From contig NZ_CP029488.1 in the NCBI RefSeq assembly GCF_003177035.1, positions 3,478,501-3,542,500 of the forward strand: a stretch of DNA of 64,000 bases. The letters are read 5' to 3'. Source of the DNA: Salinisphaera sp. LB1. Lineage in GTDB: Bacteria; Pseudomonadota; Gammaproteobacteria; Nevskiales; Salinisphaeraceae. The notes under the pieces were generated by a model. The model had not been told where the DNA came from. It did not search any database and saw only the letters and a program-made list of their open reading frames with translations. Shown here one piece after another: positions 1 through 64,000 of this stretch (the first letter of the stretch is position 1; each line of letters starts with the position of its first letter). The position numbers were made by a program, and so were the translations under genes.

Positions 1-617
1 GTGAAATTCAGGCGCAGCTTGAGCTGGCCATCATCCGCCTTGAACACCACCGCCTCGGCCCGAATCGAGGCGGCATCCGACCCCGCTGTCGGCTCGGTCA
101 GGCCGAAGCACGGCACGAACTCGCCGCTGGCGAGTTTTGGCAGGTAATGAGATTTCTGCGCCTCGGTGCCATAGCCGATCAACAATTCGGCCGCACCTAG
201 TGTGTTGGGGATGACCACGAGGGTGCCCACCGGCCCGAGCTGCGCGGTCTTCATCATGACAGCACTACGCCCCAGGGTGGAAAACCCGGAACCGCCGTAT
301 GCCTTAGGGATGATCAGCCCGAAGAAACCCTGCTCGCGCAGGAAAGTCCAGATTTCATCCGGTACGCGACGGGTGTTGTGCAGTTCCCAGTGATCCACGC
401 GACGCAACAGCTCCTCGACCGGCCCGTCCAGAAAAGCCTGTTCCTCCGGCGGCAGCGCCGGATAGGCCTCCTCCATCATTGAACGGAAATCGGGGTTACC
501 TGAAAACAGTTCGCCGTCGATCCAGACCGATCCGGCGTTGAGCGCCTGGCGTTCGGTATCGGAGATGCGCGGGAGCACTTTAGCCTTGTCGAGCTTGTTG
601 AGGATCATCGAAAACAT
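1..617 (-). CDS. fadE: Acyl-CoA dehydrogenase FadE, N-terminal part (cut by window edge)
   Basis: About 205 codons of the N-terminus are present; the rest lies beyond the left edge. The protein starts MFSMILNKLDKAKVLPRIS and carries the FadE-type linker (IWTFLREQGFFGLIIPKAYGG) and the flavin/substrate region GLTEPTAGSDA. This matches the long FadE type of gammaproteobacteria, which does the first oxidation step of fatty-acid beta-oxidation, rather than the shorter FadE/AcdA type. The ATG at 617 is the first in frame after the AT-rich gap. It is divergent from the TetR gene at 881, which makes that regulator a candidate controller. I am confident of the family; the C-terminus cannot be judged. 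Confidence 0.85.
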   Translation of the reverse strand, partial: MFSMILNKLDKAKVLPRISDTERQALNAGSVWIDGELFSGNPDFRSMMEEAYPALPPEEQAFLDGPVEELLRRVDHWELHNTRRVPDEIWTFLREQGFFGLIIPKAYGGSGFSTLGRSAVMMKTAQLGPVGTLVVIPNTLGAAELLIGYGTEAQKSHYLPKLASGEFVPCFGLTEPTAGSDAASIRAEAVVFKADDGQLKLRLNF

Positions 618-773
618 GCGATTCTCCGGGCTTTATTGCACGGCAGTACAAAACGATCGCGCCTGGCGTCAGGCCGCGCACGCGGGTGGACTTTGGTCTC
701 AGCTTAGCTCGACTCGCGTCATGTTCCAACAATAATAAAAATTACTATTTTCATTTAACCTGCTCGTCATACA

Positions 774-802
774 TTGACTGATTATCATTGCGCGCAATTA
801 TC
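774..802 (+). promoter_or_regulatory. Candidate promoter with palindromic operator for the TetR gene
   Basis: In the AT-rich fadE/tetR gap there is a TTGACT hexamer (774-779) and, 17 bases on, a weak -10 (ATTATC, 797-802). Between them lies the perfect 12-base palindrome ATTGCGCGCAAT (787-798), with partly symmetric TAT flanks. A dyad placed inside a promoter beside a TetR gene is the usual layout for autoregulation and for control of the divergent gene. This is inferred from position and symmetry only. Confidence 0.35.
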
Positions 803-880
803 GAGACGATTAGACATGATTGGGAGAGGAATGATGCAGTGGTAAAGTCGCTGCTTTGTTTCGTGTAACAGGTATTACTG

Positions 881-1564
881 GTGATCGAGCGTTATCCAAA
901 GACGACAATCGAGCGCGAAAAAGCCCTGGCGCAGATCGATCCGGAAACCCGTCATCGGATCGAGGATGCCGCGCGGGTGCTGTTCGCGGAACGGGAATTC
1001 CATCGAGTCAAGTTGATCGACGTTGCCAAGCACGCCCGCATCAGCCTGCAGACGCTGTACAAGTATTACGGCAGCAAGGAAACCGTGCTGTTCGCGAGTC
1101 TCGACACCTGGCTGTCGATCCTGGCCCGTCGCATGATCGATCACCTGCAGGGAATCGAGAACTTTCGCGACCGGTTGCGCAAGGTGTTCTGGGTGTTGCT
1201 CGATTACTTCGAGCGCAACCCGGAAGTCGCCCAGATCATCCTGAGTTCGGTATATCTGAATACTTGGCGCGAGGACGATACATTTCGTCAGCCCCAGCTC
1301 ATGTCGGTGTTTCTGGGCGTGATCGAGGAAGGCCGCCGGGCCGGCATCCTGACTTCCGCCGTGGACGAGGTCGAGATCTCGGACTTCATCTGGGGCGTGG
1401 CCAATCGCAACGTGGCGATGTGGCTCATGCGCGGCCGCAAGTATGGGCTGGCCGAACGCGCGCCCGTGCTGTTCAACATGATATGGCGGGGAATTGCCAG
1501 CGATCCGGCGCTTGCCGAAACTCTCGATATCGAAATGGAGCCGCGACCGATGACAACGCGCTGA
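881..1564 (+). CDS. TetR-family transcriptional regulator
   Basis: This 227-residue protein has a TetR-type N-terminal helix-turn-helix (about residues 20-66), with RIEDAARVLFAEREFHRVKL followed by the recognition part ISLQTLYKYYGSKETVL. The C-terminal ligand-binding half is all helical and rich in Trp and Phe, which suits a hydrophobic ligand such as an acyl-CoA. The start is a GTG at 881 with only a weak upstream AGG. It is divergent from fadE, so control of beta-oxidation is a reasonable but untested guess. It is convergent with pilZ. Confidence 0.85.
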   Translation: MIERYPKTTIEREKALAQIDPETRHRIEDAARVLFAEREFHRVKLIDVAKHARISLQTLYKYYGSKETVLFASLDTWLSILARRMIDHLQGIENFRDRLRKVFWVLLDYFERNPEVAQIILSSVYLNTWREDDTFRQPQLMSVFLGVIEEGRRAGILTSAVDEVEISDFIWGVANRNVAMWLMRGRKYGLAERAPVLFNMIWRGIASDPALAETLDIEMEPRPMTTR

Positions 1565-1675
1565 ACCGCGTTGGTGCGGTCGGCATCCGCTGCGCGGGGC
1601 GCAATCCTTCGGGTCAAACGTTGTTTTGCCGCAATACAGCGCTTGGCGCGGACGCGGACGAAACGGCAACAGGCT

Positions 1676-2034
1676 CTATAGCGTGTGCGTCGGCCGCTCG
1701 CTTTCGAGCTGCCCTGCCAGCAGTGTTTCGATACGTTGCTGAATCTTGATGCCATCGGGCTCGGCAAACTGCACCCCGATGCCGGGCGGGCGCTGCGTGC
1801 CCGGAAGCGACACCCACACGATGCGGCCAGCCACGGTCACGCGTTCATCCTGCTCCTTGAGATGGAGCAGGAGAAAGACTTCCGCGCCCAGATCGAAATG
1901 CATGTCCAGCAGGTGCGGCTGCCCCACGAAAAGCCCGCCGTTGCGGATGAAGGGCATGTACGCCTCGTATAGCGCGCGGTTGCTGGGCACGTCGAAACGT
2001 ACGATGCCGGATTGTCCGGCGATACTGTTATCGC

Positions 2035-2038
<4 letters not shown>
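1676..2038 (-). CDS. pilZ: PilZ-domain protein (type IV pilus PilZ type)
   Basis: This 120-residue single-domain PilZ protein keeps the beta-barrel core (RNGGLFV, AGRIVWVSLPG, GIGVQF). I see no RxxxR motif ahead of the barrel, so like the founding Pseudomonas PilZ it probably does not bind cyclic-di-GMP; that family acts in type IV pilus assembly through protein contacts. It overlaps holB by 4 bases, which is the known pseudomonad neighbourhood. Its TAG stop is also the first triplet of a short repeat found elsewhere in the window. Confidence 0.85.
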
Positions 2039-4663
<2,625 letters not shown>

Positions 4664-4684
4664 GGGCGTCGCAACTCCTTGAAA

Positions 4685-5485
4685 CTAATGACTGCTCACA
4701 AGCAGCGCATTCGCGCGATCGGCCAGCCACCGACTTTCGGCAAACCCATGCTCGCCGATGCAGGGCACCGCCACCGCGCCGCTGACGCTGTTGCAGGCCA
4801 CGGCGCCGACGAAATCGCCCAGGCGTGCGCGGGTGATCTCGCACTCGGCGAGTGCCGGGACCGCCGCGCGCAATCGCTCGCGCGTGGCCCCGATCACGCC
4901 GGCGTGATCCAGCCTTGGCGTCCACCAGTCGCCGGCGCCGTCGACGAACACCAGATTACGCATGGTGGTACAGACGATGCGACCGGCACTGTCGCACATC
5001 GCTGCGTCGGCGACATTACGGCGTTCGCAATCGCGACGTGCCAGCACCTGTTCCAGGCGGTTGAGATGCTTGACGCCCGCGAGCACGGCCGGCGTGGCCA
5101 GCACGATGGGGCAGATCGGCAGTGCCAGCGCGTCGGGTATACCCGGCTGGCCGCGGTGCAGGCTCACGATCCGGCGTGGCACGGGCTGGTCGGGCGGCGC
5201 ATAGCCGCGCCCGCCACTGCCCCGGGTAATGACGATCTTGACGATGCCGGAGGTATCGTCGCCGGCCAGCGCCTGGATATCGGCCTCAAGCCTCGCGCGT
5301 TCCGGTGTCTCCAGGCCCAACGCCGCACAGTCGTGTGCCAGCCGCGCGTAGTGAAAGCGCCAGGCGAGCGCAATCCCCGATTCCAAGCGCATCGTTCGGA
5401 ATATGCCATCGCCATAGGCCAGACCGCGGTCGTCGGCCGGCAGGGCCGTGGCGGATCGACCGTTGATCAACATCCGGTCAGCCAT
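4685..5485 (-). CDS. pabC: Aminodeoxychorismate lyase
   Basis: This 266-residue fold-type IV PLP enzyme releases pyruvate from aminodeoxychorismate to give p-aminobenzoate for folate. It shows the early INGR, the FRTMRL segment, and KIVITRGSGGRGY with the expected PLP lysine. I place the start at ATG 5485 (MADRMLINGRS), overlapping pabB by 8 bases; ATG 5473 is the alternative, and an in-frame ATG farther upstream would add 36 Arg-rich residues unlike the family. The position between pabB and mltG fits its role. Confidence 0.92.
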   Translation of the reverse strand: MADRMLINGRSATALPADDRGLAYGDGIFRTMRLESGIALAWRFHYARLAHDCAALGLETPERARLEADIQALAGDDTSGIVKIVITRGSGGRGYAPPDQPVPRRIVSLHRGQPGIPDALALPICPIVLATPAVLAGVKHLNRLEQVLARRDCERRNVADAAMCDSAGRIVCTTMRNLVFVDGAGDWWTPRLDHAGVIGATRERLRAAVPALAECEITRARLGDFVGAVACNSVSGAVAVPCIGEHGFAESRWLADRANALLVSSH

Positions 5486-6866
5486 GGACCGCGCTCGCTT
5501 GCGCGGCACGGAACGCACGCAGCACGCCGTGCGCCTTGTGCCGGGTTTCGGCCAGTTCCGATGCCGGATCCGAGTCGGCCACGATGCCCGCACCGGTACG
5601 CAGTGTCAGGTCGCGGCCAACCTGCGTCAGAGAACGGATGATGATGTTCGTGTCCAGCGTACCGCAGCGGCTCAGATAACCGATGCTGCCGGTGTAGGCG
5701 CCGCGGCCCGTGCGCTCGAGCTCGGCAATGATCTGCATGCAGCGCACTTTCGGGCAACCCGTGATCGTACCGCCCGGAAAGACCGCCCTGAGGGCGCCGC
5801 CCGGGCCGACACCGGCCTTGAGCTGCCCGCATACGTTGGACACGATGTGATGCACATGCGCGTAGGACTCGACCACCATCAGCTCGTCCACCGCGATGCT
5901 CCCGGGCCGGCATACCCGTCCGAGGTCATTGCGGACCAGATCGATGAGCATGACATGCTCGGCCCGTTCCTTCGGGTGGGTAATCAATTCCTCGCTGATC
6001 TCGGCATCGCGGCCGAGGCGCCGGCGCCGGGTACCCGCGATCGGCCGTACGCTGGCCCGGCCATCGCGCAGTGACAGCAGCCGCTCCGGCGATGAGCAGA
6101 CCAGCGCCGCGCCCTGCCAGTTCAGCAACGCCGAAAATGGCGCCGGGTTGGCGGCCCTGAGTGCCGTGTAAACATGACCCGGCGAGACATCCTCGACCAG
6201 TCGACCGTGCCACGCCCGCGCGAGATTGGCCTGAAAGACGTCGCCGGCCCGTATATATTCACGCGCACGCGCCACAGCATCGAGGTAGTCCTCCGGCGCG
6301 TCTTCCTGCCAGCGAATCGCCGGGTACGCGACATCGTTCGACGCTGTTTCGCCCTGCGACTCGAGCATTGCGACCAGTGCGGCCACACGATCGACATCGG
6401 CATTCTCGGACACCACTTCGAGAGTCGCGCGCCGACGATCATGGATGATCGCGCTGCGACAGCGAAGCGCGAGCGCCGTCGGCAGGCCGTCGCCAGCCGG
6501 GGGAAGTGCCAGCCCAGGCTCCACGCCGGCGGCCATCTCGTAACCGAGATAAATCAGCCAGCCGCCGATGAACGGCAGATCCGTGGTTGTGGCCGTCGTC
6601 TGACGGGCGCATGTGTCGAGAAAATCGAAGAATGCAGCGCGCGAGCCCAATTGTTCGGGGGTTATCGCCTCGGCGGGGTCGGCCAGCAGAATGTCGTAGC
6701 GCGACTGTGCCGCCGCGCCCGCACTCGACTCGAGCAACGCCGGAAACAACCCGGGTTCAGCGCGCGCCAGCTGGTACAGTGGCGCATGAACGCTGGGGTC
6801 AAGAGTCGCCCGGGCCAGATCGTGCGCCACCACGATCCGACCCGCGGAACGAGTTCGCGAGGTCAA
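5478..6866 (-). CDS. pabB: Aminodeoxychorismate synthase component I
   Basis: This 462-residue protein has the chorismate-binding domain: GDVFQANLARAW, SPERLLSLRDG, RPIAGTRRR, ERAEHVMLIDLVRNDLGRV and FPGGTITGCPK. It aminates chorismate together with a PabA glutaminase, which is not in the window. It begins inside the fabF stop (4-base overlap) and ends inside pabC. Having pabB placed between fabF and pabC differs from the plain fabF-pabC order of Escherichia coli and puts both dedicated PABA steps in one transcript. Confidence 0.93.
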   Translation of the reverse strand: MTSRTRSAGRIVVAHDLARATLDPSVHAPLYQLARAEPGLFPALLESSAGAAAQSRYDILLADPAEAITPEQLGSRAAFFDFLDTCARQTTATTTDLPFIGGWLIYLGYEMAAGVEPGLALPPAGDGLPTALALRCRSAIIHDRRRATLEVVSENADVDRVAALVAMLESQGETASNDVAYPAIRWQEDAPEDYLDAVARAREYIRAGDVFQANLARAWHGRLVEDVSPGHVYTALRAANPAPFSALLNWQGAALVCSSPERLLSLRDGRASVRPIAGTRRRRLGRDAEISEELITHPKERAEHVMLIDLVRNDLGRVCRPGSIAVDELMVVESYAHVHHIVSNVCGQLKAGVGPGGALRAVFPGGTITGCPKVRCMQIIAELERTGRGAYTGSIGYLSRCGTLDTNIIIRSLTQVGRDLTLRTGAGIVADSDPASELAETRHKAHGVLRAFRAAQASAVHG

Positions 6867-8104
6867 TCGAAACGCTTGAGTATCAGTGAGCCGTTTGTGC
6901 CGCCGAAGCCGAAGGAGTTCGACAACGCTACATCAATCTTCATCTGACGTGCGGTATGCGGCACGTAGTCCAGCGTACAGCCCTCGGCCGGGTTGTCCAG
7001 ATTGATGGTCGGCGGGGCCACTTGATCGCGGATGGCCAGTAGCGTGAAGATCGCTTCGACGGAGCCCGCCGCGCCCAGCATATGACCGGTCATGGACTTG
7101 GTCGAACTCACGGCGACCTTGTGCGCCGCGCTGCCCATCACCGCCTCGATCGACTGGCTCTCGGAAACGTCGCCGGCCTGGGTCGACGTGCCGTGGGCGT
7201 TGATGTAATCGATATTCTCGCCGGTCATTTCCGCATCCGCCAGCGCATTGATCATGCACTGCCTGGAACCGCGACCGCTGGGCATGGTGATGTGGTGCGC
7301 ATCGCCGCTCATGCCGAAGCCGACGACTTCACCGTAGATCCTGGCGCCGCGCGCCTTGGCGGTCTCGAGCTCCTCGAGCATGAGCACCCCGGCGCCATCG
7401 GAGAGTACGAAACCGTCGCGATCGACGTCCCAGGGCCGGCTGGCGGCCGCGGGATCGTCATTGCGTGTCGATAGCGCCTTGGCCGAGCAGAAGCCGGCCA
7501 ACCCGATCGGGTTGACGGCCATCTCGCAACCGCCAGCGACCATGGCCTCGGCATCGCCGTAGGCGATCATGCGGGCCGCCAGACCGATGTTGTGCACGCC
7601 GGTCGTACAGGCGGACACCGCCGCGATGTTCGGGCCGTGCAGGTTGAGCTGGATCGAGATCTGGCCGGCGGCCATGTTCGCGATACTGCTCGGAATGAAA
7701 AACGGCGAGACCTTCTTCGGGCTGTATCCCGATTCGTAGAAGCTCGCACAGGTCTTGAGAATCGTGCCGATGCCGCCGATACCCGAGCCCACGGCCACAC
7801 CGACACGATCATTGTATTCGTCGGACAGTTCGTAGCCGCTGTCGTTGATGGCCTGAACTGCAGCCGCCACCCCGTAATGCACGAACGGATCGAAGCGCTT
7901 GGCCTCCTTGGGCGACATGTATCGGGTGACGTCGAAATCGCGAACCGGACCGCCGAAGCGGGTCGGATATTTCGACACGTCGAAGCTATCGATCGACGTA
8001 ATCCCGCTACGGCCGGCAACAATGCCGGCCCAGGTCGATTCCACGTCCAGGCCCAGCGGGGAAATCATCCCCAGGCCTGTCACTACCACGCGACGCTGTC
8101 TCAA
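6863..8104 (-). CDS. fabF: 3-oxoacyl-[ACP] synthase II
   Basis: This 413-residue condensing enzyme extends acyl-ACP chains with malonyl-ACP. It has RRVVVTGLGMISPLG at the N-terminus, the active-site Cys in AAVSACTTGVHNIG, and the two His residues in NAHGTSTQAGD and KSMTGHMLGAAG. I place the start at TTG 8104, because a strong GGAGGGG site (8110-8116) sits 5 bases upstream and the family begins right there; the in-frame ATG at 8137 would place that site inside the gene. It follows acpP and is coupled to pabB. Confidence 0.93.
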   Translation of the reverse strand: MRQRRVVVTGLGMISPLGLDVESTWAGIVAGRSGITSIDSFDVSKYPTRFGGPVRDFDVTRYMSPKEAKRFDPFVHYGVAAAVQAINDSGYELSDEYNDRVGVAVGSGIGGIGTILKTCASFYESGYSPKKVSPFFIPSSIANMAAGQISIQLNLHGPNIAAVSACTTGVHNIGLAARMIAYGDAEAMVAGGCEMAVNPIGLAGFCSAKALSTRNDDPAAASRPWDVDRDGFVLSDGAGVLMLEELETAKARGARIYGEVVGFGMSGDAHHITMPSGRGSRQCMINALADAEMTGENIDYINAHGTSTQAGDVSESQSIEAVMGSAAHKVAVSSTKSMTGHMLGAAGSVEAIFTLLAIRDQVAPPTINLDNPAEGCTLDYVPHTARQMKIDVALSNSFGFGGTNGSLILKRFD

Positions 8105-8109
8105 CGACG

Positions 8110-8116
8110 CCCCTCC
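8110..8116 (-). promoter_or_regulatory. Ribosome binding site deciding the fabF TTG start
   Basis: On the minus strand GGAGGGG lies 5 bases before TTG 8104. No comparable site precedes the upstream in-frame ATG at 8137. Confidence 0.7.
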
Positions 8117-8198
8117 AACGAATGGTGCCGTCCACAACGGGACGGCATTAATCCGGCCGGCCGGTCATGAGGCCGGCCAACGACTCCAACGGGGCTTA

Positions 8199-8438
8199 TC
8201 AGCCCTCAGCGTGCGACTTGATATAGTCGACCGCGTCCTTGACCTTCACGATCTTCTCGGCTTCCTCATCGGGAATATCGATTTCGAATTCTTCCTCAAG
8301 CGCCATGACCAGCTCGACCGTATCCAGCGAGTCGGCACCCAGGTCGTCGACGAACGAGGCTTCCGAGGTCACCTGGTCTTCGCTGACCGACAGCTGCTCG
8401 GCAATGATTTTCTGTACTCGTTCTTCCACGCTACTCAT
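8199..8438 (-). CDS. acpP: Acyl carrier protein
   Basis: This 79-residue acidic protein carries growing acyl chains on phosphopantetheine attached to Ser37 in the motif [14 protein letters not shown]. The start is ATG 8438 ([10 protein letters not shown]), preceded by AGGAG on the minus strand; an upstream in-frame ATG would add 11 residues not found in the family. It lies between fabG and fabF, the conserved order, with gaps of about 100 bases on both sides that may hold its own promoter. Confidence 0.97.
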
Positions 8439-8538
8439 GGGTTGTCTCCTGTTGCTTGTGTGCGCGTTCATGAAGCGCGAATCCGCCCTCGCGAACCGCG
8501 CGCCATTCTAGGGAAAAAGGTGTCGTCTCGCCAGACGA

Positions 8539-9294
8539 TTACGCCCCCATATAAAGTCCGCCGTTAACACTCAGCGTCTCACCCGTAATATAACCGGCTG
8601 CGGGCGAGACGAGAAATGCAACGGCGGACGCGATATCGTCGACCGCCCCGAGGCGGCCGAGCGGAATCTGGCCGAGCATGGACTCGCGCGTGGCCGCCGG
8701 CAGATCCCGGGTCATGTCGGTTTCGATGAAACCGGGGGCCACGGCATTGACGGTGATCGCCCGCGAGCCAACCTCGCGCGCCATCGAGCGCGTCAATCCC
8801 AGCAGGCCCGCCTTGGCCGCACTGTAATTGACCTGCCCGGCATTGCCGGTCAGCCCGACCACCGAGCTGACGTTGACGATACGGCCGGTACGGGCCTTCA
8901 TCATGCCCTTGAGAACCGCCCGGGATACGCGAAAGACGCCCGACAGGTTGGCGTCGATGACGGCCTGCCAATCGTCGTCCTTCATGCGGAGCATGAGCGT
9001 GTCACGGGTAATGGCGGCGTTGTTGACCACGAGGGTCGGCGCGCCGAAATCCTTGCCAATCTCCTTGACCAGCGCCTCGATCGCGGCCGCATCGGTGACG
9101 TCGAGCACGCGGCCGGCCCCCGCCGGGTCGCGCTGAGCCAGGCGCTCGTCGATGGCTGCCGCGCCCTGGTCGCTGGTCGCCGTGCCGATGACGGTTGCGC
9201 CGTCGGCGGCGAGGCGGTCGGCGATGGCGGCACCGATGCCGCGGCTGGCGCCGGTCACGAGAGCAATTTGGCCGGACAGAACATTGGAAGACAT
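8539..9294 (-). CDS. fabG: 3-oxoacyl-[ACP] reductase
   Basis: This 251-residue short-chain dehydrogenase has the NADPH site TGASRGIG, the NNAAITRD segment and the catalytic Ser-Tyr-Lys set in NVSSVVGLTGN and YSAAKAGLLG. It reduces 3-ketoacyl-ACP in each elongation cycle. It sits between fabD and acpP; short-chain dehydrogenases are numerous, but this context makes the FabG assignment firm. Confidence 0.95.
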   Translation of the reverse strand: MSSNVLSGQIALVTGASRGIGAAIADRLAADGATVIGTATSDQGAAAIDERLAQRDPAGAGRVLDVTDAAAIEALVKEIGKDFGAPTLVVNNAAITRDTLMLRMKDDDWQAVIDANLSGVFRVSRAVLKGMMKARTGRIVNVSSVVGLTGNAGQVNYSAAKAGLLGLTRSMAREVGSRAITVNAVAPGFIETDMTRDLPAATRESMLGQIPLGRLGAVDDIASAVAFLVSPAAGYITGETLSVNGGLYMGA

Positions 9295-9337
9295 AACGAG
9301 CCTGGAACGGGGATTCGGAATGTGGAAAGACGGACGA

Positions 9338-10306
9338 TCAGCGTTCGTCGGCGCGATCGTCGGCCGCGGCGAGCGCCGCGCGGAAATCGTCGGAATCCGA
9401 CAATGGCAACGTCTGCAGTGACTTGTCGATACGCTTGTTCAGGCCGGTGAGCACTTTGCCCGGCCCGCATTCGACGAAAAGATGACAGTTTTCCGCCGCC
9501 AGGCGCTGAATGGTCTCGCGCCACTGCACGGATTGCGCAAGCTGGGCCACCAGCGCACGGCGCACGCCCCCGACATCCTCGCGCGGGCGGGCATCCACAT
9601 TGTGGTAGACCGGGATGCTCGGTTCGCGCAATGGTATATCGGCCAGGTGCGAAGCCAGTCGATCAGCGGCCGGCTGCATCAACGCGCAGTGTGACGGCAC
9701 ACTTACGGCCAGCGGTTTGACCATTCGGGCGCCTTTGTCCCTGGCCAGTGCCGAGGCCTTTTCCACTGCCTCGGCATGGCCGGCAATCACGACCTGGTTG
9801 GGGGCGTTGAAGTTCGCCGCCGACACCGTCAAACCGTCGCTGGCCAACGCCGCCGATGCCTCGTCACAGGCCGCGCGGACCGCCTCGTCGGGCAATCCGA
9901 GGACCGCGGCCATGGCGCCCTCGCCAGCGCCCACGGCATCCTGCATGGCCTGGCCGCGCAGGCGAGTCAGGCGCAATGCATCCGCGAAATCGAGCGTGCC
10001 CGCAACCACCAATGCGCTGTACTCCCCCAGGCTATGGCCGGCCACGAAACTCGGCGCCGGGCCGTCCGCTGCCTGCCAGGCACGCCACACTGCCACGCTC
10101 GCCGCAACAAGCGCAGGCTGCGTGTATTCCGTACGATCAAGCGTATCGGCCGGGCCATTGGCGACCAGATCGGCCATGTCATAACCGAGGGCGTCGCTGG
10201 CCTCGTCTAGCGTCTGCTGGATCGCCGGGTGCTGTTGGCCCAGCTCGGCCAGCATCCCGACCGACTGTGCCCCCTGGCCGGGGAAAAGCATGGCAAATCG
10301 CGACAT
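9338..10306 (-). CDS. fabD: Malonyl-CoA:ACP transacylase
   Basis: This 322-residue protein moves malonyl groups from CoA to ACP. It begins MSRFAMLFPGQGAQSVGML and holds the catalytic Ser92 in GHSLGEYSALV and a partner His in VPSHCALM. The start at ATG 10306 matches the family; an in-frame ATG farther upstream would add 43 residues of intergenic-like sequence overlapping nudJ. It is the first gene of this fab run: fabH, plsX and rpmF, often upstream in gammaproteobacteria, are absent and a divergent nudJ gene stands there instead. Confidence 0.95.
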   Translation of the reverse strand: MSRFAMLFPGQGAQSVGMLAELGQQHPAIQQTLDEASDALGYDMADLVANGPADTLDRTEYTQPALVAASVAVWRAWQAADGPAPSFVAGHSLGEYSALVVAGTLDFADALRLTRLRGQAMQDAVGAGEGAMAAVLGLPDEAVRAACDEASAALASDGLTVSAANFNAPNQVVIAGHAEAVEKASALARDKGARMVKPLAVSVPSHCALMQPAADRLASHLADIPLREPSIPVYHNVDARPREDVGGVRRALVAQLAQSVQWRETIQRLAAENCHLFVECGPGKVLTGLNKRIDKSLQTLPLSDSDDFRAALAAADDRADER

Positions 10307-10392
10307 ACAGGTCTTGGTGGTTAAGCCTCCGGATCGAATGGCGGCATCATACCCGGGGTCGGCTCGCTTGGCCACGCAAAAATCGGCTTTGC

Positions 10393-10398
10393 TAGAAT
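10393..10398 (+). promoter_or_regulatory. Candidate -10 for nudJ-mnmA-hflD
   Basis: A TAGAAT hexamer lies 36 bases before the nudJ ATG in the divergent fabD/nudJ gap. A TGGCCA about 18 bases upstream is only a weak -35. It is placed on position and hexamer match alone. Confidence 0.3.
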
Positions 10399-10433
10399 CG
10401 GATGCTTCGATTTCGCCGGCCGAGGCCGCCGTC

Positions 10434-10880
10434 ATGGTCCATGCCGAACTTACCGTTGCCGCTATCGTGAAACACGACTCGCGCTACCTCATGATCGAGG
10501 AGCTCGCGCACGGGCGGCGTGTGATCAATCAGCCGGCCGGCCATGTCGAGCCGGGCGAGACCATTCTCGATGCCGCAATCCGGGAAACGCGCGAAGAAAG
10601 CGCCTGGCGCTTTCACCCACGCGGTTTCATCGGCATGTACTACTGGCCGCACGCCGATGGCCGCACCACGCTTCGGGTCGCACTCGCCGGCGACGTCGAC
10701 GATCATGCTGCCGGGCAACCGCTGGACGACGGCATCATCGCGACACACTGGTTGACGCGTGACGCGCTAGCCGCCCGCTCGGATCTGCGCAGCGCCCTCG
10801 TGCTGCAGTCCATCGACGACTTCGAGTCGCGCGATCTCATGCCGCTCGATCGGGTCCGGCACATGACGAGCCGCTCATGA
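10434..10880 (+). CDS. nudJ: Nudix hydrolase, NudJ type
   Basis: This 148-residue protein starts at ATG 10434 (MVHAELTVAAIV), which fits the family better than the longer reading from 10290. The Nudix box reads GHVEPGETILDAAIRETREE followed by SAW, so the metal-binding Glu residues are kept but the usual Gly after xEEx is Ala. NudJ enzymes hydrolyse thiamine pyrophosphate precursors and nucleoside tri- and diphosphates. The gene overlaps mnmA by 4 bases, an arrangement also seen in other gammaproteobacteria. Confidence 0.88.
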   Translation: MVHAELTVAAIVKHDSRYLMIEELAHGRRVINQPAGHVEPGETILDAAIRETREESAWRFHPRGFIGMYYWPHADGRTTLRVALAGDVDDHAAGQPLDDGIIATHWLTRDALAARSDLRSALVLQSIDDFESRDLMPLDRVRHMTSRS

Positions 10881-12031
10881 ACACCATGCAACACAACCCC
10901 GCCGATACTCGCGTCATTGTCGGGCTGTCCGGCGGTGTGGATTCGTCGGTAACCGCACTCCGGCTGGTCGCGGCGGGGTATCGGGTCGAGGGCCTGTTCA
11001 TGTTCAACTGGAGCGAGGATGAAGCCGGCCGCTGCCAGGCCGCGGACGACTTCGAAGACGCTGCGGCGGTCTGCGACGCCCTGGATATCCCGCTGCATCG
11101 GGCCGATTTCTCGCGCGAGTACAAGTCGCGGGTATTCCGGTATTTTCTCGATAGCTATGCGGCCGGACGCACGCCCAACCCGGACGTACTCTGCAACCGC
11201 GAGATCAAGTTCGATGCCTTCATGCATCATGCGGATCGCCTCGGCGCCGACATGATCGCCACCGGGCATTACGCGCGTATCGACCATGGCGGCCAATACC
11301 CGCGGCTGTTGCGTGGGCTGGACGCAAGCAAGGACCAGTCCTATTTTCTGTCCGCGGTGCCGATCGAGGCCCTGGCGCGAACCCTGTTTCCGCTGGGCGA
11401 GATCGACAAGACCGACGTGCGCGCGATCGCCAAGCGCGCGGGCCTGCCGGTCCACGACAAACCCGACAGCACCGGCGTGTGCTTCATCGGCGAGCGGGAT
11501 TTCGAAGGATTTCTGCGCGAATATCTGTCCGGCCGGGCCGGGCCGGTGCGCGTATCCGGCGGGCCGCTCGACGGGCGCGTGATCGCCGAGCATTCGGGCC
11601 TCATCTACTACACCATCGGCCAGCGCCGCGGTCTGGGGCTGGGCGGCGTGGCCGGGGCCGATGAAGGGCCGTGGTATGTCGTGGCCAAGGATCTGGCCCG
11701 CGACACGCTATGGGTGAGCCAGGATGCAGCCCACCCCGCCCTGGAGCAGATCGAACTGGTCGCGGGCGCGCCACACTGGCTGATCGATCCGCCCGCCGGG
11801 CCGCTGCGCTGTGCGGCGCAGGTGCGTTACCGCCAGGCGGCCATCGACTGCGTGGCCACGCCGCGCGCAGATGGCGGCCTGCACGTGCGCTTCGAAAGGC
11901 CGCCGCGCGCGATTGCGCCGGGGCAGTATGTGGTGTTCTACGATGGCGCGCACTGCCTGGGCAGCGCCGAGATTCAGACAGCCGGCGGCGACACAGCCAC
12001 GACAACCCAACGGAATGATCTTCCCGCATGA
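10877..12031 (+). CDS. mnmA: tRNA-specific 2-thiouridylase
   Basis: This 384-residue protein thiolates U34 of Glu, Gln and Lys tRNAs. It has the PP-loop GLSGGVDSSV (about residues 16-25), catalytic Cys106 in NPDVLCNREIKF and Cys202 in STGVCFIGERDF, and GHYARI. Sulfur arrives through a Tus relay not seen here. It overlaps nudJ by 4 bases and hflD by 4, so the three are translated together. Confidence 0.96.
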   Translation: MNTMQHNPADTRVIVGLSGGVDSSVTALRLVAAGYRVEGLFMFNWSEDEAGRCQAADDFEDAAAVCDALDIPLHRADFSREYKSRVFRYFLDSYAAGRTPNPDVLCNREIKFDAFMHHADRLGADMIATGHYARIDHGGQYPRLLRGLDASKDQSYFLSAVPIEALARTLFPLGEIDKTDVRAIAKRAGLPVHDKPDSTGVCFIGERDFEGFLREYLSGRAGPVRVSGGPLDGRVIAEHSGLIYYTIGQRRGLGLGGVAGADEGPWYVVAKDLARDTLWVSQDAAHPALEQIELVAGAPHWLIDPPAGPLRCAAQVRYRQAAIDCVATPRADGGLHVRFERPPRAIAPGQYVVFYDGAHCLGSAEIQTAGGDTATTTQRNDLPA

Positions 12032-12627
12032 GCCAACACAACGCGACACTCGAGAACCAGGTGCTGGCGCTGGCGGGCGTGGCCCAGTTCACGCTCTATG
12101 CACACGAGCTGGCGACCGAGGGGCGCGATCTGCCGGCCCGGTTCGAGCGCGCGACGCAGGCAATCTTCTGCACCGACCCCGATAGCGCGATCGATGTCTA
12201 TGGCGATCGCGCGGGCGTGGCCGACGGGATTCGTTACCTGCGTGTGCAACTGTCCGGGCAACGACCGGACGCCAAGGGCGCGGCGGTCGCGCGCTACATC
12301 GGTCAGATCCTGAAGCTTTCGGGCAAGGTGCTTGACGATGAGCAGGCGCTCGGGCGCATTCGCGGCGCGATCGATCGTGCGCGTCTGGCCGAACTCGACG
12401 CCGTCGCCGACATCCTCGACGCCGCCTATCGGGAAACGATCAGCCCGTTGAAACCGCAGATCATGCTGCAGGGCGAACCGATGTATCTGAAGAATGAATA
12501 CATCCAGCGACGTATCCGGACGCAGCTGCTGGCCGCGATCCGCTGCGGCGTGATGTGGCGCCAGTGCGGCGGCGGTTTCATATCACTGTTCTTCCGCCGC
12601 AAGGCCCTGCTCGCCGCACTTGAGTGA
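12028..12627 (+). CDS. hflD: High-frequency lysogenization protein HflD homolog
   Basis: This 199-residue helical protein resembles HflD in length, in its N-terminal stretch (NQVLALAGVAQFTLYAHELA) and in its typical place right after mnmA. In Escherichia coli HflD is a membrane-associated protein that affects phage lambda lysogeny through CII; its cellular role is not settled. The C-terminal part has RCGVMWRQCGGG. It is the last gene of the nudJ-mnmA-hflD unit. Confidence 0.85.
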   Translation: MSQHNATLENQVLALAGVAQFTLYAHELATEGRDLPARFERATQAIFCTDPDSAIDVYGDRAGVADGIRYLRVQLSGQRPDAKGAAVARYIGQILKLSGKVLDDEQALGRIRGAIDRARLAELDAVADILDAAYRETISPLKPQIMLQGEPMYLKNEYIQRRIRTQLLAAIRCGVMWRQCGGGFISLFFRRKALLAALE

Positions 12628-12685
12628 GTCTTCGGGCAGACCCGCAGCATCGTCGCGCCGCCACCCGTCCCATCCTGCAGGCCAC

Positions 12686-12716
12686 CGGGCGAACACGGTA
12701 TACTTCGCCCGTTTTC
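12686..12716 (+). terminator. Stem-loop with T-run after hflD, overlapping the acnA promoter region
   Basis: CGGGCGAA (12686-12693) pairs perfectly with TTCGCCCG (12704-12711) and is followed by TTTTCT, which fits a Rho-independent terminator for the nudJ-mnmA-hflD unit. The loop holds GTATAC and, with the next base, a TATACT hexamer (12699-12704) that could be the -10 of acnA, so the same dyad could instead be an operator. Confidence 0.5.
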
Positions 12717-12771
12717 TCGTCGTTTGCGCGACGCATACGCCATAAGACCACAGGCCCAGGAGATGAGGTCC

Positions 12772-15504
<2,733 letters not shown>

Positions 15505-15530
15505 TCCGGCATCCGGTTCGGTACTGGGAG

Positions 15531-15555
15531 AGCCCCGCTTCGGCGGGGCTTTTTT
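15531..15555 (+). terminator. Rho-independent terminator of acnA
   Basis: AGCCCCGC, a TTCG tetraloop, GCGGGGCT, and then a run of T residues form a textbook intrinsic terminator 26 bases after the acnA stop. Confidence 0.93.
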
Positions 15556-15707
15556 AATGCCGTACCGCTGCCTTCGGACCGCTGCGATCACAGCGGGACA
15601 AGGGCTGTATCAGACAGTATTTGACAGATCAAGTGCGGATGCCGACATAGTGGCGAATATCGCGACAGTCGAGCCTCGCCGATCGGCTGTTCTGACACGA
15701 GCCCAAC

Positions 15708-17540
15708 ATGACCGACCCCCAGAATCCGAAGGCGGCCCTCTCCAGCGACTCCATCGCTGACGAGAAACTTCGACTCGCCGAACTGGCGGTTCTGGATATA
15801 CTCGATACCGGTCCGGAAGAGCGCTTCGACCGGGTGACGCGGCTCGCGGCGAAAATCTTCGACGTACCGACGGCGCTGATCTCCTTCATCGATCACGACC
15901 GCCAATGGTTCAAGGCGCGCCTCGGTCTTGAGTTGTGCGAAACCGCCCGCGGCAACCCGTTCTGCCGTCATACGCTGAATCACGCGCTCGTGTTCCGGGT
16001 CGAGGACACAGCTGCGGACCCGGCGTTTCGAGACAACTCACTGGTGACCGGCTACCCACACATTCGCTTCTACGCCGGTCGCGCCATACGGGGCCCCACA
16101 GGTCAGGCGGTCGGCGCCCTGTGTATCATCGACTACAAGCCGCGTACCTTCGACGACCGAGCCCAGGATATCCTCATCGAACTGGGTGCTCTGGTCGAGG
16201 CGGAGTTGATGCGCCGGCCCGATTGGCCGCGTGGTGCCGGCCATTCGATCGGCGAACCGGGCCGACCCGACCCGACCGGCGTCGTCGGCCATCACGACCT
16301 GATCCACGCGCATGTCGATCGCCTGCTCGCGATTGCGGCGAAGGTCAATCACCGCCTCGCGATCCTGCATCTGCGGCTCGACAACCTGCCGGAATTCAAA
16401 CTCGTTTACGATGCCGGGCAGACGCAGCGCTTCATTAACCGTTGGCTGGAGGACCTGCAGGACAAGAACACCGACCTGATCTACATCGCCCGATTATCCG
16501 AGATGGCCCTCCTCGGCGTGCTCGATCTTGCGGACCGTGTCGATGATATCCGCCGGCGCTGCGATGCGCTGCGCGCGCAGGCGATTCAAACGGCAGACAT
16601 CAACGATATAACCTTCGTGTTCAATACCACGGCCGGCGTGAGCCTGTTCCCGGATCACGCAAGTTCGGCCCAGGAACTGATCAACAACGCGCGCCTTGCG
16701 CACGCCCGACGCCGCCCGGGCGACACGACCGCCCTGTTCACCCCGCTGATGGCGGAGCGCTCCCAGCGCCAATCCCTGTTACAAGAGCGGTTCATGCGCG
16801 CCGTGGTCAACGATGCGCTGCACTTCTGCTGGCAGCCGATTTTCGGTAATTTCGGCCGGACCCTGGTCGGCTTTGAATTGCTCGCGCGCTGGTACGATCC
16901 CCAGCTGGGCGCCATCGGTCCGGAGGAATTCATACCGCTGATCGATCAACAGGAACGGCTCAAGCGCGCCCTGGTCGTCAAAGCCATCGATACCGCCTGC
17001 CGGCAGCTGGCTCGGTGGCAGACCAGGCATTCCGAGCCGCCGCACATCGCCATCAATATTCCCGGCAGCGAGTTCTACCGCGAGGATTTCCCCGACCTGG
17101 TGTCGTCGATACTCGGGGACCACGGCGTGGCGGGCAATCGCCTGATCCTGGAACTGACCGAGCGCAGTCTCATACCCGACTTCGAGGCCACGGCGCAGAC
17201 CATGCGGCGCCTGCGCCAGACCGGTATTCACATCGCGATCGACGACTTCGGCAGCGGTTATTCTTCGATTGCCTATCTGACCGAACTGCCGATTTCGTCA
17301 GTCAAGATCGACAAGAGCGTGGTGCAACAGATCGATCGCGCCGCACAGCGATATCGACTCATGCAGAGTATCGTCGATCTCGCCCATGGCCAGAACCTGC
17401 CCACGGTGGCCGAAGGCGTGGAAACACCGGCCCAGCTCCAGCTGGTCACCGACATGCGCTGCGAATACACCCAGGGCTTTCTTCTCGGCCGTCCCCAGCC
17501 GCTGAAGCAGACCGACGCACTCGTCGACCGCAGCATGTAG
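15708..17540 (+). CDS. GAF - degenerate GGDEF - EAL cyclic-di-GMP signalling protein
   Basis: This 610-residue cytoplasmic protein has three parts. An N-terminal GAF domain (about 25-165) is of the type with SFIDHDRQWFKARLG, NPFCRHTL and GALCIID. A GGDEF-like region (about 190-345) has SEMAL where GGDEF should be, so it cannot be a cyclase. An EAL domain (about 355-605) keeps FELLARW for EAL, AINIPGSEF, ILELTER, DDFGSGYSS, KIDKS, AEGVET and QGFLLGRP. The phosphodiesterase site thus looks complete, with Ala to Leu in the signature. The expected role is c-di-GMP breakdown gated by a GAF ligand. It is convergent with the dipeptidase gene. Confidence 0.88.
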   Translation: MTDPQNPKAALSSDSIADEKLRLAELAVLDILDTGPEERFDRVTRLAAKIFDVPTALISFIDHDRQWFKARLGLELCETARGNPFCRHTLNHALVFRVEDTAADPAFRDNSLVTGYPHIRFYAGRAIRGPTGQAVGALCIIDYKPRTFDDRAQDILIELGALVEAELMRRPDWPRGAGHSIGEPGRPDPTGVVGHHDLIHAHVDRLLAIAAKVNHRLAILHLRLDNLPEFKLVYDAGQTQRFINRWLEDLQDKNTDLIYIARLSEMALLGVLDLADRVDDIRRRCDALRAQAIQTADINDITFVFNTTAGVSLFPDHASSAQELINNARLAHARRRPGDTTALFTPLMAERSQRQSLLQERFMRAVVNDALHFCWQPIFGNFGRTLVGFELLARWYDPQLGAIGPEEFIPLIDQQERLKRALVVKAIDTACRQLARWQTRHSEPPHIAINIPGSEFYREDFPDLVSSILGDHGVAGNRLILELTERSLIPDFEATAQTMRRLRQTGIHIAIDDFGSGYSSIAYLTELPISSVKIDKSVVQQIDRAAQRYRLMQSIVDLAHGQNLPTVAEGVETPAQLQLVTDMRCEYTQGFLLGRPQPLKQTDALVDRSM

Positions 17541-17588
17541 GCCCGCTGCCGCCCTTTCGTTCACACCAGACAGGCCACGCCGATCGTG

Positions 17589-18656
17589 TTACCCGCCCCA
17601 GGTCGCTTCAAGTACGCGCAACCAGTTGTCGCGGCTGATGGCCGCTATGGTGGCGGCGTCATAGCCACGGGCCTGCATCGCTTGCGGCAGCGCCGGTAGC
17701 GAGGCGACATCCCGGATCGGGGCAGGCATCGCGCGAACGCCATCGAAATCGGAACCGAGCCCCACGTGATCGGGTCCCATGATCGACAGCATGTGATCCA
17801 GATGATCGAGCATCACCTCGATCGACGTGTCCGCGCCCAACCCGCCATCCGGACGCAGAAAGTAATTGGCGAAATTCAGGCCCACGATGCCGTTGCTACG
17901 CGCGATCGCGCGTAACTGATCATCGGTCAGATTGCGCGCATGGGGACAGATCGCATGCGCGTTCGAATGGCTGGCGATCAGCGGCGCGTCGCTGGTGCGG
18001 GCCACGTCCCAGAACCCCTGCTCGTTCAGGTGCGACAGATCGATTGCGATACGACGCCGGTTGCAGGCCGCCACCAGGGCAAAGCCGGCTTCTGTCAGCC
18101 CCGGGCCGGTATCGGGCCCGGACGGGAAACGAAACGGCACCCCTTCGCCGAATGCACTCGACCGGCTCCAGACTAGGCCCAGGGAGCGAAGGCCGGCCGC
18201 ATGAAAGACATCCAGCGCCTCGAAGTCGGTATCGATGGCTTCCGCCCCCTCGAAGTGCAGCACGGCCGCCACCGCACCGACCGACTCGGCCGCCCGAATG
18301 TCCGCAACGCTTCGGCAGATGCGAAAACGACCCTCGGACGCGGCCTCGATTCGCAGCAGGCGCGAGATCATGGTCATGACGCGCGGCATCGCCTCGGCCG
18401 CGCCCATTGCCGGCGCAAGCGCCTTGTCGTATCCCGTTCCGGTTGGCACCAGCGGCGATCGATCGTTGGCCGGCGGCACGAAAACCGCGAACAGGCCACC
18501 CCCGAATCGCCCCCGGCGCATTCGTGGCCAGTCCAGGTGCCCGTCCCCCCGTCCGTCGAGGAATTGGCGTATCGCCTCGTGCGCCGGCAGCTCAGCGAGC
18601 TGCAGCAACATATCGTTGTGGCCATCGAAGATCGACGGCCACTCGGGGTCGGTCAT
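17589..18656 (-). CDS. M19-family (renal-type) dipeptidase
   Basis: This 355-residue TIM-barrel metallopeptidase has the metal ligands of family M19: FDGHNDM near the N-terminus, a bridging Glu in HFEGAEAI, IDLSHL and ASHSNAHAI, plus VGLGSDFDG near the C-terminus. The family cleaves dipeptides including D-amino-acid ones, and some members act on beta-lactams or lactones. I see no signal peptide, so it is probably cytoplasmic. It starts 18 bases after the cqsA stop on the same strand, so it is likely co-transcribed with the quorum-sensing synthase; its physiological substrate is unknown. Confidence 0.87.
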   Translation of the reverse strand: MTDPEWPSIFDGHNDMLLQLAELPAHEAIRQFLDGRGDGHLDWPRMRRGRFGGGLFAVFVPPANDRSPLVPTGTGYDKALAPAMGAAEAMPRVMTMISRLLRIEAASEGRFRICRSVADIRAAESVGAVAAVLHFEGAEAIDTDFEALDVFHAAGLRSLGLVWSRSSAFGEGVPFRFPSGPDTGPGLTEAGFALVAACNRRRIAIDLSHLNEQGFWDVARTSDAPLIASHSNAHAICPHARNLTDDQLRAIARSNGIVGLNFANYFLRPDGGLGADTSIEVMLDHLDHMLSIMGPDHVGLGSDFDGVRAMPAPIRDVASLPALPQAMQARGYDAATIAAISRDNWLRVLEATWGG

Positions 18657-18674
18657 GTCATTTCCTGTCGAACA

Positions 18675-19937
18675 TCAGGCCGCCAGACTGTCGACGGTGT
18701 TGTTGCGCTGCGCGCGACGGGTGGATGGCCAGTTTGCCAGATCAACTTCTTCGCGGATGTCGCGACAGACCTGGATCACATGGTCGAGCTGGTCGCGCGT
18801 GATGCCCGCGTTGATCGACAGTCGAATCAATGACCGCTTGGTCGCAGTGGCCGGCGCGCAGAAGACCGATCCAAACACGCCGCGGGATTCAAGCGCGTCA
18901 CGGAGCACCATCGTCTGCTGTTCGCGCCCCGCTTCGAGCGCAATGATCTGGGCCTTGCTGATTTCAACGTTATAGCCCAGCGCGTCCAGGTTGCGCCTCA
19001 GATACTCGGTATTCGCAAAAAGCCGCTGGCGCTGCTCATCCGCCGCCTTTATCAGGTCGAGGGTCTTGCTCAAGGCCGCAATGTCGGGCGGCAGCAAGGC
19101 CGAACTGAAGATCGCCGGGAAGGCGTTGTACTTGATGAACTGACGCAGCCGGTCGCTGCAGGCGATCAAGCCGGCGCGGCCTGCAAACGCCTTGGCCAGA
19201 CTGGCGGTAACGAAATGGACCTTGTCCTGCAAACCCAGCCCAGCGACCATGCCGCTGCCCTGCCAGCCATGCGTGCCCAGCGAATGCGACTCATCCACGA
19301 TGATCACGCAACCGGCTTTCGAGGCGACGTCCACGATTTTGCGTACCGGCGCGACGCTGCCATTGGTGCTGTACACCGAGTCGATGACCACTATGCCCGG
19401 GCCGTTGCGCTTGATCATCGCCGCCAGATGTTCGGTACTGTTGTGCCGAAAGGGCTTGGCTTCCAGACCGGCAGCCTGAATACCCTGCCAAAGCGAGGCA
19501 TGAGCCATCATGTCGATATAGACGGGAGTGCCCTTCACGCCGATGGACTGAATCAGCCCGACATTCGCGGCATAGCCAGACTGACAGAGTAGCGTGGACT
19601 CCATGGCCATCCAGCTCGCCATGCGGTTTTCGAAGTCGTCCTGCGGACTGTCGCCATGCAGATACACGGCGGACATAACCATGGTGTTGTCGGTGGCGTC
19701 GAGCGTGTCGATCTGAGCCTGTCGGATGTCCGGGTGATTCGCCAAGTCGAGATAATCGTTGCTCACCAGCATCACGGCATTCTCGTCAGGGGAACGCCCG
19801 TGCATGATGTGTCCACCCTGCCAGGTCTTTTCGACGCGCTCGCGATAGTAGTGATCGACGTGGGCTGAAAGAAAATCCGGCTCGGCAGCGGTGCGCGTAT
19901 TGCGAGCTTGGTGATTGATGGAGGAGAGCTGATTCAT
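18675..19937 (-). CDS. cqsA: Alpha-hydroxyketone autoinducer synthase, CqsA/LqsA family
   Basis: This 420-residue PLP enzyme belongs to the alpha-oxoamine synthase group. It keeps SNDYLDLANHPD, DESHSLGTHG with PLP-contacting Asp215 and His218, and the Schiff-base Lys249 in VTASLAKAFAGRAG. The alignment by eye fits CqsA of Vibrio and LqsA of Legionella better than KBL or BioF: the start FLSAHVDHYYRERVEKTWQG, HGRSPDENAVMLVSNDYL and SAVYLHGDSPQDDFE are CqsA-like. CqsA makes the precursor of CAI-1-type signals from an acyl-CoA and an amino-acid-derived substrate. The kinase and regulator genes lie just upstream on the same strand. Confidence 0.88.
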   Translation of the reverse strand: MNQLSSINHQARNTRTAAEPDFLSAHVDHYYRERVEKTWQGGHIMHGRSPDENAVMLVSNDYLDLANHPDIRQAQIDTLDATDNTMVMSAVYLHGDSPQDDFENRMASWMAMESTLLCQSGYAANVGLIQSIGVKGTPVYIDMMAHASLWQGIQAAGLEAKPFRHNSTEHLAAMIKRNGPGIVVIDSVYSTNGSVAPVRKIVDVASKAGCVIIVDESHSLGTHGWQGSGMVAGLGLQDKVHFVTASLAKAFAGRAGLIACSDRLRQFIKYNAFPAIFSSALLPPDIAALSKTLDLIKAADEQRQRLFANTEYLRRNLDALGYNVEISKAQIIALEAGREQQTMVLRDALESRGVFGSVFCAPATATKRSLIRLSINAGITRDQLDHVIQVCRDIREEVDLANWPSTRRAQRNNTVDSLAA

Positions 19938-20500
19938 GCGAGGCCTCGTTGATTCGACGATGAGAGTGGGAATAAGAACAATAGATTTTGACGCAGCTGT
20001 TTCAAAAGGTGCATTGCAGCTACCGGTGCACTCTAATTTTTTATAAAAATCGCCCGGTTTTCAAATTAACTGCTGTAGCCACGATTCAGCTTACCCAATA
20101 TCGGCGCCCAAGGGCCTCGATTCAGCGCATTGCCTCCAATCTCAACCGCATCATCGGCCGTTGTTACAGCACTTGCATGGAGCTTGTTGCAATACCGGGC
20201 GCGGCTCCGCAATCGTCATACAAATCAATGCGTAGGCCGATGGGTGGCGAGCGCGGAGAGGTCTTCGCGCGGCAATTGGAGCGCGAGTGGGAAGAGGCCG
20301 CTGCGCGCAGCGCACGCCGGTCATACCCGGGCGGTAATCGAGTGCGCCGCGCTCAATGCATTCGATTAACGTCCGTCCGCAGCGCGCGCCCGGGCCCCGC
20401 CAGCCTGCGAGGTTTGCGCACGACGCGCGCGATAGGAGGCACACGCCAACCAGGACGCGTGCTTGGAGTGCTGCGCCCCGGCGAACCGGGATGAGCCCGG
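19938..20500 (-). other. 563-base gap between lqsR and cqsA
   Basis: Near cqsA the gap is AT-rich and promoter-like. Its other two thirds (about 20130-20500) are GC-rich with no reading frame that looks like a gene. It is long for such compact DNA and could hold a small RNA or an untranslated leader; I could not define either. An imperfect TTGC...GCAA dyad near 20188-20214 was seen. Confidence 0.4.
19978..20005 (-). promoter_or_regulatory. Candidate sigma-70 promoter of cqsA
   Basis: On the minus strand TTGAAA (20005-20000) is followed after 16 bases by TATTGT (19983-19978), about 40 bases before the cqsA ATG. Two direct copies of GGTGCA (20009-20014 and 20025-20030) flank its upstream side and are a possible regulator site. 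A second TTGAAA with TATAAA lies farther up with a spacer that is too short. Confidence 0.4.
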
Positions 20501-20502
20501 TT
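20484..20502 (-). other. Stem-loop at the end of lqsR
   Basis: AACCGGG, a five-base loop and CCCGGTT form a perfect 7-bp hairpin overlapping the lqsR stop codon. No T-run follows on either strand, so it is a 3-prime-end structure rather than a clear terminator. Confidence 0.35.
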
Positions 20503-21520
20503 ACATCAATGAGTAACCGACCGTGTCCAGCCACTCCAGGAATTCGTTGTAACTGGGCCGGGCTTGTATACCGCCCCCGGTACAGGACATGTCGAACAGG
20601 CTCCAGCGTAAATCGCCGGCCGCATCACCGAGTTCGGCCCCGGGCGCTGTATGGGCCGACCAGTCCAGTTCATGATAGACGGAACTATTGGGATCGAGCA
20701 TGAGCGTGCCCGCTTCCAGGCCGTCGACGATCGCTGCCGGAGCACCGGCCGCGCGCGCGCGCTGTGCTTCGTGCGCTCTTTCGTCGCGGCTCTGGATGAC
20801 CACCCGTTTGACCTGGCCGGCGGCGTCGGCGAACACGAACCCCGTGGGCTCGACGGCCAGGTAATACTCCACCAGCCCCTGGTCGGCGCGCAGCCGCTCG
20901 ATCAGGCGCGCCACCGCGGGCTCCTTGAGTAGACCGGGCAGATCGACGGGAAACACATCCGCCGCGGCGGTGAATACATCGCGGATATATTCCTGTTGGA
21001 ATTGACGGATCGCTTGGTTGAGCGTGTCGTAAACCGCATGCTCATGCTTGCGGATGTACTGATCGATGATGCCGTGATTGAAGGCGTCGACCGCCACCGA
21101 TTCCGTGGCCACCCCCGTGAACAATATTTTCTTGACGTGTGGATCCTTGATCTGGCGGCAGAACTCGAGCCCGTTCATCTGTGGCATGGCGTAATCGACC
21201 AACGCCACCGAAATCTGCGCAAAGCGGTCGGACGCCTGCATCTCGCGGTGCAGGGCGCTGATATCGAGCGCGAGCGACTCACGATGGTTCTTGCCGCTGT
21301 CGCCGTGGCCGTTTGGCACCGCCTTGAAAAAACGGTCGCGCGCGGTGCCATTCGGCTGACGTCCGTTGAGGTAACCCAGCGCCTTGTGGGTTGAATCGAA
21401 TAGCAGATAGGCCAGATCAGCATCGAGCTGCAGGCTCAGATTGCCGAGAAAATCGATATCGTCATCGACCAGAACAATCTGCGTCGGGTGGAAATACGGC
21501 GCCAGTTCAATCGTAGCCAT
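20501..21520 (-). CDS. lqsR: LqsR-type response regulator
   Basis: This 339-residue protein (start ATG 21520, 10 bases after GGAG) has an N-terminal receiver domain: acidic pocket Asp19-Asp21 in VLVDDDIDFL, phospho-acceptor Asp109 in ALVDYAMPQMNG, Thr135 in LFTGVATES and Lys158 in YIRKHEH. The stretch between the acidic pocket and Asp109 is about 50 residues longer than usual, a polar insertion near residues 53-100. The C-terminal half has no helix-turn-helix or enzyme motif I know, as in Legionella LqsR. It overlaps the kinase gene by 14 bases and precedes cqsA. Confidence 0.78.
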   Translation of the reverse strand: MATIELAPYFHPTQIVLVDDDIDFLGNLSLQLDADLAYLLFDSTHKALGYLNGRQPNGTARDRFFKAVPNGHGDSGKNHRESLALDISALHREMQASDRFAQISVALVDYAMPQMNGLEFCRQIKDPHVKKILFTGVATESVAVDAFNHGIIDQYIRKHEHAVYDTLNQAIRQFQQEYIRDVFTAAADVFPVDLPGLLKEPAVARLIERLRADQGLVEYYLAVEPTGFVFADAAGQVKRVVIQSRDERAHEAQRARAAGAPAAIVDGLEAGTLMLDPNSSVYHELDWSAHTAPGAELGDAAGDLRWSLFDMSCTGGGIQARPSYNEFLEWLDTVGYSLM

Positions 21521-22943
21521 CGTCGGCAATCTCCGGAAAGCTCATGATGAATTCAGTGTATTCGCCCAGTACCGAGTCGCAGCGGATATATCCGCCGAAG
21601 CTATCGATGACAAGACGCACGAAAGCGAGGCCGATCCCGGTCCCCTGGCCACGAGGCATGCCTGAGTAGAAACGCTCGAAGATCCGCGGCAACGCCTCCG
21701 GGCGTATACCCGGCCCGGTATCCTGGAAATGCAGCTGATGTATGCCGGAAGCGGATCGGGACGTCCAGATCACAATGCGCCCCCCGTTATTGCTCGCCAG
21801 ATGATACAGGGCGTTCTTGAGCAGGTTGAACAGCACATGAACCATCAAGAGCTTGGAACCATGGAACAGGAAGTCGGGCCCGCCCGCTCGTTCGATCCAG
21901 TCCCGTTCACGTGCCGAATGAAATGGATAACGATCGAGTGCGGTGGTTACGCAATCCGCGATGGACACCGATTCGAAGGTCGAACGATCAATCGCGGCAC
22001 GGCTGGAATTGACCAGCAGCATGTCCAGTACGGCGCTGGTGTACTCACTTTCCGTATGAATACGGTTGAGAACCGATTGGATCTGCTGAAAATGAGCTTG
22101 CCGGATCGGTCGTACCGGCAACGAATGTTGGCGAGCCAGTTCGTAGCCTTCGATGAGAATCGGAAGATAGGTATTCAACCCGCGCGCGCCACTGCGTATG
22201 CCGAGCAGCGGCGTACGCAACTCATGGGCCATGGTACCGACGGCATCGGTGATGGCGGCGAGTTTCTCCTGTGCCACGAGTTCGGATTTGTAATTGAAGG
22301 CGCTACCCGCAACGAGTCCGAAGAGATAGATGGACACCAGTACCGGGAGCGGGATATCGCCCTGGACTTCGAACCCCCCGCCGAGAGCGACAAACACAGC
22401 CCAGGCCAGCAGCGCGCCGGAGATCGACAGGATGAGCGTCATCAACCAGTCGAACACAAGGATCACCAAAAGCATCAACGCCGCCATCGTCGACAGCGCC
22501 CATACGGATGACAGGTGATTGAGCAACGTCATCAGAACGAAGAAGAAAGGCAACTGGAACAGCAGGATGAACAACCAGTAGATCGCCAACCACTGCTCCA
22601 TGTTGCGATGTCTCGACAGTTGACGTTCGAACAGCATGGGAATCGAGAATAGAACGCATATCGAACGCAGCCAGACACTTTCAAAAGGTTGCGGATACAC
22701 GTTCTGCCAGATGTAGTAGTACAGCGGTTGGCCGATGATCTCTACGATGGCGAAGGTAGTCATGCTGGCGCGGGCGTAAGTGGCACTCTGCTGTAGCGAG
22801 ACGACCAGACGCGTCCATACCCGCCGCAGAATGACTTGCCAGTAGAAAAGCAGCGCCTCCCGAAGATTTCGGTGTCGCCGGTCGCGAGGTTGCGCCGCGT
22901 GACCGTTGACACGAGCATCTTCACTCTGAGACGAGTCCGTCAT
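21507..22943 (-). CDS. lqsS: LqsS/CqsS-type quorum-sensing histidine kinase
   Basis: This 478-residue protein has a short soluble N-terminus, about six membrane helices (residues 62-215) with almost no periplasmic loops, then a kinase core: phospho-acceptor His240 in GTMAHELRTPLLGIR, N-box NLLKNALYH (about 373-381), DTGPGI (408-413) and GTGIGL (434-439). The multi-helix sensor and His-box sequence are those of the CqsS/LqsS receptors for alpha-hydroxyketones. Unlike Vibrio CqsS there is no C-terminal receiver; that job falls to the overlapping downstream regulator. It is divergent from the GGDEF-EAL gene. Confidence 0.82.
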   Translation of the reverse strand: MTDSSQSEDARVNGHAAQPRDRRHRNLREALLFYWQVILRRVWTRLVVSLQQSATYARASMTTFAIVEIIGQPLYYYIWQNVYPQPFESVWLRSICVLFSIPMLFERQLSRHRNMEQWLAIYWLFILLFQLPFFFVLMTLLNHLSSVWALSTMAALMLLVILVFDWLMTLILSISGALLAWAVFVALGGGFEVQGDIPLPVLVSIYLFGLVAGSAFNYKSELVAQEKLAAITDAVGTMAHELRTPLLGIRSGARGLNTYLPILIEGYELARQHSLPVRPIRQAHFQQIQSVLNRIHTESEYTSAVLDMLLVNSSRAAIDRSTFESVSIADCVTTALDRYPFHSARERDWIERAGGPDFLFHGSKLLMVHVLFNLLKNALYHLASNNGGRIVIWTSRSASGIHQLHFQDTGPGIRPEALPRIFERFYSGMPRGQGTGIGLAFVRLVIDSFGGYIRCDSVLGEYTEFIMSFPEIADDGYD

Positions 22944-23005
22944 GTCACCCTACGCCCCCGCAAAGTCCGGATATCGAGACCGATACGCAATAATGCGATT
23001 CCTTC

Positions 23006-23011
23006 AGTATA
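23006..23011 (-). promoter_or_regulatory. Candidate -10 of the lqsS-lqsR unit
   Basis: TATACT on the minus strand lies about 62 bases before the lqsS ATG in the divergent gap. No convincing -35 is visible, so an activator may be needed or the hexamer may be chance. Confidence 0.3.
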
Positions 23012-23111
23012 CTGGCTCGGCATAGATCTCGTTGCGTTCACTAAATGTCCCGACTCACAAGACAGCGTGGTCGTACGCCCTGTTCAGGCGACGTCCAGCC
23101 AGTAGGTCGCG

Positions 23112-23125
23112 GCCCTCTCTAGGGC
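23112..23125 (+). promoter_or_regulatory. Hairpin covering the ribosome site of the GGDEF-EAL gene
   Basis: GCCCT, loop CTCT, AGGGC forms a small stem whose right arm holds the only purine-rich AGGG ahead of the ATG at 23136. It could limit translation. Regulation is inferred from the structure only. Confidence 0.35.
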
Positions 23126-23135
23126 GTGCGCGATC

Positions 23136-25565
23136 ATGTCTGCCGCTCGACGCATACTCTACGGCTGCCTCGGTCTGCTTCTGATCAGTCAATTCGCGGC
23201 GCTCGGCGTCGCCTGTCTCAGCGCCCCCCGTCGCGACATGATCACCCTGCTCATTGCGGCGTTCGGTTGCGCACTGGCAATCGTTCTCCTGTGTATCATC
23301 TGGCGCCAGGATCGGCGCGACCGGGTCAGCGGCGCAGCGGTACTGGCCGAATGGATCGAGCAAGTCGATGTCAGCGCGGACGACCTGCCCCAGTTCGATC
23401 AGGCCCTGGCCAGCCGAGCCCCGCGCCTGACCGGCGCCATCGAGACCCTGATCGCGCGGCTCCATGATTATCGCGACAAGCTGCTCGTGCGGCATCAGCG
23501 GGTCCAGCGACTGCTTCGCAACGTCACCGACGTGTTGTATCACGCCGACCGGGACGGCCGGCTGACCTGGGTCACCGACTCGGTTTCGGACATGCTCGGC
23601 TACACACCGCAGGAGTTGCGTGGTTATTCCCTGGCACAGCTGCTGGCGGACCCGGATACCGATCTGCCGATACTCACGCAAAGCGCCAATATCGTGCGCT
23701 ATCCCACACGCGTGTTTCGCAGCGATGGCAGCATTGCATGGTTGCTGATTTCGGCACGCCGCATCGACGACGCCGAAGGCCAGATCGTGGGCAGCGAGGG
23801 CATCTGCCGCGACGGCACGCGCCTGATCGAGACCCAGCGCCAGCTCAACCAGGAAAAAGAGCGGGCCCAGGTCACGCTGGCGGCCATCGGCGACGGGGTA
23901 ATCACCACGGATGCCAGCGGCACGATCGACTACGTCAATCCGCGCGGTCAGCACATGCTGGCGCGAAAGATGAAGCAGGTTCAGGGGCGCGCCTTCGAAA
24001 ACGTCTGCCGCTTGTTCGACCCGGACAAGAAAGAATTCATCGACGGGCTGGTTACGGACTGTCTCGAGACCGGCATCTCGCGCGAGTGGGCCAACGCCCT
24101 GGCCCTGGTGGGCGATCAGCTGCCTACCCGGGATCCGAACGACTATCGCTCGGTGACGGTTACCGTCTCCGCGATCCGCGACGAAAAAAGCCGGATCATC
24201 GGTGCGGTGGTGGTGCTGCATGACGTGACGCGGCTCGAGCGCGTCTCCCGTGAGCTGACCTATCAAGCCAACCACGATTCGCTGACCGGACTGCTCAATC
24301 GGCGTGCTTTCGAACGCCAGCTTCGACAGGTGCTGGAAGCGACCCGAGTGAACAAGGTCTGGCATACGCTATGCTATCTCGACCTGGACCAGTTCAAGCT
24401 GATCAACGACAGCTGTGGTCACCATGCCGGCGATGCGATGCTGCGCCAGCTGTCGTCGCAGATGATCACCCAGCTCAGACCCCACGACACCCTGGCCCGG
24501 CTCGGCGGGGACGAGTTCGGCATCATCTTCGAGGAAACCGACCTGGAAACCGCGCAGGCGGTGGCCGAACGCCTGCGGCAATGGCTCGAGGGGTTTCGCT
24601 TTGAATGGGAGGGCAAGGCGTTCCGTCTCGGCGCAAGCCTCGGCCTAAGCGTCATCGGGGAAGACTCGATCAGCGCCGCCGAATTGCTGCGGCGTGCCGA
24701 CACCGCCTGTTATCTGGCCAAGGAACAGGGGCGGAATCAGGTTCGCGTCTATCATCGCAACAGTGATGAAGCCCGCATGCGCGACTACGAGATCGAGCGC
24801 ATGCAACAGATCAACGAAGCGCTCGACGAGCATGGCTTCGTTCTGCACGCCCAGCCCATTGCGCCGTTGATACCCCGAACCGAAGATTGGCGCATGGGCA
24901 GCGAACTGCTGCTGCGAATGAAGGGCGACCCTGGCGCGATGATCTCCCCGCAGAACGTGTTGCTGACGGCGGAACGCTACAGCATGGCATCGCGTATCGA
25001 TCGCTGGGTGATCAACCACGCCCTGCAGCTGATCGCCCGGTACGACGCGGACTGCCCCCGCATCGGCTATTACAGCATCAACATTTCCGGCCAATCGATC
25101 ACCGACGAACAATTCGTCGGCTTCGTGCGCGAATGCATCGACCGCTCAGGCGTCGACCCGAAACGGCTGGTCTTCGAGATCACCGAGACCGCGGCCGTGA
25201 CCAATCTGCAGCGTGCCGCCGATCTGATGCGCTCCCTGCGCGCGATCGGCTGCCGGTTCGCGCTCGACGATTTCGGCAGCGGCGTGAGTTCGTTCAGTTA
25301 TCTCAAGCACCTGCCCTCGGACTTCGTGAAGATCGACGGCAAGCTGGTTCGCCACCTCACCGAAGACCCGGTCGAACATTCCATCATCGAAGCACTCAGC
25401 AAGGTCAGCCAGGCCGTCGGCCTGCGCACGGTGGCCGAACAGGTCGAGACCAAGGAACAACTCGATGCGCTGGAACGGATCGGCATCAATTATGTGCAGG
25501 GTTACTATATCGCGCGGCCCATGCCTTTCGAGCAGTTCATCGAAAGCATGAAGGTCGAGCCATAG
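23136..25565 (+). CDS. PAS-PAS-GGDEF-EAL membrane protein (c-di-GMP cyclase/phosphodiesterase)
   Basis: This 809-residue protein has two N-terminal membrane helices (about 7-27 and 36-55), two PAS domains (about 125-235 and 240-365), an intact GGDEF (457-461) with an RPHD inhibitory site at 448-451, and an EAL domain (about 550-805). The EAL part shows SELLLRM, SINISGQSI, FEITETAA, DDFGSGVSS, KIDGK, EQVET and QGYYIARP. It could both make and break c-di-GMP; the direction cannot be told from sequence. It is divergent from the quorum-sensing kinase, sharing the intervening promoter region. Confidence 0.9.
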   Translation: MSAARRILYGCLGLLLISQFAALGVACLSAPRRDMITLLIAAFGCALAIVLLCIIWRQDRRDRVSGAAVLAEWIEQVDVSADDLPQFDQALASRAPRLTGAIETLIARLHDYRDKLLVRHQRVQRLLRNVTDVLYHADRDGRLTWVTDSVSDMLGYTPQELRGYSLAQLLADPDTDLPILTQSANIVRYPTRVFRSDGSIAWLLISARRIDDAEGQIVGSEGICRDGTRLIETQRQLNQEKERAQVTLAAIGDGVITTDASGTIDYVNPRGQHMLARKMKQVQGRAFENVCRLFDPDKKEFIDGLVTDCLETGISREWANALALVGDQLPTRDPNDYRSVTVTVSAIRDEKSRIIGAVVVLHDVTRLERVSRELTYQANHDSLTGLLNRRAFERQLRQVLEATRVNKVWHTLCYLDLDQFKLINDSCGHHAGDAMLRQLSSQMITQLRPHDTLARLGGDEFGIIFEETDLETAQAVAERLRQWLEGFRFEWEGKAFRLGASLGLSVIGEDSISAAELLRRADTACYLAKEQGRNQVRVYHRNSDEARMRDYEIERMQQINEALDEHGFVLHAQPIAPLIPRTEDWRMGSELLLRMKGDPGAMISPQNVLLTAERYSMASRIDRWVINHALQLIARYDADCPRIGYYSINISGQSITDEQFVGFVRECIDRSGVDPKRLVFEITETAAVTNLQRAADLMRSLRAIGCRFALDDFGSGVSSFSYLKHLPSDFVKIDGKLVRHLTEDPVEHSIIEALSKVSQAVGLRTVAEQVETKEQLDALERIGINYVQGYYIARPMPFEQFIESMKVEP

Positions 25566-25942
25566 GGCCTGCGGTCGTTTGACCCGCCGCGCCGCCGCGC
25601 TGCGCCCCGAAGTCGTGCCGACAAAGCGCCGGGACCGCCGTCATGCCGCGGGCGACGATCAAGCCCGGATGGCTCCCAATTTGAAGGCTGGCAACCCCGG
25701 CATGCAATACCCGTTCACGCCAACGCATCGCCTGCTGGCGCCCTGATCTTCCGTCTTATTTGCGCTCATTCGCGTGCATTGGCGGACAAGATGCCCTGAC
25801 TTATCCCCCCCGGAGGGGTAATTCAGTGCCGCGTTGTCCCATTCGCTGTATCGCCTGATGCGGCTCATCCCCGCGCCGTGCCCGGGCACGAAAACCACTC
25901 GAAATCCCAGACACGAATTGACGTTGCAACAGACCCTAGTCA
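25566..25942 (+). other. Gap between the GGDEF-EAL gene and imuA
   Basis: About 380 bases without a credible gene. It starts with a copy of the short TAG-linked repeat (25563-25593), includes a small CCCC/GGGG dyad near 25805-25818, and contains GCACGAAAACCACTCGAA (25886-25903), nearly repeated after phoU. The right end leads into the SOS promoter of imuA. Confidence 0.5.
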
Positions 25943-25954
25943 ATGCCTTTAAAA

Positions 25955-25970
25955 CTGTATATAAATACAG
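25955..25970 (+). promoter_or_regulatory. LexA (SOS) box of imuA-imuB-dnaE2
   Basis: CTGTATATAAATACAG is a perfect CTGT-N8-ACAG LexA operator with an AT-rich centre that can double as a -10 element. It lies directly before ATG 25973 and inside the reading frame from the upstream ATG 25943, which argues that 25973 is the true start. Confidence 0.9.
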
Positions 25971-25972
25971 TC

Positions 25973-26794
25973 ATGCAAACACGTGAACCCAACCCGAGTA
26001 ACAACAGTCCGGCGGCCGCGCTGGAGGCGCGCTGGCAACGATTCGGTGTGCACCGTGCCAGCCGCGCCGCGGCACCCCTGACCTGGTCGAGCGGCTGGCC
26101 CTGGCTCGATGCGCTGCTGCCCGGCGGGGGCTATCCTCTGGCCGCGGTCACGGAATTTCTGGTGGAATCCGCCGGCCGGGGCGAACTCAGCCTGCTTCTC
26201 GCGGCGCTCAAACCCCGGCTGGAAGCCTGGCCCGATAGCCGGCTGGTCTTCGTCGAACCGCCGCATCGGCTGAATGCTCCCGCACTGGACGGCGCCGGCA
26301 TTGATCGCGCACGCGTTCCGGTCATTCGCTGCCGCGACACCGCCGAGAGAGTCTGGAGCATCGAGCAGCTGGCGGCGGCCGGCGGTTTCGTGGCCTTCGT
26401 GCTCTGGGACGATAATCTGGATACGCCGGCATTGCGTCGCCTGCAGCTGGCCAGCGAAAAAGCCGGCGGCCCCGTTTTCGTCTATCGCGATCTGGCCTGT
26501 GCCCGGCACCGCTCGCCGGCCGCCTTGAGGCTGGCAATCCAGAGTCGAAACGGACGACAGAAAATCGAAGTACTGAAATGCCGGGGCCCCGCCGGCGGAA
26601 CCGCTGACGGCCTGAAGGCTGCACGCGACCGCGGATGGGCCCCGGTACAAGGCACGGTCGTACCCACCGAAGCGGCCAATCGCGAGAGCGCGCCGATGAC
26701 CGGCACCGGCACACCGCGCACGGCTGGCCCCGGCTCCGCAGGCCCGGGGACCACAATGAACGCAAACGCGCCAGGCCGCTCGTACACCCGATAA
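25973..26794 (+). CDS. imuA: ImuA, RecA-like accessory protein of the mutasome
   Basis: This 273-residue protein resembles ImuA (SulA-like/RecA-like). It has the family segments SSGWPWLDALLPGGGYP and VTEFLVESAGRGELSLL near the N-terminus and the later VFVEPPHRLNAPAL. The start is ATG 25973, right after the LexA box. In ImuA-ImuB-DnaE2 systems the protein helps damage-induced mutagenesis; it has no proven catalytic role here. The Pro/Thr/Gly-rich tail (about 220-273) looks disordered. imuB starts 3 bases after its stop. Confidence 0.85.
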   Translation: MQTREPNPSNNSPAAALEARWQRFGVHRASRAAAPLTWSSGWPWLDALLPGGGYPLAAVTEFLVESAGRGELSLLLAALKPRLEAWPDSRLVFVEPPHRLNAPALDGAGIDRARVPVIRCRDTAERVWSIEQLAAAGGFVAFVLWDDNLDTPALRRLQLASEKAGGPVFVYRDLACARHRSPAALRLAIQSRNGRQKIEVLKCRGPAGGTADGLKAARDRGWAPVQGTVVPTEAANRESAPMTGTGTPRTAGPGSAGPGTTMNANAPGRSYTR

Positions 26795-26797
26795 CCC

Positions 26798-28231
26798 ATG
26801 TGGCTGGCGTTGCGGTTTCCGAATTGGGCGTTGGATTGCCGAGGTATCGCGCAGGAGCGCCCCATACTTGTCGTTGAAACCATCGGCCCGCGTCAGCGGG
26901 TGGTTGCGGCCAGTCGAACGGCCCGATCGCATGGCGTGAGGCGGGGCATGGCCCTGGCCGATGCGCGCATGCGTCTGCCCGAGGCGGCGCTCCATGAGCG
27001 TAGCCAAGCCGCCGAAACGGCCGCCATGACCCGGCTGGCCGGCTGGGCCTGGCGCTACAGCAGCCAGATTCACTGGGCGATCCAGGACCAGGATATCGAA
27101 TGCGCCCGACTGATTATCGAGATCGGCGCCAGTCTCCGCCTGTTCGGAGGCCGACGCCCCCTGCTCGCCGCCATTCGCGACGACCTGAAATGGATGCATT
27201 ACGCTTGTCGCGCCGGCCTGGGCGATACGCCGCAGGCCGCCCTCGCCTTCAGCCGGGTGCGCCGCGGCAGCCCCGATGCGGCCGCGTTGGCCACCCTGCC
27301 TGTTGCCTGCCTGGATCTCGACGCCGCCACACATGACACGCTCGCGGCCAGCGGCTTTCGGCAGGCCGGCGAACTTCTGGCCTTGCCGCCGTCCACCCTG
27401 GTCCGGCGTTTCGGCAAGACGCCACTGCTTTATCTGGAGCAACTGCGAGGACGTCGGCCTCATGGGCTGCGTCTCTACGAACGGCCGCAACGCTACCGCA
27501 CCCATCACGAGCTCATCGGCGCGGTTGAAAGCACCGCGGGCCTCATCTTCACTCTACGGCGCATATTCGCAGAGCTTTCGATCTTCCTGCGTGGCACGGA
27601 CTGTGCGCTACAGACACTGCGCCTCAGTCTTTTTCACGAACGCCGGCCCACGACCCGGGTCACGCTACGGTTATCCGCCCCCACCCACGACGCCCGGCAC
27701 CTGGAACGGGTGGCCTGCGAACGCCTCGAGCGCGTCACGCTGGCGGCGCCCGTAATCGAAATCGGCCTGGTCAGCGACCGACTTCGTCCCGCCGAACACC
27801 GACAAAATGCGTTCTGGCATCAAAGCGAACCGCGTGTCGGCGCGACCTGGCCGGGGGTACTTGATCGTCTGCGCGCCCGTCTCGGTCCGCAGGCGGTTCG
27901 CTGGCTGGATGCACCTGCCGATCATCGGCCCGAGCAGGCCTCGATCGAACGCGACAGCGAACCGTCCCGAACTGTGCTCGATGACGATGGCGATGCTCTG
28001 CCACGCCCGCTGTGGTTGCTCGATCCGCCCGAACGCATCGGCGCCGAAGCACTTGAGGCCATGCACTGGATCAGTGGCCCGGAACGCATTGAAAGCGGTT
28101 GGTGGGATACAGGGCAGCGGCGCGACTACTACCGTGCCTTCGACCCCCGGGGCCGCCTGCTCTGGGTGTTTCGCGATCTGAATGCAAGCGACACCACGGC
28201 CGGCTATTTCCTGCATGGACTGTTTGGCTGA
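26798..28231 (+). CDS. imuB: ImuB, Y-family polymerase-like protein without the catalytic acids
   Basis: This 477-residue protein has a Y-family fold: MWLALRFPNWALDCRG at the N-terminus, GVRRGMALADARMRLPEA, and IEIGASLRLFGGRRPLL where polymerases have the SxDE motif. Asp at the first site is missing and the second acidic pair is replaced, which is the mark of ImuB, a non-catalytic hub that joins DnaE2 to the sliding clamp. A helix-hairpin-helix-like stretch (RQAGELLALPPSTLVRRFG) follows. It sits between imuA and dnaE2 in one SOS operon. Confidence 0.9.
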   Translation: MWLALRFPNWALDCRGIAQERPILVVETIGPRQRVVAASRTARSHGVRRGMALADARMRLPEAALHERSQAAETAAMTRLAGWAWRYSSQIHWAIQDQDIECARLIIEIGASLRLFGGRRPLLAAIRDDLKWMHYACRAGLGDTPQAALAFSRVRRGSPDAAALATLPVACLDLDAATHDTLAASGFRQAGELLALPPSTLVRRFGKTPLLYLEQLRGRRPHGLRLYERPQRYRTHHELIGAVESTAGLIFTLRRIFAELSIFLRGTDCALQTLRLSLFHERRPTTRVTLRLSAPTHDARHLERVACERLERVTLAAPVIEIGLVSDRLRPAEHRQNAFWHQSEPRVGATWPGVLDRLRARLGPQAVRWLDAPADHRPEQASIERDSEPSRTVLDDDGDALPRPLWLLDPPERIGAEALEAMHWISGPERIESGWWDTGQRRDYYRAFDPRGRLLWVFRDLNASDTTAGYFLHGLFG

Positions 28232-28274
28232 GGCCGGCGACAGAACATGAGAAAATCACTTTAACGCACTTGAA

Positions 28275-31200
28275 ATGAATTACGCAGAGCTTTGTTGTGT
28301 CAGCAATTTTTCATTTCATCGCGGCGCCTCCCATCCCGAAGAACTATTCGAGCGTGCGGCATATCTTGGTTACAGCGCTCTGGCCATCACCGATGAATGC
28401 AGCCTCGCGGGCGCCGTGCGGGCCCTCCTCGCATCCGAGCGCGTAGGGCTTCGCCTCATCCTCGGCAGCCGCCTGGCGCTGGCTGAAGGCCCGACGCTGG
28501 TGGCCCTGGTGCGAAACCACCGTGGCTACACCCAGCTTTGCCGCCTGATCACGCGCGCCCGCCGAAATGCCGACAAGGGCTGCTACCGCCTGACACGCGC
28601 CGACCTGGATAGGCTCGAACTCGATGCCTGCTGGTTACTCGCGCTGCCGGACCACGGCCGGCCACCCGGCCCGGCCCTGCACGAACTTCTGGCCTGGCTG
28701 AGCGTGCATTACCCGCACACTGCCCGGATCGCCCTGGCCCGGCACCGCGGCCCGCATGATCTCCTCCACGTGGAACGCCTGAATCGCCTGCGTTTGCAAT
28801 ACGGGCTGCCGATCGTGGCGGTCGGCGATGTGCATATGCACAGCCGTTCGCGCCGGGCCCTGCAAGACGTCTTGACGGCGCTGCGCCTGGGCACACGTGT
28901 CGCCGGAGCCGGTCATGCCCTGGCGGCCAACGGCGAACGTTATCTGCGACCGCGTCGCACGCTGGCTGCGTTGTATCCGCCCGACGCCCTGGCCGAGACC
29001 CGCCGCATCGCCGACGATTGCCGTTTCGATCTGCGCACGATTCGTTATGACTACCCGGGCGAACTCGTTCCGGCTGCCCATACTTCAAGTAGCTTCTTGA
29101 AAGTTCTGGTGGAGGAAGGGGCCGCAAGTCGCTGGCCCGATGGGGTTTCCGATGCGGTCAAAAAAAAGATCGATGAGGAACTCGAAATCATCGAGTTCAT
29201 GGATTACCCGCACTATTTCCTGACCGTCCGCGACATCGTGGTCGAAGCACGGCGACGCGGGATTCTGTGCCAGGGACGCGGGTCGGCGGCCAACTCGGTG
29301 GTCTGCTTCTGCCTGGGCATCACGGAAGTCGACCCGACCCGGCACGAACTCCTGTTCGAGCGTTTCATTTCGCGCGACCGCAACGAGCCGCCGGATATCG
29401 ATGTGGACTTCGAGCACGAACGCCGCGAGGAAATCATACAGTACATCTACGGCAAGTACGGACGATCGCGGGCCGCCCTGGCCGCCACCGTGATCCGTTA
29501 TCGGCCGCGCAGTGCCATGCGCGATGTAGCGCGCGCCATGGGTTTGTCCGCCGACCAGATCGACACGCTGGCCGGCGAACTGTCACGCCGGGCCGATGAC
29601 GGCACGCTGGATGAACAACTGGCAGCGCGCGGCGTACGCATCGACGCGCGCTTGCTACACCAGATCCTGGTGCTGGTCGACACGCTGATCGGCTTTCCGC
29701 GCCACCTGTCACAACACGTGGGCGGCTTCGTGCTCAGCCAATGCCCATTGGAAGAACTGGTGCCGGTCGAGAATGCGGCCATGGTCGATCGCACGATCAT
29801 CCAGTGGGACAAGGACGATCTGGAAACCGTCGGTCTGATGAAGATCGATGTCCTGGCGCTCGGCATGTTGACCTGTATCCGGCGCTGCTTCGATCTGATT
29901 GCCGGCTACACCGGCCATCTCGGCTCGATGTCCAGCCTCCCCGGCGGCGATCCCGACACGTACCGGATGATTCAGCGCGCCGATACCATCGGCGTCTTCC
30001 AGATCGAATCACGCGCGCAGATGACGATGCTGCCGCGCTTGAAGCCCAGCTGTTTCTTCGATCTGGTGGTGGAGGTCGCCATCGTGCGGCCCGGCCCGAT
30101 CCAGGGCGGCATGGTGCATCCCTATCTCAAGGCGCGCGAGCATCCGGGCCACATCACCTACCCCAGCGAAGCCTTGCGCGGCGTGCTCGAACGCACCCTG
30201 GGCGTGCCGATCTTTCAGGAGCAGGTCATGAAAATCGCCATGGTCGCTGCCGATTTCAGTGGTGACGAAGCCAACGGCCTGCGCAAGTCGATGGCGGCCT
30301 GGAAACGGGAAGGCGGCCTGGAGCCCTGGCGCGACCGGCTCAAGTCCGGCATGCGCAGGAATGGGTATGCGGAAGAATTCGCCGACCGAATCTTTGAACA
30401 AATCAAGGGGTTCGGCAGTTATGGCTTCCCCGAATCGCATGCGGTGAGCTTCGCTCTGCTGGTTTATGTTTCGGCCTATCTGAAGTGTCATTATCCGGCC
30501 GCGTTCGCAGCGGCACTGCTCAACAGCCAGCCGATGGGTTTCTATGCACCGTCCCAGATCGTGCGCGATGCCCGCAGGCACGGAGTGGCGGTCCGGGCTG
30601 CCGATATCCGCTATTCACAGGGCCATTGCACGCTGGAAGGCGCGCCGGGCGAAGCCGCGGGTTGCCACGACCGTCCAGCGCTGCGTCTCGGCCTGCGGAT
30701 GATCAAGGGACTGGCCCCCGACGCCGCGGACCGAATCGTGGCGGCGCGCACCCGGCAGGCCTTCGACAATGTGGGGGATCTGGTGACACGCGCCCGGCTG
30801 GATCGGCGCGCCCGCGATGCCCTCGCGCGTGCCGACGCGCTGACGGGCCTGGCCGGCCATCGGCATCGGGCACAGTGGCAGATCGCGGCCGCGCGAGTGC
30901 ACGACGACCTGTTCGCGGGTATCGACGCCCCCGAGCCCGGGATTGGACTCTCCGAGCCGAGCGAAGCCGCGGACATCGTGGCCGATTATCACAGCACCGG
31001 GCTGACGCTGCGCCGTCATCCCATGGCGTTGCTGCGCCCCGGCCTGGCGCGTACGGGCGCGATCACGGCCGCGACCTTCAATCGCCTGACACACCAGGCA
31101 TGCGCCCATGTGGCCGGTATCGTGACCATGCGCCAGCGCCCCGGCAGCGCCAGGGGCGTGACCTTCGTCACCCTCGAGGACGAAAGCGGTTACGTGAACG

Positions 31201-31379
31201 TGATCATCCGCCGCGACGTACTGGCGCAATACCGCGTCGCGGTGCTATCCGCCCGTTTGCTCCGGGTGACCGGCGTGATGCAGCGTGCCGGCGCGGTGCG
31301 ACATTGTCTGGCACACGAAATCGTCGACGACACCGCACGGCTCGGCGCGCTCGACACACGATCACGCGATTTTCATTGA
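28275..31379 (+). CDS. dnaE2: Error-prone DNA polymerase DnaE2 (ImuC)
   Basis: This 1034-residue C-family polymerase begins with a PHP domain (NFSFHRGASHPEEL, ITDECSLAGAVRAL). It has the palm with catalytic Asp residues in PPDIDVDFEHERREEII and LMKIDVLALGML, then SYGFPESHAVSFALLVYVSAYLK, and an OB domain near the end (VTFVTLEDESGYVNVII). The length and absence of the long DnaE tail fit DnaE2, the SOS-induced translesion enzyme. It lies 43 bases after imuB. In some PHP positions His or Asp ligands seem changed, as is common in DnaE2. Confidence 0.93.
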   Translation: MNYAELCCVSNFSFHRGASHPEELFERAAYLGYSALAITDECSLAGAVRALLASERVGLRLILGSRLALAEGPTLVALVRNHRGYTQLCRLITRARRNADKGCYRLTRADLDRLELDACWLLALPDHGRPPGPALHELLAWLSVHYPHTARIALARHRGPHDLLHVERLNRLRLQYGLPIVAVGDVHMHSRSRRALQDVLTALRLGTRVAGAGHALAANGERYLRPRRTLAALYPPDALAETRRIADDCRFDLRTIRYDYPGELVPAAHTSSSFLKVLVEEGAASRWPDGVSDAVKKKIDEELEIIEFMDYPHYFLTVRDIVVEARRRGILCQGRGSAANSVVCFCLGITEVDPTRHELLFERFISRDRNEPPDIDVDFEHERREEIIQYIYGKYGRSRAALAATVIRYRPRSAMRDVARAMGLSADQIDTLAGELSRRADDGTLDEQLAARGVRIDARLLHQILVLVDTLIGFPRHLSQHVGGFVLSQCPLEELVPVENAAMVDRTIIQWDKDDLETVGLMKIDVLALGMLTCIRRCFDLIAGYTGHLGSMSSLPGGDPDTYRMIQRADTIGVFQIESRAQMTMLPRLKPSCFFDLVVEVAIVRPGPIQGGMVHPYLKAREHPGHITYPSEALRGVLERTLGVPIFQEQVMKIAMVAADFSGDEANGLRKSMAAWKREGGLEPWRDRLKSGMRRNGYAEEFADRIFEQIKGFGSYGFPESHAVSFALLVYVSAYLKCHYPAAFAAALLNSQPMGFYAPSQIVRDARRHGVAVRAADIRYSQGHCTLEGAPGEAAGCHDRPALRLGLRMIKGLAPDAADRIVAARTRQAFDNVGDLVTRARLDRRARDALARADALTGLAGHRHRAQWQIAAARVHDDLFAGIDAPEPGIGLSEPSEAADIVADYHSTGLTLRRHPMALLRPGLARTGAITAATFNRLTHQACAHVAGIVTMRQRPGSARGVTFVTLEDESGYVNVIIRRDVLAQYRVAVLSARLLRVTGVMQRAGAVRHCLAHEIVDDTARLGALDTRSRDFH

Positions 31380-31503
31380 TCAGCCACTCGCCGGCACGGA
31401 CGTGCACCTTCAGCCGCCGACGCGACGGCCTGTCGCGTATTCGTACGACGTTCATCGCCACGGTCCATCCGATAGTATCGTGGGCAATAACCACGGTCTT
31501 GAC

Positions 31504-31523
31504 GGGCGGCCGGGATGCCGCCC
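31504..31523 (+). other. Hairpin in the kup leader
   Basis: GGGCGGC, CGGGAT loop, GCCGCCC: a perfect 7-bp stem 24 bases before the kup ATG. No T-run follows. It may mark an mRNA leader structure or a weak end for dnaE2 transcription. Confidence 0.3.
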
Positions 31524-31547
31524 GATTCGCTTCAAGGATGCCGCCGC

Positions 31548-33593
31548 ATGACGAATGATCGATCTGATCCGGACGAAAAAACCGACAACGACGCCGAGCA
31601 TGCGTCCGCGGACGAAAACAACGGCGAAAACGCATCCGGGAAAAGTGAACAGGAGCAGATCGCTCAGGCGCATTCGCCCGAGGAACAGGCCGACAGCGGC
31701 GAGAAGAAAGAGACCCCGATCGGCCCGGGACGTCTGCTGACGCTGTCGCTCGGCGCGCTCGGCGTATCCTATGGCGATATCGGTACCAGCCCGCTGTACG
31801 CGCTGCGGGAATGCTTCAAGGGTTCGAGCCACCTGGCGCCGACCAACGCCAACGTCATCGGCATTCTGTCGCTGATCTTCTGGGCGCTCATTCTGGTGGT
31901 GTCGACCAAGTACATGATGTTCGTCACCCGGGCAAACAATAACGGCGAAGGCGGCATGCTCGCCCTGGTTGCCCTGCTCAACCCCTGGCGTCGCAACGCC
32001 GGACGGCACTCGGCTGTTCTGCTCAAGCTCGGCGTGTTCGGCAGCGCCCTGCTCTATGGCAGTTTCATGCTCACGCCGGCCATCTCGGTATCGAGCGCCG
32101 TCGAGGGCCTGAACGTCGCCACCTCGATCTTCAAGCCGTACGTGATTCCGATCACGATCGTGATCCTGATCGCGCTGTTTTCGATCCAGAGCCGCGGCAC
32201 GGAAACCGTCGGCCGGTTCTTCGGTCCGGTGATGATCCTCTGGTTCCTCACCCTGGGCACGCTGGGCGTGTACGGCATCGTGCACGAACCGAGCGTGCTG
32301 GCGGCGATCGATCCGCTGCATGCGCTGGCCTTCTTCGTTCGCAATCACGGCACCGGTTTCGTGGTACTCGGCGCGGTATTCCTGGTGGTGACCGGCGGTG
32401 AAGCCATGTATGCCGACATGGGCCATTTCGGGCGCCGCCCGATCCAGATCGCCTGGTTCGGCCTGGTCCTGCCGGCGCTGCTGCTGAACTACTACGGCCA
32501 GGGCGCGATGCTGATCCACGCGCACGGCGCCTCGGCGAACCAACCCTTCTACGAACTGGCACCGGACTGGGCGCTGTATCCGCTGGTGGTGCTCGCCACA
32601 GCCGCGACGGTGATCGCCTCGCAGGCCGTGATCTCGGGCGCTTTCTCGCTCACACGTCAAGCGGTGCAGCTCGGTCAGCTGCCGCCGATGCGGCTGTTCC
32701 AGACCTCATCCGAGGAATACGGCCAGATCTACGTGCCGACGCTGAACTGGCTGCTCATGCTCGCGACCATCGGGCTCGTGCTCGGCTTCCGCACCTCGAC
32801 CAATCTGGCCTGGGCCTACGGCGTGGGCATCTCGTTCGCGATGACCATCACCACCGGTCTGGCATTCTTCATCATGCGCGAGCGCTGGAAATGGCCGCTG
32901 TGGATCGCCCTGCCGCTCACCCTGGGCTTCCTCGCCGTCGATCTGCCGTTCTTCGGTGCGAATATCCTCAAGATCCCGCATGGCGGCTGGTTCCCGGTGG
33001 CCACTGCGGTGCTGGTCTATACCCTGATGTCGACCTGGCGCCGCGGGCGCGAACTGCTGCGCGAACGCCTGGTAGAGGACGAACCGGTCCCGCTCGACGA
33101 ATTCATCCGGGATCTCGCGACCGACGACACTGTGCGAGTCAAGGGCACGGCGATATTTCTGACCGGCAGCGATGCCGGCACGCCGCCGATGCTGCTGCAT
33201 CACCTGGAGCATAACCAGGTATTGCACGAGCATGTGCTGCTGCTCACCGTGCGAACCGAGGACGTGCCGCGCATCCCCGCGGCCGACCGGCTCGAGATCG
33301 ACGATCTCGGCGAAGGTGTCTACCGCGTGTTCGCGCGCTACGGTTTCATGCAGAATCCAAACGTGCCGGTCGCCGTCCGGCTATGCGAACGCTTCGGCCT
33401 GGATTTCGATACCGACAAGGCGACCTACTACATCGGGCGCGCGACCATCATTCCCAGCGACGAAGTGCCCGGCATGATGCTCTGGCGCGAAAAACTGTTC
33501 GCTTTCATGTCGCGCAACGCCATTCAGCCGACCTCCTACTACCGTGTGCCTCCCGATCGCGTGATCGAATTCGGGCTACGCGTGGAAATCTAG
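31548..33593 (+). CDS. kup: Potassium uptake protein Kup
   Basis: This 681-residue protein has a polar N-terminal tail of about 60 residues rich in Glu and Lys, then about 12 membrane helices starting with the signature LGALGVSYGDIGTSPLYAL, and a C-terminal soluble domain of about 150 residues. Kup is a proton-coupled potassium carrier of the inner membrane, important at low pH or high osmolarity. The start ATG 31548 has AAGGA upstream; an earlier ATG at 31515 lies in the leader. The tail is longer than in Escherichia coli Kup. Confidence 0.93.
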   Translation: MTNDRSDPDEKTDNDAEHASADENNGENASGKSEQEQIAQAHSPEEQADSGEKKETPIGPGRLLTLSLGALGVSYGDIGTSPLYALRECFKGSSHLAPTNANVIGILSLIFWALILVVSTKYMMFVTRANNNGEGGMLALVALLNPWRRNAGRHSAVLLKLGVFGSALLYGSFMLTPAISVSSAVEGLNVATSIFKPYVIPITIVILIALFSIQSRGTETVGRFFGPVMILWFLTLGTLGVYGIVHEPSVLAAIDPLHALAFFVRNHGTGFVVLGAVFLVVTGGEAMYADMGHFGRRPIQIAWFGLVLPALLLNYYGQGAMLIHAHGASANQPFYELAPDWALYPLVVLATAATVIASQAVISGAFSLTRQAVQLGQLPPMRLFQTSSEEYGQIYVPTLNWLLMLATIGLVLGFRTSTNLAWAYGVGISFAMTITTGLAFFIMRERWKWPLWIALPLTLGFLAVDLPFFGANILKIPHGGWFPVATAVLVYTLMSTWRRGRELLRERLVEDEPVPLDEFIRDLATDDTVRVKGTAIFLTGSDAGTPPMLLHHLEHNQVLHEHVLLLTVRTEDVPRIPAADRLEIDDLGEGVYRVFARYGFMQNPNVPVAVRLCERFGLDFDTDKATYYIGRATIIPSDEVPGMMLWREKLFAFMSRNAIQPTSYYRVPPDRVIEFGLRVEI

Positions 33594-33622
33594 GGCCTGT
33601 AACGCGCCTTCACGGCCACATG

Positions 33623-33670
33623 AGCGCGCCAGGGCGCGACCGCAGAATGACTGCGACCGCCCTGCGCGCT
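33623..33670. repeat. Long two-part hairpin between kup and the aldo/keto reductase
   Basis: AGCGCGCCAGGGCG (33623-33636) pairs, with one bulge, with CGCCCTGCGCGCT (33658-33670), and inside lies a perfect CGCAG-AATGA-CTGCG stem (33641-33655). It stands between two convergent genes, so a bidirectional transcript end is plausible although no T-run is present. Confidence 0.5.
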
Positions 33671-33681
33671 GGCATTGGCAT

Positions 33682-34512
33682 TCAATAAATCTGCAGCGGC
33701 GACGGTCCGGCCGGCGGCGGAAACAGACCATCCAGCTCAGCGAGATCGTCCGCGCTCAGGGCGATATCGACAGCCGCCGCATTCTCCGCGACGCGCGCGG
33801 CATGCGCCGACTTCGGAATCGGCATGACCTCGCTCTGATGCAGCAGCCACGCGAGCGCGACCTGGCCCACGGTCATTTCCCGCGACCGGGCAAAATGTTG
33901 CAGCGCCGGGTGGTCCATCAGGGCACCGCCATCGAACGGGGAATACGCCATGGTCACGATTCCGGCTTTTTGCAACCAGGGCAACAGCGCCCACTCGATG
34001 CCGCGTCGATTGAGATTGAACAGCAGCTGGTTGACCTGCATTTCGTGACCGCCGGCATGACTAAAGGCCTGGGTGGCGTCGAGATCGAGGTTGCTGACAC
34101 CGTAATGGCGAATCTTGCCGTCGGCCTGCAACCGCTCGAAGGCGCGAACCGTCTCGGCGTACGGGGTTGCGCCCGGCCAGTGCAGCAGGTACAGGTCGAG
34201 ACGGTCGGTACCCAGGCGTTTCAGACTGGCTTCACAGGCCGCGATGGCGGCATCGAAACCCGCGTTCGACGGCAGTACCTTGCTCACCAGGAACACTTCG
34301 TCGCGCCGGCCGACCAGCGCCTCGCCCACCAGCCGCTCGGCACGTCCGTCGCCGTACATTTCCGCGGTGTCGATCAGCGACAGACCGCGGTCGAGACCGG
34401 TGTGCAGCGCTTCGATTTCAGACCGGCGCGTGTTCGGATCATCTCCGAGATACCAGGTGCCCTGGCCCAGGGCCGGCACCGTCTCGCCACAGGGCAAGGT
34501 GAGATACTTCAT
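33682..34512 (-). CDS. Aldo/keto reductase
   Basis: This 276-residue NADPH-dependent TIM-barrel oxidoreductase starts at ATG 34512 (MKYLTLPCGETVPALGQGTW). It has the Asp-Tyr pair in LIDTAEMYGDG, the Lys in FLVSKVLPSN and the His in LYLLHWPG, which form the catalytic tetrad, and the cofactor segment MPIPKSAHAARV. The closest feel is the YeaE/methylglyoxal-reductase branch, though substrates in this family overlap widely. An in-frame upstream ATG at 34731 would add 73 residues across the neighbouring gene and is rejected. Confidence 0.88.
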   Translation of the reverse strand: MKYLTLPCGETVPALGQGTWYLGDDPNTRRSEIEALHTGLDRGLSLIDTAEMYGDGRAERLVGEALVGRRDEVFLVSKVLPSNAGFDAAIAACEASLKRLGTDRLDLYLLHWPGATPYAETVRAFERLQADGKIRHYGVSNLDLDATQAFSHAGGHEMQVNQLLFNLNRRGIEWALLPWLQKAGIVTMAYSPFDGGALMDHPALQHFARSREMTVGQVALAWLLHQSEVMPIPKSAHAARVAENAAAVDIALSADDLAELDGLFPPPAGPSPLQIY

Positions 34513-34566
34513 AACGCAAAAGGGCCCCTTCAGCCCACGGATGTCGTCTTCTGGCATCATCCTGCC

Positions 34567-34884
34567 ATGCCTTCGCCCTTGTCTCATGGACGCATCTTCG
34601 CGGTCGTACGCCGGATTCCGCCCGGCCGCGTCGCCACTTATGGCCAGATCGCGCGCCGGGTCGGCCGTCCGCGCGCGGCGCGCCAGATCGGCTATGCCCT
34701 GCACCGTTGTCCGCCGGGTTTGCCCTGGCATCGGGTCATCAACGCCCAGGGCCGCATTTCCCTGCCCGCGGACAGCACCGCGGCCTTGACCCAGCGCCGA
34801 CGACTGATCGAGGAAGGCGTAATCTTCGTCGACGGGCGCATTGATCTGGCCCGTTACGGATGGGACGACAGCCGCGCCGATTGA
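34567..34884 (+). CDS. Alkyltransferase-like protein (ATL), Trp in place of the reactive Cys
   Basis: This 105-residue protein has the fold of the C-terminal domain of O6-alkylguanine-DNA alkyltransferase: VRRIPPGRVATYGQIARRVG, RAARQIGYAL with the Arg finger (Arg39), and then LPWHRVINAQG, where Trp54 replaces the methyl-accepting Cys of PCHRV. Such ATLs bind O6-alkylguanine without repair and flag it to nucleotide excision repair, as known for Escherichia coli Atl/YbaZ and yeast Atl1. It is a short, complete gene, divergent from the aldo/keto reductase, whose ATG is 55 bases away. Confidence 0.9.
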   Translation: MPSPLSHGRIFAVVRRIPPGRVATYGQIARRVGRPRAARQIGYALHRCPPGLPWHRVINAQGRISLPADSTAALTQRRRLIEEGVIFVDGRIDLARYGWDDSRAD

Positions 34885-34951
34885 CCCGGCTCCATGGCAG
34901 CGACGCCCGGCCGGTTATACAGTGGATATTCGATCACCCACGGGGCCTATC

Positions 34952-35317
34952 ATGGCTGCACTGCGCGATACCGGCGTCTCCTTCTCACCTTATTTCGAAA
35001 TCCCGCCCGAACGGATGGATGAATTTCGCGCCCTGGTGGACGAATTCGTCGCCGCCACCGGCAATGAGCCTGGTTGTCTCTACTACGGGTTCTGCTACCA
35101 CAACCACCAGGCACTATGCCGTGAAGGCTATGCCGACGGTGATGCCTTTCTTGCCCATCTGGACAACGTCGGCGAACTGTTCGCCCGCGCCCAGCAGATC
35201 GCGACCGTCACCCGAATGGAAATGCACGGGCCGGCGGCCGAACTCGACAAACTGCGCAAGCCGCTGGCCGATCTGGATATCGTCTGGTTCACCCAGGACT
35301 GCGGCTTCCGGCGCTGA
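34952..35317 (+). CDS. ABM-domain (antibiotic biosynthesis monooxygenase-like) protein
   Basis: This 121-residue protein looks like a dimeric alpha-beta barrel: FSPYFEIPPERMDEFRALVD, then GCLYYGFCYHNHQALCREGYADGDAFLAHL and ARAQQIATVTRMEMHGP. Proteins of this kind include heme or quinol monooxygenases and many of unknown function. No cofactor ligand can be named. The start ATG 34952 follows the family N-terminus; a longer reading from 34841 overlaps the preceding gene. It may be co-transcribed with the ATL gene 67 bases upstream. Confidence 0.75.
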   Translation: MAALRDTGVSFSPYFEIPPERMDEFRALVDEFVAATGNEPGCLYYGFCYHNHQALCREGYADGDAFLAHLDNVGELFARAQQIATVTRMEMHGPAAELDKLRKPLADLDIVWFTQDCGFRR

Positions 35318-35449
35318 CGGGCCCACAACGGCTGGAGTCGCCCCACAAGATTGCGGCCCGGTCGCCCGCCCCCGAAGGCCGGGCATCGCCTCAAATGGCC
35401 GCAGGCCGTAGAGTGGCGCTCTGGTTTGAGTGACGAACAGGAGTCCCGC

Positions 35450-36487
35450 ATGGCCCCCCTGAGCAAGTCCTTCGAAGCCGGTGCGGCGCGCGGTATGCTC
35501 GGCCTACCGGCCGCCCTGCTCCGGCTCATGGCCGGCAAACCGATCGTGCGCGACGGCCATACGCTTGATGTGCAGTGTCAGTTGTTGTTGAAGGTCATGC
35601 GCCTGCGCGGCGCCAAACTCGGCGGCGCGGACGTGGCAACCGAGCGGCGCCGGATGCGGGCGCAATCGAGCATCTTGGCGCCGCGGGCGCACAACCCGCT
35701 CGGGGTACATGAATGGGTCGTCGCCGGTGACAATGGCCCGCTCGCGGCGCGTTGTTATCGCCCCGAAAGCGCCGATCGAGCTGCCATCGTGTTCTACCAC
35801 GGCGGTGGCTTCGTGCTGGGCGACCTCGACTCGCACGACGGCCTCTGCCGCGCCCTGGCCGACCGGGCCCGGGCGACACTGATCGCGATCGACTATCGGC
35901 GCGCGCCCGAACATGCGGCGCCGGCCGCCGCGCGCGATGCCATTGCGGCCTTCCGCGATATTGCGGCGCGCGCCGACGATCTGGGCATTGATGCGCACCG
36001 GATCGCGGTGGCGGGTGATAGCGCCGGCGGCAACCTGGCGGCCGTGGTGGCACAGCAAACCCGACATGACACCGCCGCCCCGGCCGCTCAGCTGCTGCTC
36101 TACCCGGCGGTCGACTTCGCCGAGGACAAACCCTCCAAGACCCGGCTGGGCAGCGGGTTCCTGCTGGAAAAATCCTCGATGGATTGGTTCGAGGGGCATT
36201 ACCTACCCGCCGATAGTGACAAGCGCGACCCGCTGGTCTCGCCATTGCACGGCGAGCTGGGCGGCGTCGCGCCGGCCATCGTGATTACGGCGGGCTTCGA
36301 TCCGCTGCGCGACGAGGGCGAAGCCTACGGCGCCGCGCTGCAAACCGCCGGCGTGAACACGATCCGCCGCTGCGAAACCGGGCTGATCCACGGCTTTGCC
36401 AACTTTGCCGGCGGCGTCGAACGCGCCCAACAGGCACTCGACCACGCGGCCGACGCACTGCGCGCCCGGTTCGACGCCATCAACTGA
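35450..36487 (+). CDS. Alpha/beta hydrolase, hormone-sensitive lipase family
   Basis: This 345-residue esterase has the oxyanion motif YHGGGFVLGDLDSHD (HGGG at about 117-120), nucleophile Ser191 in VAGDSAGGNLAAV, an acid in ITAGFDPLRDEG, and the catalytic His in LIHGFANF. HSL-family enzymes act on short acyl esters. It starts at ATG 35450 with AGGAG 5 bases upstream. There is no signal peptide, so it is probably cytoplasmic. It is convergent with the EF-hand gene, with a shared hairpin at their ends. Confidence 0.9.
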   Translation: MAPLSKSFEAGAARGMLGLPAALLRLMAGKPIVRDGHTLDVQCQLLLKVMRLRGAKLGGADVATERRRMRAQSSILAPRAHNPLGVHEWVVAGDNGPLAARCYRPESADRAAIVFYHGGGFVLGDLDSHDGLCRALADRARATLIAIDYRRAPEHAAPAAARDAIAAFRDIAARADDLGIDAHRIAVAGDSAGGNLAAVVAQQTRHDTAAPAAQLLLYPAVDFAEDKPSKTRLGSGFLLEKSSMDWFEGHYLPADSDKRDPLVSPLHGELGGVAPAIVITAGFDPLRDEGEAYGAALQTAGVNTIRRCETGLIHGFANFAGGVERAQQALDHAADALRARFDAIN

Positions 36488-36499
36488 ATCCGGCAGCCG

Positions 36500-36528
36500 G
36501 GGCGGCGGATCAGTTCGAGTCGCCGCCC
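36500..36528. terminator. Hairpin at the convergent ends of the esterase and EF-hand genes
   Basis: GGGCGGCG (36500-36507) pairs with CGCCGCCC (36521-36528) across a 13-base loop and overlaps the end of the EF-hand gene. There is no T-run, so terminator function is only likely by position. Confidence 0.35.
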
Positions 36529-36968
36529 TGCTTCCGGTTGCCGAAGGCTTGCTGGAGTTCCTCTTTCGAGATGTAGCCGTCGCCGTTGGTATCCAGTTTG
36601 TCGAAATAAGGCGTCAACGCCTTGCGATACTCGCTGCGCGAGATCTTGCCGTTGCCGTCAGCATCCATGTGCTTGAACCAGCTGCTGATGATCTGGTGGC
36701 GGCGTTTCTTGTCCTGGGCGGTGGCATCAGCCGGCAGGCCCGGCTGGCCGGCGTCGAACTCTTTCTCGTCAAGCTGGCCGTCGCCGTTGGTGTCCAGCTT
36801 GTTGAAGGCCCGGTCCTGAGCGGCGTTGGCCTCGGCCCGACTGATCTTGCCGTCGTGATTGGTATCGGCGCTGGTCAGCCCGGCCGCCTGGGCGGCCGTG
36901 GCAAGCACCAGACTGGCGCCGCAAATGATGGCGACACGGCGGCCGGTCGCGATGGTTCGTGCAAACAT
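36510..36968 (-). CDS. Secreted EF-hand calcium-binding protein
   Basis: This 152-residue protein has a signal peptide (MFARTIATGRRVAIICGASL, cleavage near AQA-AG, about residue 28) and four EF-hand loops: DTNHDGKISRAE, DTNGDGQLDEKE, DADGNGKISRSE and DTNGDGYISKEE. All have Asp at 1, Asp/Asn at 3 and 5, and Glu at 12, so calcium binding is well supported. It is expected in the periplasm or outside. The partner and role are unknown; small EF-hand proteins like this are common in proteobacteria. Confidence 0.9.
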   Translation of the reverse strand: MFARTIATGRRVAIICGASLVLATAAQAAGLTSADTNHDGKISRAEANAAQDRAFNKLDTNGDGQLDEKEFDAGQPGLPADATAQDKKRRHQIISSWFKHMDADGNGKISRSEYRKALTPYFDKLDTNGDGYISKEELQQAFGNRKQGGDSN

Positions 36969-37313
36969 AACGTTCTCTCGTGGTCGGTGGGATGGTTCGC
37001 AAATGCGATCACATGTTGCGGGCCGCGACTGAATATTCAGTCTCGTCGATGCGCGTTTCCAGGTTGTTCGCGCGGCGCCGACATGCCGGGCGCGGGTCGA
37101 CCCGGCGCATGCGCGCCGCGCGTTGCCGATCCGTTTGACAGTGCCGGGCGCCGCGTCCGCTTGCTTTGCGGCTCGGCCGACGCTGGCCGTCGATCAGAAC
37201 CCGAACTCGAATGCGGCGGGTCGCACAGGCGATCCCTGGGCGACGGCCGCTCCAGTATACCCGCTGGCTCGCCGCCTGCGACGCGGCCTCGCGCCCGCGC
37301 GATGTCGCGGGAC
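36969..37313. other. Gap upstream of the EF-hand gene and mntH
   Basis: No credible gene. The main feature is the perfect 14-base palindrome ACTGAATATTCAGT (37028-37041), 60 bases before the EF-hand ATG, in otherwise GC-rich sequence. A TTGACA at 37135-37140 has no good -10 partner. Confidence 0.4.
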
Positions 37314-37360
37314 TTGCACCGCGTAGCCCATGGCCGTAAAGTTTAGCCTATGCTGATTTT
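37314..37360 (+). promoter_or_regulatory. Candidate mntH promoter and metal-regulator site
   Basis: TTGCAC (37314-37319), 17 bases, TAAAGT (37337-37342), followed at once by the AT-rich imperfect dyad TTTAGCCTATGCTGA, which has the AGC...GCT core of manganese-regulator (MntR/DtxR-like) boxes. The promoter match is fair; the operator is a guess from the neighbouring mntH. Confidence 0.35.
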
Positions 37361-37444
37361 ATAAGTTACGGGCCACGATTGAACCCTGGTCTGTTTCCTC
37401 GCGACGAGTGCCGCGGCGATATGCCGGCGCTTCGGAATTCTCGA

Positions 37445-38743
37445 ATGAGCTCGACCGACATCAACCATGATTTCCTGCCGGGCGAAGGTGCCACGGCGCG
37501 GGCGGCCCAGGCCGCCCTCGACGGTCACCGGCGCGGGCTCAGGCGCTTGCTTCCATTCCTCGGCCCCGCCTTCATCGCGGCCGTGGCCTATATCGATCCT
37601 GGCAACTTCGCCACCAACATTCAGGCGGGATCGAGCTACGGCTACATGCTGCTGTGGGTGGTACTGGTCTCCAATGTCATGGCTGTTCTCATTCAGTCGA
37701 TGTCGGCCAAGCTGGGCATCGCGACCGGCAAGAATCTGCCCGAAGTCTCGCGTGAGCGGTTTCCGCCGCTGGTCACCCTGGGGCTCTGGATCCAGGCCGA
37801 GTTCATTGCCATCGCGACCGATCTGGCGGAGTTCATCGGCGGCGCGCTCGGCCTGAATCTGTTGTTCGGCATTGCGATGTTCCCGGCCGCCTTGATCACC
37901 GGCGTTTGCTCGTTCGGGCTGCTGGAACTGCAGCGGCGCGGCTTTCGCCCGCTCGAGGCCGGCATCACCGCGCTGATCGCCGTGGTGGTCATCTCCTTCG
38001 CCTACGAGGTCTGGATCGCGCATCCGGACAGTTCCGCGCTGCTCGCCGGCCTGTTCGTGCCCACACTGGCCGGAAGCAACAGCCTGATGCTGGCCGCCGG
38101 CATTCTCGGCGCCACGGTCATGCCGCACGTGATCTATCTGCATTCGGCCCTGATGCAACGGCGCGTGATCGGCCGCAACGACGAAGAGCGTCGGCGCCTG
38201 TTCCGCTTCGAATTCATCGACATCCTGATCGCGATGGGCGTGGCCGGGCTGATCAACGGCGCCATGCTGGTCATGGCGGCCGGGCTGTTTCACGGCAGTG
38301 GCGATACCGTATCGACGCTGGAGACGGCCTATAGCCGCCTGCACGACCATGCGGGCACCCTGGCTGCCATCATGTTCGGCGTCGGCCTGCTCGCCAGCGG
38401 CTTTTCCAGTTCGTCGGTGGGCACGATGAGCGGCCAGATCGTCATGCAAGGCTACCTGAATCGCCAGATCCCGCTGTACCTGCGCCGGCTGATCACCATG
38501 GCGCCGGCACTGGTCATTCTCGCCATCGGCCTCGACCCCACGACCGCGCTGGTCATGAGCCAGGTAGTGCTGTCGTTCGGCATTCCGTTCGCCCTGATCC
38601 CACTGCTGATGTTCTGTTCGAATCGAACGCTGATGGGGGGCCTGGTCAATCGACGGGCAACGACGATCGCCGCCTGGGGCGTGGCGGGCGCCATCATCGG
38701 GCTGAACATCTTTCTGCTGTATCAGACGATATTCGGCGTCTGA
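37445..38743 (+). CDS. mntH: Nramp-type manganese/divalent metal transporter MntH
   Basis: This 432-residue protein has about 11 membrane helices. It carries the metal-site DPGNFATNIQAGSSYGY of helix 1 and ATVMPHVIYLHSAL of helix 6, plus the transporter loop LLASGFSSSSVGTMSGQIVM. Such proteins bring in Mn(II), and also Fe(II), with protons. In helix 6 the usual MPHNLYLHS reads MPHVIYLHS, so the Asn is Val. I choose ATG 37445 (MSSTDINHDF); a TTG at 37379 could add 22 residues. It is convergent with the MFS gene. Confidence 0.9.
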   Translation: MSSTDINHDFLPGEGATARAAQAALDGHRRGLRRLLPFLGPAFIAAVAYIDPGNFATNIQAGSSYGYMLLWVVLVSNVMAVLIQSMSAKLGIATGKNLPEVSRERFPPLVTLGLWIQAEFIAIATDLAEFIGGALGLNLLFGIAMFPAALITGVCSFGLLELQRRGFRPLEAGITALIAVVVISFAYEVWIAHPDSSALLAGLFVPTLAGSNSLMLAAGILGATVMPHVIYLHSALMQRRVIGRNDEERRRLFRFEFIDILIAMGVAGLINGAMLVMAAGLFHGSGDTVSTLETAYSRLHDHAGTLAAIMFGVGLLASGFSSSSVGTMSGQIVMQGYLNRQIPLYLRRLITMAPALVILAIGLDPTTALVMSQVVLSFGIPFALIPLLMFCSNRTLMGGLVNRRATTIAAWGVAGAIIGLNIFLLYQTIFGV

Positions 38744-38747
38744 GCCC

Positions 38748-39977
38748 TCAAGCGCCCGCCGCGGTGCGGCGCTGCCAAACGGCAAGCCGGATGACCGCGA
38801 CCAGACCCAGCGCAAGAACCACCGCCACCATGGCGGCCACCCCGGCCCAGCCGTAGCCGCTCCAGAACAGCCCGCCCAGCGAGCCGACAACGCTCGATCC
38901 GAGATAATAGCCCAGCAGATACAGCCCGGCCGCATGCCCCTTGCCGTGCTGCGCGAGCAGGCCGACCCAGCCGCTCGCGGTCGCGTGACCGGCGAAGAAG
39001 CCGATAGTCACCAGCCCGACCCCCACGATGATCGCCAACAGCGAATCCGGCCACATCAACGCCAGCCCCAGCGCCATCAGCACGATCGCGAAGATGAGCA
39101 TCGGCGGGCGCCCGTGGCGGTCGGCGATCTTGCCGGCAACGGCCGAGGTCACGATGCCGAGCATGTAGACGACGAACACCGAGCCAATGGCACCCTGGCC
39201 CAGCGAGAACGGCGGCTCGGACAGCCGATAGCCGACATAGTTGTAGACCGACACGAAAGCGCCCATGAACAGAAAGCCGCAGAGAAACACCCAGGGCAGC
39301 GCGTTGTGGCGCATGTGCGACGCGACCGGGCCGGCGTGCTGGCGCAGTGTCAACCCGCGCTGGGCCACGAAATTACGCGAGCGCGGCAATAAGACGATGA
39401 ACACGGCGGCGGCGACGAAGCCGATCAGCCCGAGGCTGGCGATGGCCACGCGCCAGCCGAAGGCTTCGGCCAGCAGGCCGGCGATTACGCGTCCGCCCAT
39501 GCCGCCGCAGGCGGTGCCAGCGATATACAGGCCGGTGGCGGTGCCCAGGTCTTCGGGGTCGGTTTCCTCCGAGAGATAGGCAATGGCGAGCGCGGGCACG
39601 CCGCCGAGTGCGAACCCCTCGAAGGCACGCGCGACCAGCAGCGGCGTCCAGCCCGGCGCGATCGCCGCCACCAGCGACAACGTAGCCGAGCCGAGCAGCG
39701 ATGCCGCCATCACGGTCTTGCGCTCGATCGCGCCCGACATGAGCCCGGCCAGGAACAGCGTGAAGGCGAGCACGCCGGTCGTCACTGACAATGACAGGCT
39801 GCTGACCGCCGCCGAAACCCCGAATTCGCGCGAGAACGCCGGCATCAGGGGTTGTACCGAGTACATCGACGAGAACGTCGCGAAGCCGGCGGCGAACAGC
39901 GCCAGGTTGGCGCGCAGATACGCCGGCGTGCCCCGCTCAAGGTAGCCGGCACGGGCGTTTGCAGTCGGTTGAATCAT
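38748..39977 (-). CDS. MFS transporter (YnfM-like)
   Basis: This 409-residue protein has 12 predicted membrane helices and major-facilitator signatures (RAFEGFALGGVPALAIAYLSEE after helix 4, GKIADRHGRPP in the central loop). The start FAAGFATFSSMYSVQPLMP resembles YnfM-type carriers, whose substrates (arabinose or drug efflux are proposed) are uncertain. The start is probably ATG 39977 (MIQPTANAR); ATG 40001 would add 8 residues. It ends 4 bases from the mntH stop, in convergent orientation. Confidence 0.85.
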   Translation of the reverse strand: MIQPTANARAGYLERGTPAYLRANLALFAAGFATFSSMYSVQPLMPAFSREFGVSAAVSSLSLSVTTGVLAFTLFLAGLMSGAIERKTVMAASLLGSATLSLVAAIAPGWTPLLVARAFEGFALGGVPALAIAYLSEETDPEDLGTATGLYIAGTACGGMGGRVIAGLLAEAFGWRVAIASLGLIGFVAAAVFIVLLPRSRNFVAQRGLTLRQHAGPVASHMRHNALPWVFLCGFLFMGAFVSVYNYVGYRLSEPPFSLGQGAIGSVFVVYMLGIVTSAVAGKIADRHGRPPMLIFAIVLMALGLALMWPDSLLAIIVGVGLVTIGFFAGHATASGWVGLLAQHGKGHAAGLYLLGYYLGSSVVGSLGGLFWSGYGWAGVAAMVAVVLALGLVAVIRLAVWQRRTAAGA

Positions 39978-40116
39978 ACGACGATGGTCGCAAATTTGCA
40001 TGATGAAGCGACTGCAAGCTTAGCTATTTCTTGCATCATTTACGACTTTCGGCTAGCCGAAGCGCCTTCATTGCCGGATAATGTCGCGTTTTCGCATCCC
40101 GGCTGGCCCATTTTTC

Positions 40117-41949
40117 ATGATCGATAATCTTCGCAACATCGCGATCATCGCCCACGTCGACCACGGCAAGACTACGCTCGTCGACTGTCTGCTTCGTCAG
40201 TCGGGCACGTTTGACGCCCGCGAGGACGTCGCCGACCGGATCATGGATTCGAACGATCTGGAAAAGGAGCGCGGCATCACGATCACGTCGAAGAACACGG
40301 CGATCGAATGGCGCGACCCGGATTCCGACGCGGTGTACCACATCAACATCGTGGACACCCCGGGCCACGCCGACTTCGGCGGCGAAGTCGAGCGCGTGCT
40401 GTCGATGGTCGATTCGGTCCTGCTGCTGGTCGATGCCGTGGACGGCCCCATGCCGCAGACCCGCTTCGTCACCGAGAAGGCCTTCCAGCTCGGCCTGAAG
40501 CCGATCGTGGTGATCAACAAGATCGACCGCGACGGCGCCCGGCCGGACTGGGTGCTCAACGAGACCTTCGATCTGTTCGACAGCCTGGGGGCGACCGAGG
40601 AACAGCTCGACTTCCCGATCATCTACACCTCGGCGCTCGGCGGTTATGCCGGCATGGACGACAGCGTGCGCGACGGCGACATGCTGCCGCTGTTTCGCAC
40701 CATCACCGAGAACGTACCCGCCCCGCCGGTGAACCTGGAAGGCACCTTCCAGATGCAGATCACCACGCTGGACTACAACAGCTTCGTCGGCCAGATCGGC
40801 ATCGGCCGCATCGCCCGCGGCACTATCAAACCAGCCACCAACGTCACCATCGTCGACCGCGAGGGCGGGACGCGCAATGCTCGCGTGGCGGGCGTGTTCG
40901 GTTTCCTGGGGTTGAACCGGGTCGAGGTGGACGAGGCCCGCGCCGGCGATATCGTTGCTCTGACCGGCATGAACGATCTCGACATCTCCGACACGCTCTG
41001 CGATCCGGCGCAGCCGGAGTCGCTGCCGCGGCTGACGGTCGACGAGCCGACCATGAGCATGACCTTCGAGGTCAACAAATCACCGCTGGCCGGTAAGGAA
41101 GGCAATTACCTGACTTCGCGCCAGATCCGCGAGCGGCTCGAGCGCGAGCTCAAGTCGAACGTGGCGCTGCGGGTGGAACAGGGCGGCGATGCCGATCGCT
41201 TCAAGGTCTCGGGCCGCGGCCTGCTGCATCTGTCCGTGCTGCTGGAAACCATGCGCCGCGAAGGCTATGAACTGTCGGTCTCGCGTCCGGAAGTGGTCAC
41301 GCGCCAGGTCGACGGCCAGATCCAGGAGCCCTACGAACTGCTGATGTGCGACATCGAGGACGAACACCAGGGCTCGGTGATCGACAACCTGCAGCAGCGC
41401 CGCGGCCAGTTGCAGAACATGGAGCCGGACGGCAAGGGCCGGACCCGGCTGGAATTCATGATCCCGTCGCGCGGCCTGATCGGTTTTCAGACCGAATTCA
41501 TGAGCCTGACCTCGGGCACGGGCATCGTCACCCATGTCTTCGATCACTACGGCCCGCTGGGCGGCACCGACATCGGCCAGCGTCAGAAAGGCGTGCTGAT
41601 TGCCAACGCACCGGGCAAGGCCGTCGGCTTTGCCATCTTCAACCTGCAGGACCGCGGCAAGATGATGATCAGCCCGAACGACGAGATCTACGAAGGCATG
41701 GTCGTCGGCATTCATTCGCGCGAGAACGACCTCACCGTCAACGTGCAGAAAGCCAAGCAGCTCACCAACGTGCGTGCGGCGGGCACCGACGAGAACATCC
41801 AGCTCGTGCCGCCGGTGCGCATGACACTGGAACAGGCGCTGGAATTCATCAACGACGACGAACTGGTCGAGATCACGCCCGGCTCAATCCGCGTGCGCAA
41901 GCGCTGGCTCAAGGAGCACGAACGCAAGAAAGCGGCCCGCGGCGGCTGA
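40117..41949 (+). CDS. typA: Ribosome-associated GTPase TypA/BipA
   Basis: This 610-residue translational GTPase has the G1 loop AHVDHGKTT, switch region ERGITI, G3 [13 protein letters not shown]4 NKID, and EF-G-like domains through to the TypA-specific C-terminus ([20 protein letters not shown]). It acts on the ribosome under stress or cold and in large-subunit assembly. The start is ATG 40117 ([11 protein letters not shown]), the family start; ATG 40081 would add 12 residues. It is divergent from the MFS gene across about 140 bases. Confidence 0.96.
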
Positions 41950-41955
41950 TATCCG

Positions 41956-41985
41956 CCGGCCGCGGGCCGTCATGCCCGCGGCCGG
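41956..41985 (+). other. Perfect 12-bp stem-loop after typA
   Basis: CCGGCCGCGGGC, six-base loop, GCCCGCGGCCGG, 6 bases after the typA stop and 48 before the next ATG. It is very stable, but no T-run follows, so it may slow or pause transcription or protect the mRNA end rather than terminate. Confidence 0.55.
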
Positions 41986-42033
41986 CCTGCCCGCTTGTTC
42001 GACCGTCGACCCGCTCCGCCCGGAGGATTCGCT

Positions 42034-43656
42034 ATGGCGTCACAGAACAGCCGTTCCCGTCTGATCGTTCGCAAGGCCCGCCTGGCCGACATCCCGTCCA
42101 TCAACCGGATCGTGCAGCGCGCGTATCCGAAGATGGACGATTACTCGTTCGACGAACTGCGCGGCCAGATCAACAACTTCCCCGAAGGCCAGCTGGTCGC
42201 GGTCTATGAGGACCAGGTGGTCGGCTATTGCGCCACCATCTGCCTGCCGGAAGCGCAGGTCATGCGCAATCACAGCTGGGCCGAGATCACCGGCAACGGC
42301 TACGGCTCGACCCACGACATCGACGGCGATTATCTGTACGGCTACGAGGTGTGCGTGGACCCGGACGCCCGCGGCCTGCGCATCGGGCGTCGGCTGTATC
42401 GCGAACGCGAGGCGCTGGCGATCAAGCTCGGGCTCAAGGGCATCGTCTTCGCCGGGCGCATCCCCGGCCTGCGCCGCCGCTTCAAGCAGTTCGGCAGCGC
42501 CCAGGCGTATGTCGAAGCCGTGGCGGACAAGACGATTCGAGACCGCGTTCTCTCGTTCCAGCTCGCGCAGGGCTACGAACTGCTCGGCGTGTTGCCGAAC
42601 TACCTGCCGGACGATCCGGATTCGATGGGTTACGGCGCCCACCTGCTCTGGCGCAATCCCGAGTACAAGTATCGCGAGGACGTGCCCGGCGATTCCCATG
42701 TGCATCTGCAAACACGCAACAGTGTGCGCATCGCCACCGTCCAGTACATGCAGCGCGCGATCGACTCTTTTGACGAGTTCGCCCAGATCGTGACCTATTT
42801 CGTACGCGAGACCGCGGACGCCAGGGCCGATTTCGTGGTCTTCCCCGAACTGTTCACCGTTCAGCTGCTGTCGATCAAGAACGAGGATCTGCACCGGCGC
42901 GCGGCCATCTGGCGACTGGCTGATTTCTGCGACGATTTCCGTGAATTGATGGCCGACCTGGCCGTTCGTTGCAATATCAACATCATCGCCGGCTCGCATC
43001 CGACGCAGGTGGGCGAGGAACTGCAGAATATCGCTTACATCTATCTACGCGATGGCTCGGAATACATGCAGCCCAAGATCCACCCCACGCCCGGCGAGCG
43101 CGAACACTGGAATATCGTGGGCGGCGACAGCCTGAACGCGATCGAGACCGATTGCGGCCCGATTGGCGTGCTGGTCTGTTACGACAGCGAGTTTCCGGAG
43201 TTGTCGCGGCATCTGGCCGATCAGGGCATCAACATCCTGTTCGTGCCGTTCTCGACCGAGGACCGGGCCGGCTATCTGCGGGTACGCTACTCGGCGCATG
43301 CGCGGGCGGTGGAAAACCAGATCTACGTGGCCACGGCCGGCAACACTGGCAATCTGCCGCGCATCCACGCGATGGACATGCACTACGCCCAGTCCGGCAT
43401 CTTCACGCCCTGCGATTTTGCCTTCGCGCGCGACGGCATCGCCGCCGATACCACGGCCAACGCCGAACAGGTGGCGATCGCCGACGTACGACTGGACACG
43501 CTGCACGAAGCCCGCACCTCGGGCTCGGTGCAGAACATGCTGGATCGGCGCCACGACCTGTACCGCGTGCAGTGGATGCCGCGCCGGCGCGCCACTGCCA
43601 AGGCCGGCCGTCTCACGGCCAAACCGGGCCAGGCGGCGGCCACCGACGACGGCTGA
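42034..43656 (+). CDS. GNAT acetyltransferase fused to a nitrilase-superfamily hydrolase
   Basis: This 540-residue protein joins a GNAT domain (about 10-215; acetyl-CoA region VDPDARGLRIGRRLYRERE) to a carbon-nitrogen hydrolase domain (about 230-510). The latter has the Glu-Lys-Cys triad: Glu272 in FVVFPELFT, Lys348 in QPKIHPTPGE and Cys382 in GVLVCYDSEFPEL. Known fusions of this layout are conserved in bacteria but their substrates are unclear. GGAGG precedes ATG 42034. The sirtuin gene follows 50 bases later, which suggests linked acyl-group chemistry. Confidence 0.9.
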   Translation: MASQNSRSRLIVRKARLADIPSINRIVQRAYPKMDDYSFDELRGQINNFPEGQLVAVYEDQVVGYCATICLPEAQVMRNHSWAEITGNGYGSTHDIDGDYLYGYEVCVDPDARGLRIGRRLYREREALAIKLGLKGIVFAGRIPGLRRRFKQFGSAQAYVEAVADKTIRDRVLSFQLAQGYELLGVLPNYLPDDPDSMGYGAHLLWRNPEYKYREDVPGDSHVHLQTRNSVRIATVQYMQRAIDSFDEFAQIVTYFVRETADARADFVVFPELFTVQLLSIKNEDLHRRAAIWRLADFCDDFRELMADLAVRCNINIIAGSHPTQVGEELQNIAYIYLRDGSEYMQPKIHPTPGEREHWNIVGGDSLNAIETDCGPIGVLVCYDSEFPELSRHLADQGINILFVPFSTEDRAGYLRVRYSAHARAVENQIYVATAGNTGNLPRIHAMDMHYAQSGIFTPCDFAFARDGIAADTTANAEQVAIADVRLDTLHEARTSGSVQNMLDRRHDLYRVQWMPRRRATAKAGRLTAKPGQAAATDDG

Positions 43657-43706
43657 ACGCGCCCGGACCCCACCGCTGGCATCGCGGGTCGCGTTACCAT
43701 CGCGGC

Positions 43707-44474
43707 ATGAGTGACGACGACCCGCAGCCCATCCGCCATGCCGCCGCGCTGGTCGCAGCCGCCCGCGAGATTCTCGTGCTCACGGGCGCCGGCATATCGG
43801 CCGAGTCCGGCATTCCGACATTTCGCGAGGCACAGACCGGCCTCTGGGCCAAATTTTCGCCCGAGGATCTGGCCACGCCGGAAGCCTTCGCCCGGCATCC
43901 CGAGCGCGTCTGGAGCTGGTACCAGTGGCGCCGTGCGCTGATCGCGCGTGGCGGCGTGAACGCCGGCCATCGCGCCATTGCGCAACTGGGCGCGTTGCGG
44001 CGCGTGTTCGTGGCCACCCAGAACGTCGATGGCTTGCACGCAGCGGCGGGCAGCCGCGCCATCGCCGAGTTGCACGGTAATATCTGGCGCGATCGCTGCG
44101 GTGCCTGCGATGCCACGGTCGACCACGAAGTCGCCGAGCCCGATACGCAGGATCCGGCGTATTGCCGTCGCTGCGGCGCCATGATGCGCCCGGATGTGGT
44201 CTGGTTCGGTGAAATGCTGCCCACCGAGGCCCTGCAGGCTGCCGAATCCGCATTGGCGCGTGCCGATGCGGTGCTCGTGGTCGGCACCTCCAATCGCGTG
44301 TATCCGGCGGCGGCGCTGGTCGATGCCGCGATTGAATCCGCCCGGCCCGTGATCGAGATCAATCCGCGCCCGACTGGCGTCTCCCATGCGGTCGATGTGC
44401 GCATTGCGGATTCCGCCAGCAGCGCCCTGCCCGCCCTTGTGGCTCTGCTCGACGAGGCTCCGGCGAACGGCTAG
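43707..44474 (+). CDS. cobB: NAD-dependent protein deacylase (sirtuin, CobB type)
   Basis: This 255-residue sirtuin has the NAD site TGAGISAESGIPTFR, ATQNVDGLH, catalytic His123 in ELHGN, the zinc cysteines at about 131, 134, 153 and 156, and VVGTSNRVYPAA. The Tyr72-x-x-Arg75 pair (WYQWRR) is that of class III sirtuins, which remove succinyl and malonyl as well as acetyl groups. It lies 50 bases after the acetyltransferase fusion and 47 before the ParA gene, on the same strand. Confidence 0.92.
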   Translation: MSDDDPQPIRHAAALVAAAREILVLTGAGISAESGIPTFREAQTGLWAKFSPEDLATPEAFARHPERVWSWYQWRRALIARGGVNAGHRAIAQLGALRRVFVATQNVDGLHAAAGSRAIAELHGNIWRDRCGACDATVDHEVAEPDTQDPAYCRRCGAMMRPDVVWFGEMLPTEALQAAESALARADAVLVVGTSNRVYPAAALVDAAIESARPVIEINPRPTGVSHAVDVRIADSASSALPALVALLDEAPANG

Positions 44475-44521
44475 AGTCATTCGCAGATCCTATTCGGCGC
44501 GGCCTTGGGCCGGGAGCGTTC

Positions 44522-45283
44522 ATGACGACTCGGGTCGTATTCAACCAGAAAGGCGGGGTCGGCAAGACCACCTTACTCGCCAATCTCGCGGCAATCGCCG
44601 CCGAGCGCGGCCGGCGCACACTGGTCATCGATCTGGATGCCCAGTGCAATGCCAGCCAGTATCTGTTGTCTTCGGACGGGCGCCAGGCCGAATGCGGTAG
44701 CGCCGATTTCTTCGAGGCCACGCTGGAACGCGGCCGCAGCCGCGAGAATCTGGCCGATTATGTGACCGACACCCCGTTCGAGAATCTGTCGATCATTGCC
44801 GCGCACCCCGATCTCGAAGCGATTCGCGTCAAGCTCGAGGCCAAGCACAAGATCTACAAGCTGCGCCAGGCGCTGGCGACATTGACCGGCTTCGACGAAA
44901 TCTTCATCGACACGCCGCCGGCACTGAATTTCTACTCGCAATCGGCTCTGATCGCCGCCGATCGCGTGCTGGTGCCGTTCGACTGCGACGACTTCGCGCG
45001 TCAGGCGCTGTATGCCCTGTTCGACAACATTCACGAGATCCAGGACGACCACAACCCGGCGCTGGTGATCGACGGCATCGTGGTGAACCAGTTCCAGCCA
45101 CGCGCTCGGCTACCGCAACGTATGCTGGCCGAGCTCGCCGAGGAAGGCCATCCAATCATCGACGCGCACGTCAACAGTTCGGTCAAGGTGCGCGAATCGC
45201 ACGATGCGTCCGTGCCGCTCATCCACTTCGCGCCGGGCCACAAGGTGACCCAACAGCTCGTCGCTCTGTACGAGACGCTGTAG
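44522..45283 (+). CDS. ParA-family ATPase without a ParB partner
   Basis: This 253-residue ATPase has the deviant Walker A FNQKGGVGKTTLLANLA with the signature lysine, the switch VIDLDAQCNASQYL, and the Walker B-like IDTPPALNFY. No parB or centromere-like repeat lies nearby, so it is not the chromosome partition pair. Orphan ParA proteins position cargos such as chemoreceptor arrays or storage granules, or have unknown roles. NfeD follows 43 bases on, and the sirtuin precedes it. Confidence 0.85.
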   Translation: MTTRVVFNQKGGVGKTTLLANLAAIAAERGRRTLVIDLDAQCNASQYLLSSDGRQAECGSADFFEATLERGRSRENLADYVTDTPFENLSIIAAHPDLEAIRVKLEAKHKIYKLRQALATLTGFDEIFIDTPPALNFYSQSALIAADRVLVPFDCDDFARQALYALFDNIHEIQDDHNPALVIDGIVVNQFQPRARLPQRMLAELAEEGHPIIDAHVNSSVKVRESHDASVPLIHFAPGHKVTQQLVALYETL

Positions 45284-45326
45284 CCCGCGCGCATCGGTTG
45301 CCGCGAACGCTGCGTTAATTACAGAC

Positions 45327-46787
45327 ATGAGCGCCCGATCGATAATCCGCAGCCGTGTGTTTCTCACCCTGTTGGCGATCCTGCTGGCATTCGCGCTGGC
45401 CGCGGCCCACGCCACGGGCGGCGCCGCATCCTCGGCCCGCGAGATCCCGATCGACGGCGCCATCGGCCCGGCGATCGGCAATTACGTCGTCGACGAAATT
45501 CACCAGGCCGAGGCGGATCACGTGCCGGTGATCATTCTGCGTCTCGACACGCCCGGCGGCCTGTCGGCCTCGATGCGGGATATTGTGAAGGCCATTCTTG
45601 CCTCGCCCGTGCCGGTGATCGGGTATGTGGCGCCGTCGGGCGCGCGGGCGGCCAGTGCCGGCACATATATCCTCTATGCCACGAATATCGCGGCGATGGC
45701 GCCGGCTACCAATCTCGGCGCGGCGACGCCGATCGAGTTAGGCAACGACAAGCCGGCCGGCAACGGCGCATCGAAACAGGGCGCATCGAAACAGAAAGGC
45801 AAGGGGTCGCAGCATAAGAAAAACAGCGATGCGTCGCCCGATCTGTCCAACGGCGCCACCGAGCGCCGCAAGCAGGTCAACGACGCGGTGGCCTATATCC
45901 GCAGCCTCGCCGAGCGACGCGGCCGCAACGCTGACTGGGCGGAAAAAGCCGTACGCCAGGCCGCCAGCCTGAGCGCGCAACAGGCTGAAAAAAAGCACGT
46001 GATCGATCTCATCGCCGATAACGCGCAGGCGCTGCTCACGGCGGTCGACGGTCGCACCGTCCACACCGCCAGCGGCGATGTCACCCTGCATACCAAGGGC
46101 CTGACGATCGAGCGGCGCACGCCCGGCTGGCGCACTTCGCTGCTCGCCATCATCACCGACCCGACCGTCGCTTATCTGCTGTTCATGATCGGCATCGTCG
46201 GCCTGGCCGCCGAAGCCCTGGCCCCCGGCACCACCCTGCCCGGCACGGTGGGCGGCATCAGCCTGATCGCCGCCCTGTTCGCGTTTCACGTGCTGCCGGT
46301 CAGCTATAGCGGCGCGGCTCTGATGGTGCTCGGTGTGCTGCTGTTCGTGGCCGAGGCGTTCGTGCCGAGCTTCGGCGCCCTCGGGCTGGGCGGCATCGTG
46401 GCATTCGTGTTCGGCTCCATCATGCTCATGGACAGCAACGCACCCGGGTATGATGTATCGATGGGGGTAATCATCGGCATCGCGATCGCCGCGGCGCTCA
46501 TTCTGGCGCTGATGGTGCTCATGTTCGCGCGCTCGCGGCGCGCGCACGTCGAAACCGGCCACGAAGGCCTGATCGGGCGCGAGTGTGTGGCGCGCGAAGA
46601 TTTCGCGCGTGAAGGCCAGGTCTGGCTACATGGCGAATCCTGGCGGGCGATCAGTGAAACGCCGGTCACACGCGACCAAACCCTCACCGTCATCGGCGTG
46701 GACGGGCTTACCGTTTTTGTGCGTCCCCACGAACAGCGCAGTGCGGCTCATTCGAACCATACCGGCCGGCGGCCGGAAGGATCCTAG
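45327..46787 (+). CDS. NfeD-type membrane serine protease
   Basis: This 486-residue protein has a signal peptide (cleavage near AAAHA), a ClpP-class protease domain (about 35-240), four or five membrane helices (about 275-410) and an OB-fold NfeD domain at the end. The catalytic Ser sits in [15 protein letters not shown] and the Lys is expected in [18 protein letters not shown]. There is a Lys/Asn/Ser-rich insertion near 140-185. Such long NfeD proteins pair with slipins and can cut them. The slipin gene starts 2 bases after the stop. Confidence 0.92.
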
Positions 46788-46789
46788 AC

Positions 46790-47557
46790 ATGTTCTTCAA
46801 CGTCGTGATTGCCGTGATCGTCCTGCTGGCGATCTTCATATTCGCCTCGATCAAGATCCTGCCCGAATACGAGCGCGGGGTGATGTTCACGCTCGGCCGC
46901 ATGACCGGGGTCAAGGGCCCGGGCATCTTCCTCGTCATCCCCGTGATTCAGAAGATGATCAAGGTCGACATGCGCGTGACCGTCATGGACGTGCCGACCC
47001 AGGATGTGATCTCGCGCGACAACGTGTCGGTGCAGGTCAACGCGGTGGTCTATTTCCGGGTCATCGATGCCGACAAGGCCATCGTCGAGGTCGAGAACTA
47101 CTACATGGCGGTCAGCCAGTTGTCGCAGACTACCCTGCGCAGCGTGCTCGGCCAGCACGAGCTGGACGACATGCTGGCCGAACGCGACAAGCTTAATGCG
47201 GACATCCAGACCATTCTCGATCGCCATACCGACGCCTGGGGCATCAAGGTGGCCAACGTCGAGATCAAGCAGGTGGATCTGGACGAGAGCATGACCCGCG
47301 CCATCGCCCGCCAGGCCGAGGCCGAGCGCTCGCGACGCGCGAAGATCATCAACGCCGAGGGCGAAATGCAGGCGGCCGAGAACCTGCGCGGCGCCGCCGA
47401 ACAACTCTCGCGCGAACCGCAGGCCCTGCAACTACGTTATCTGCAGACGCTGGTCGACATCGCGAGCGAGAATAACTCGACGATTGTCTTCCCGCTGCCG
47501 ATGGATCTGATCGAGCCGTTGATGAAGGCGGCCAAGAGTGGCGGCGGCAAAGACTGA
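46790..47557 (+). CDS. Slipin/stomatin-like SPFH protein
   Basis: This 255-residue protein has one N-terminal membrane hairpin (about 1-22) and an SPFH/Band 7 domain with [52 protein letters not shown] and the coiled-coil [19 protein letters not shown]. It forms membrane-bound oligomers and is thought to scaffold or regulate proteases. It is coupled to the NfeD protease gene immediately upstream. It is convergent with the carboxypeptidase gene with only 9 bases between stops. Confidence 0.93.
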
Positions 47558-47566
47558 CCGGCGGGG

Positions 47567-48715
47567 TCACGCGCCCAGCAGTAAATGCACATCATCGCGC
47601 ATGCGACTGACAAAATTGCCGGGCTTGACTGTCGCGCCGGCGTAGAGCGGGACACTGTTCAAAACCCGCTCGTCGTAAAGAACACGCAGCCGGCCCAATC
47701 GTTCGCCCTTGTGTACGGGGGCGATCAATCGTTCGGGTAGACGCGCCTCGTACACAAGGGCCGCGCGCTGGCCACGCGGATAGGCTACGTTGACGGCGCC
47801 CCGCGCGATAACCGGCAGGCGATCCGCCGCGCCTTTCCATATCCGCATGGTCTTGATGGTGCGGCCCGCCGGCCACATCGTGGCGCTGCGATAGTAGCGA
47901 AAGGCGTAGTTGATCAGCGCACCGCATTCATGCTTTCGCGCCCGGCTGGAGCGCGCGCCGAACACTATCGAGATGACACGCATGTGATCGATACGCGCAG
48001 ACGCCGCCAGATGATAGCCAGCCGTTTCGTCGTGCCCGGTCACGCCGCCGTCCACCCGGGGATCGGACCACAACAGCGAATTCCGGTTGTACTGCTTGAT
48101 GCCGTTGTAAGTGAACGACCGCTGATCGAAATAGCGATGGTAGAGCCCGGGGAATCGCCGTAACAGCGCCGTGTAGAGATGGGCCATGTCGGCGGCGCTC
48201 ACATATTCGCCCGGCGCCGGCAAGCCGGTGACATTGGCGAAGTGGCTATGGGCCAGATCAAGGCGCTTGGCATAGCGATTCATATAAACGACGAAAGTAT
48301 GCGTCGTGCCGCCGATGTACTGTGCGAGCTGCACGGCCGCATCGTTGCCGGACATGGTGATCAGACCGTGTAACAGTTGATCGACCGAGACCTGATCACC
48401 CACTTCGAGAAACATCTGCGAGCCGTCCATGCGCCACGCTTTCTTGCTGACGGTGATCTCGGTCCGCGGCGAGAGCCGGCCCCGACGTATTTCGTCGAAG
48501 ACGATATAGCTAACCATCAGTTTGGCGATGCTGGCCGGAGCAATCTCGCGATCGATGTGCTTGGCCGCCAATATCTGCCCCGACCGATAAGCGGTCAGAA
48601 TATAACTCTTGGCGCCGAGCGAGCGTGGCTCCGGAACCGGCCGGGGCTGCGCCATTGCAACAGTTGTGGCTAAGCACAGCGCGCACAAAACCAAGCATGC
48701 GACCCATCGCTTCAT
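47567..48715 (-). CDS. D-alanyl-D-alanine carboxypeptidase-like PBP (DacA/DacC family) with altered KTG motif
   Basis: This 382-residue periplasmic protein has a signal peptide (cleavage near AMA-QP, about 22). The nucleophile motif Ser62-x-x-Lys65 is in APASIAKLM and the second motif Ser122-Gly-Asn is in TMSGNDAAVQL. The third motif, normally KTG in the context VDGLKTGHT, here reads VDGGVTGHDETAG: Val225 replaces Lys (codon GTG at 48041-48043). This may reduce or abolish DD-carboxypeptidase or beta-lactam binding. It follows mrdA with a 37-base gap. Confidence 0.88.
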   Translation of the reverse strand: MKRWVACLVLCALCLATTVAMAQPRPVPEPRSLGAKSYILTAYRSGQILAAKHIDREIAPASIAKLMVSYIVFDEIRRGRLSPRTEITVSKKAWRMDGSQMFLEVGDQVSVDQLLHGLITMSGNDAAVQLAQYIGGTTHTFVVYMNRYAKRLDLAHSHFANVTGLPAPGEYVSAADMAHLYTALLRRFPGLYHRYFDQRSFTYNGIKQYNRNSLLWSDPRVDGGVTGHDETAGYHLAASARIDHMRVISIVFGARSSRARKHECGALINYAFRYYRSATMWPAGRTIKTMRIWKGAADRLPVIARGAVNVAYPRGQRAALVYEARLPERLIAPVHKGERLGRLRVLYDERVLNSVPLYAGATVKPGNFVSRMRDDVHLLLGA

Positions 48716-48752
48716 GGCGACTCTCCACCTCCCGCTCGACAGCCCTTAGCCG

Positions 48753-50639
48753 TCACGTTTTAGCCGACGCGGAGGCCTGGGGCTGGTTCCGCGTCCGATC
48801 CAGATAGTGATCGATAACGTGTCGTGCGATTGGGCCGGCGACACTGCTGCCGCCACCACCATGATCGACCACGACCGCAACCGCAATCTGCGGATTCCTG
48901 ACCGGGGAGAAGGCGATAAACAACGCATGGGGACGCACTGGACGCTGCACCGACATCTCGTTCGGCGCGGCCGCATGCTGCGGCAGCCCGGCTACCTGAG
49001 CCGTTCCCGACTTACCCGCGATCGGGTGTTCGAGATTCTGTCCGACATACCAGTAGGCGGTCCCGTGTGGATTCGAGACCACATCACGCATCGCACGCGT
49101 CACGATACCCCAGTGCCGGCTGTTCTTGAGTCGGATGGGCGGTAGGGGCCGGGGCTTGTAACGATGCATTCGACCCGTGCCGGACGATCGCCAGGCCTTG
49201 AGCAGATGGGGCTTGAAGCCATGTCCGTGCTCGGCGATCAAGCTGGTCATTTGCGCCAGTTGCAACGGCGTTGCCGTAACATGGCCCTGACCGATGACTG
49301 TGTTCAACGTCTGGCCCGGATACCAAGGCCGATGATCAACGCTGTGCTTCCAGGCCCGAGACGGCATCAGACCGGCGTTTTCGCGCGCCAGATCGATTCC
49401 GGTGTCGTGCCCCAAACCGAACATCGCTGCGTATCGATGCAGGTTGTCGATACCCGTCTTCAGGCCGAGCTTGTAGAAATAGACGTCGGCTGACCGGGTG
49501 ATTGCCTGGGTCAGATTCAGCCAACCCTGCCCCGAACGCTTCCAACCGCGATAGTGGTAGCTACTTCCCGGCAACGTGATATAGCCCGGGCACCAAACTT
49601 TCTTTTGCGGATCGATGTTTCCGGCTTCCATGCCGGCGATGGCCATGACCGGCTTGATGGTTGAACCGGGCGGATACTCCCCCTGGATCGCGCGGTTATA
49701 AAGCGGGTGGCGCGGATTGGACAACAACCGATGATACGCCGACGGACTGATGCCATTCACGAACAGACCGGGCTTGAAGCTCGGTTTGCTAACCATTGCC
49801 AGCACACCACCCGTTTTCGGATCGAGCGCGACCACAGCGCCGGCCTTGCTGCCAAGCGCTTGATATGCCGTCCTCTGTAGCGCCGCATTCAGCGTGAGAT
49901 AGATATCATCGCCCGCGAGCGGCGGATGCCGTTCGAGTTGACGCAACGGACGCCCCACGGCCGTGACCTCGACCACCCTCGACCCGGGATAGCCATGCAG
50001 CCGTGATTCATAGCTGTACTCCACCCCGCTCTTGCCGATATTGGTCGATTTTCGATAACGCCGATCATCCACGCGACGAAGGTCACTCGCGGTGATGCCG
50101 CTGACATAGCCCACGACATGCGCTGCCTTTTTGCCGAGCGGGTACGCGCGCGTCAAGCCGGCTTGGACCTTCACGCCCGGGAACTGATTGCGCCTGACCT
50201 CAAAACGAGCAAGCGAGCGCTTGTCAAGACCGGCGATCAACGGGACCGCGCGATAGCTCGGCGCAGACGCGGCGCGCCGGGCAAAACGCCGGCGCTGCGC
50301 GCGCGTGATCGGCACGATGCGTGCCAGCCGATTCAGCATGGTCGGCATGTCATGCACCCGAGCCGGCACCACGTCAAGGGAATAGGACGGTCTGTTGTCC
50401 GCCAGCACCGTGTGATCACGACCATAGATCAACCCACGCACCGGAGGAATCGCCTGAATGCGCGTGCGATTGTCCTGTGCGGCCGCGCTATAGCGATCGT
50501 AGTGCACGACCTGAAGATCGATCAGACGCGCTATTAGCGCCACAAACAACAGGACCACGCCCGCCGCTGCCATCACCATTCGGCGACGAAACCGGCGTCG
50601 CTCATCTGCATGATTCTTGAGATTTTCGTCTACCGCCAT
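48753..50639 (-). CDS. mrdA: Penicillin-binding protein 2, elongation transpeptidase
   Basis: This 628-residue protein has a membrane helix (about 20-42), the pedestal region (IPPVRGLIYGRDHTVLADN) and the transpeptidase domain with Ser-x-x-Lys in PPGSTIKPVMA, SADVYFYKLG and KSGTAQVAG. PBP2 makes peptidoglycan cross-links in the Rod complex. rodA is not adjacent, unlike in many relatives. I choose ATG 50639 (MAVDENLKNH); ATG 50744 or 50783 would add 35 to 48 basic residues not seen in the family. Confidence 0.92.
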   Translation of the reverse strand: MAVDENLKNHADERRRFRRRMVMAAAGVVLLFVALIARLIDLQVVHYDRYSAAAQDNRTRIQAIPPVRGLIYGRDHTVLADNRPSYSLDVVPARVHDMPTMLNRLARIVPITRAQRRRFARRAASAPSYRAVPLIAGLDKRSLARFEVRRNQFPGVKVQAGLTRAYPLGKKAAHVVGYVSGITASDLRRVDDRRYRKSTNIGKSGVEYSYESRLHGYPGSRVVEVTAVGRPLRQLERHPPLAGDDIYLTLNAALQRTAYQALGSKAGAVVALDPKTGGVLAMVSKPSFKPGLFVNGISPSAYHRLLSNPRHPLYNRAIQGEYPPGSTIKPVMAIAGMEAGNIDPQKKVWCPGYITLPGSSYHYRGWKRSGQGWLNLTQAITRSADVYFYKLGLKTGIDNLHRYAAMFGLGHDTGIDLARENAGLMPSRAWKHSVDHRPWYPGQTLNTVIGQGHVTATPLQLAQMTSLIAEHGHGFKPHLLKAWRSSGTGRMHRYKPRPLPPIRLKNSRHWGIVTRAMRDVVSNPHGTAYWYVGQNLEHPIAGKSGTAQVAGLPQHAAAPNEMSVQRPVRPHALFIAFSPVRNPQIAVAVVVDHGGGGSSVAGPIARHVIDHYLDRTRNQPQASASAKT

Positions 50640-51105
50640 CCCGCCATGGCCGGCTTTTGTTCCACGCTCCGGCCCGCGTTTTGAGCGAGCACCGCGAACC
50701 CGCTGCTCATCAACGCGAACAAGCGAGCGTCGGTGCCCGGCCATTGTGTTACCAAGCAACGATATCGCGGCACCGTACGTCATGCACCGGGCCGACTACT
50801 GCTTACGTCTTCGTATCCAATGATCAGGCTAGCAGGAGTGTAGCCGCCAACCCAACACGCCCCGGATACGGCGGGCCGGTCGTCGTGGCACTGACCTAAT
50901 CAGCCAGCTTCGGCAAGGCGCCAGGGGGCTATAGGGATTTCGTGGGCGCTGTGTTGAAGACCGCCAATCGAACACAGGGCGAAGCATAACGGGCATAGTG
51001 TAGGCGGCGCCGAGCGAGCGGCAACGCGAAAGGCGAAGTTCGAACACAATCGGGCGGGCACCGCCCCTTCCCGCCAAATGAAAGGGCAACAGCCTAAACC
51101 AACGC
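50640..51105. other. Gap upstream of mrdA, after the Nudix gene
   Basis: About 465 bases. The part near mrdA could encode an N-terminal extension in frame; the rest has no credible gene. AAAGGGCAACAGCCT at 51081-51095 is a diverged copy of the short repeat found at 1661 and 52378. Confidence 0.4.
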
Positions 51106-51792
51106 CTAAAAGCGGCCGTTCTGATCCGAGATGCCGGCGACATCCGCAACGAAAAAGGGCCGTCCCGCCGCCCGGGCGACGCGCTGCGCAAGCTCCATAA
51201 GCATCGCGGCCGTCGCGCCCCAGATGTGATGGCCTTCGAAGTCGATCGAATATACGCGATAGCACACGTCGTCACGACGGCGCTCCTCGCTGCGATAGTG
51301 CGCCGAGTCCATCGCATAGGCCAGCGGCACGGCGAAGATCCGCTCGATTTCGACGCCGTCCGGTTGCAGCATCTGCCCTGGTTCGATCCAACCGACAAAC
51401 GGCTTGATCTCGAATCCGGTCACCGTGCGGTAGCACGGCAACCCGCCGAGCAGCGTCACGGCCTCGCGCGCCAGGCCGATCTCCTCGTGGCATTCGCGCA
51501 GGGCCGCATCCGCCGGGCTCGAGTCGCCGGGATCGATGCGCCCACCCGGAAAACTGATCTGGCCGGGGTGATGGGTCAGCCCCTGGGTGCGCTGGGTGAA
51601 ATAAATGCGCGGCTCGCTCGCTGCCTCGACCCCGATCAGCACCGCAGCCGGGCGTGCGGCGTGGCGCGCCCGGCGGGCGTCCAGCGCCTGCAGACGCGTA
51701 TCGGCCGGGCCCGCGTGGGCGACGGCCGCTTCCAGCAGCCGTCGCCAGGCCACGGGCGCGACGCTAGCCGCCGGACTTGAGCCTGTCGGCAT
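51106..51792 (-). CDS. nudL: Nudix hydrolase, CoA pyrophosphatase type (NudL)
   Basis: This 228-residue protein has the family-specific run LTHHPGQISFPGGRIDPGD directly joined to the Nudix box (GGRIDPGDSS, then ALRECHEEIGL). Asp in place of the first box Glu is normal for the NudL/CoAse group, which splits CoA and its esters to 3-phospho-ADP and phosphopantetheine derivatives. It overlaps the small gene before it by 29 bases, suggesting coupling. Confidence 0.88.
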   Translation of the reverse strand: MPTGSSPAASVAPVAWRRLLEAAVAHAGPADTRLQALDARRARHAARPAAVLIGVEAASEPRIYFTQRTQGLTHHPGQISFPGGRIDPGDSSPADAALRECHEEIGLAREAVTLLGGLPCYRTVTGFEIKPFVGWIEPGQMLQPDGVEIERIFAVPLAYAMDSAHYRSEERRRDDVCYRVYSIDFEGHHIWGATAAMLMELAQRVARAAGRPFFVADVAGISDQNGRF

Positions 51793-52093
51793 AGGCCTTG
51801 GTCAATTCCTGGAATCGCGGCGTCAGCCCGGCGTCGGCGTACATCGGATCACCGAGATCGTCGTAACCGGCGATATCCTCGCCCGGCTGATAGGAGAACG
51901 AACTGGTGAGCTCGTCCAGCGCGCAGGCCAGCAGATCGGTGATGACCCGCTCGCGCGTCAGCCCCGGAAACATCTCCACCAGCGCTTCGATCTTGGCCGC
52001 ATCATAGATCGGCAACTGCACATCGTAGCTTTGCTCCGTACGCGGCTCGCCCGCGCTCGACTGCCACTGCGACACCAGTTCACTTATCTTCAT
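51764..52093 (-). CDS. Small conserved protein of unknown function
   Basis: This 109-residue acidic protein starts MKISELVSQWQSSAG and ends with DDLGDPMYADAGLTPRFQEL. I recognise a family of small pseudomonad-like proteins, sometimes labelled as pilus-tip or pilin-assembly components, but the support for that name is weak. It shows no signal peptide or membrane helix; a central helical stretch (IEALVEMFPGLTRERVITDL) resembles a small DNA- or protein-binding fold. ATG 52093 is preceded by GGAGA on the minus strand. It is coupled to nudL. Confidence 0.7.
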   Translation of the reverse strand: MKISELVSQWQSSAGEPRTEQSYDVQLPIYDAAKIEALVEMFPGLTRERVITDLLACALDELTSSFSYQPGEDIAGYDDLGDPMYADAGLTPRFQELTKAYADRLKSGG

Positions 52094-52501
52094 TCCGCAT
52101 GCTCTCCTTTGGTTGCGGATCGGGTCATGACCGCCAGGGCTCACTTCACGCCACGCCACGCGCGGACGCACCAGCCCGGCGTGGTGCGCCGACTGCTGTC
52201 AGCCTGCAGTCGCGCCCGCAGCACCGGATCAAGCGCGCGAGCCATCGACCCGGGTCGATGCAAGCGCGCGCAATTCGGCGCTGTCAGTCGTTCATGCAGC
52301 GGCGCCACAGCGCGCGCCGCGCCGGGTTCGGCCAAGGCCTGCAGCGTTTCGGGCGGTCACCGGCGCGGCGTTATATCAAACGGCAACAGGCTCTAAGATA
52401 AAGCAATCGTCGGCCCGCGGCATCCGTTGCAGTACCCCCGCGCCGGCCCGTTGACCCCGCCCCGGGGCGCTGCTAGCTTTGCGGCCACTCAATGAGGATT
52501 C
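52094..52501. other. Gap with an 18-base palindrome and a repeat copy
   Basis: No credible gene in about 400 bases. It holds the perfect palindrome CATCGACCCGGGTCGATG (52243-52260), flanked by GCGCGCG (52233-52239) and CGCGCGC (52265-52271) that can extend the stem, and AAACGGCAACAGGCTCTA (52378-52395), identical to 1661-1678. Confidence 0.55.
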
Positions 52502-52510
52502 GTGAAATCT

Positions 52511-52771
52511 ATGGCCAAGTCGGAAAAAACCTGGAGTCTCAAAGAAATAGACCAGGAACGGGGCAGCACGAAGGGCGCTGCATTCCGCGCTTTCAAACAG
52601 CTCAAGGAGAGTTTCGATGAAGGCCGGGATTTCTACTACCTGAGCGCATCGGAGGATGCCGCGGAAATCGAGAAGCTGCGCGCAGCCGGTCGCATTTACG
52701 AAACCACGGTCAACGCCATACTGCTGACCGAGGCGGGTTACTCGGCAGTCGTCGATTACATGGACGGGTGA
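52511..52771 (+). CDS. Small protein of unknown function, possible helix-turn-helix
   Basis: This 86-residue protein starts MAKSEKTWSLKEIDQER; a GTG at 52502 is an alternative, but GAGGA (52494-52498) is better spaced for the ATG. The N-terminal half (SLKEIDQERGSTKGAAFRAF) could form a helix-turn-helix, and the rest is acidic with FYYLSASEDAAEIEKLRAAG and YETTVNAILLTEAGYSAV. I do not recognise the family. It stands alone, with its codon use like its neighbours, so it is probably a real gene. Confidence 0.7.
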   Translation: MAKSEKTWSLKEIDQERGSTKGAAFRAFKQLKESFDEGRDFYYLSASEDAAEIEKLRAAGRIYETTVNAILLTEAGYSAVVDYMDG

Positions 52772-52884
52772 GCGCCGACAACAACAGGCCGCGCGGGCGA
52801 CGACGGTTCGCGCGGCCATCGTTGGCAAATGGGCGCGGCTCGCGCATCATAGCGGGCTAATTCGACGAGCCAGCCTACGGCCCG

Positions 52885-53205
52885 ATGCAAGACGCCCGCG
52901 AGCTTCTGACCCGACTGCCGCTTTGTTTCAAGCCCGACGCAGCCGGCGACCTGTCCATGACCGCCCAGTACCTGACCCAGCATCCGGTCTATATCACGAT
53001 CGAAAACGGGCATTGCAGCGCGCATGAGGGCCTCGCCCGCGCGCCGGACGTCACATTCAGGATACGCGATGACCATCTGATCAAGCTGATGACCGGGCGC
53101 ATGCGGGGCATCACGGCTTTTCTCACCGGCCGGCTCAAGGTGGAAGGCAATTATAGGCTGGCGCAGAAACTACAGCAGGTCTTCGATACATCGCGGCTGC
53201 GCTAG
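52885..53205 (+). CDS. SCP2 sterol-carrier-domain protein
   Basis: This 106-residue protein is a single SCP2-like lipid-binding domain: HPVYITIENGHCSAHEGLA, PDVTFRIRDDHLIKLMTGRM and AFLTGRLKVEGNYRLAQKLQQVF. Bacterial members bind hydrophobic ligands; some, like UbiJ, help ubiquinone synthesis, but ubiE and ubiB are not adjacent here. Its TAG stop overlaps the GTG start of rsmJ by one base. Confidence 0.82.
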   Translation: MQDARELLTRLPLCFKPDAAGDLSMTAQYLTQHPVYITIENGHCSAHEGLARAPDVTFRIRDDHLIKLMTGRMRGITAFLTGRLKVEGNYRLAQKLQQVFDTSRLR

Positions 53206-53957
53206 TGTGGCTGATCGCGCCCGACGATGCGCACGCGCCACGGGATAGGCAACGGGCGGCCGATCTCGGGCTGGAGCCGGTGCAGCGGGTGCCGGACCAG
53301 GGCTTTTATCTCGCGCGCGACGAATCCGGACTGGCCTTGCGATACGCCCCGGACACCGCCGGGAGCGGATTGCGCTGTGCCCTCGCCGATAGCGCCGGAC
53401 TGGCCAATCGCCAGGCCGGCGGCCGGCGATCGCCGCTGGCGCGCGCATTCGGGCTGCATCGCCACCCGCCGATGCGCATCCTCGACGCCACGGCGGGCCT
53501 GGCGCGCGACGCCGCTACGCTTGCAGGCCTGGGCTGCGACGTAACCGCTCTGGAACGTCAGCCGGCGCTGTATGCGCTCATCGCAGACGCCACACAACGC
53601 ATCGACGAATCGCCGTCCGCGCCGGCATGGTGGCCGCACTGGCAGCCGCCGGTTTATGCCGACGCACGATCGTGGCTCGCCGCACGATCCGGCGACGCCG
53701 CGTTCGACGCTATCTACATCGACCCCATGTTCGCCAGCCCGCGACGCAAGTCGGCACCGCAGAAAGCGCTGGCATGGCTCGCCGAACTCGCGGGCGCCGA
53801 CGACGATGCGCCCGAGGTGCTCGACATCGCGCGCCAGCAGGCCATGCGCCGTGTGGTGGTGAAACAGCATGCGCGCGCCACACCGATCGCACCGCCCGAT
53901 CTGCAGGTGCGAGGGCGCGCCATACGTTTCGATATCTACCTCACACCCGGCGCCTGA
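53205..53957 (+). CDS. rsmJ: 16S rRNA (guanine1516-N2)-methyltransferase RsmJ
   Basis: This 250-residue SAM-dependent methyltransferase has the SAM-binding ILDATAGLARDAATLAGLG, the ALERQPALYALIAD strand end, the catalytic IYIDPMFASPRRKSAPQKAL and the closing RRVVVKQHARATPI, all typical of RsmJ. It modifies G1516 in the 3-prime part of 16S rRNA. The start is GTG 53205, coupled to the SCP2 gene stop. It is convergent with the carbonic-anhydrase-like gene. Confidence 0.92.
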   Translation: MWLIAPDDAHAPRDRQRAADLGLEPVQRVPDQGFYLARDESGLALRYAPDTAGSGLRCALADSAGLANRQAGGRRSPLARAFGLHRHPPMRILDATAGLARDAATLAGLGCDVTALERQPALYALIADATQRIDESPSAPAWWPHWQPPVYADARSWLAARSGDAAFDAIYIDPMFASPRRKSAPQKALAWLAELAGADDDAPEVLDIARQQAMRRVVVKQHARATPIAPPDLQVRGRAIRFDIYLTPGA

Positions 53958-53979
53958 ACCTGGATCCGCGGGCCCGCGG

Positions 53980-54510
53980 TCAGCGGCAGATCGGGGACAG
54001 CTCGGCCTGGAATTGCCGGTAGTTGTCGACGTAATGGGCCGCGCCGTGGCCGAGTGCCTCGATCTCGTCCGCCTCGAGCTCGCGCTTGACGCGGCCGGGC
54101 GCGCCGATGACCAGGCTGTTATCCGGAATCGTCTTGCCCTCGGGGATGAGCGCGCCGGCACCGATCAGACAATTGCGGCCGATGGTCGCGCCGTTGAGTA
54201 CCACCGCCTGGATTCCGATCAGGCTGTTGTCGCCGATGGTGCAGCCGTGCAACATCGCCTGGTGACCCACGGTGACGCCGGCGCCCACGGTCAGCGGAAA
54301 CCCGGGGTCGGTATGCAACACGCAGCCATCCTGCACATTGCTGCCCTCGCCGATGGCGATCAGCTCCTGATCGCCGCGCAGTACCGCGTTGAACCAGATG
54401 CTGGCACGTTCGGCCAGCCGTACCCGGCCGATGACCGTCGCATTCTCGGCAATGAAATAGTCGTCGCTGGCCGGTACGTCCGGAGCCACATCGCCCAATC
54501 GATAACGCAT
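53980..54510 (-). CDS. Gamma-class carbonic anhydrase-like hexapeptide protein (YrdA type)
   Basis: This 176-residue left-handed beta-helix protein has repeated hexapeptides and the zinc-ligand His residues in [13 protein letters not shown] and [14 protein letters not shown]. The QDGC strand before them ([12 protein letters not shown]) is typical of YrdA/PaaY-like proteins, of which few have proven carbonic anhydrase activity. The start is ATG 54510 ([12 protein letters not shown]) after GGAGA on the minus strand; an upstream in-frame ATG would add 48 Arg-rich residues. It follows tsaB by 52 bases. Confidence 0.88.
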
Positions 54511-54562
54511 GGCAATCTCCTGTGTCGTTTTATCGCTTGCTCGGCGCCGCCCTCTGCTGCGG

Positions 54563-55242
54563 TCACCCCTTCGCCGCACCCGGCTTGCGAGCGACATCGT
54601 CACGCACATAGACCGGCAGCGCGCTCGCGGCCGCCATGCCCCGGCCGGCCGCAAACAGGGGCCTGGCCAGACGCGCTACGTCGAGCGCGTGCGGAGCATC
54701 GACCGCGACCGGGGCCGCATGAATGGCCTGGGCCGCGAACACCAGCGACCAGCCATTACCCGCACGGCAGGCAATTTCCGGCGGCTCCACCGCCAGGTCG
54801 TGCGGTGCCATCACCCGTTCGTCGGCCGTGGGTTCGGGCATGGCGTCGCGCTCGAAGGTGGCAGTGTAAATTTCACCCATACGCGCATCCTGAACGATCT
54901 GCGCCCGGGTGGCCGTCGGCGATTGCTCGAACACCCGCGCCGCGAGGGCCGCCAGTGTCGATATGCCCACCACAGGCAGGTCCGCGCCGCTCGCCAGCCC
55001 CTGGACGAGCCCGGCGGCAATCCGCAGCCCCGTGAAGGCGCCCGGCCCGCGCGCGAAGGCAATGCCGTCGAGATCGCGCAGCTCCAGTCCGGCGTCATCG
55101 AGCAATGTCCGCACCGCGGGCAACAGGCGCGTGGCATGTTCGCGCGGTGCGATCTCGAAGATCTCGCGCGCATCCGCTGGCGCGCGGCTGTCGAACAGGG
55201 CTGCGGACAACGCCTCCGTGGAAGCATCCAGCGCCAAGATCC

Positions 55243-55246
<4 letters not shown>
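54563..55246 (-). CDS. tsaB: tRNA threonylcarbamoyladenosine synthesis protein TsaB
   Basis: This 227-residue ASKHA-fold protein starts [18 protein letters not shown] and has [20 protein letters not shown] and [22 protein letters not shown]. It is the dimer partner of TsaD in making t6A37 on ANN-decoding tRNAs. It lacks the metal-binding His residues of TsaD, as expected. It overlaps yoaA by 4 bases, an arrangement also known from Escherichia coli. Confidence 0.95.
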
Positions 55247-57164
<1,918 letters not shown>

Positions 57165-57168
<4 letters not shown>

Positions 57169-57752
57169 TGCTGGTATTGCGACGCGGCCTGGCGGAAGTT
57201 CACCGCCTGCGCATGGGCTTTCTGCGCGCCGTTGCTGTTGCCCGCCTGCTTGCGCGCCTCGGCGATCAGCTGCCAGTTGCCGGCTTCCACGAACGGGTTG
57301 TTGTTGGACACGCTATTGGATTTCATCGCCAGCTGTTCCGCCTGGCCGTTCTCACCCTGAGCCAGTCGCACCGCGGCCAGCCGCTGATAAATGAACGGAT
57401 TGCGCGGCGCGAGATCAAGTGCGCGCTCCAGCGTCGAGGCCGCGGCATCCATATGGCCGGCGTTGGCCAATGTATCGGCACGCCCCAGCAGCGACATCAC
57501 GGCCGGGCTGCTGATCTGCGATGCGTTTTGCGGCGGCGGCGGCGTCTTCTGCTGCGGCGGCTGCGGCGCATTCCCGCTCGGGTTACCGCTGTTGGCAGGC
57601 GGCGCCTGCTGTCCCGACGGGCCCGACGGGGGCTTCTGTGACGGCTGCGACGACGCATTGCCCGATGGCCCGGACATGCCGCCGGGCTGCGTGGCACAAC
57701 CGGCCATCAGAATAAGCGCGCCCAGCGCGAGGATCGATTTGATCTTGTTCAT
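57165..57752 (-). CDS. TPR lipoprotein, LpoP-like PBP1b activator candidate
   Basis: This 195-residue protein has a lipoprotein signal (MNKIKSILALGALILMAGC, lipid Cys19), a Gln/Pro/Ser/Gly-rich linker of about 65 residues, and a C-terminal TPR-like helical domain (MSLLGRADTLANAGHMDAAA, ALDLAPRNPFIYQRLAAVRL). Pseudomonas LpoP, an outer-membrane lipoprotein that activates PBP1b, has the same build and the same place next to the PBP1b gene. mrcB precedes it here; it overlaps yoaA by 4 bases. The role is inferred from context and layout. Confidence 0.8.
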
Positions 57753-57753
57753 A

Positions 57754-60186
57754 TCAGAACAGACGGTGGAACCAGTTGCCCTTGCCTTGATCATTATTCG
57801 GTTGCTGTTGCTTCTGCTGGTGACGGCGATTCGCGCTCATGATGTCGGTATCGCACGGCGCGAGGCCCTGTGGCACATAACCCTTGATAAAGGGTACTTT
57901 TACCGCATTCGGACAATTTTGCCCATTGCCGTAAATCGCATCGGGGTCCGGGCCAAGGCCCTGGTTGACCGCACTCGGGTCGAACACCAAGTGTAACGGG
58001 ACTTGCGCGATGCTGTCCGGCGGCGTGTTCACAATACCGCGCGCATCGATATCGCTCATGATGCGCGACCAGATCGGCAGCGCGCCGGTGGCCCCGGTGA
58101 GATGCGCCGACTTGTCGTCGTCGCGCCCGACCCAGACCACACTCACTCGATTGCCGCCAAAACCGGCGAACCAGGCATCGCGCAGCTTGTTGCTGGTCCC
58201 GGTCTTGCCCGCCATCTGCTTGGTGCCATTCAACACCCGATACATGCCGGCACCGGTGCCGTGCCGCGCCACGCGCTCCATCAGCCACTGGATGATATAG
58301 GCCGGCCCCGGCTTGACCACCTGATGGACCTTGAGCGGGTAACGATTGAGCGGCTTGCCGGTGCGCGTGGTCACGTCGCGAATCGCCCGCAGCGGCGTGT
58401 AATAGCCGCCGGTGGCCAGCGTGTTGTAGATCTGGGCCACATCGAGCGGCGTCATGTCCACCGCGCCCAGCGCGAGCGACGGCACCGCCATCGGATTACC
58501 GCGATAGCCCAAATCGTGCAGCGTCTTGATGATGTTCGGAATGCCAGTCGACAACGCCAACCGCGAGCTTGCCAGATTGAGGCTGTGTTCGAGCGCGTAG
58601 TACAGCGGCACGTCCGTGCCATGGCTGCGCCTTTCGTAGTTGTGCGGCCGCCAGGTCTGGCCGTTGGCAAGCTTGACCGCGAGCGGCGAATCGTCGAGCG
58701 GGGTAATCGCATTGAACTTGGACGGATTTTCCAGCGCTGTCAGATAATCGATCGGCTTCATCAACGAGCCGACCTGTCGATGCGCGTTGAGCGCGCGGTT
58801 GAAGCCGGCGTAGCCCTGATCGCGCCCGCCGACCAGCGCCAGCACCTTGCCCCCCTCGACACTGGTGACCACGGCCGCCGATTCCAGGCTGTTCTCCTTG
58901 ATGCCGTGGGCCTTCTCGACCCGCTTCAGGCCCTGGTTGACTTCCTTCTCCGCCGCGGCCTGCACACTCGGATCCAATGTGGTGAAGATTCGCAGCCCGG
59001 CCTCGGTAAGGTCGGCGTCCTTGTACTGGCCGTGCAGCTGCTGGCGCACGAGATCGATGAAGTCCGGGTACTGGCTGTTGCCGTAGCTCGAATGGCTGGT
59101 TACGCCCAGCGGCGCTGCCTTGGCTCTCTTCCACGCCTTGTCCTTGAGAAACCCGGCGTTGTGAAACATGTCCAGCACCAGGTTGCGTCGCGCCTTGGCG
59201 CGCTTGGGGTGCCGGCGCGGATCGTAGTAGCTCGGGCCCTTGACCATGCCCACCAGCAGCGCGATTTCGTTCGGCTGCAGTTCCTGAATCGGCTTACGAA
59301 AGTAGAAGTAGCTGGCCAGCCCGAAGCCGTGGATCGCGCGCGAACCATCCTGGCCGAGATAAACCTCGTTGATATACGCTTGGAGAATCTGGTCCTTCGA
59401 GAAGTGCGCATCCAGCAGAATCGCCATCAGCGCTTCTTTGATCTTGCGCCCCAGCGTCTGGCGATTGCTGAGATAAAAATTCTTGACCAGTTGCTGTGTA
59501 AGCGTCGACCCGCCCTGCACGATATGCCCGGCGCGCAAATCGGCCCAGGCGGCGCGAGCAATCCCCTTGGGCGAGATCCCCCAGTTGGTCATGAAATTGC
59601 GGTCTTCGACCGTGATCAGCCCGGCCGGCAGCATGGGCGGCACATCGCCCAGCTTGACCAGAATCCGATCCGACCCCTTGGCCGGATAAATGCTGCCGAT
59701 CAGCAGCGGGTCGAGCCGGATCAGCGCCAGATTGCCCTTGCCGTCGATGGCATTGATGGACGACACGCCATTGCCGTTGAACGTGAGCTTTACCTCGCGA
59801 TCGGGTTGCGTACCGTCCCAGAACTGAAACTGGCGGGTATGGATCGACAACGTCGAGCTCGACGCCTCGAATGTCCCCTGGTTGTTGATTGAATCGGCCT
59901 CGCGATAGCCCAGCCGCCCCAGCCGGTGCTCGAGCCCCTGCTTCGACATATCCAGCCCGGCATACAGTTGTAGCGGGCTCGCGAAGACCTTGGCCGGCAA
60001 TTTCCAGCGTGTCCCTTCGAATTTGGTGCGCACCTCGTGATCGAGATGGACCATATACAGCGCCAGCGCCGCCGCACTTGCGCAGAGGAGCAGCGCCAGG
60101 TAAGGCAGCAGCCGGCGAAACCAGCCGCGCGGCTGTCCGCGCTTCGACCGGGATCGCTTACCGGGTTTACGAGATTTTTTCGCCAA
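57754..60186 (-). CDS. mrcB: Penicillin-binding protein 1b (bifunctional)
   Basis: This 810-residue class A PBP has a basic cytoplasmic tail, one membrane helix (about 27-47), a UB2H-like region, a glycosyltransferase domain (EDRNFMTNWGISPKGIARA, GGSTLTQQLVKNFYLS) and a transpeptidase domain (SLMKPIDYLTAL, HSLNLASS, AGKTGTSNKLRDAWFAG). The catalytic EDRHF reads EDRNF: the Glu stays. It polymerises and cross-links peptidoglycan. The lipoprotein gene begins one base after the stop, which suggests a working pair. Confidence 0.95.
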   Translation of the reverse strand: MAKKSRKPGKRSRSKRGQPRGWFRRLLPYLALLLCASAAALALYMVHLDHEVRTKFEGTRWKLPAKVFASPLQLYAGLDMSKQGLEHRLGRLGYREADSINNQGTFEASSSTLSIHTRQFQFWDGTQPDREVKLTFNGNGVSSINAIDGKGNLALIRLDPLLIGSIYPAKGSDRILVKLGDVPPMLPAGLITVEDRNFMTNWGISPKGIARAAWADLRAGHIVQGGSTLTQQLVKNFYLSNRQTLGRKIKEALMAILLDAHFSKDQILQAYINEVYLGQDGSRAIHGFGLASYFYFRKPIQELQPNEIALLVGMVKGPSYYDPRRHPKRAKARRNLVLDMFHNAGFLKDKAWKRAKAAPLGVTSHSSYGNSQYPDFIDLVRQQLHGQYKDADLTEAGLRIFTTLDPSVQAAAEKEVNQGLKRVEKAHGIKENSLESAAVVTSVEGGKVLALVGGRDQGYAGFNRALNAHRQVGSLMKPIDYLTALENPSKFNAITPLDDSPLAVKLANGQTWRPHNYERRSHGTDVPLYYALEHSLNLASSRLALSTGIPNIIKTLHDLGYRGNPMAVPSLALGAVDMTPLDVAQIYNTLATGGYYTPLRAIRDVTTRTGKPLNRYPLKVHQVVKPGPAYIIQWLMERVARHGTGAGMYRVLNGTKQMAGKTGTSNKLRDAWFAGFGGNRVSVVWVGRDDDKSAHLTGATGALPIWSRIMSDIDARGIVNTPPDSIAQVPLHLVFDPSAVNQGLGPDPDAIYGNGQNCPNAVKVPFIKGYVPQGLAPCDTDIMSANRRHQQKQQQPNNDQGKGNWFHRLF

Positions 60187-60662
60187 CGGGACCGTCCACG
60201 CATTCGAACCGCGCAGATAGTACCAAAGCTCGGAACCCCATACGTTCGAGCCGAGGCTCGTTGGCCGTGCGGGCCACCATGCCGGACCCGGTCAGATCGC
60301 TCGATAGCAACACGCCAGCCGCGCCGGCCAACCGGGCAAAGCATTTCGAGGTACGGCCTGACCCGGGCAAGCAAGGGCCGGCAAGATAGAACAAGCGGGG
60401 TGCGGCGCTGCCTACGGCACGCGTCAGGCGACGCGCCGGCCTGCACTGCGCTTTTCACCGCCTGCCCGAGCCGCCCGCGGGCACAGGCCGGCGCTGCCGA
60501 CCCGCCTTCTCGCCTGCAATACCGATGCATCGCCCGGCTTCGGCGCGTTTCGCGCCATGGCCGTTGCCGCGATGCGCCCTATTGCCGGACACGACCATTA
60601 CCGCGCCCTGCGCGGCACGAAAAACCACTCGAACGCCATAGTAAATGGTCGTTACAAAAATC
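60187..60662. other. Gap between phoU and mrcB with nested hairpins
   Basis: No credible gene in 476 bases. Close to the phoU end, ACGACCAT (60591-60598) pairs with ATGGTCGT (60645-60652), and inside it CCGCGC-CCT-GCGCGG (60601-60615) is a perfect hairpin. GCACGAAAAACCACTCGAA (60615-60633) nearly matches a copy at 25886. The structure may close the pst-phoU transcript, though phoU has only a short T-run (GATTTTTG). Confidence 0.5.
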
Positions 60663-61400
60663 CTAGCTGGGTTTGCGCCGGCTGCTCTTGACTTCCTTTT
60701 CCAGCTCTTCCATGCCCACGTGCCGCACGTCGCGCCCGCCGACGAAGTAGACGACATACTCCCCGATATTCGTCGAATGATCGCCGATGCGCTCCAGCGC
60801 CTTGACCGCCCACATGACGTCAAGCATGTGTCGAATCGTGCGCGGATCCTCCATCATGAAGGTGATGCACTGACGCATGACGCCTTCGTATTCACGATCG
60901 ACCTCGGTATCGCGCTGCGCAACCGTCAGCGCGGTTTCCGTATCCATACGGGCGAACGCGTCGAGCACGTCGCGCACCATCTGGCGCACGTGTCGGCCCA
61001 GTGCCTCGATCTGATGGAAGGCGCTGTTGGGGCGCTCCTGCCCGGCAAGCTGCATCGCCATGCGGCCGATCTTTTCGGCCTCGTCGCCGATGCGCTCAAG
61101 GTCGGTGATCGTCTTCGCGATCGCGAGCACGAGCCGCAGATCGCCGGCCTGGGGCTGTCGCCGCGCCAGGATCTTGGTGCATTCTTCGTCGATCGACACT
61201 TCCATGGCATTGATCTTGTGGTCGCTTCGGGCGACTTCCTCGCCCAGTGTGGCGTTGCCTTCGACCAGCGCCTTGACCCCATTGGCAATCTGTTGCTCAA
61301 CCAGCCCGCCCATGGTGAGTACGCGTTCGCGTACGTCCTCAAGTTCGACGTCGAACTGTTTGGAGGTATGTCTCTCGATGCCGACCTTGTCCAGTTCCAT
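60663..61400 (-). CDS. phoU: Phosphate-specific transport regulator PhoU
   Basis: This 245-residue protein has two three-helix bundles, with the metal-cluster motifs ERIGDEAEKIGRMA and ERIGDHSTNIGEYVVYF. PhoU links the Pst transporter to the PhoR kinase and keeps the Pho response off when phosphate is plentiful. The length and position after pstB are standard. It ends in the gap with nested hairpins. Confidence 0.95.
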   Translation of the reverse strand: MELDKVGIERHTSKQFDVELEDVRERVLTMGGLVEQQIANGVKALVEGNATLGEEVARSDHKINAMEVSIDEECTKILARRQPQAGDLRLVLAIAKTITDLERIGDEAEKIGRMAMQLAGQERPNSAFHQIEALGRHVRQMVRDVLDAFARMDTETALTVAQRDTEVDREYEGVMRQCITFMMEDPRTIRHMLDVMWAVKALERIGDHSTNIGEYVVYFVGGRDVRHVGMEELEKEVKSSRRKPS

Positions 61401-61441
61401 GATAATGACCTCGTCGCGGTTGCGCGTCGTTTTTTTATCGA

Positions 61442-62386
61442 TCAGCCGTAGCGGCCGGTGATGTAGTCTTCGGTGCGTTTTTCCCGCGGATTGGTGAACA
61501 ACGAATCCGTATCCGAGTATTCGACCACTTCGCCGAGATGGAAAAACGCCGTATAGCCGGCCACGCGGGCAGCCTGCTGCATATTGTGGGTCACGATCAC
61601 GATCGTGTATTCCTCACGCAGTTCGTGCACGAGCTCCTCGATCTTCAGCGTGGCCACCGGATCCAGCGCCGAGGCCGGCTCGTCGAGCAGCAGCACGTCG
61701 GGCTTGACCGCCACCGCACGCGCGATGCACAGCCGCTGCTGCTGACCGCCCGACAGCGCGCTGCCGTTGGCACGCAGCTTGTCCTTGACCTCGTCCCACA
61801 ATGCAGCCTTGCGCAACGACCATTCCACGCGATCGTCCATCTCGCGGCGCTTGAGCTTCTCGTACAGGCGCACGCCGAAGGCGATGTTGTCATAAATGCT
61901 CATCGGGAACGGCGTGGGTTTCTGAAACACCATGCCGATCTTCGAGCGCAAGACGTTCAGGTCCACGCTGCGGTCGAGCAGATTCACGCCGTCCATCTCG
62001 ATGGCACCGGAGGCCTTGTGGCCCGGGTACAACTCGAAGATCCGGTTGAAGCAGCGCAACAATGTTGATTTGCCACAGCCCGACGGGCCGATGAACGCGG
62101 TCACCTCCTTGTCGACGATCTCCACGTTGATGTCCTTGAGGGCGTGGAAGTCGCCGTAGTGGAAGTTCAGGTCGCGCACCGAAACCTTGCAGGGGTTGTC
62201 CTTGGCCACGACGCCGGTGATCTTCTGCGCTTCGGTCTTCGAAGCGGCGGATGTGGAGGCCCCCGCGGCGCCGTCAGCGGCCGGCGACTGCGTCTTGCTG
62301 CCCGGTCCGGCCTCGTCATGGGTGTTGCGTGTCGTCACCGACGACGTCGAGCTCGGGGAAAGCGAATCGGTCGAAGTACTGGCCAT
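61442..62386 (-). CDS. pstB: Phosphate ABC transporter ATP-binding protein PstB
   Basis: This 314-residue ATPase has Walker [19 protein letters not shown], the signature [16 protein letters not shown], Walker [15 protein letters not shown] and the switch His in [10 protein letters not shown]. The first 60 residues are a Ser/Thr/Ala-rich tail not usual for PstB, but no better start is visible before [12 protein letters not shown]. It energises the PstCA channel. Confidence 0.95.
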
Positions 62387-62398
62387 GATAATGCTCTC

Positions 62399-63232
62399 CT
62401 ATTTGCTCGGGCGGAGTACGAGCCGCACCAGAACATTGAGCGCCAAGATTGCGAAAGTTATGAGAAAAGCGCCAACCCACGCCAGATGATGCCAGTCCTC
62501 GTACGGACTGAGCGCAAACTGGAATATCATCATGGGCAGATTCGCGATCGGCTGCAGCACATTCGTGCTGAAAAAGTTGTTGTTCAGGGCCGTAAACAGC
62601 AGTGGCGCGGTCTCACCGGCAATGCGCGCAATGCCGAGAATCACACCGGTGATAATGCCGGACAGCGCCGCACGATACACAATCCGGGTGATCACCTTCC
62701 AGCGCGGGATGCCCAGTGCCGCGGCGGCTTCGCGCATCTGGTCAGACACCAGGCGCATCATGTTCTCGGTGATCCGCAGGGTCAGCGGGATCACGATCAG
62801 CGAGAGCGCGATCCCCCCGGCCAGGGCCGAGAAATGCCCCATCGTCAACACCACGATCTGATACACGAACAGACCGATGATGATCGATGGCGCCGACAGC
62901 AGCACATCGTTGAAGAAGCGCACGATCGCGGCGATCCGCCGATTGCGACCGTATTCGGCCAGATAAGTACCGGCGAAGATGCCGACCGGGGCGCCAATGC
63001 CGGTGCCGATCATCGTCACGATCAGGCTGCCGACGATTGCGTTCGACAAGCCGCCGCTGTTGCCCGGGGCCGGCGTCGACTGGGTAAAGACCTCCCAGTT
63101 CAGATAGCCTAAACCATGCCCGACCAGCGTCCAGAGTAGCCAGGCCAGCCAGAAAAGACCGAACGCCGTAGTCGCGACCGCGGCCCCCATATTGAAGCGA
63201 TTGATGAACTGGCGTTTCTGATAAAGCGTCAC
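62399..63232 (-). CDS. pstA: Phosphate ABC transporter permease PstA
   Basis: This 277-residue permease has six membrane helices and the EAA loop MREAAAALGIPRWKVITRIV. The start is GTG 63232 (translated VTLYQKRQFINRFN), with GGGAG 7 bases upstream; the longer frame from 63388 begins with 52 Arg- and Ala-rich residues and overlaps the end of the upstream gap. It pairs with PstC to form the phosphate path. The gap to pstC is about 180 bases. Confidence 0.93.
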   Translation of the reverse strand: MTLYQKRQFINRFNMGAAVATTAFGLFWLAWLLWTLVGHGLGYLNWEVFTQSTPAPGNSGGLSNAIVGSLIVTMIGTGIGAPVGIFAGTYLAEYGRNRRIAAIVRFFNDVLLSAPSIIIGLFVYQIVVLTMGHFSALAGGIALSLIVIPLTLRITENMMRLVSDQMREAAAALGIPRWKVITRIVYRAALSGIITGVILGIARIAGETAPLLFTALNNNFFSTNVLQPIANLPMMIFQFALSPYEDWHHLAWVGAFLITFAILALNVLVRLVLRPSK

Positions 63233-63413
63233 GTTCGATCTCCCGGAGTTGCGTTTGCACGCCGCACGCGGACGGGCCGCCCGCCTGGATCGGCACTTTC
63301 GCAGGACAGCCGGACGCGGCGACGCGCGGTATCGGGATATGCGGCGCATGGCGGCAGCGCCGCATGGCGCGACCAACCGCCGCAACAAGGCAATGAGTCG
63401 GCGTTACGAAACA

Positions 63414-64000
63414 CTAGCGCCCTTCCTGGTTCGACAACTGCATCAACAACAGCCGCGCCAGGGCGAGGACAATCAGCGTGATCACGAACAGCACGAGCCC
63501 AAGCGCGATCAACGCCGACGTATACAGCCCGCCCGAGGCCTCGGTGAACTCGTTGGCCAGCGTGGCGGCAATGCTGTTGCCGGGATAAAACAAGCCATTG
63601 GGGATACTGTGCGAATTGCCGATGACAAAGGTCACCGCCATCGTTTCGCCGAGCGCCCGCCCGAGTCCCAGCATGATGCCGCCGATCACGCCGGTCTTGG
63701 TAAACGGCAGAATCACACTCCGCACCACTTCCCAGGTGGTCGCGCCCAGTGCATAGGAAGATTCCTTGAGCACCGCCGGCACGACCTCGAAGGTATCGCG
63801 CATCACGGCCGTGATGAACGGGATCACCATGATGGCAAGCACCAGGGCCGCGGTGAACACACCGATACCGATCGGTGGCCCGGAAAACAGGTATCCGAAG
63901 ATCGGGAGGTCGCCGAATACGTCATTCAACCAAGGCTGCACGTAATCGGACAGGAATGGCGCGAAGACAAACAGACCCCACATGCCGTAAATGATGCTGG
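63414..64000 (-). CDS. pstC: Phosphate ABC transporter permease PstC (N-terminus beyond the edge)
   Basis: About 195 codons of the C-terminal part are present; the reading frame stays open at the right edge (SIIYGMWGLFVFAPFLSDYVQ). It has membrane helices and the EAA loop LKESSYALGATTWEVVRSVILP, then GLGRALGETMAVTFVIGNSH. The standard pst order predicts pstS farther right, outside the window. Confidence 0.93.
   Translation of the reverse strand, partial: SIIYGMWGLFVFAPFLSDYVQPWLNDVFGDLPIFGYLFSGPPIGIGVFTAALVLAIMVIPFITAVMRDTFEVVPAVLKESSYALGATTWEVVRSVILPFTKTGVIGGIMLGLGRALGETMAVTFVIGNSHSIPNGLFYPGNSIAATLANEFTEASGGLYTSALIALGLVLFVITLIVLALARLLLMQLSNQEGR

What the first reader, a model, noticed from the sequence alone, without database searches (positions are those of the whole stretch)
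18675..22943. A complete alpha-hydroxyketone quorum-sensing set in a non-Vibrio, non-Legionella setting
Sequence shows, on one strand, a six-TM histidine kinase (His240), a LqsR-like regulator and a CqsA-like PLP synthase (Lys249). Known CqsA/CqsS (Vibrio) and LqsA/LqsS/LqsR (Legionella) systems use such parts. The order here, kinase-regulator-gap-synthase, differs from Legionella lqsA-lqsR-hdeD-lqsS, and the regulator is a separate protein as in Legionella, unlike the hybrid Vibrio CqsS. This suggests a third arrangement of the system; the signal molecule and targets are unknown.
Basis: partly seen in the sequence, partly recalled or inferred. Interest (0 to 1): 0.85.

Follow-up and report, generated by a model that had tools for sequence, protein, structure and literature searches.

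The report
Salinisphaera hydroxyketone quorum-sensing gene set
A Salinisphaera bacterium carries a complete, Legionella-type gene set for talking to its neighbours with alpha-hydroxyketone signals; [quoted passage not shown]

Summary
On the minus strand lie a six-TM histidine kinase (His240), an LqsR-type response regulator and an alpha-hydroxyketone (AHK) synthase (PLP-Lys249), in a Salinisphaera genome. The synthase scores 596 bits against the NCBI AHK-synthase model (cut-off 428) and groups with AHK synthases, not BioF/KBL. The regulator matches Legionella LqsR in sequence and predicted structure.

The reading "third arrangement in an unexpected setting" is weak. Papers already report lqs/cqs/jqs clusters across Proteobacteria, and Janthinobacterium jqsA was tested. 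The order kinase-regulator-synthase is the Legionella order read backwards, without hdeD; the synthase strand differs. The one-strand form also occurs in another family (8 of 10 loci examined).

The newer element is a fourth gene. In 10 of 10 Salinisphaera relatives with the set, a divergent GGDEF-EAL gene lies next to the kinase gene, in two chromosomal settings that otherwise differ within the flanks examined. GGDEF genes also adjoin AHK sets in Alcanivoracaceae and a Paraburkholderia clade, but a second sample (20 loci, 18 new) had one case, so the link looks lineage-specific.

Verdict: new member of a known kind, with a testable c-di-GMP hypothesis. No function was tested.

The parts
18675..19937 (-). 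AHK autoinducer synthase (CqsA/LqsA/JqsA family), 420 aa, PLP lysine K249
   Evidence: NF005526 596 bits, cut-off 428; CqsA 3hqt 1.2e-107; AHK clade in tree; 6 of 9 acyl-pocket residues of CqsA identical
19938..20500 (-). intergenic gap between regulator and synthase; probably holds the synthase's own promoter (inference); no RNA gene found
   Evidence: no Rfam match at E<=1; fold z -0.77; only the ~127 bases near the synthase are partly alike in the closest relative, 68.5%; 3 sigma-70-like matches in 18400-23400 against 1.8 +/- 1.5 in shuffles
20501..21520 (-). LqsR-family response regulator, 339 aa, phospho-acceptor D109
   Evidence: LqsR 6sy9 2e-44; AlphaFold model mean pLDDT 88.2, top PDB match LqsR E 1.4e-26, TM 0.75; D19, D109, K158 invariant in 41 rows
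21507..22943 (-). six-TM sensor histidine kinase, LqsS/CqsS type, 478 aa, H240; no receiver domain found
   Evidence: HATPase_c above and HisKA below the Pfam cut-off, no receiver at E<=1; sensor motif P-x5-W-x4-PQ-x2-E-x3-LR and W-x2-S shared with Vibrio CqsS; model
22944..23135 (.). 192-base region between the divergent kinase and GGDEF-EAL genes
   Evidence: 78-base block 79% identical in the closest relative
23136..25565 (+). PAS-PAS-GGDEF-EAL protein, 809 aa, divergent from the kinase; constant fourth gene in the Salinisphaera genomes that have the set
   Evidence: Pfam; next to the kinase in 10 of 10 genus relatives, once cut by a contig end; found in the same 11 of 14 genus genomes as the regulator
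17589..18656 (-). M19 membrane dipeptidase directly downstream of the synthase; probably a passenger
   Evidence: Pfam PF01244; next to the set in the window and in 2 of 10 relatives, L059 and L064

Best explanation
This is an Lqs-type AHK quorum-sensing set of Salinisphaera. The synthase joins an acyl-CoA to an amino-acid-derived carbon unit with PLP and leads to a 3-hydroxy-4-ketone or its amino form (inferred from CqsA/LqsA). The signal is sensed in the membrane by the six-TM kinase, which changes the phosphorylation of D109 of the LqsR-type regulator (inferred from LqsS-LqsR). The regulator's output changes group behaviour. The confidence given is for this part. In this genus the first place to look for the output is the divergent GGDEF-EAL enzyme, which would tie cell density to c-di-GMP; that step is scored apart, among the rivals and in the novel case. 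Shown here: family membership, motifs, gene order, conservation. Inferred: every biochemical step and the signal structure.
For: Synthase in the AHK model and clade; sensor motif shared with CqsS and LqsS; regulator like LqsR in sequence and model; of 22 matches to the kinase family in the genome only the window's own covers the sensor part, the others begin at profile position 186 or later; synthase and regulator in the same 11 of 14 genus genomes; set kept in 10 of 10 relatives that have the synthase. In Janthinobacterium, cqsA and lqsA partly restored a jqsA mutant (PMC3566124, passages).
Against: No signal, phosphotransfer or phenotype has been measured. Of the three genus genomes without the set two are only 81% and 87% complete, so the joint absence rests on one good genome (G013, 99%). 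Janthinobacterium jqsA did not complement Vibrio cqsA mutants (PMC3566124, passage), so products and partners differ between lineages. Profile comparison of the regulator family with GGDEF proteins found no relation (probability 0.25%).
Confidence: 0.88

Rival explanations
1. The set works as an Lqs system, and the GGDEF-EAL gene is only a neighbour inherited with it, with no functional link.
For: G000 has 19 EAL matches and 31 GGDEF matches, 30 of the latter over cut-off, so such neighbours are not rare. The second sample gave 1 of 20 loci. Synteny within one genus can be inertia.
Against: Flanks differ between two groups of genomes while these four genes stay together. GGDEF/EAL density within 1 kb of AHK loci is 14.8 per 100 kb against 0.0-1.8 in bins farther out, though this comes from three lineages.
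Confidence: 0.55
2. The GGDEF-EAL protein is the regulated effector or a partner of the circuit, making a four-gene quorum-to-c-di-GMP module.
For: Conserved divergent pair; GGDEF, RxxD I-site and EAL-domain signature residues kept in the window and in the nine relatives with full sequence, the EAL motif reading ELL (residue roles recalled); LqsR output domain described as a degenerate diguanylate cyclase fold without detected activity (PMC10653808, passage); Legionella Lqs signalling is linked with c-di-GMP through LvbR (PMC11237717, passages).
Against: Not an operon, no shared binding site shown; not general across AHK loci; no profile relation between LqsR family and GGDEF proteins.
Confidence: 0.35
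3. The synthase makes a non-signal product (BioF/KBL/serine-palmitoyltransferase-like metabolism).
For: Same fold superfamily; BioF-like models also match, below their cut-offs.
Against: Among the 25 families shown it is above cut-off only for the AHK model; 8 BioF/KBL-like rows fall outside the 95-row AHK group, SH-aLRT 99; beside an AHK-type sensor gene in 10 of 10 genus relatives.
Confidence: 0.05

Closest known systems
Legionella Lqs system (LqsA, LqsR, LqsS)
   Same: Separate LqsR-family regulator (6sy9 best match), kinase without receiver, same gene order read backwards
   Different: Synthase on the same strand as regulator and kinase; no hdeD between kinase and regulator (hdeD from PMC3376566, passage); no second AHK sensor found in the genome; divergent GGDEF-EAL gene.
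Janthinobacterium Jqs system (jqsA, jqsS, jqsR)
   Same: All three parts outside Vibrio and Legionella (PMC3566124, passages)
   Different: There jqsA affects violacein; targets here unknown; order there jqsA-jqsS-jqsR by locus tag
Vibrio Cqs system (CqsA, CqsS)
   Same: Synthase family; six-TM sensor motif
   Different: V. campbellii kinase frame is 690 aa and no regulator match lies in the fetched region (L185); hybrid nature of CqsS recalled
Ralstonia PhcX (LqsR family)
   Same: Regulator family
   Different: PhcX sits by the Phc system; LqsA and the Lqs kinases are missing in that species complex (PMC10653808, section 17)

Membership tests
AHK autoinducer synthase (CqsA/LqsA/JqsA) | Score above curated model cut-off | tested here: met
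   596 against 428 bits
AHK autoinducer synthase (CqsA/LqsA/JqsA) | Groups apart from BioF/KBL | tested here: met
   95 against 8 rows, SH-aLRT 99; quick method, drawn with midpoint root, long branches flagged
AHK autoinducer synthase (CqsA/LqsA/JqsA) | PLP lysine and acyl pocket | tested here: met
   K249; 6 of 9 pocket residues identical, V32M, F79Y, F257Y differ (pocket list from PMC3285556, passage)
AHK autoinducer synthase (CqsA/LqsA/JqsA) | Makes an AHK or aminoketone | not testable with these tools
   needs mass spectrometry
LqsS/CqsS sensor kinase | Six-TM sensor with conserved motifs, W104 and S107 equivalents | tested here: met
   alignment of 15 kinases; model. Residue roles from PMC3376566 (passages); the Legionella-type L069 itself lacks the W
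LqsS/CqsS sensor kinase | Binds the cognate signal | not testable with these tools
   needs a binding or signalling assay
LqsR response regulator | Receiver with phospho-Asp plus LqsR output domain | tested here: met
   the sequence match to 6sy9 covers residues 9-271 of 339
LqsR response regulator | Degenerate GGDEF-like output fold | tested here: inconclusive
   Near full-length structural match to LqsR; no profile relation to GGDEF proteins; long but poor superposition on 3bre, a receiver-GGDEF protein (TM 0.27-0.34; identity of 3bre as WspR recalled)
Lqs gene cluster | Synthase, kinase and regulator genes adjacent | tested here: met
Cqs (Vibrio) cluster | Hybrid kinase with receiver, no LqsR | tested here: not met
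   Kinase 478 aa, no receiver at E<=1; LqsR-type regulator present

The most novel reading that the evidence does not exclude
In Salinisphaera the AHK set is a four-gene module in which quorum signalling acts through a dedicated, divergently encoded GGDEF-EAL enzyme, and c-di-GMP enzymes were recruited beside AHK sets separately in Alcanivoracaceae and in a Paraburkholderia clade.
Probability: 0.35. Interest if true: 0.5.

Novelty: new member of a known kind. Interest (0 to 1): 0.32.

Why it matters
AHK signalling has been studied in few organisms, and how LqsR acts is open (PMC10653808 says its mechanism awaits work, passage). A Salinisphaera isolate with one AHK sensor found, one LqsR and a constant c-di-GMP neighbour would be a simple model for asking whether LqsR-type outputs work through c-di-GMP. 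The gene set itself is one more case of a widespread system.

Tried and rejected
Gap as an sRNA locus: no Rfam match at E<=1, fold no better than shuffles, little conservation even in the closest relative. Rejected.

BioF/KBL identity: rejected. Dipeptidase as part of the system: beside it in the window and only 2 of 10 relatives. Rejected.

General AHK/c-di-GMP association: in the first set 26 of 93 distinct loci have a GGDEF/EAL gene within 1 kb, but these are three lineages. A post-hoc binomial on lineages, whose number (20 or 29) I set by eye, gave P 0.006-0.018 for three lineages within 1 kb and 0.0002-0.001 for five within 1.5 kb. A second sample of 20 loci gave 1 of 20. Two of these 20 (L239, L242) have the contig lengths of L113 and L156 of the first set, so 18 are new; 9 of the 20 come from L071's family and 4 from one other genus. 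Rejected as a general rule. In the Paraburkholderia clade of 14 rows 11 have it; L099, L104 and L127 showed no match, L104 with only about 2 kb on that side.

Profile comparison of LqsR family with GGDEF proteins: nothing. A paper on c-di-GMP in Alcanivorax (PMC6440734, passages) does not bear on the AHK set. Listings, judged by titles and abstract openings only, showed no paper on GGDEF genes beside AHK clusters.

Rows dropped: five loci fetched twice from the same contigs (L060, L064, L066, L067, L068) were left out of the 93. The regulator tree used 66 of 68 and the kinase tree 83 of 84 rows, those under 250 aa left out. Structure alignments used 41 of 64 regulators and 38 of 69 kinases, window included. 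The output was cut in the middle; the kinase tree itself was shown.
Full report
Setting. The window lies in one 4.14 Mb contig. The genus is therefore Salinisphaera. One genus member is filed as Endozoicomonas sp. G2_2 (L080), probably a misnomer.

Observation. His240 and Lys249 are correct. The regulator most likely starts at 21520, overlapping the kinase by 14 bases.

Synthase. It is above cut-off for the AHK-synthase model (596 against 428 bits) and for none of the other 24 families shown (bioF 242 against 426). V. cholerae CqsA is the best solved relative (1.2e-107; next family 4.2e-42). In a tree of 103 rows it sits with the other Salinisphaera rows, inside a 95-row group apart from 8 BioF/KBL-like rows (SH-aLRT 99; quick method, some long branches flagged). 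Six of nine residues lining the CqsA acyl pocket are identical; V32, F79 and F257 are M, Y and Y (list from a passage of PMC3285556). I draw no tail length from this.

Kinase. The sensor shares P-x5-W-x4-PQ-x2-E-x3-LR and W-x2-S with Vibrio CqsS, the latter being the W104/S107 positions named in PMC3376566. Identity in the sensor is 25% to V. campbellii CqsS and 27% to the Legionella-type locus; in the kinase part 30% and 47%. Pfam finds no receiver domain, whereas the V. campbellii kinase frame has 690 aa. In the whole genome, of 22 matches of the family profile only the window's own covers the sensor part, so no second AHK sensor was seen.

Regulator. It matches LqsR of L. pneumophila (6sy9) at 2e-44 over residues 9-271. 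The model (mean pLDDT 88.2) has LqsR as top PDB match, E 1.4e-26, TM 0.75; the matches that follow share the receiver domain, most of them that domain alone, some with other output domains. A paper reports that the LqsR output domain looks like a diguanylate cyclase domain with a degenerate motif and without detected activity (PMC10653808, passage). My profile comparison with GGDEF proteins found nothing, so I rely on that paper for the fold.

Distribution and order. In the genus the same 11 of 14 genomes have the synthase over cut-off, the regulator and the GGDEF-EAL protein. The three without are 99%, 87% and 81% complete. In an even sample of the class 8 of 369 genomes have a synthase over cut-off, in one of the phylum 16 of 398, in one of the order of G424 28 of 398. 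Of 93 distinct loci, 53 have the synthase facing regulator and kinase (as in the Legionella-type L069), 11 have all three on one strand (10 Salinisphaera and L071), 13 have a long kinase and no regulator found, 9 have neither found (some at contig ends). In 9 further loci from L071's family 7 have the complete one-strand order, one has regulator and synthase on one strand with no kinase found (L229), and one is a lone synthase, a second copy in its genome (L235). The arrangement is shared and not a third kind of system. Genes were called by likeness to the window's proteins or to models built from them, so very different partners could be missed.

Trees. The Salinisphaera rows form one group of 11 with full or near-full support in synthase, regulator and kinase trees. 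The nearest neighbours outside the genus differ between the trees, so I claim no donor lineage.

Literature. AHK clusters outside Vibrio and Legionella are in print: PMC3376566 and PMC3566124 (passages) and PMC10653808 (section 17 and passages), which found LqsR/PhcX orthologues in 310 of 6,937 Proteobacteria genomes. Two searches (Salinisphaera with quorum sensing and autoinducer; Salinisphaera with cqsA) found no paper; this covers open-licence PMC papers only.

The fourth gene. A PAS-PAS-GGDEF-EAL gene (23136-25565, plus strand) is divergent from the kinase. It is there in 10 of 10 genus relatives with the set, once cut by a contig end (L065). Eight relatives share one chromosomal setting (L060 seen to share it on the kinase side, L065 on the synthase side only), the window and two relatives (L059, L064) another, with matches to the window's genes at 25943-31379 on one side and to the dipeptidase and aconitase-like genes on the other. 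Within the flanks fetched (up to about 10 kb, less at contig ends) the families found in all ten relatives are these four genes plus one family of antisense frames over the GGDEF-EAL gene. Signature residues are kept in the window and the nine relatives with full sequence: GGDEF, RxxD I-site, ELL in place of EAL, and the other EAL-domain residues (roles recalled). G000 has 19 EAL and 31 GGDEF matches, 30 of the latter over cut-off.

Is this a wider rule? In the first set, GGDEF/EAL genes lie within 1 kb of the AHK set at 14.8 per 100 kb, against 0.0-1.8 in bins farther out: 26 of 93 loci, namely 9 Salinisphaera, 11 Paraburkholderia of one clade, 6 Alcanivoracaceae. Pfam finds GGDEF without EAL in the one Paraburkholderia and one Alcanivoracaceae protein scanned, and their N-termini look membrane-bound by eye. 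A second sample of 20 loci, 18 of them new, gave one case, L227, 692 bases from the kinase. The link looks lineage-specific; the Salinisphaera case is the strongest.

Mechanism. Most likely an ordinary Lqs-type circuit: synthase, diffusible AHK, six-TM kinase, LqsR-type regulator. In this genus the first place to look for the output is the divergent c-di-GMP enzyme. In Legionella, Lqs signalling is connected with c-di-GMP through LvbR (PMC11237717, passages), which makes the idea reasonable but does not test it.

Verdict. Confirmed observation; new member of a known kind; the strand variant is minor; the c-di-GMP neighbour is the part worth an experiment.

Noticed in passing
L061:16019, L062:9577, L063:10738, L066:9559, L067:9957, L068:9123: A palindrome TGAC-N5 to N7-GTCA lies about 50-70 bases upstream of the synthase start in 6 of 10 Salinisphaera relatives (TGACAAAAATTGTCA in three, one read on the other strand); none in the window's gap. 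Such matches also occur elsewhere in these loci. Possible operator.
   Followed up: partly
window 25943-31379: Three genes that look like an imuA-imuB-dnaE2 mutagenesis cassette (names recalled, not family-scanned) lie beyond the GGDEF-EAL gene; matches lie in the same place in L059 and L064.
   Followed up: no
window 15708-17540: A second c-di-GMP protein (GAF, GGDEF below cut-off, EAL) lies two genes from the synthase; matched at the same place in L064.
   Followed up: no
L080: Record named Endozoicomonas sp. G2_2 carries a Salinisphaera-type set, and its contig length equals that of a genome of the window's genus: likely a misnamed record.
   Followed up: no
L135, L136, L143, L144, L146, L147, L148, L149, L155: Chlorobiota/Chlorobiaceae carry AHK synthases beside long CqsS-like kinases, grouping with Vibrio in the synthase and kinase trees.
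   Followed up: no
L139, L140, L153: In two Neomarinimicrobiota and one other bin the AHK-type sensor is on a 572-604 aa protein; in L140 the kinase part hardly aligns (15% identity). Perhaps a different output.
   Followed up: no
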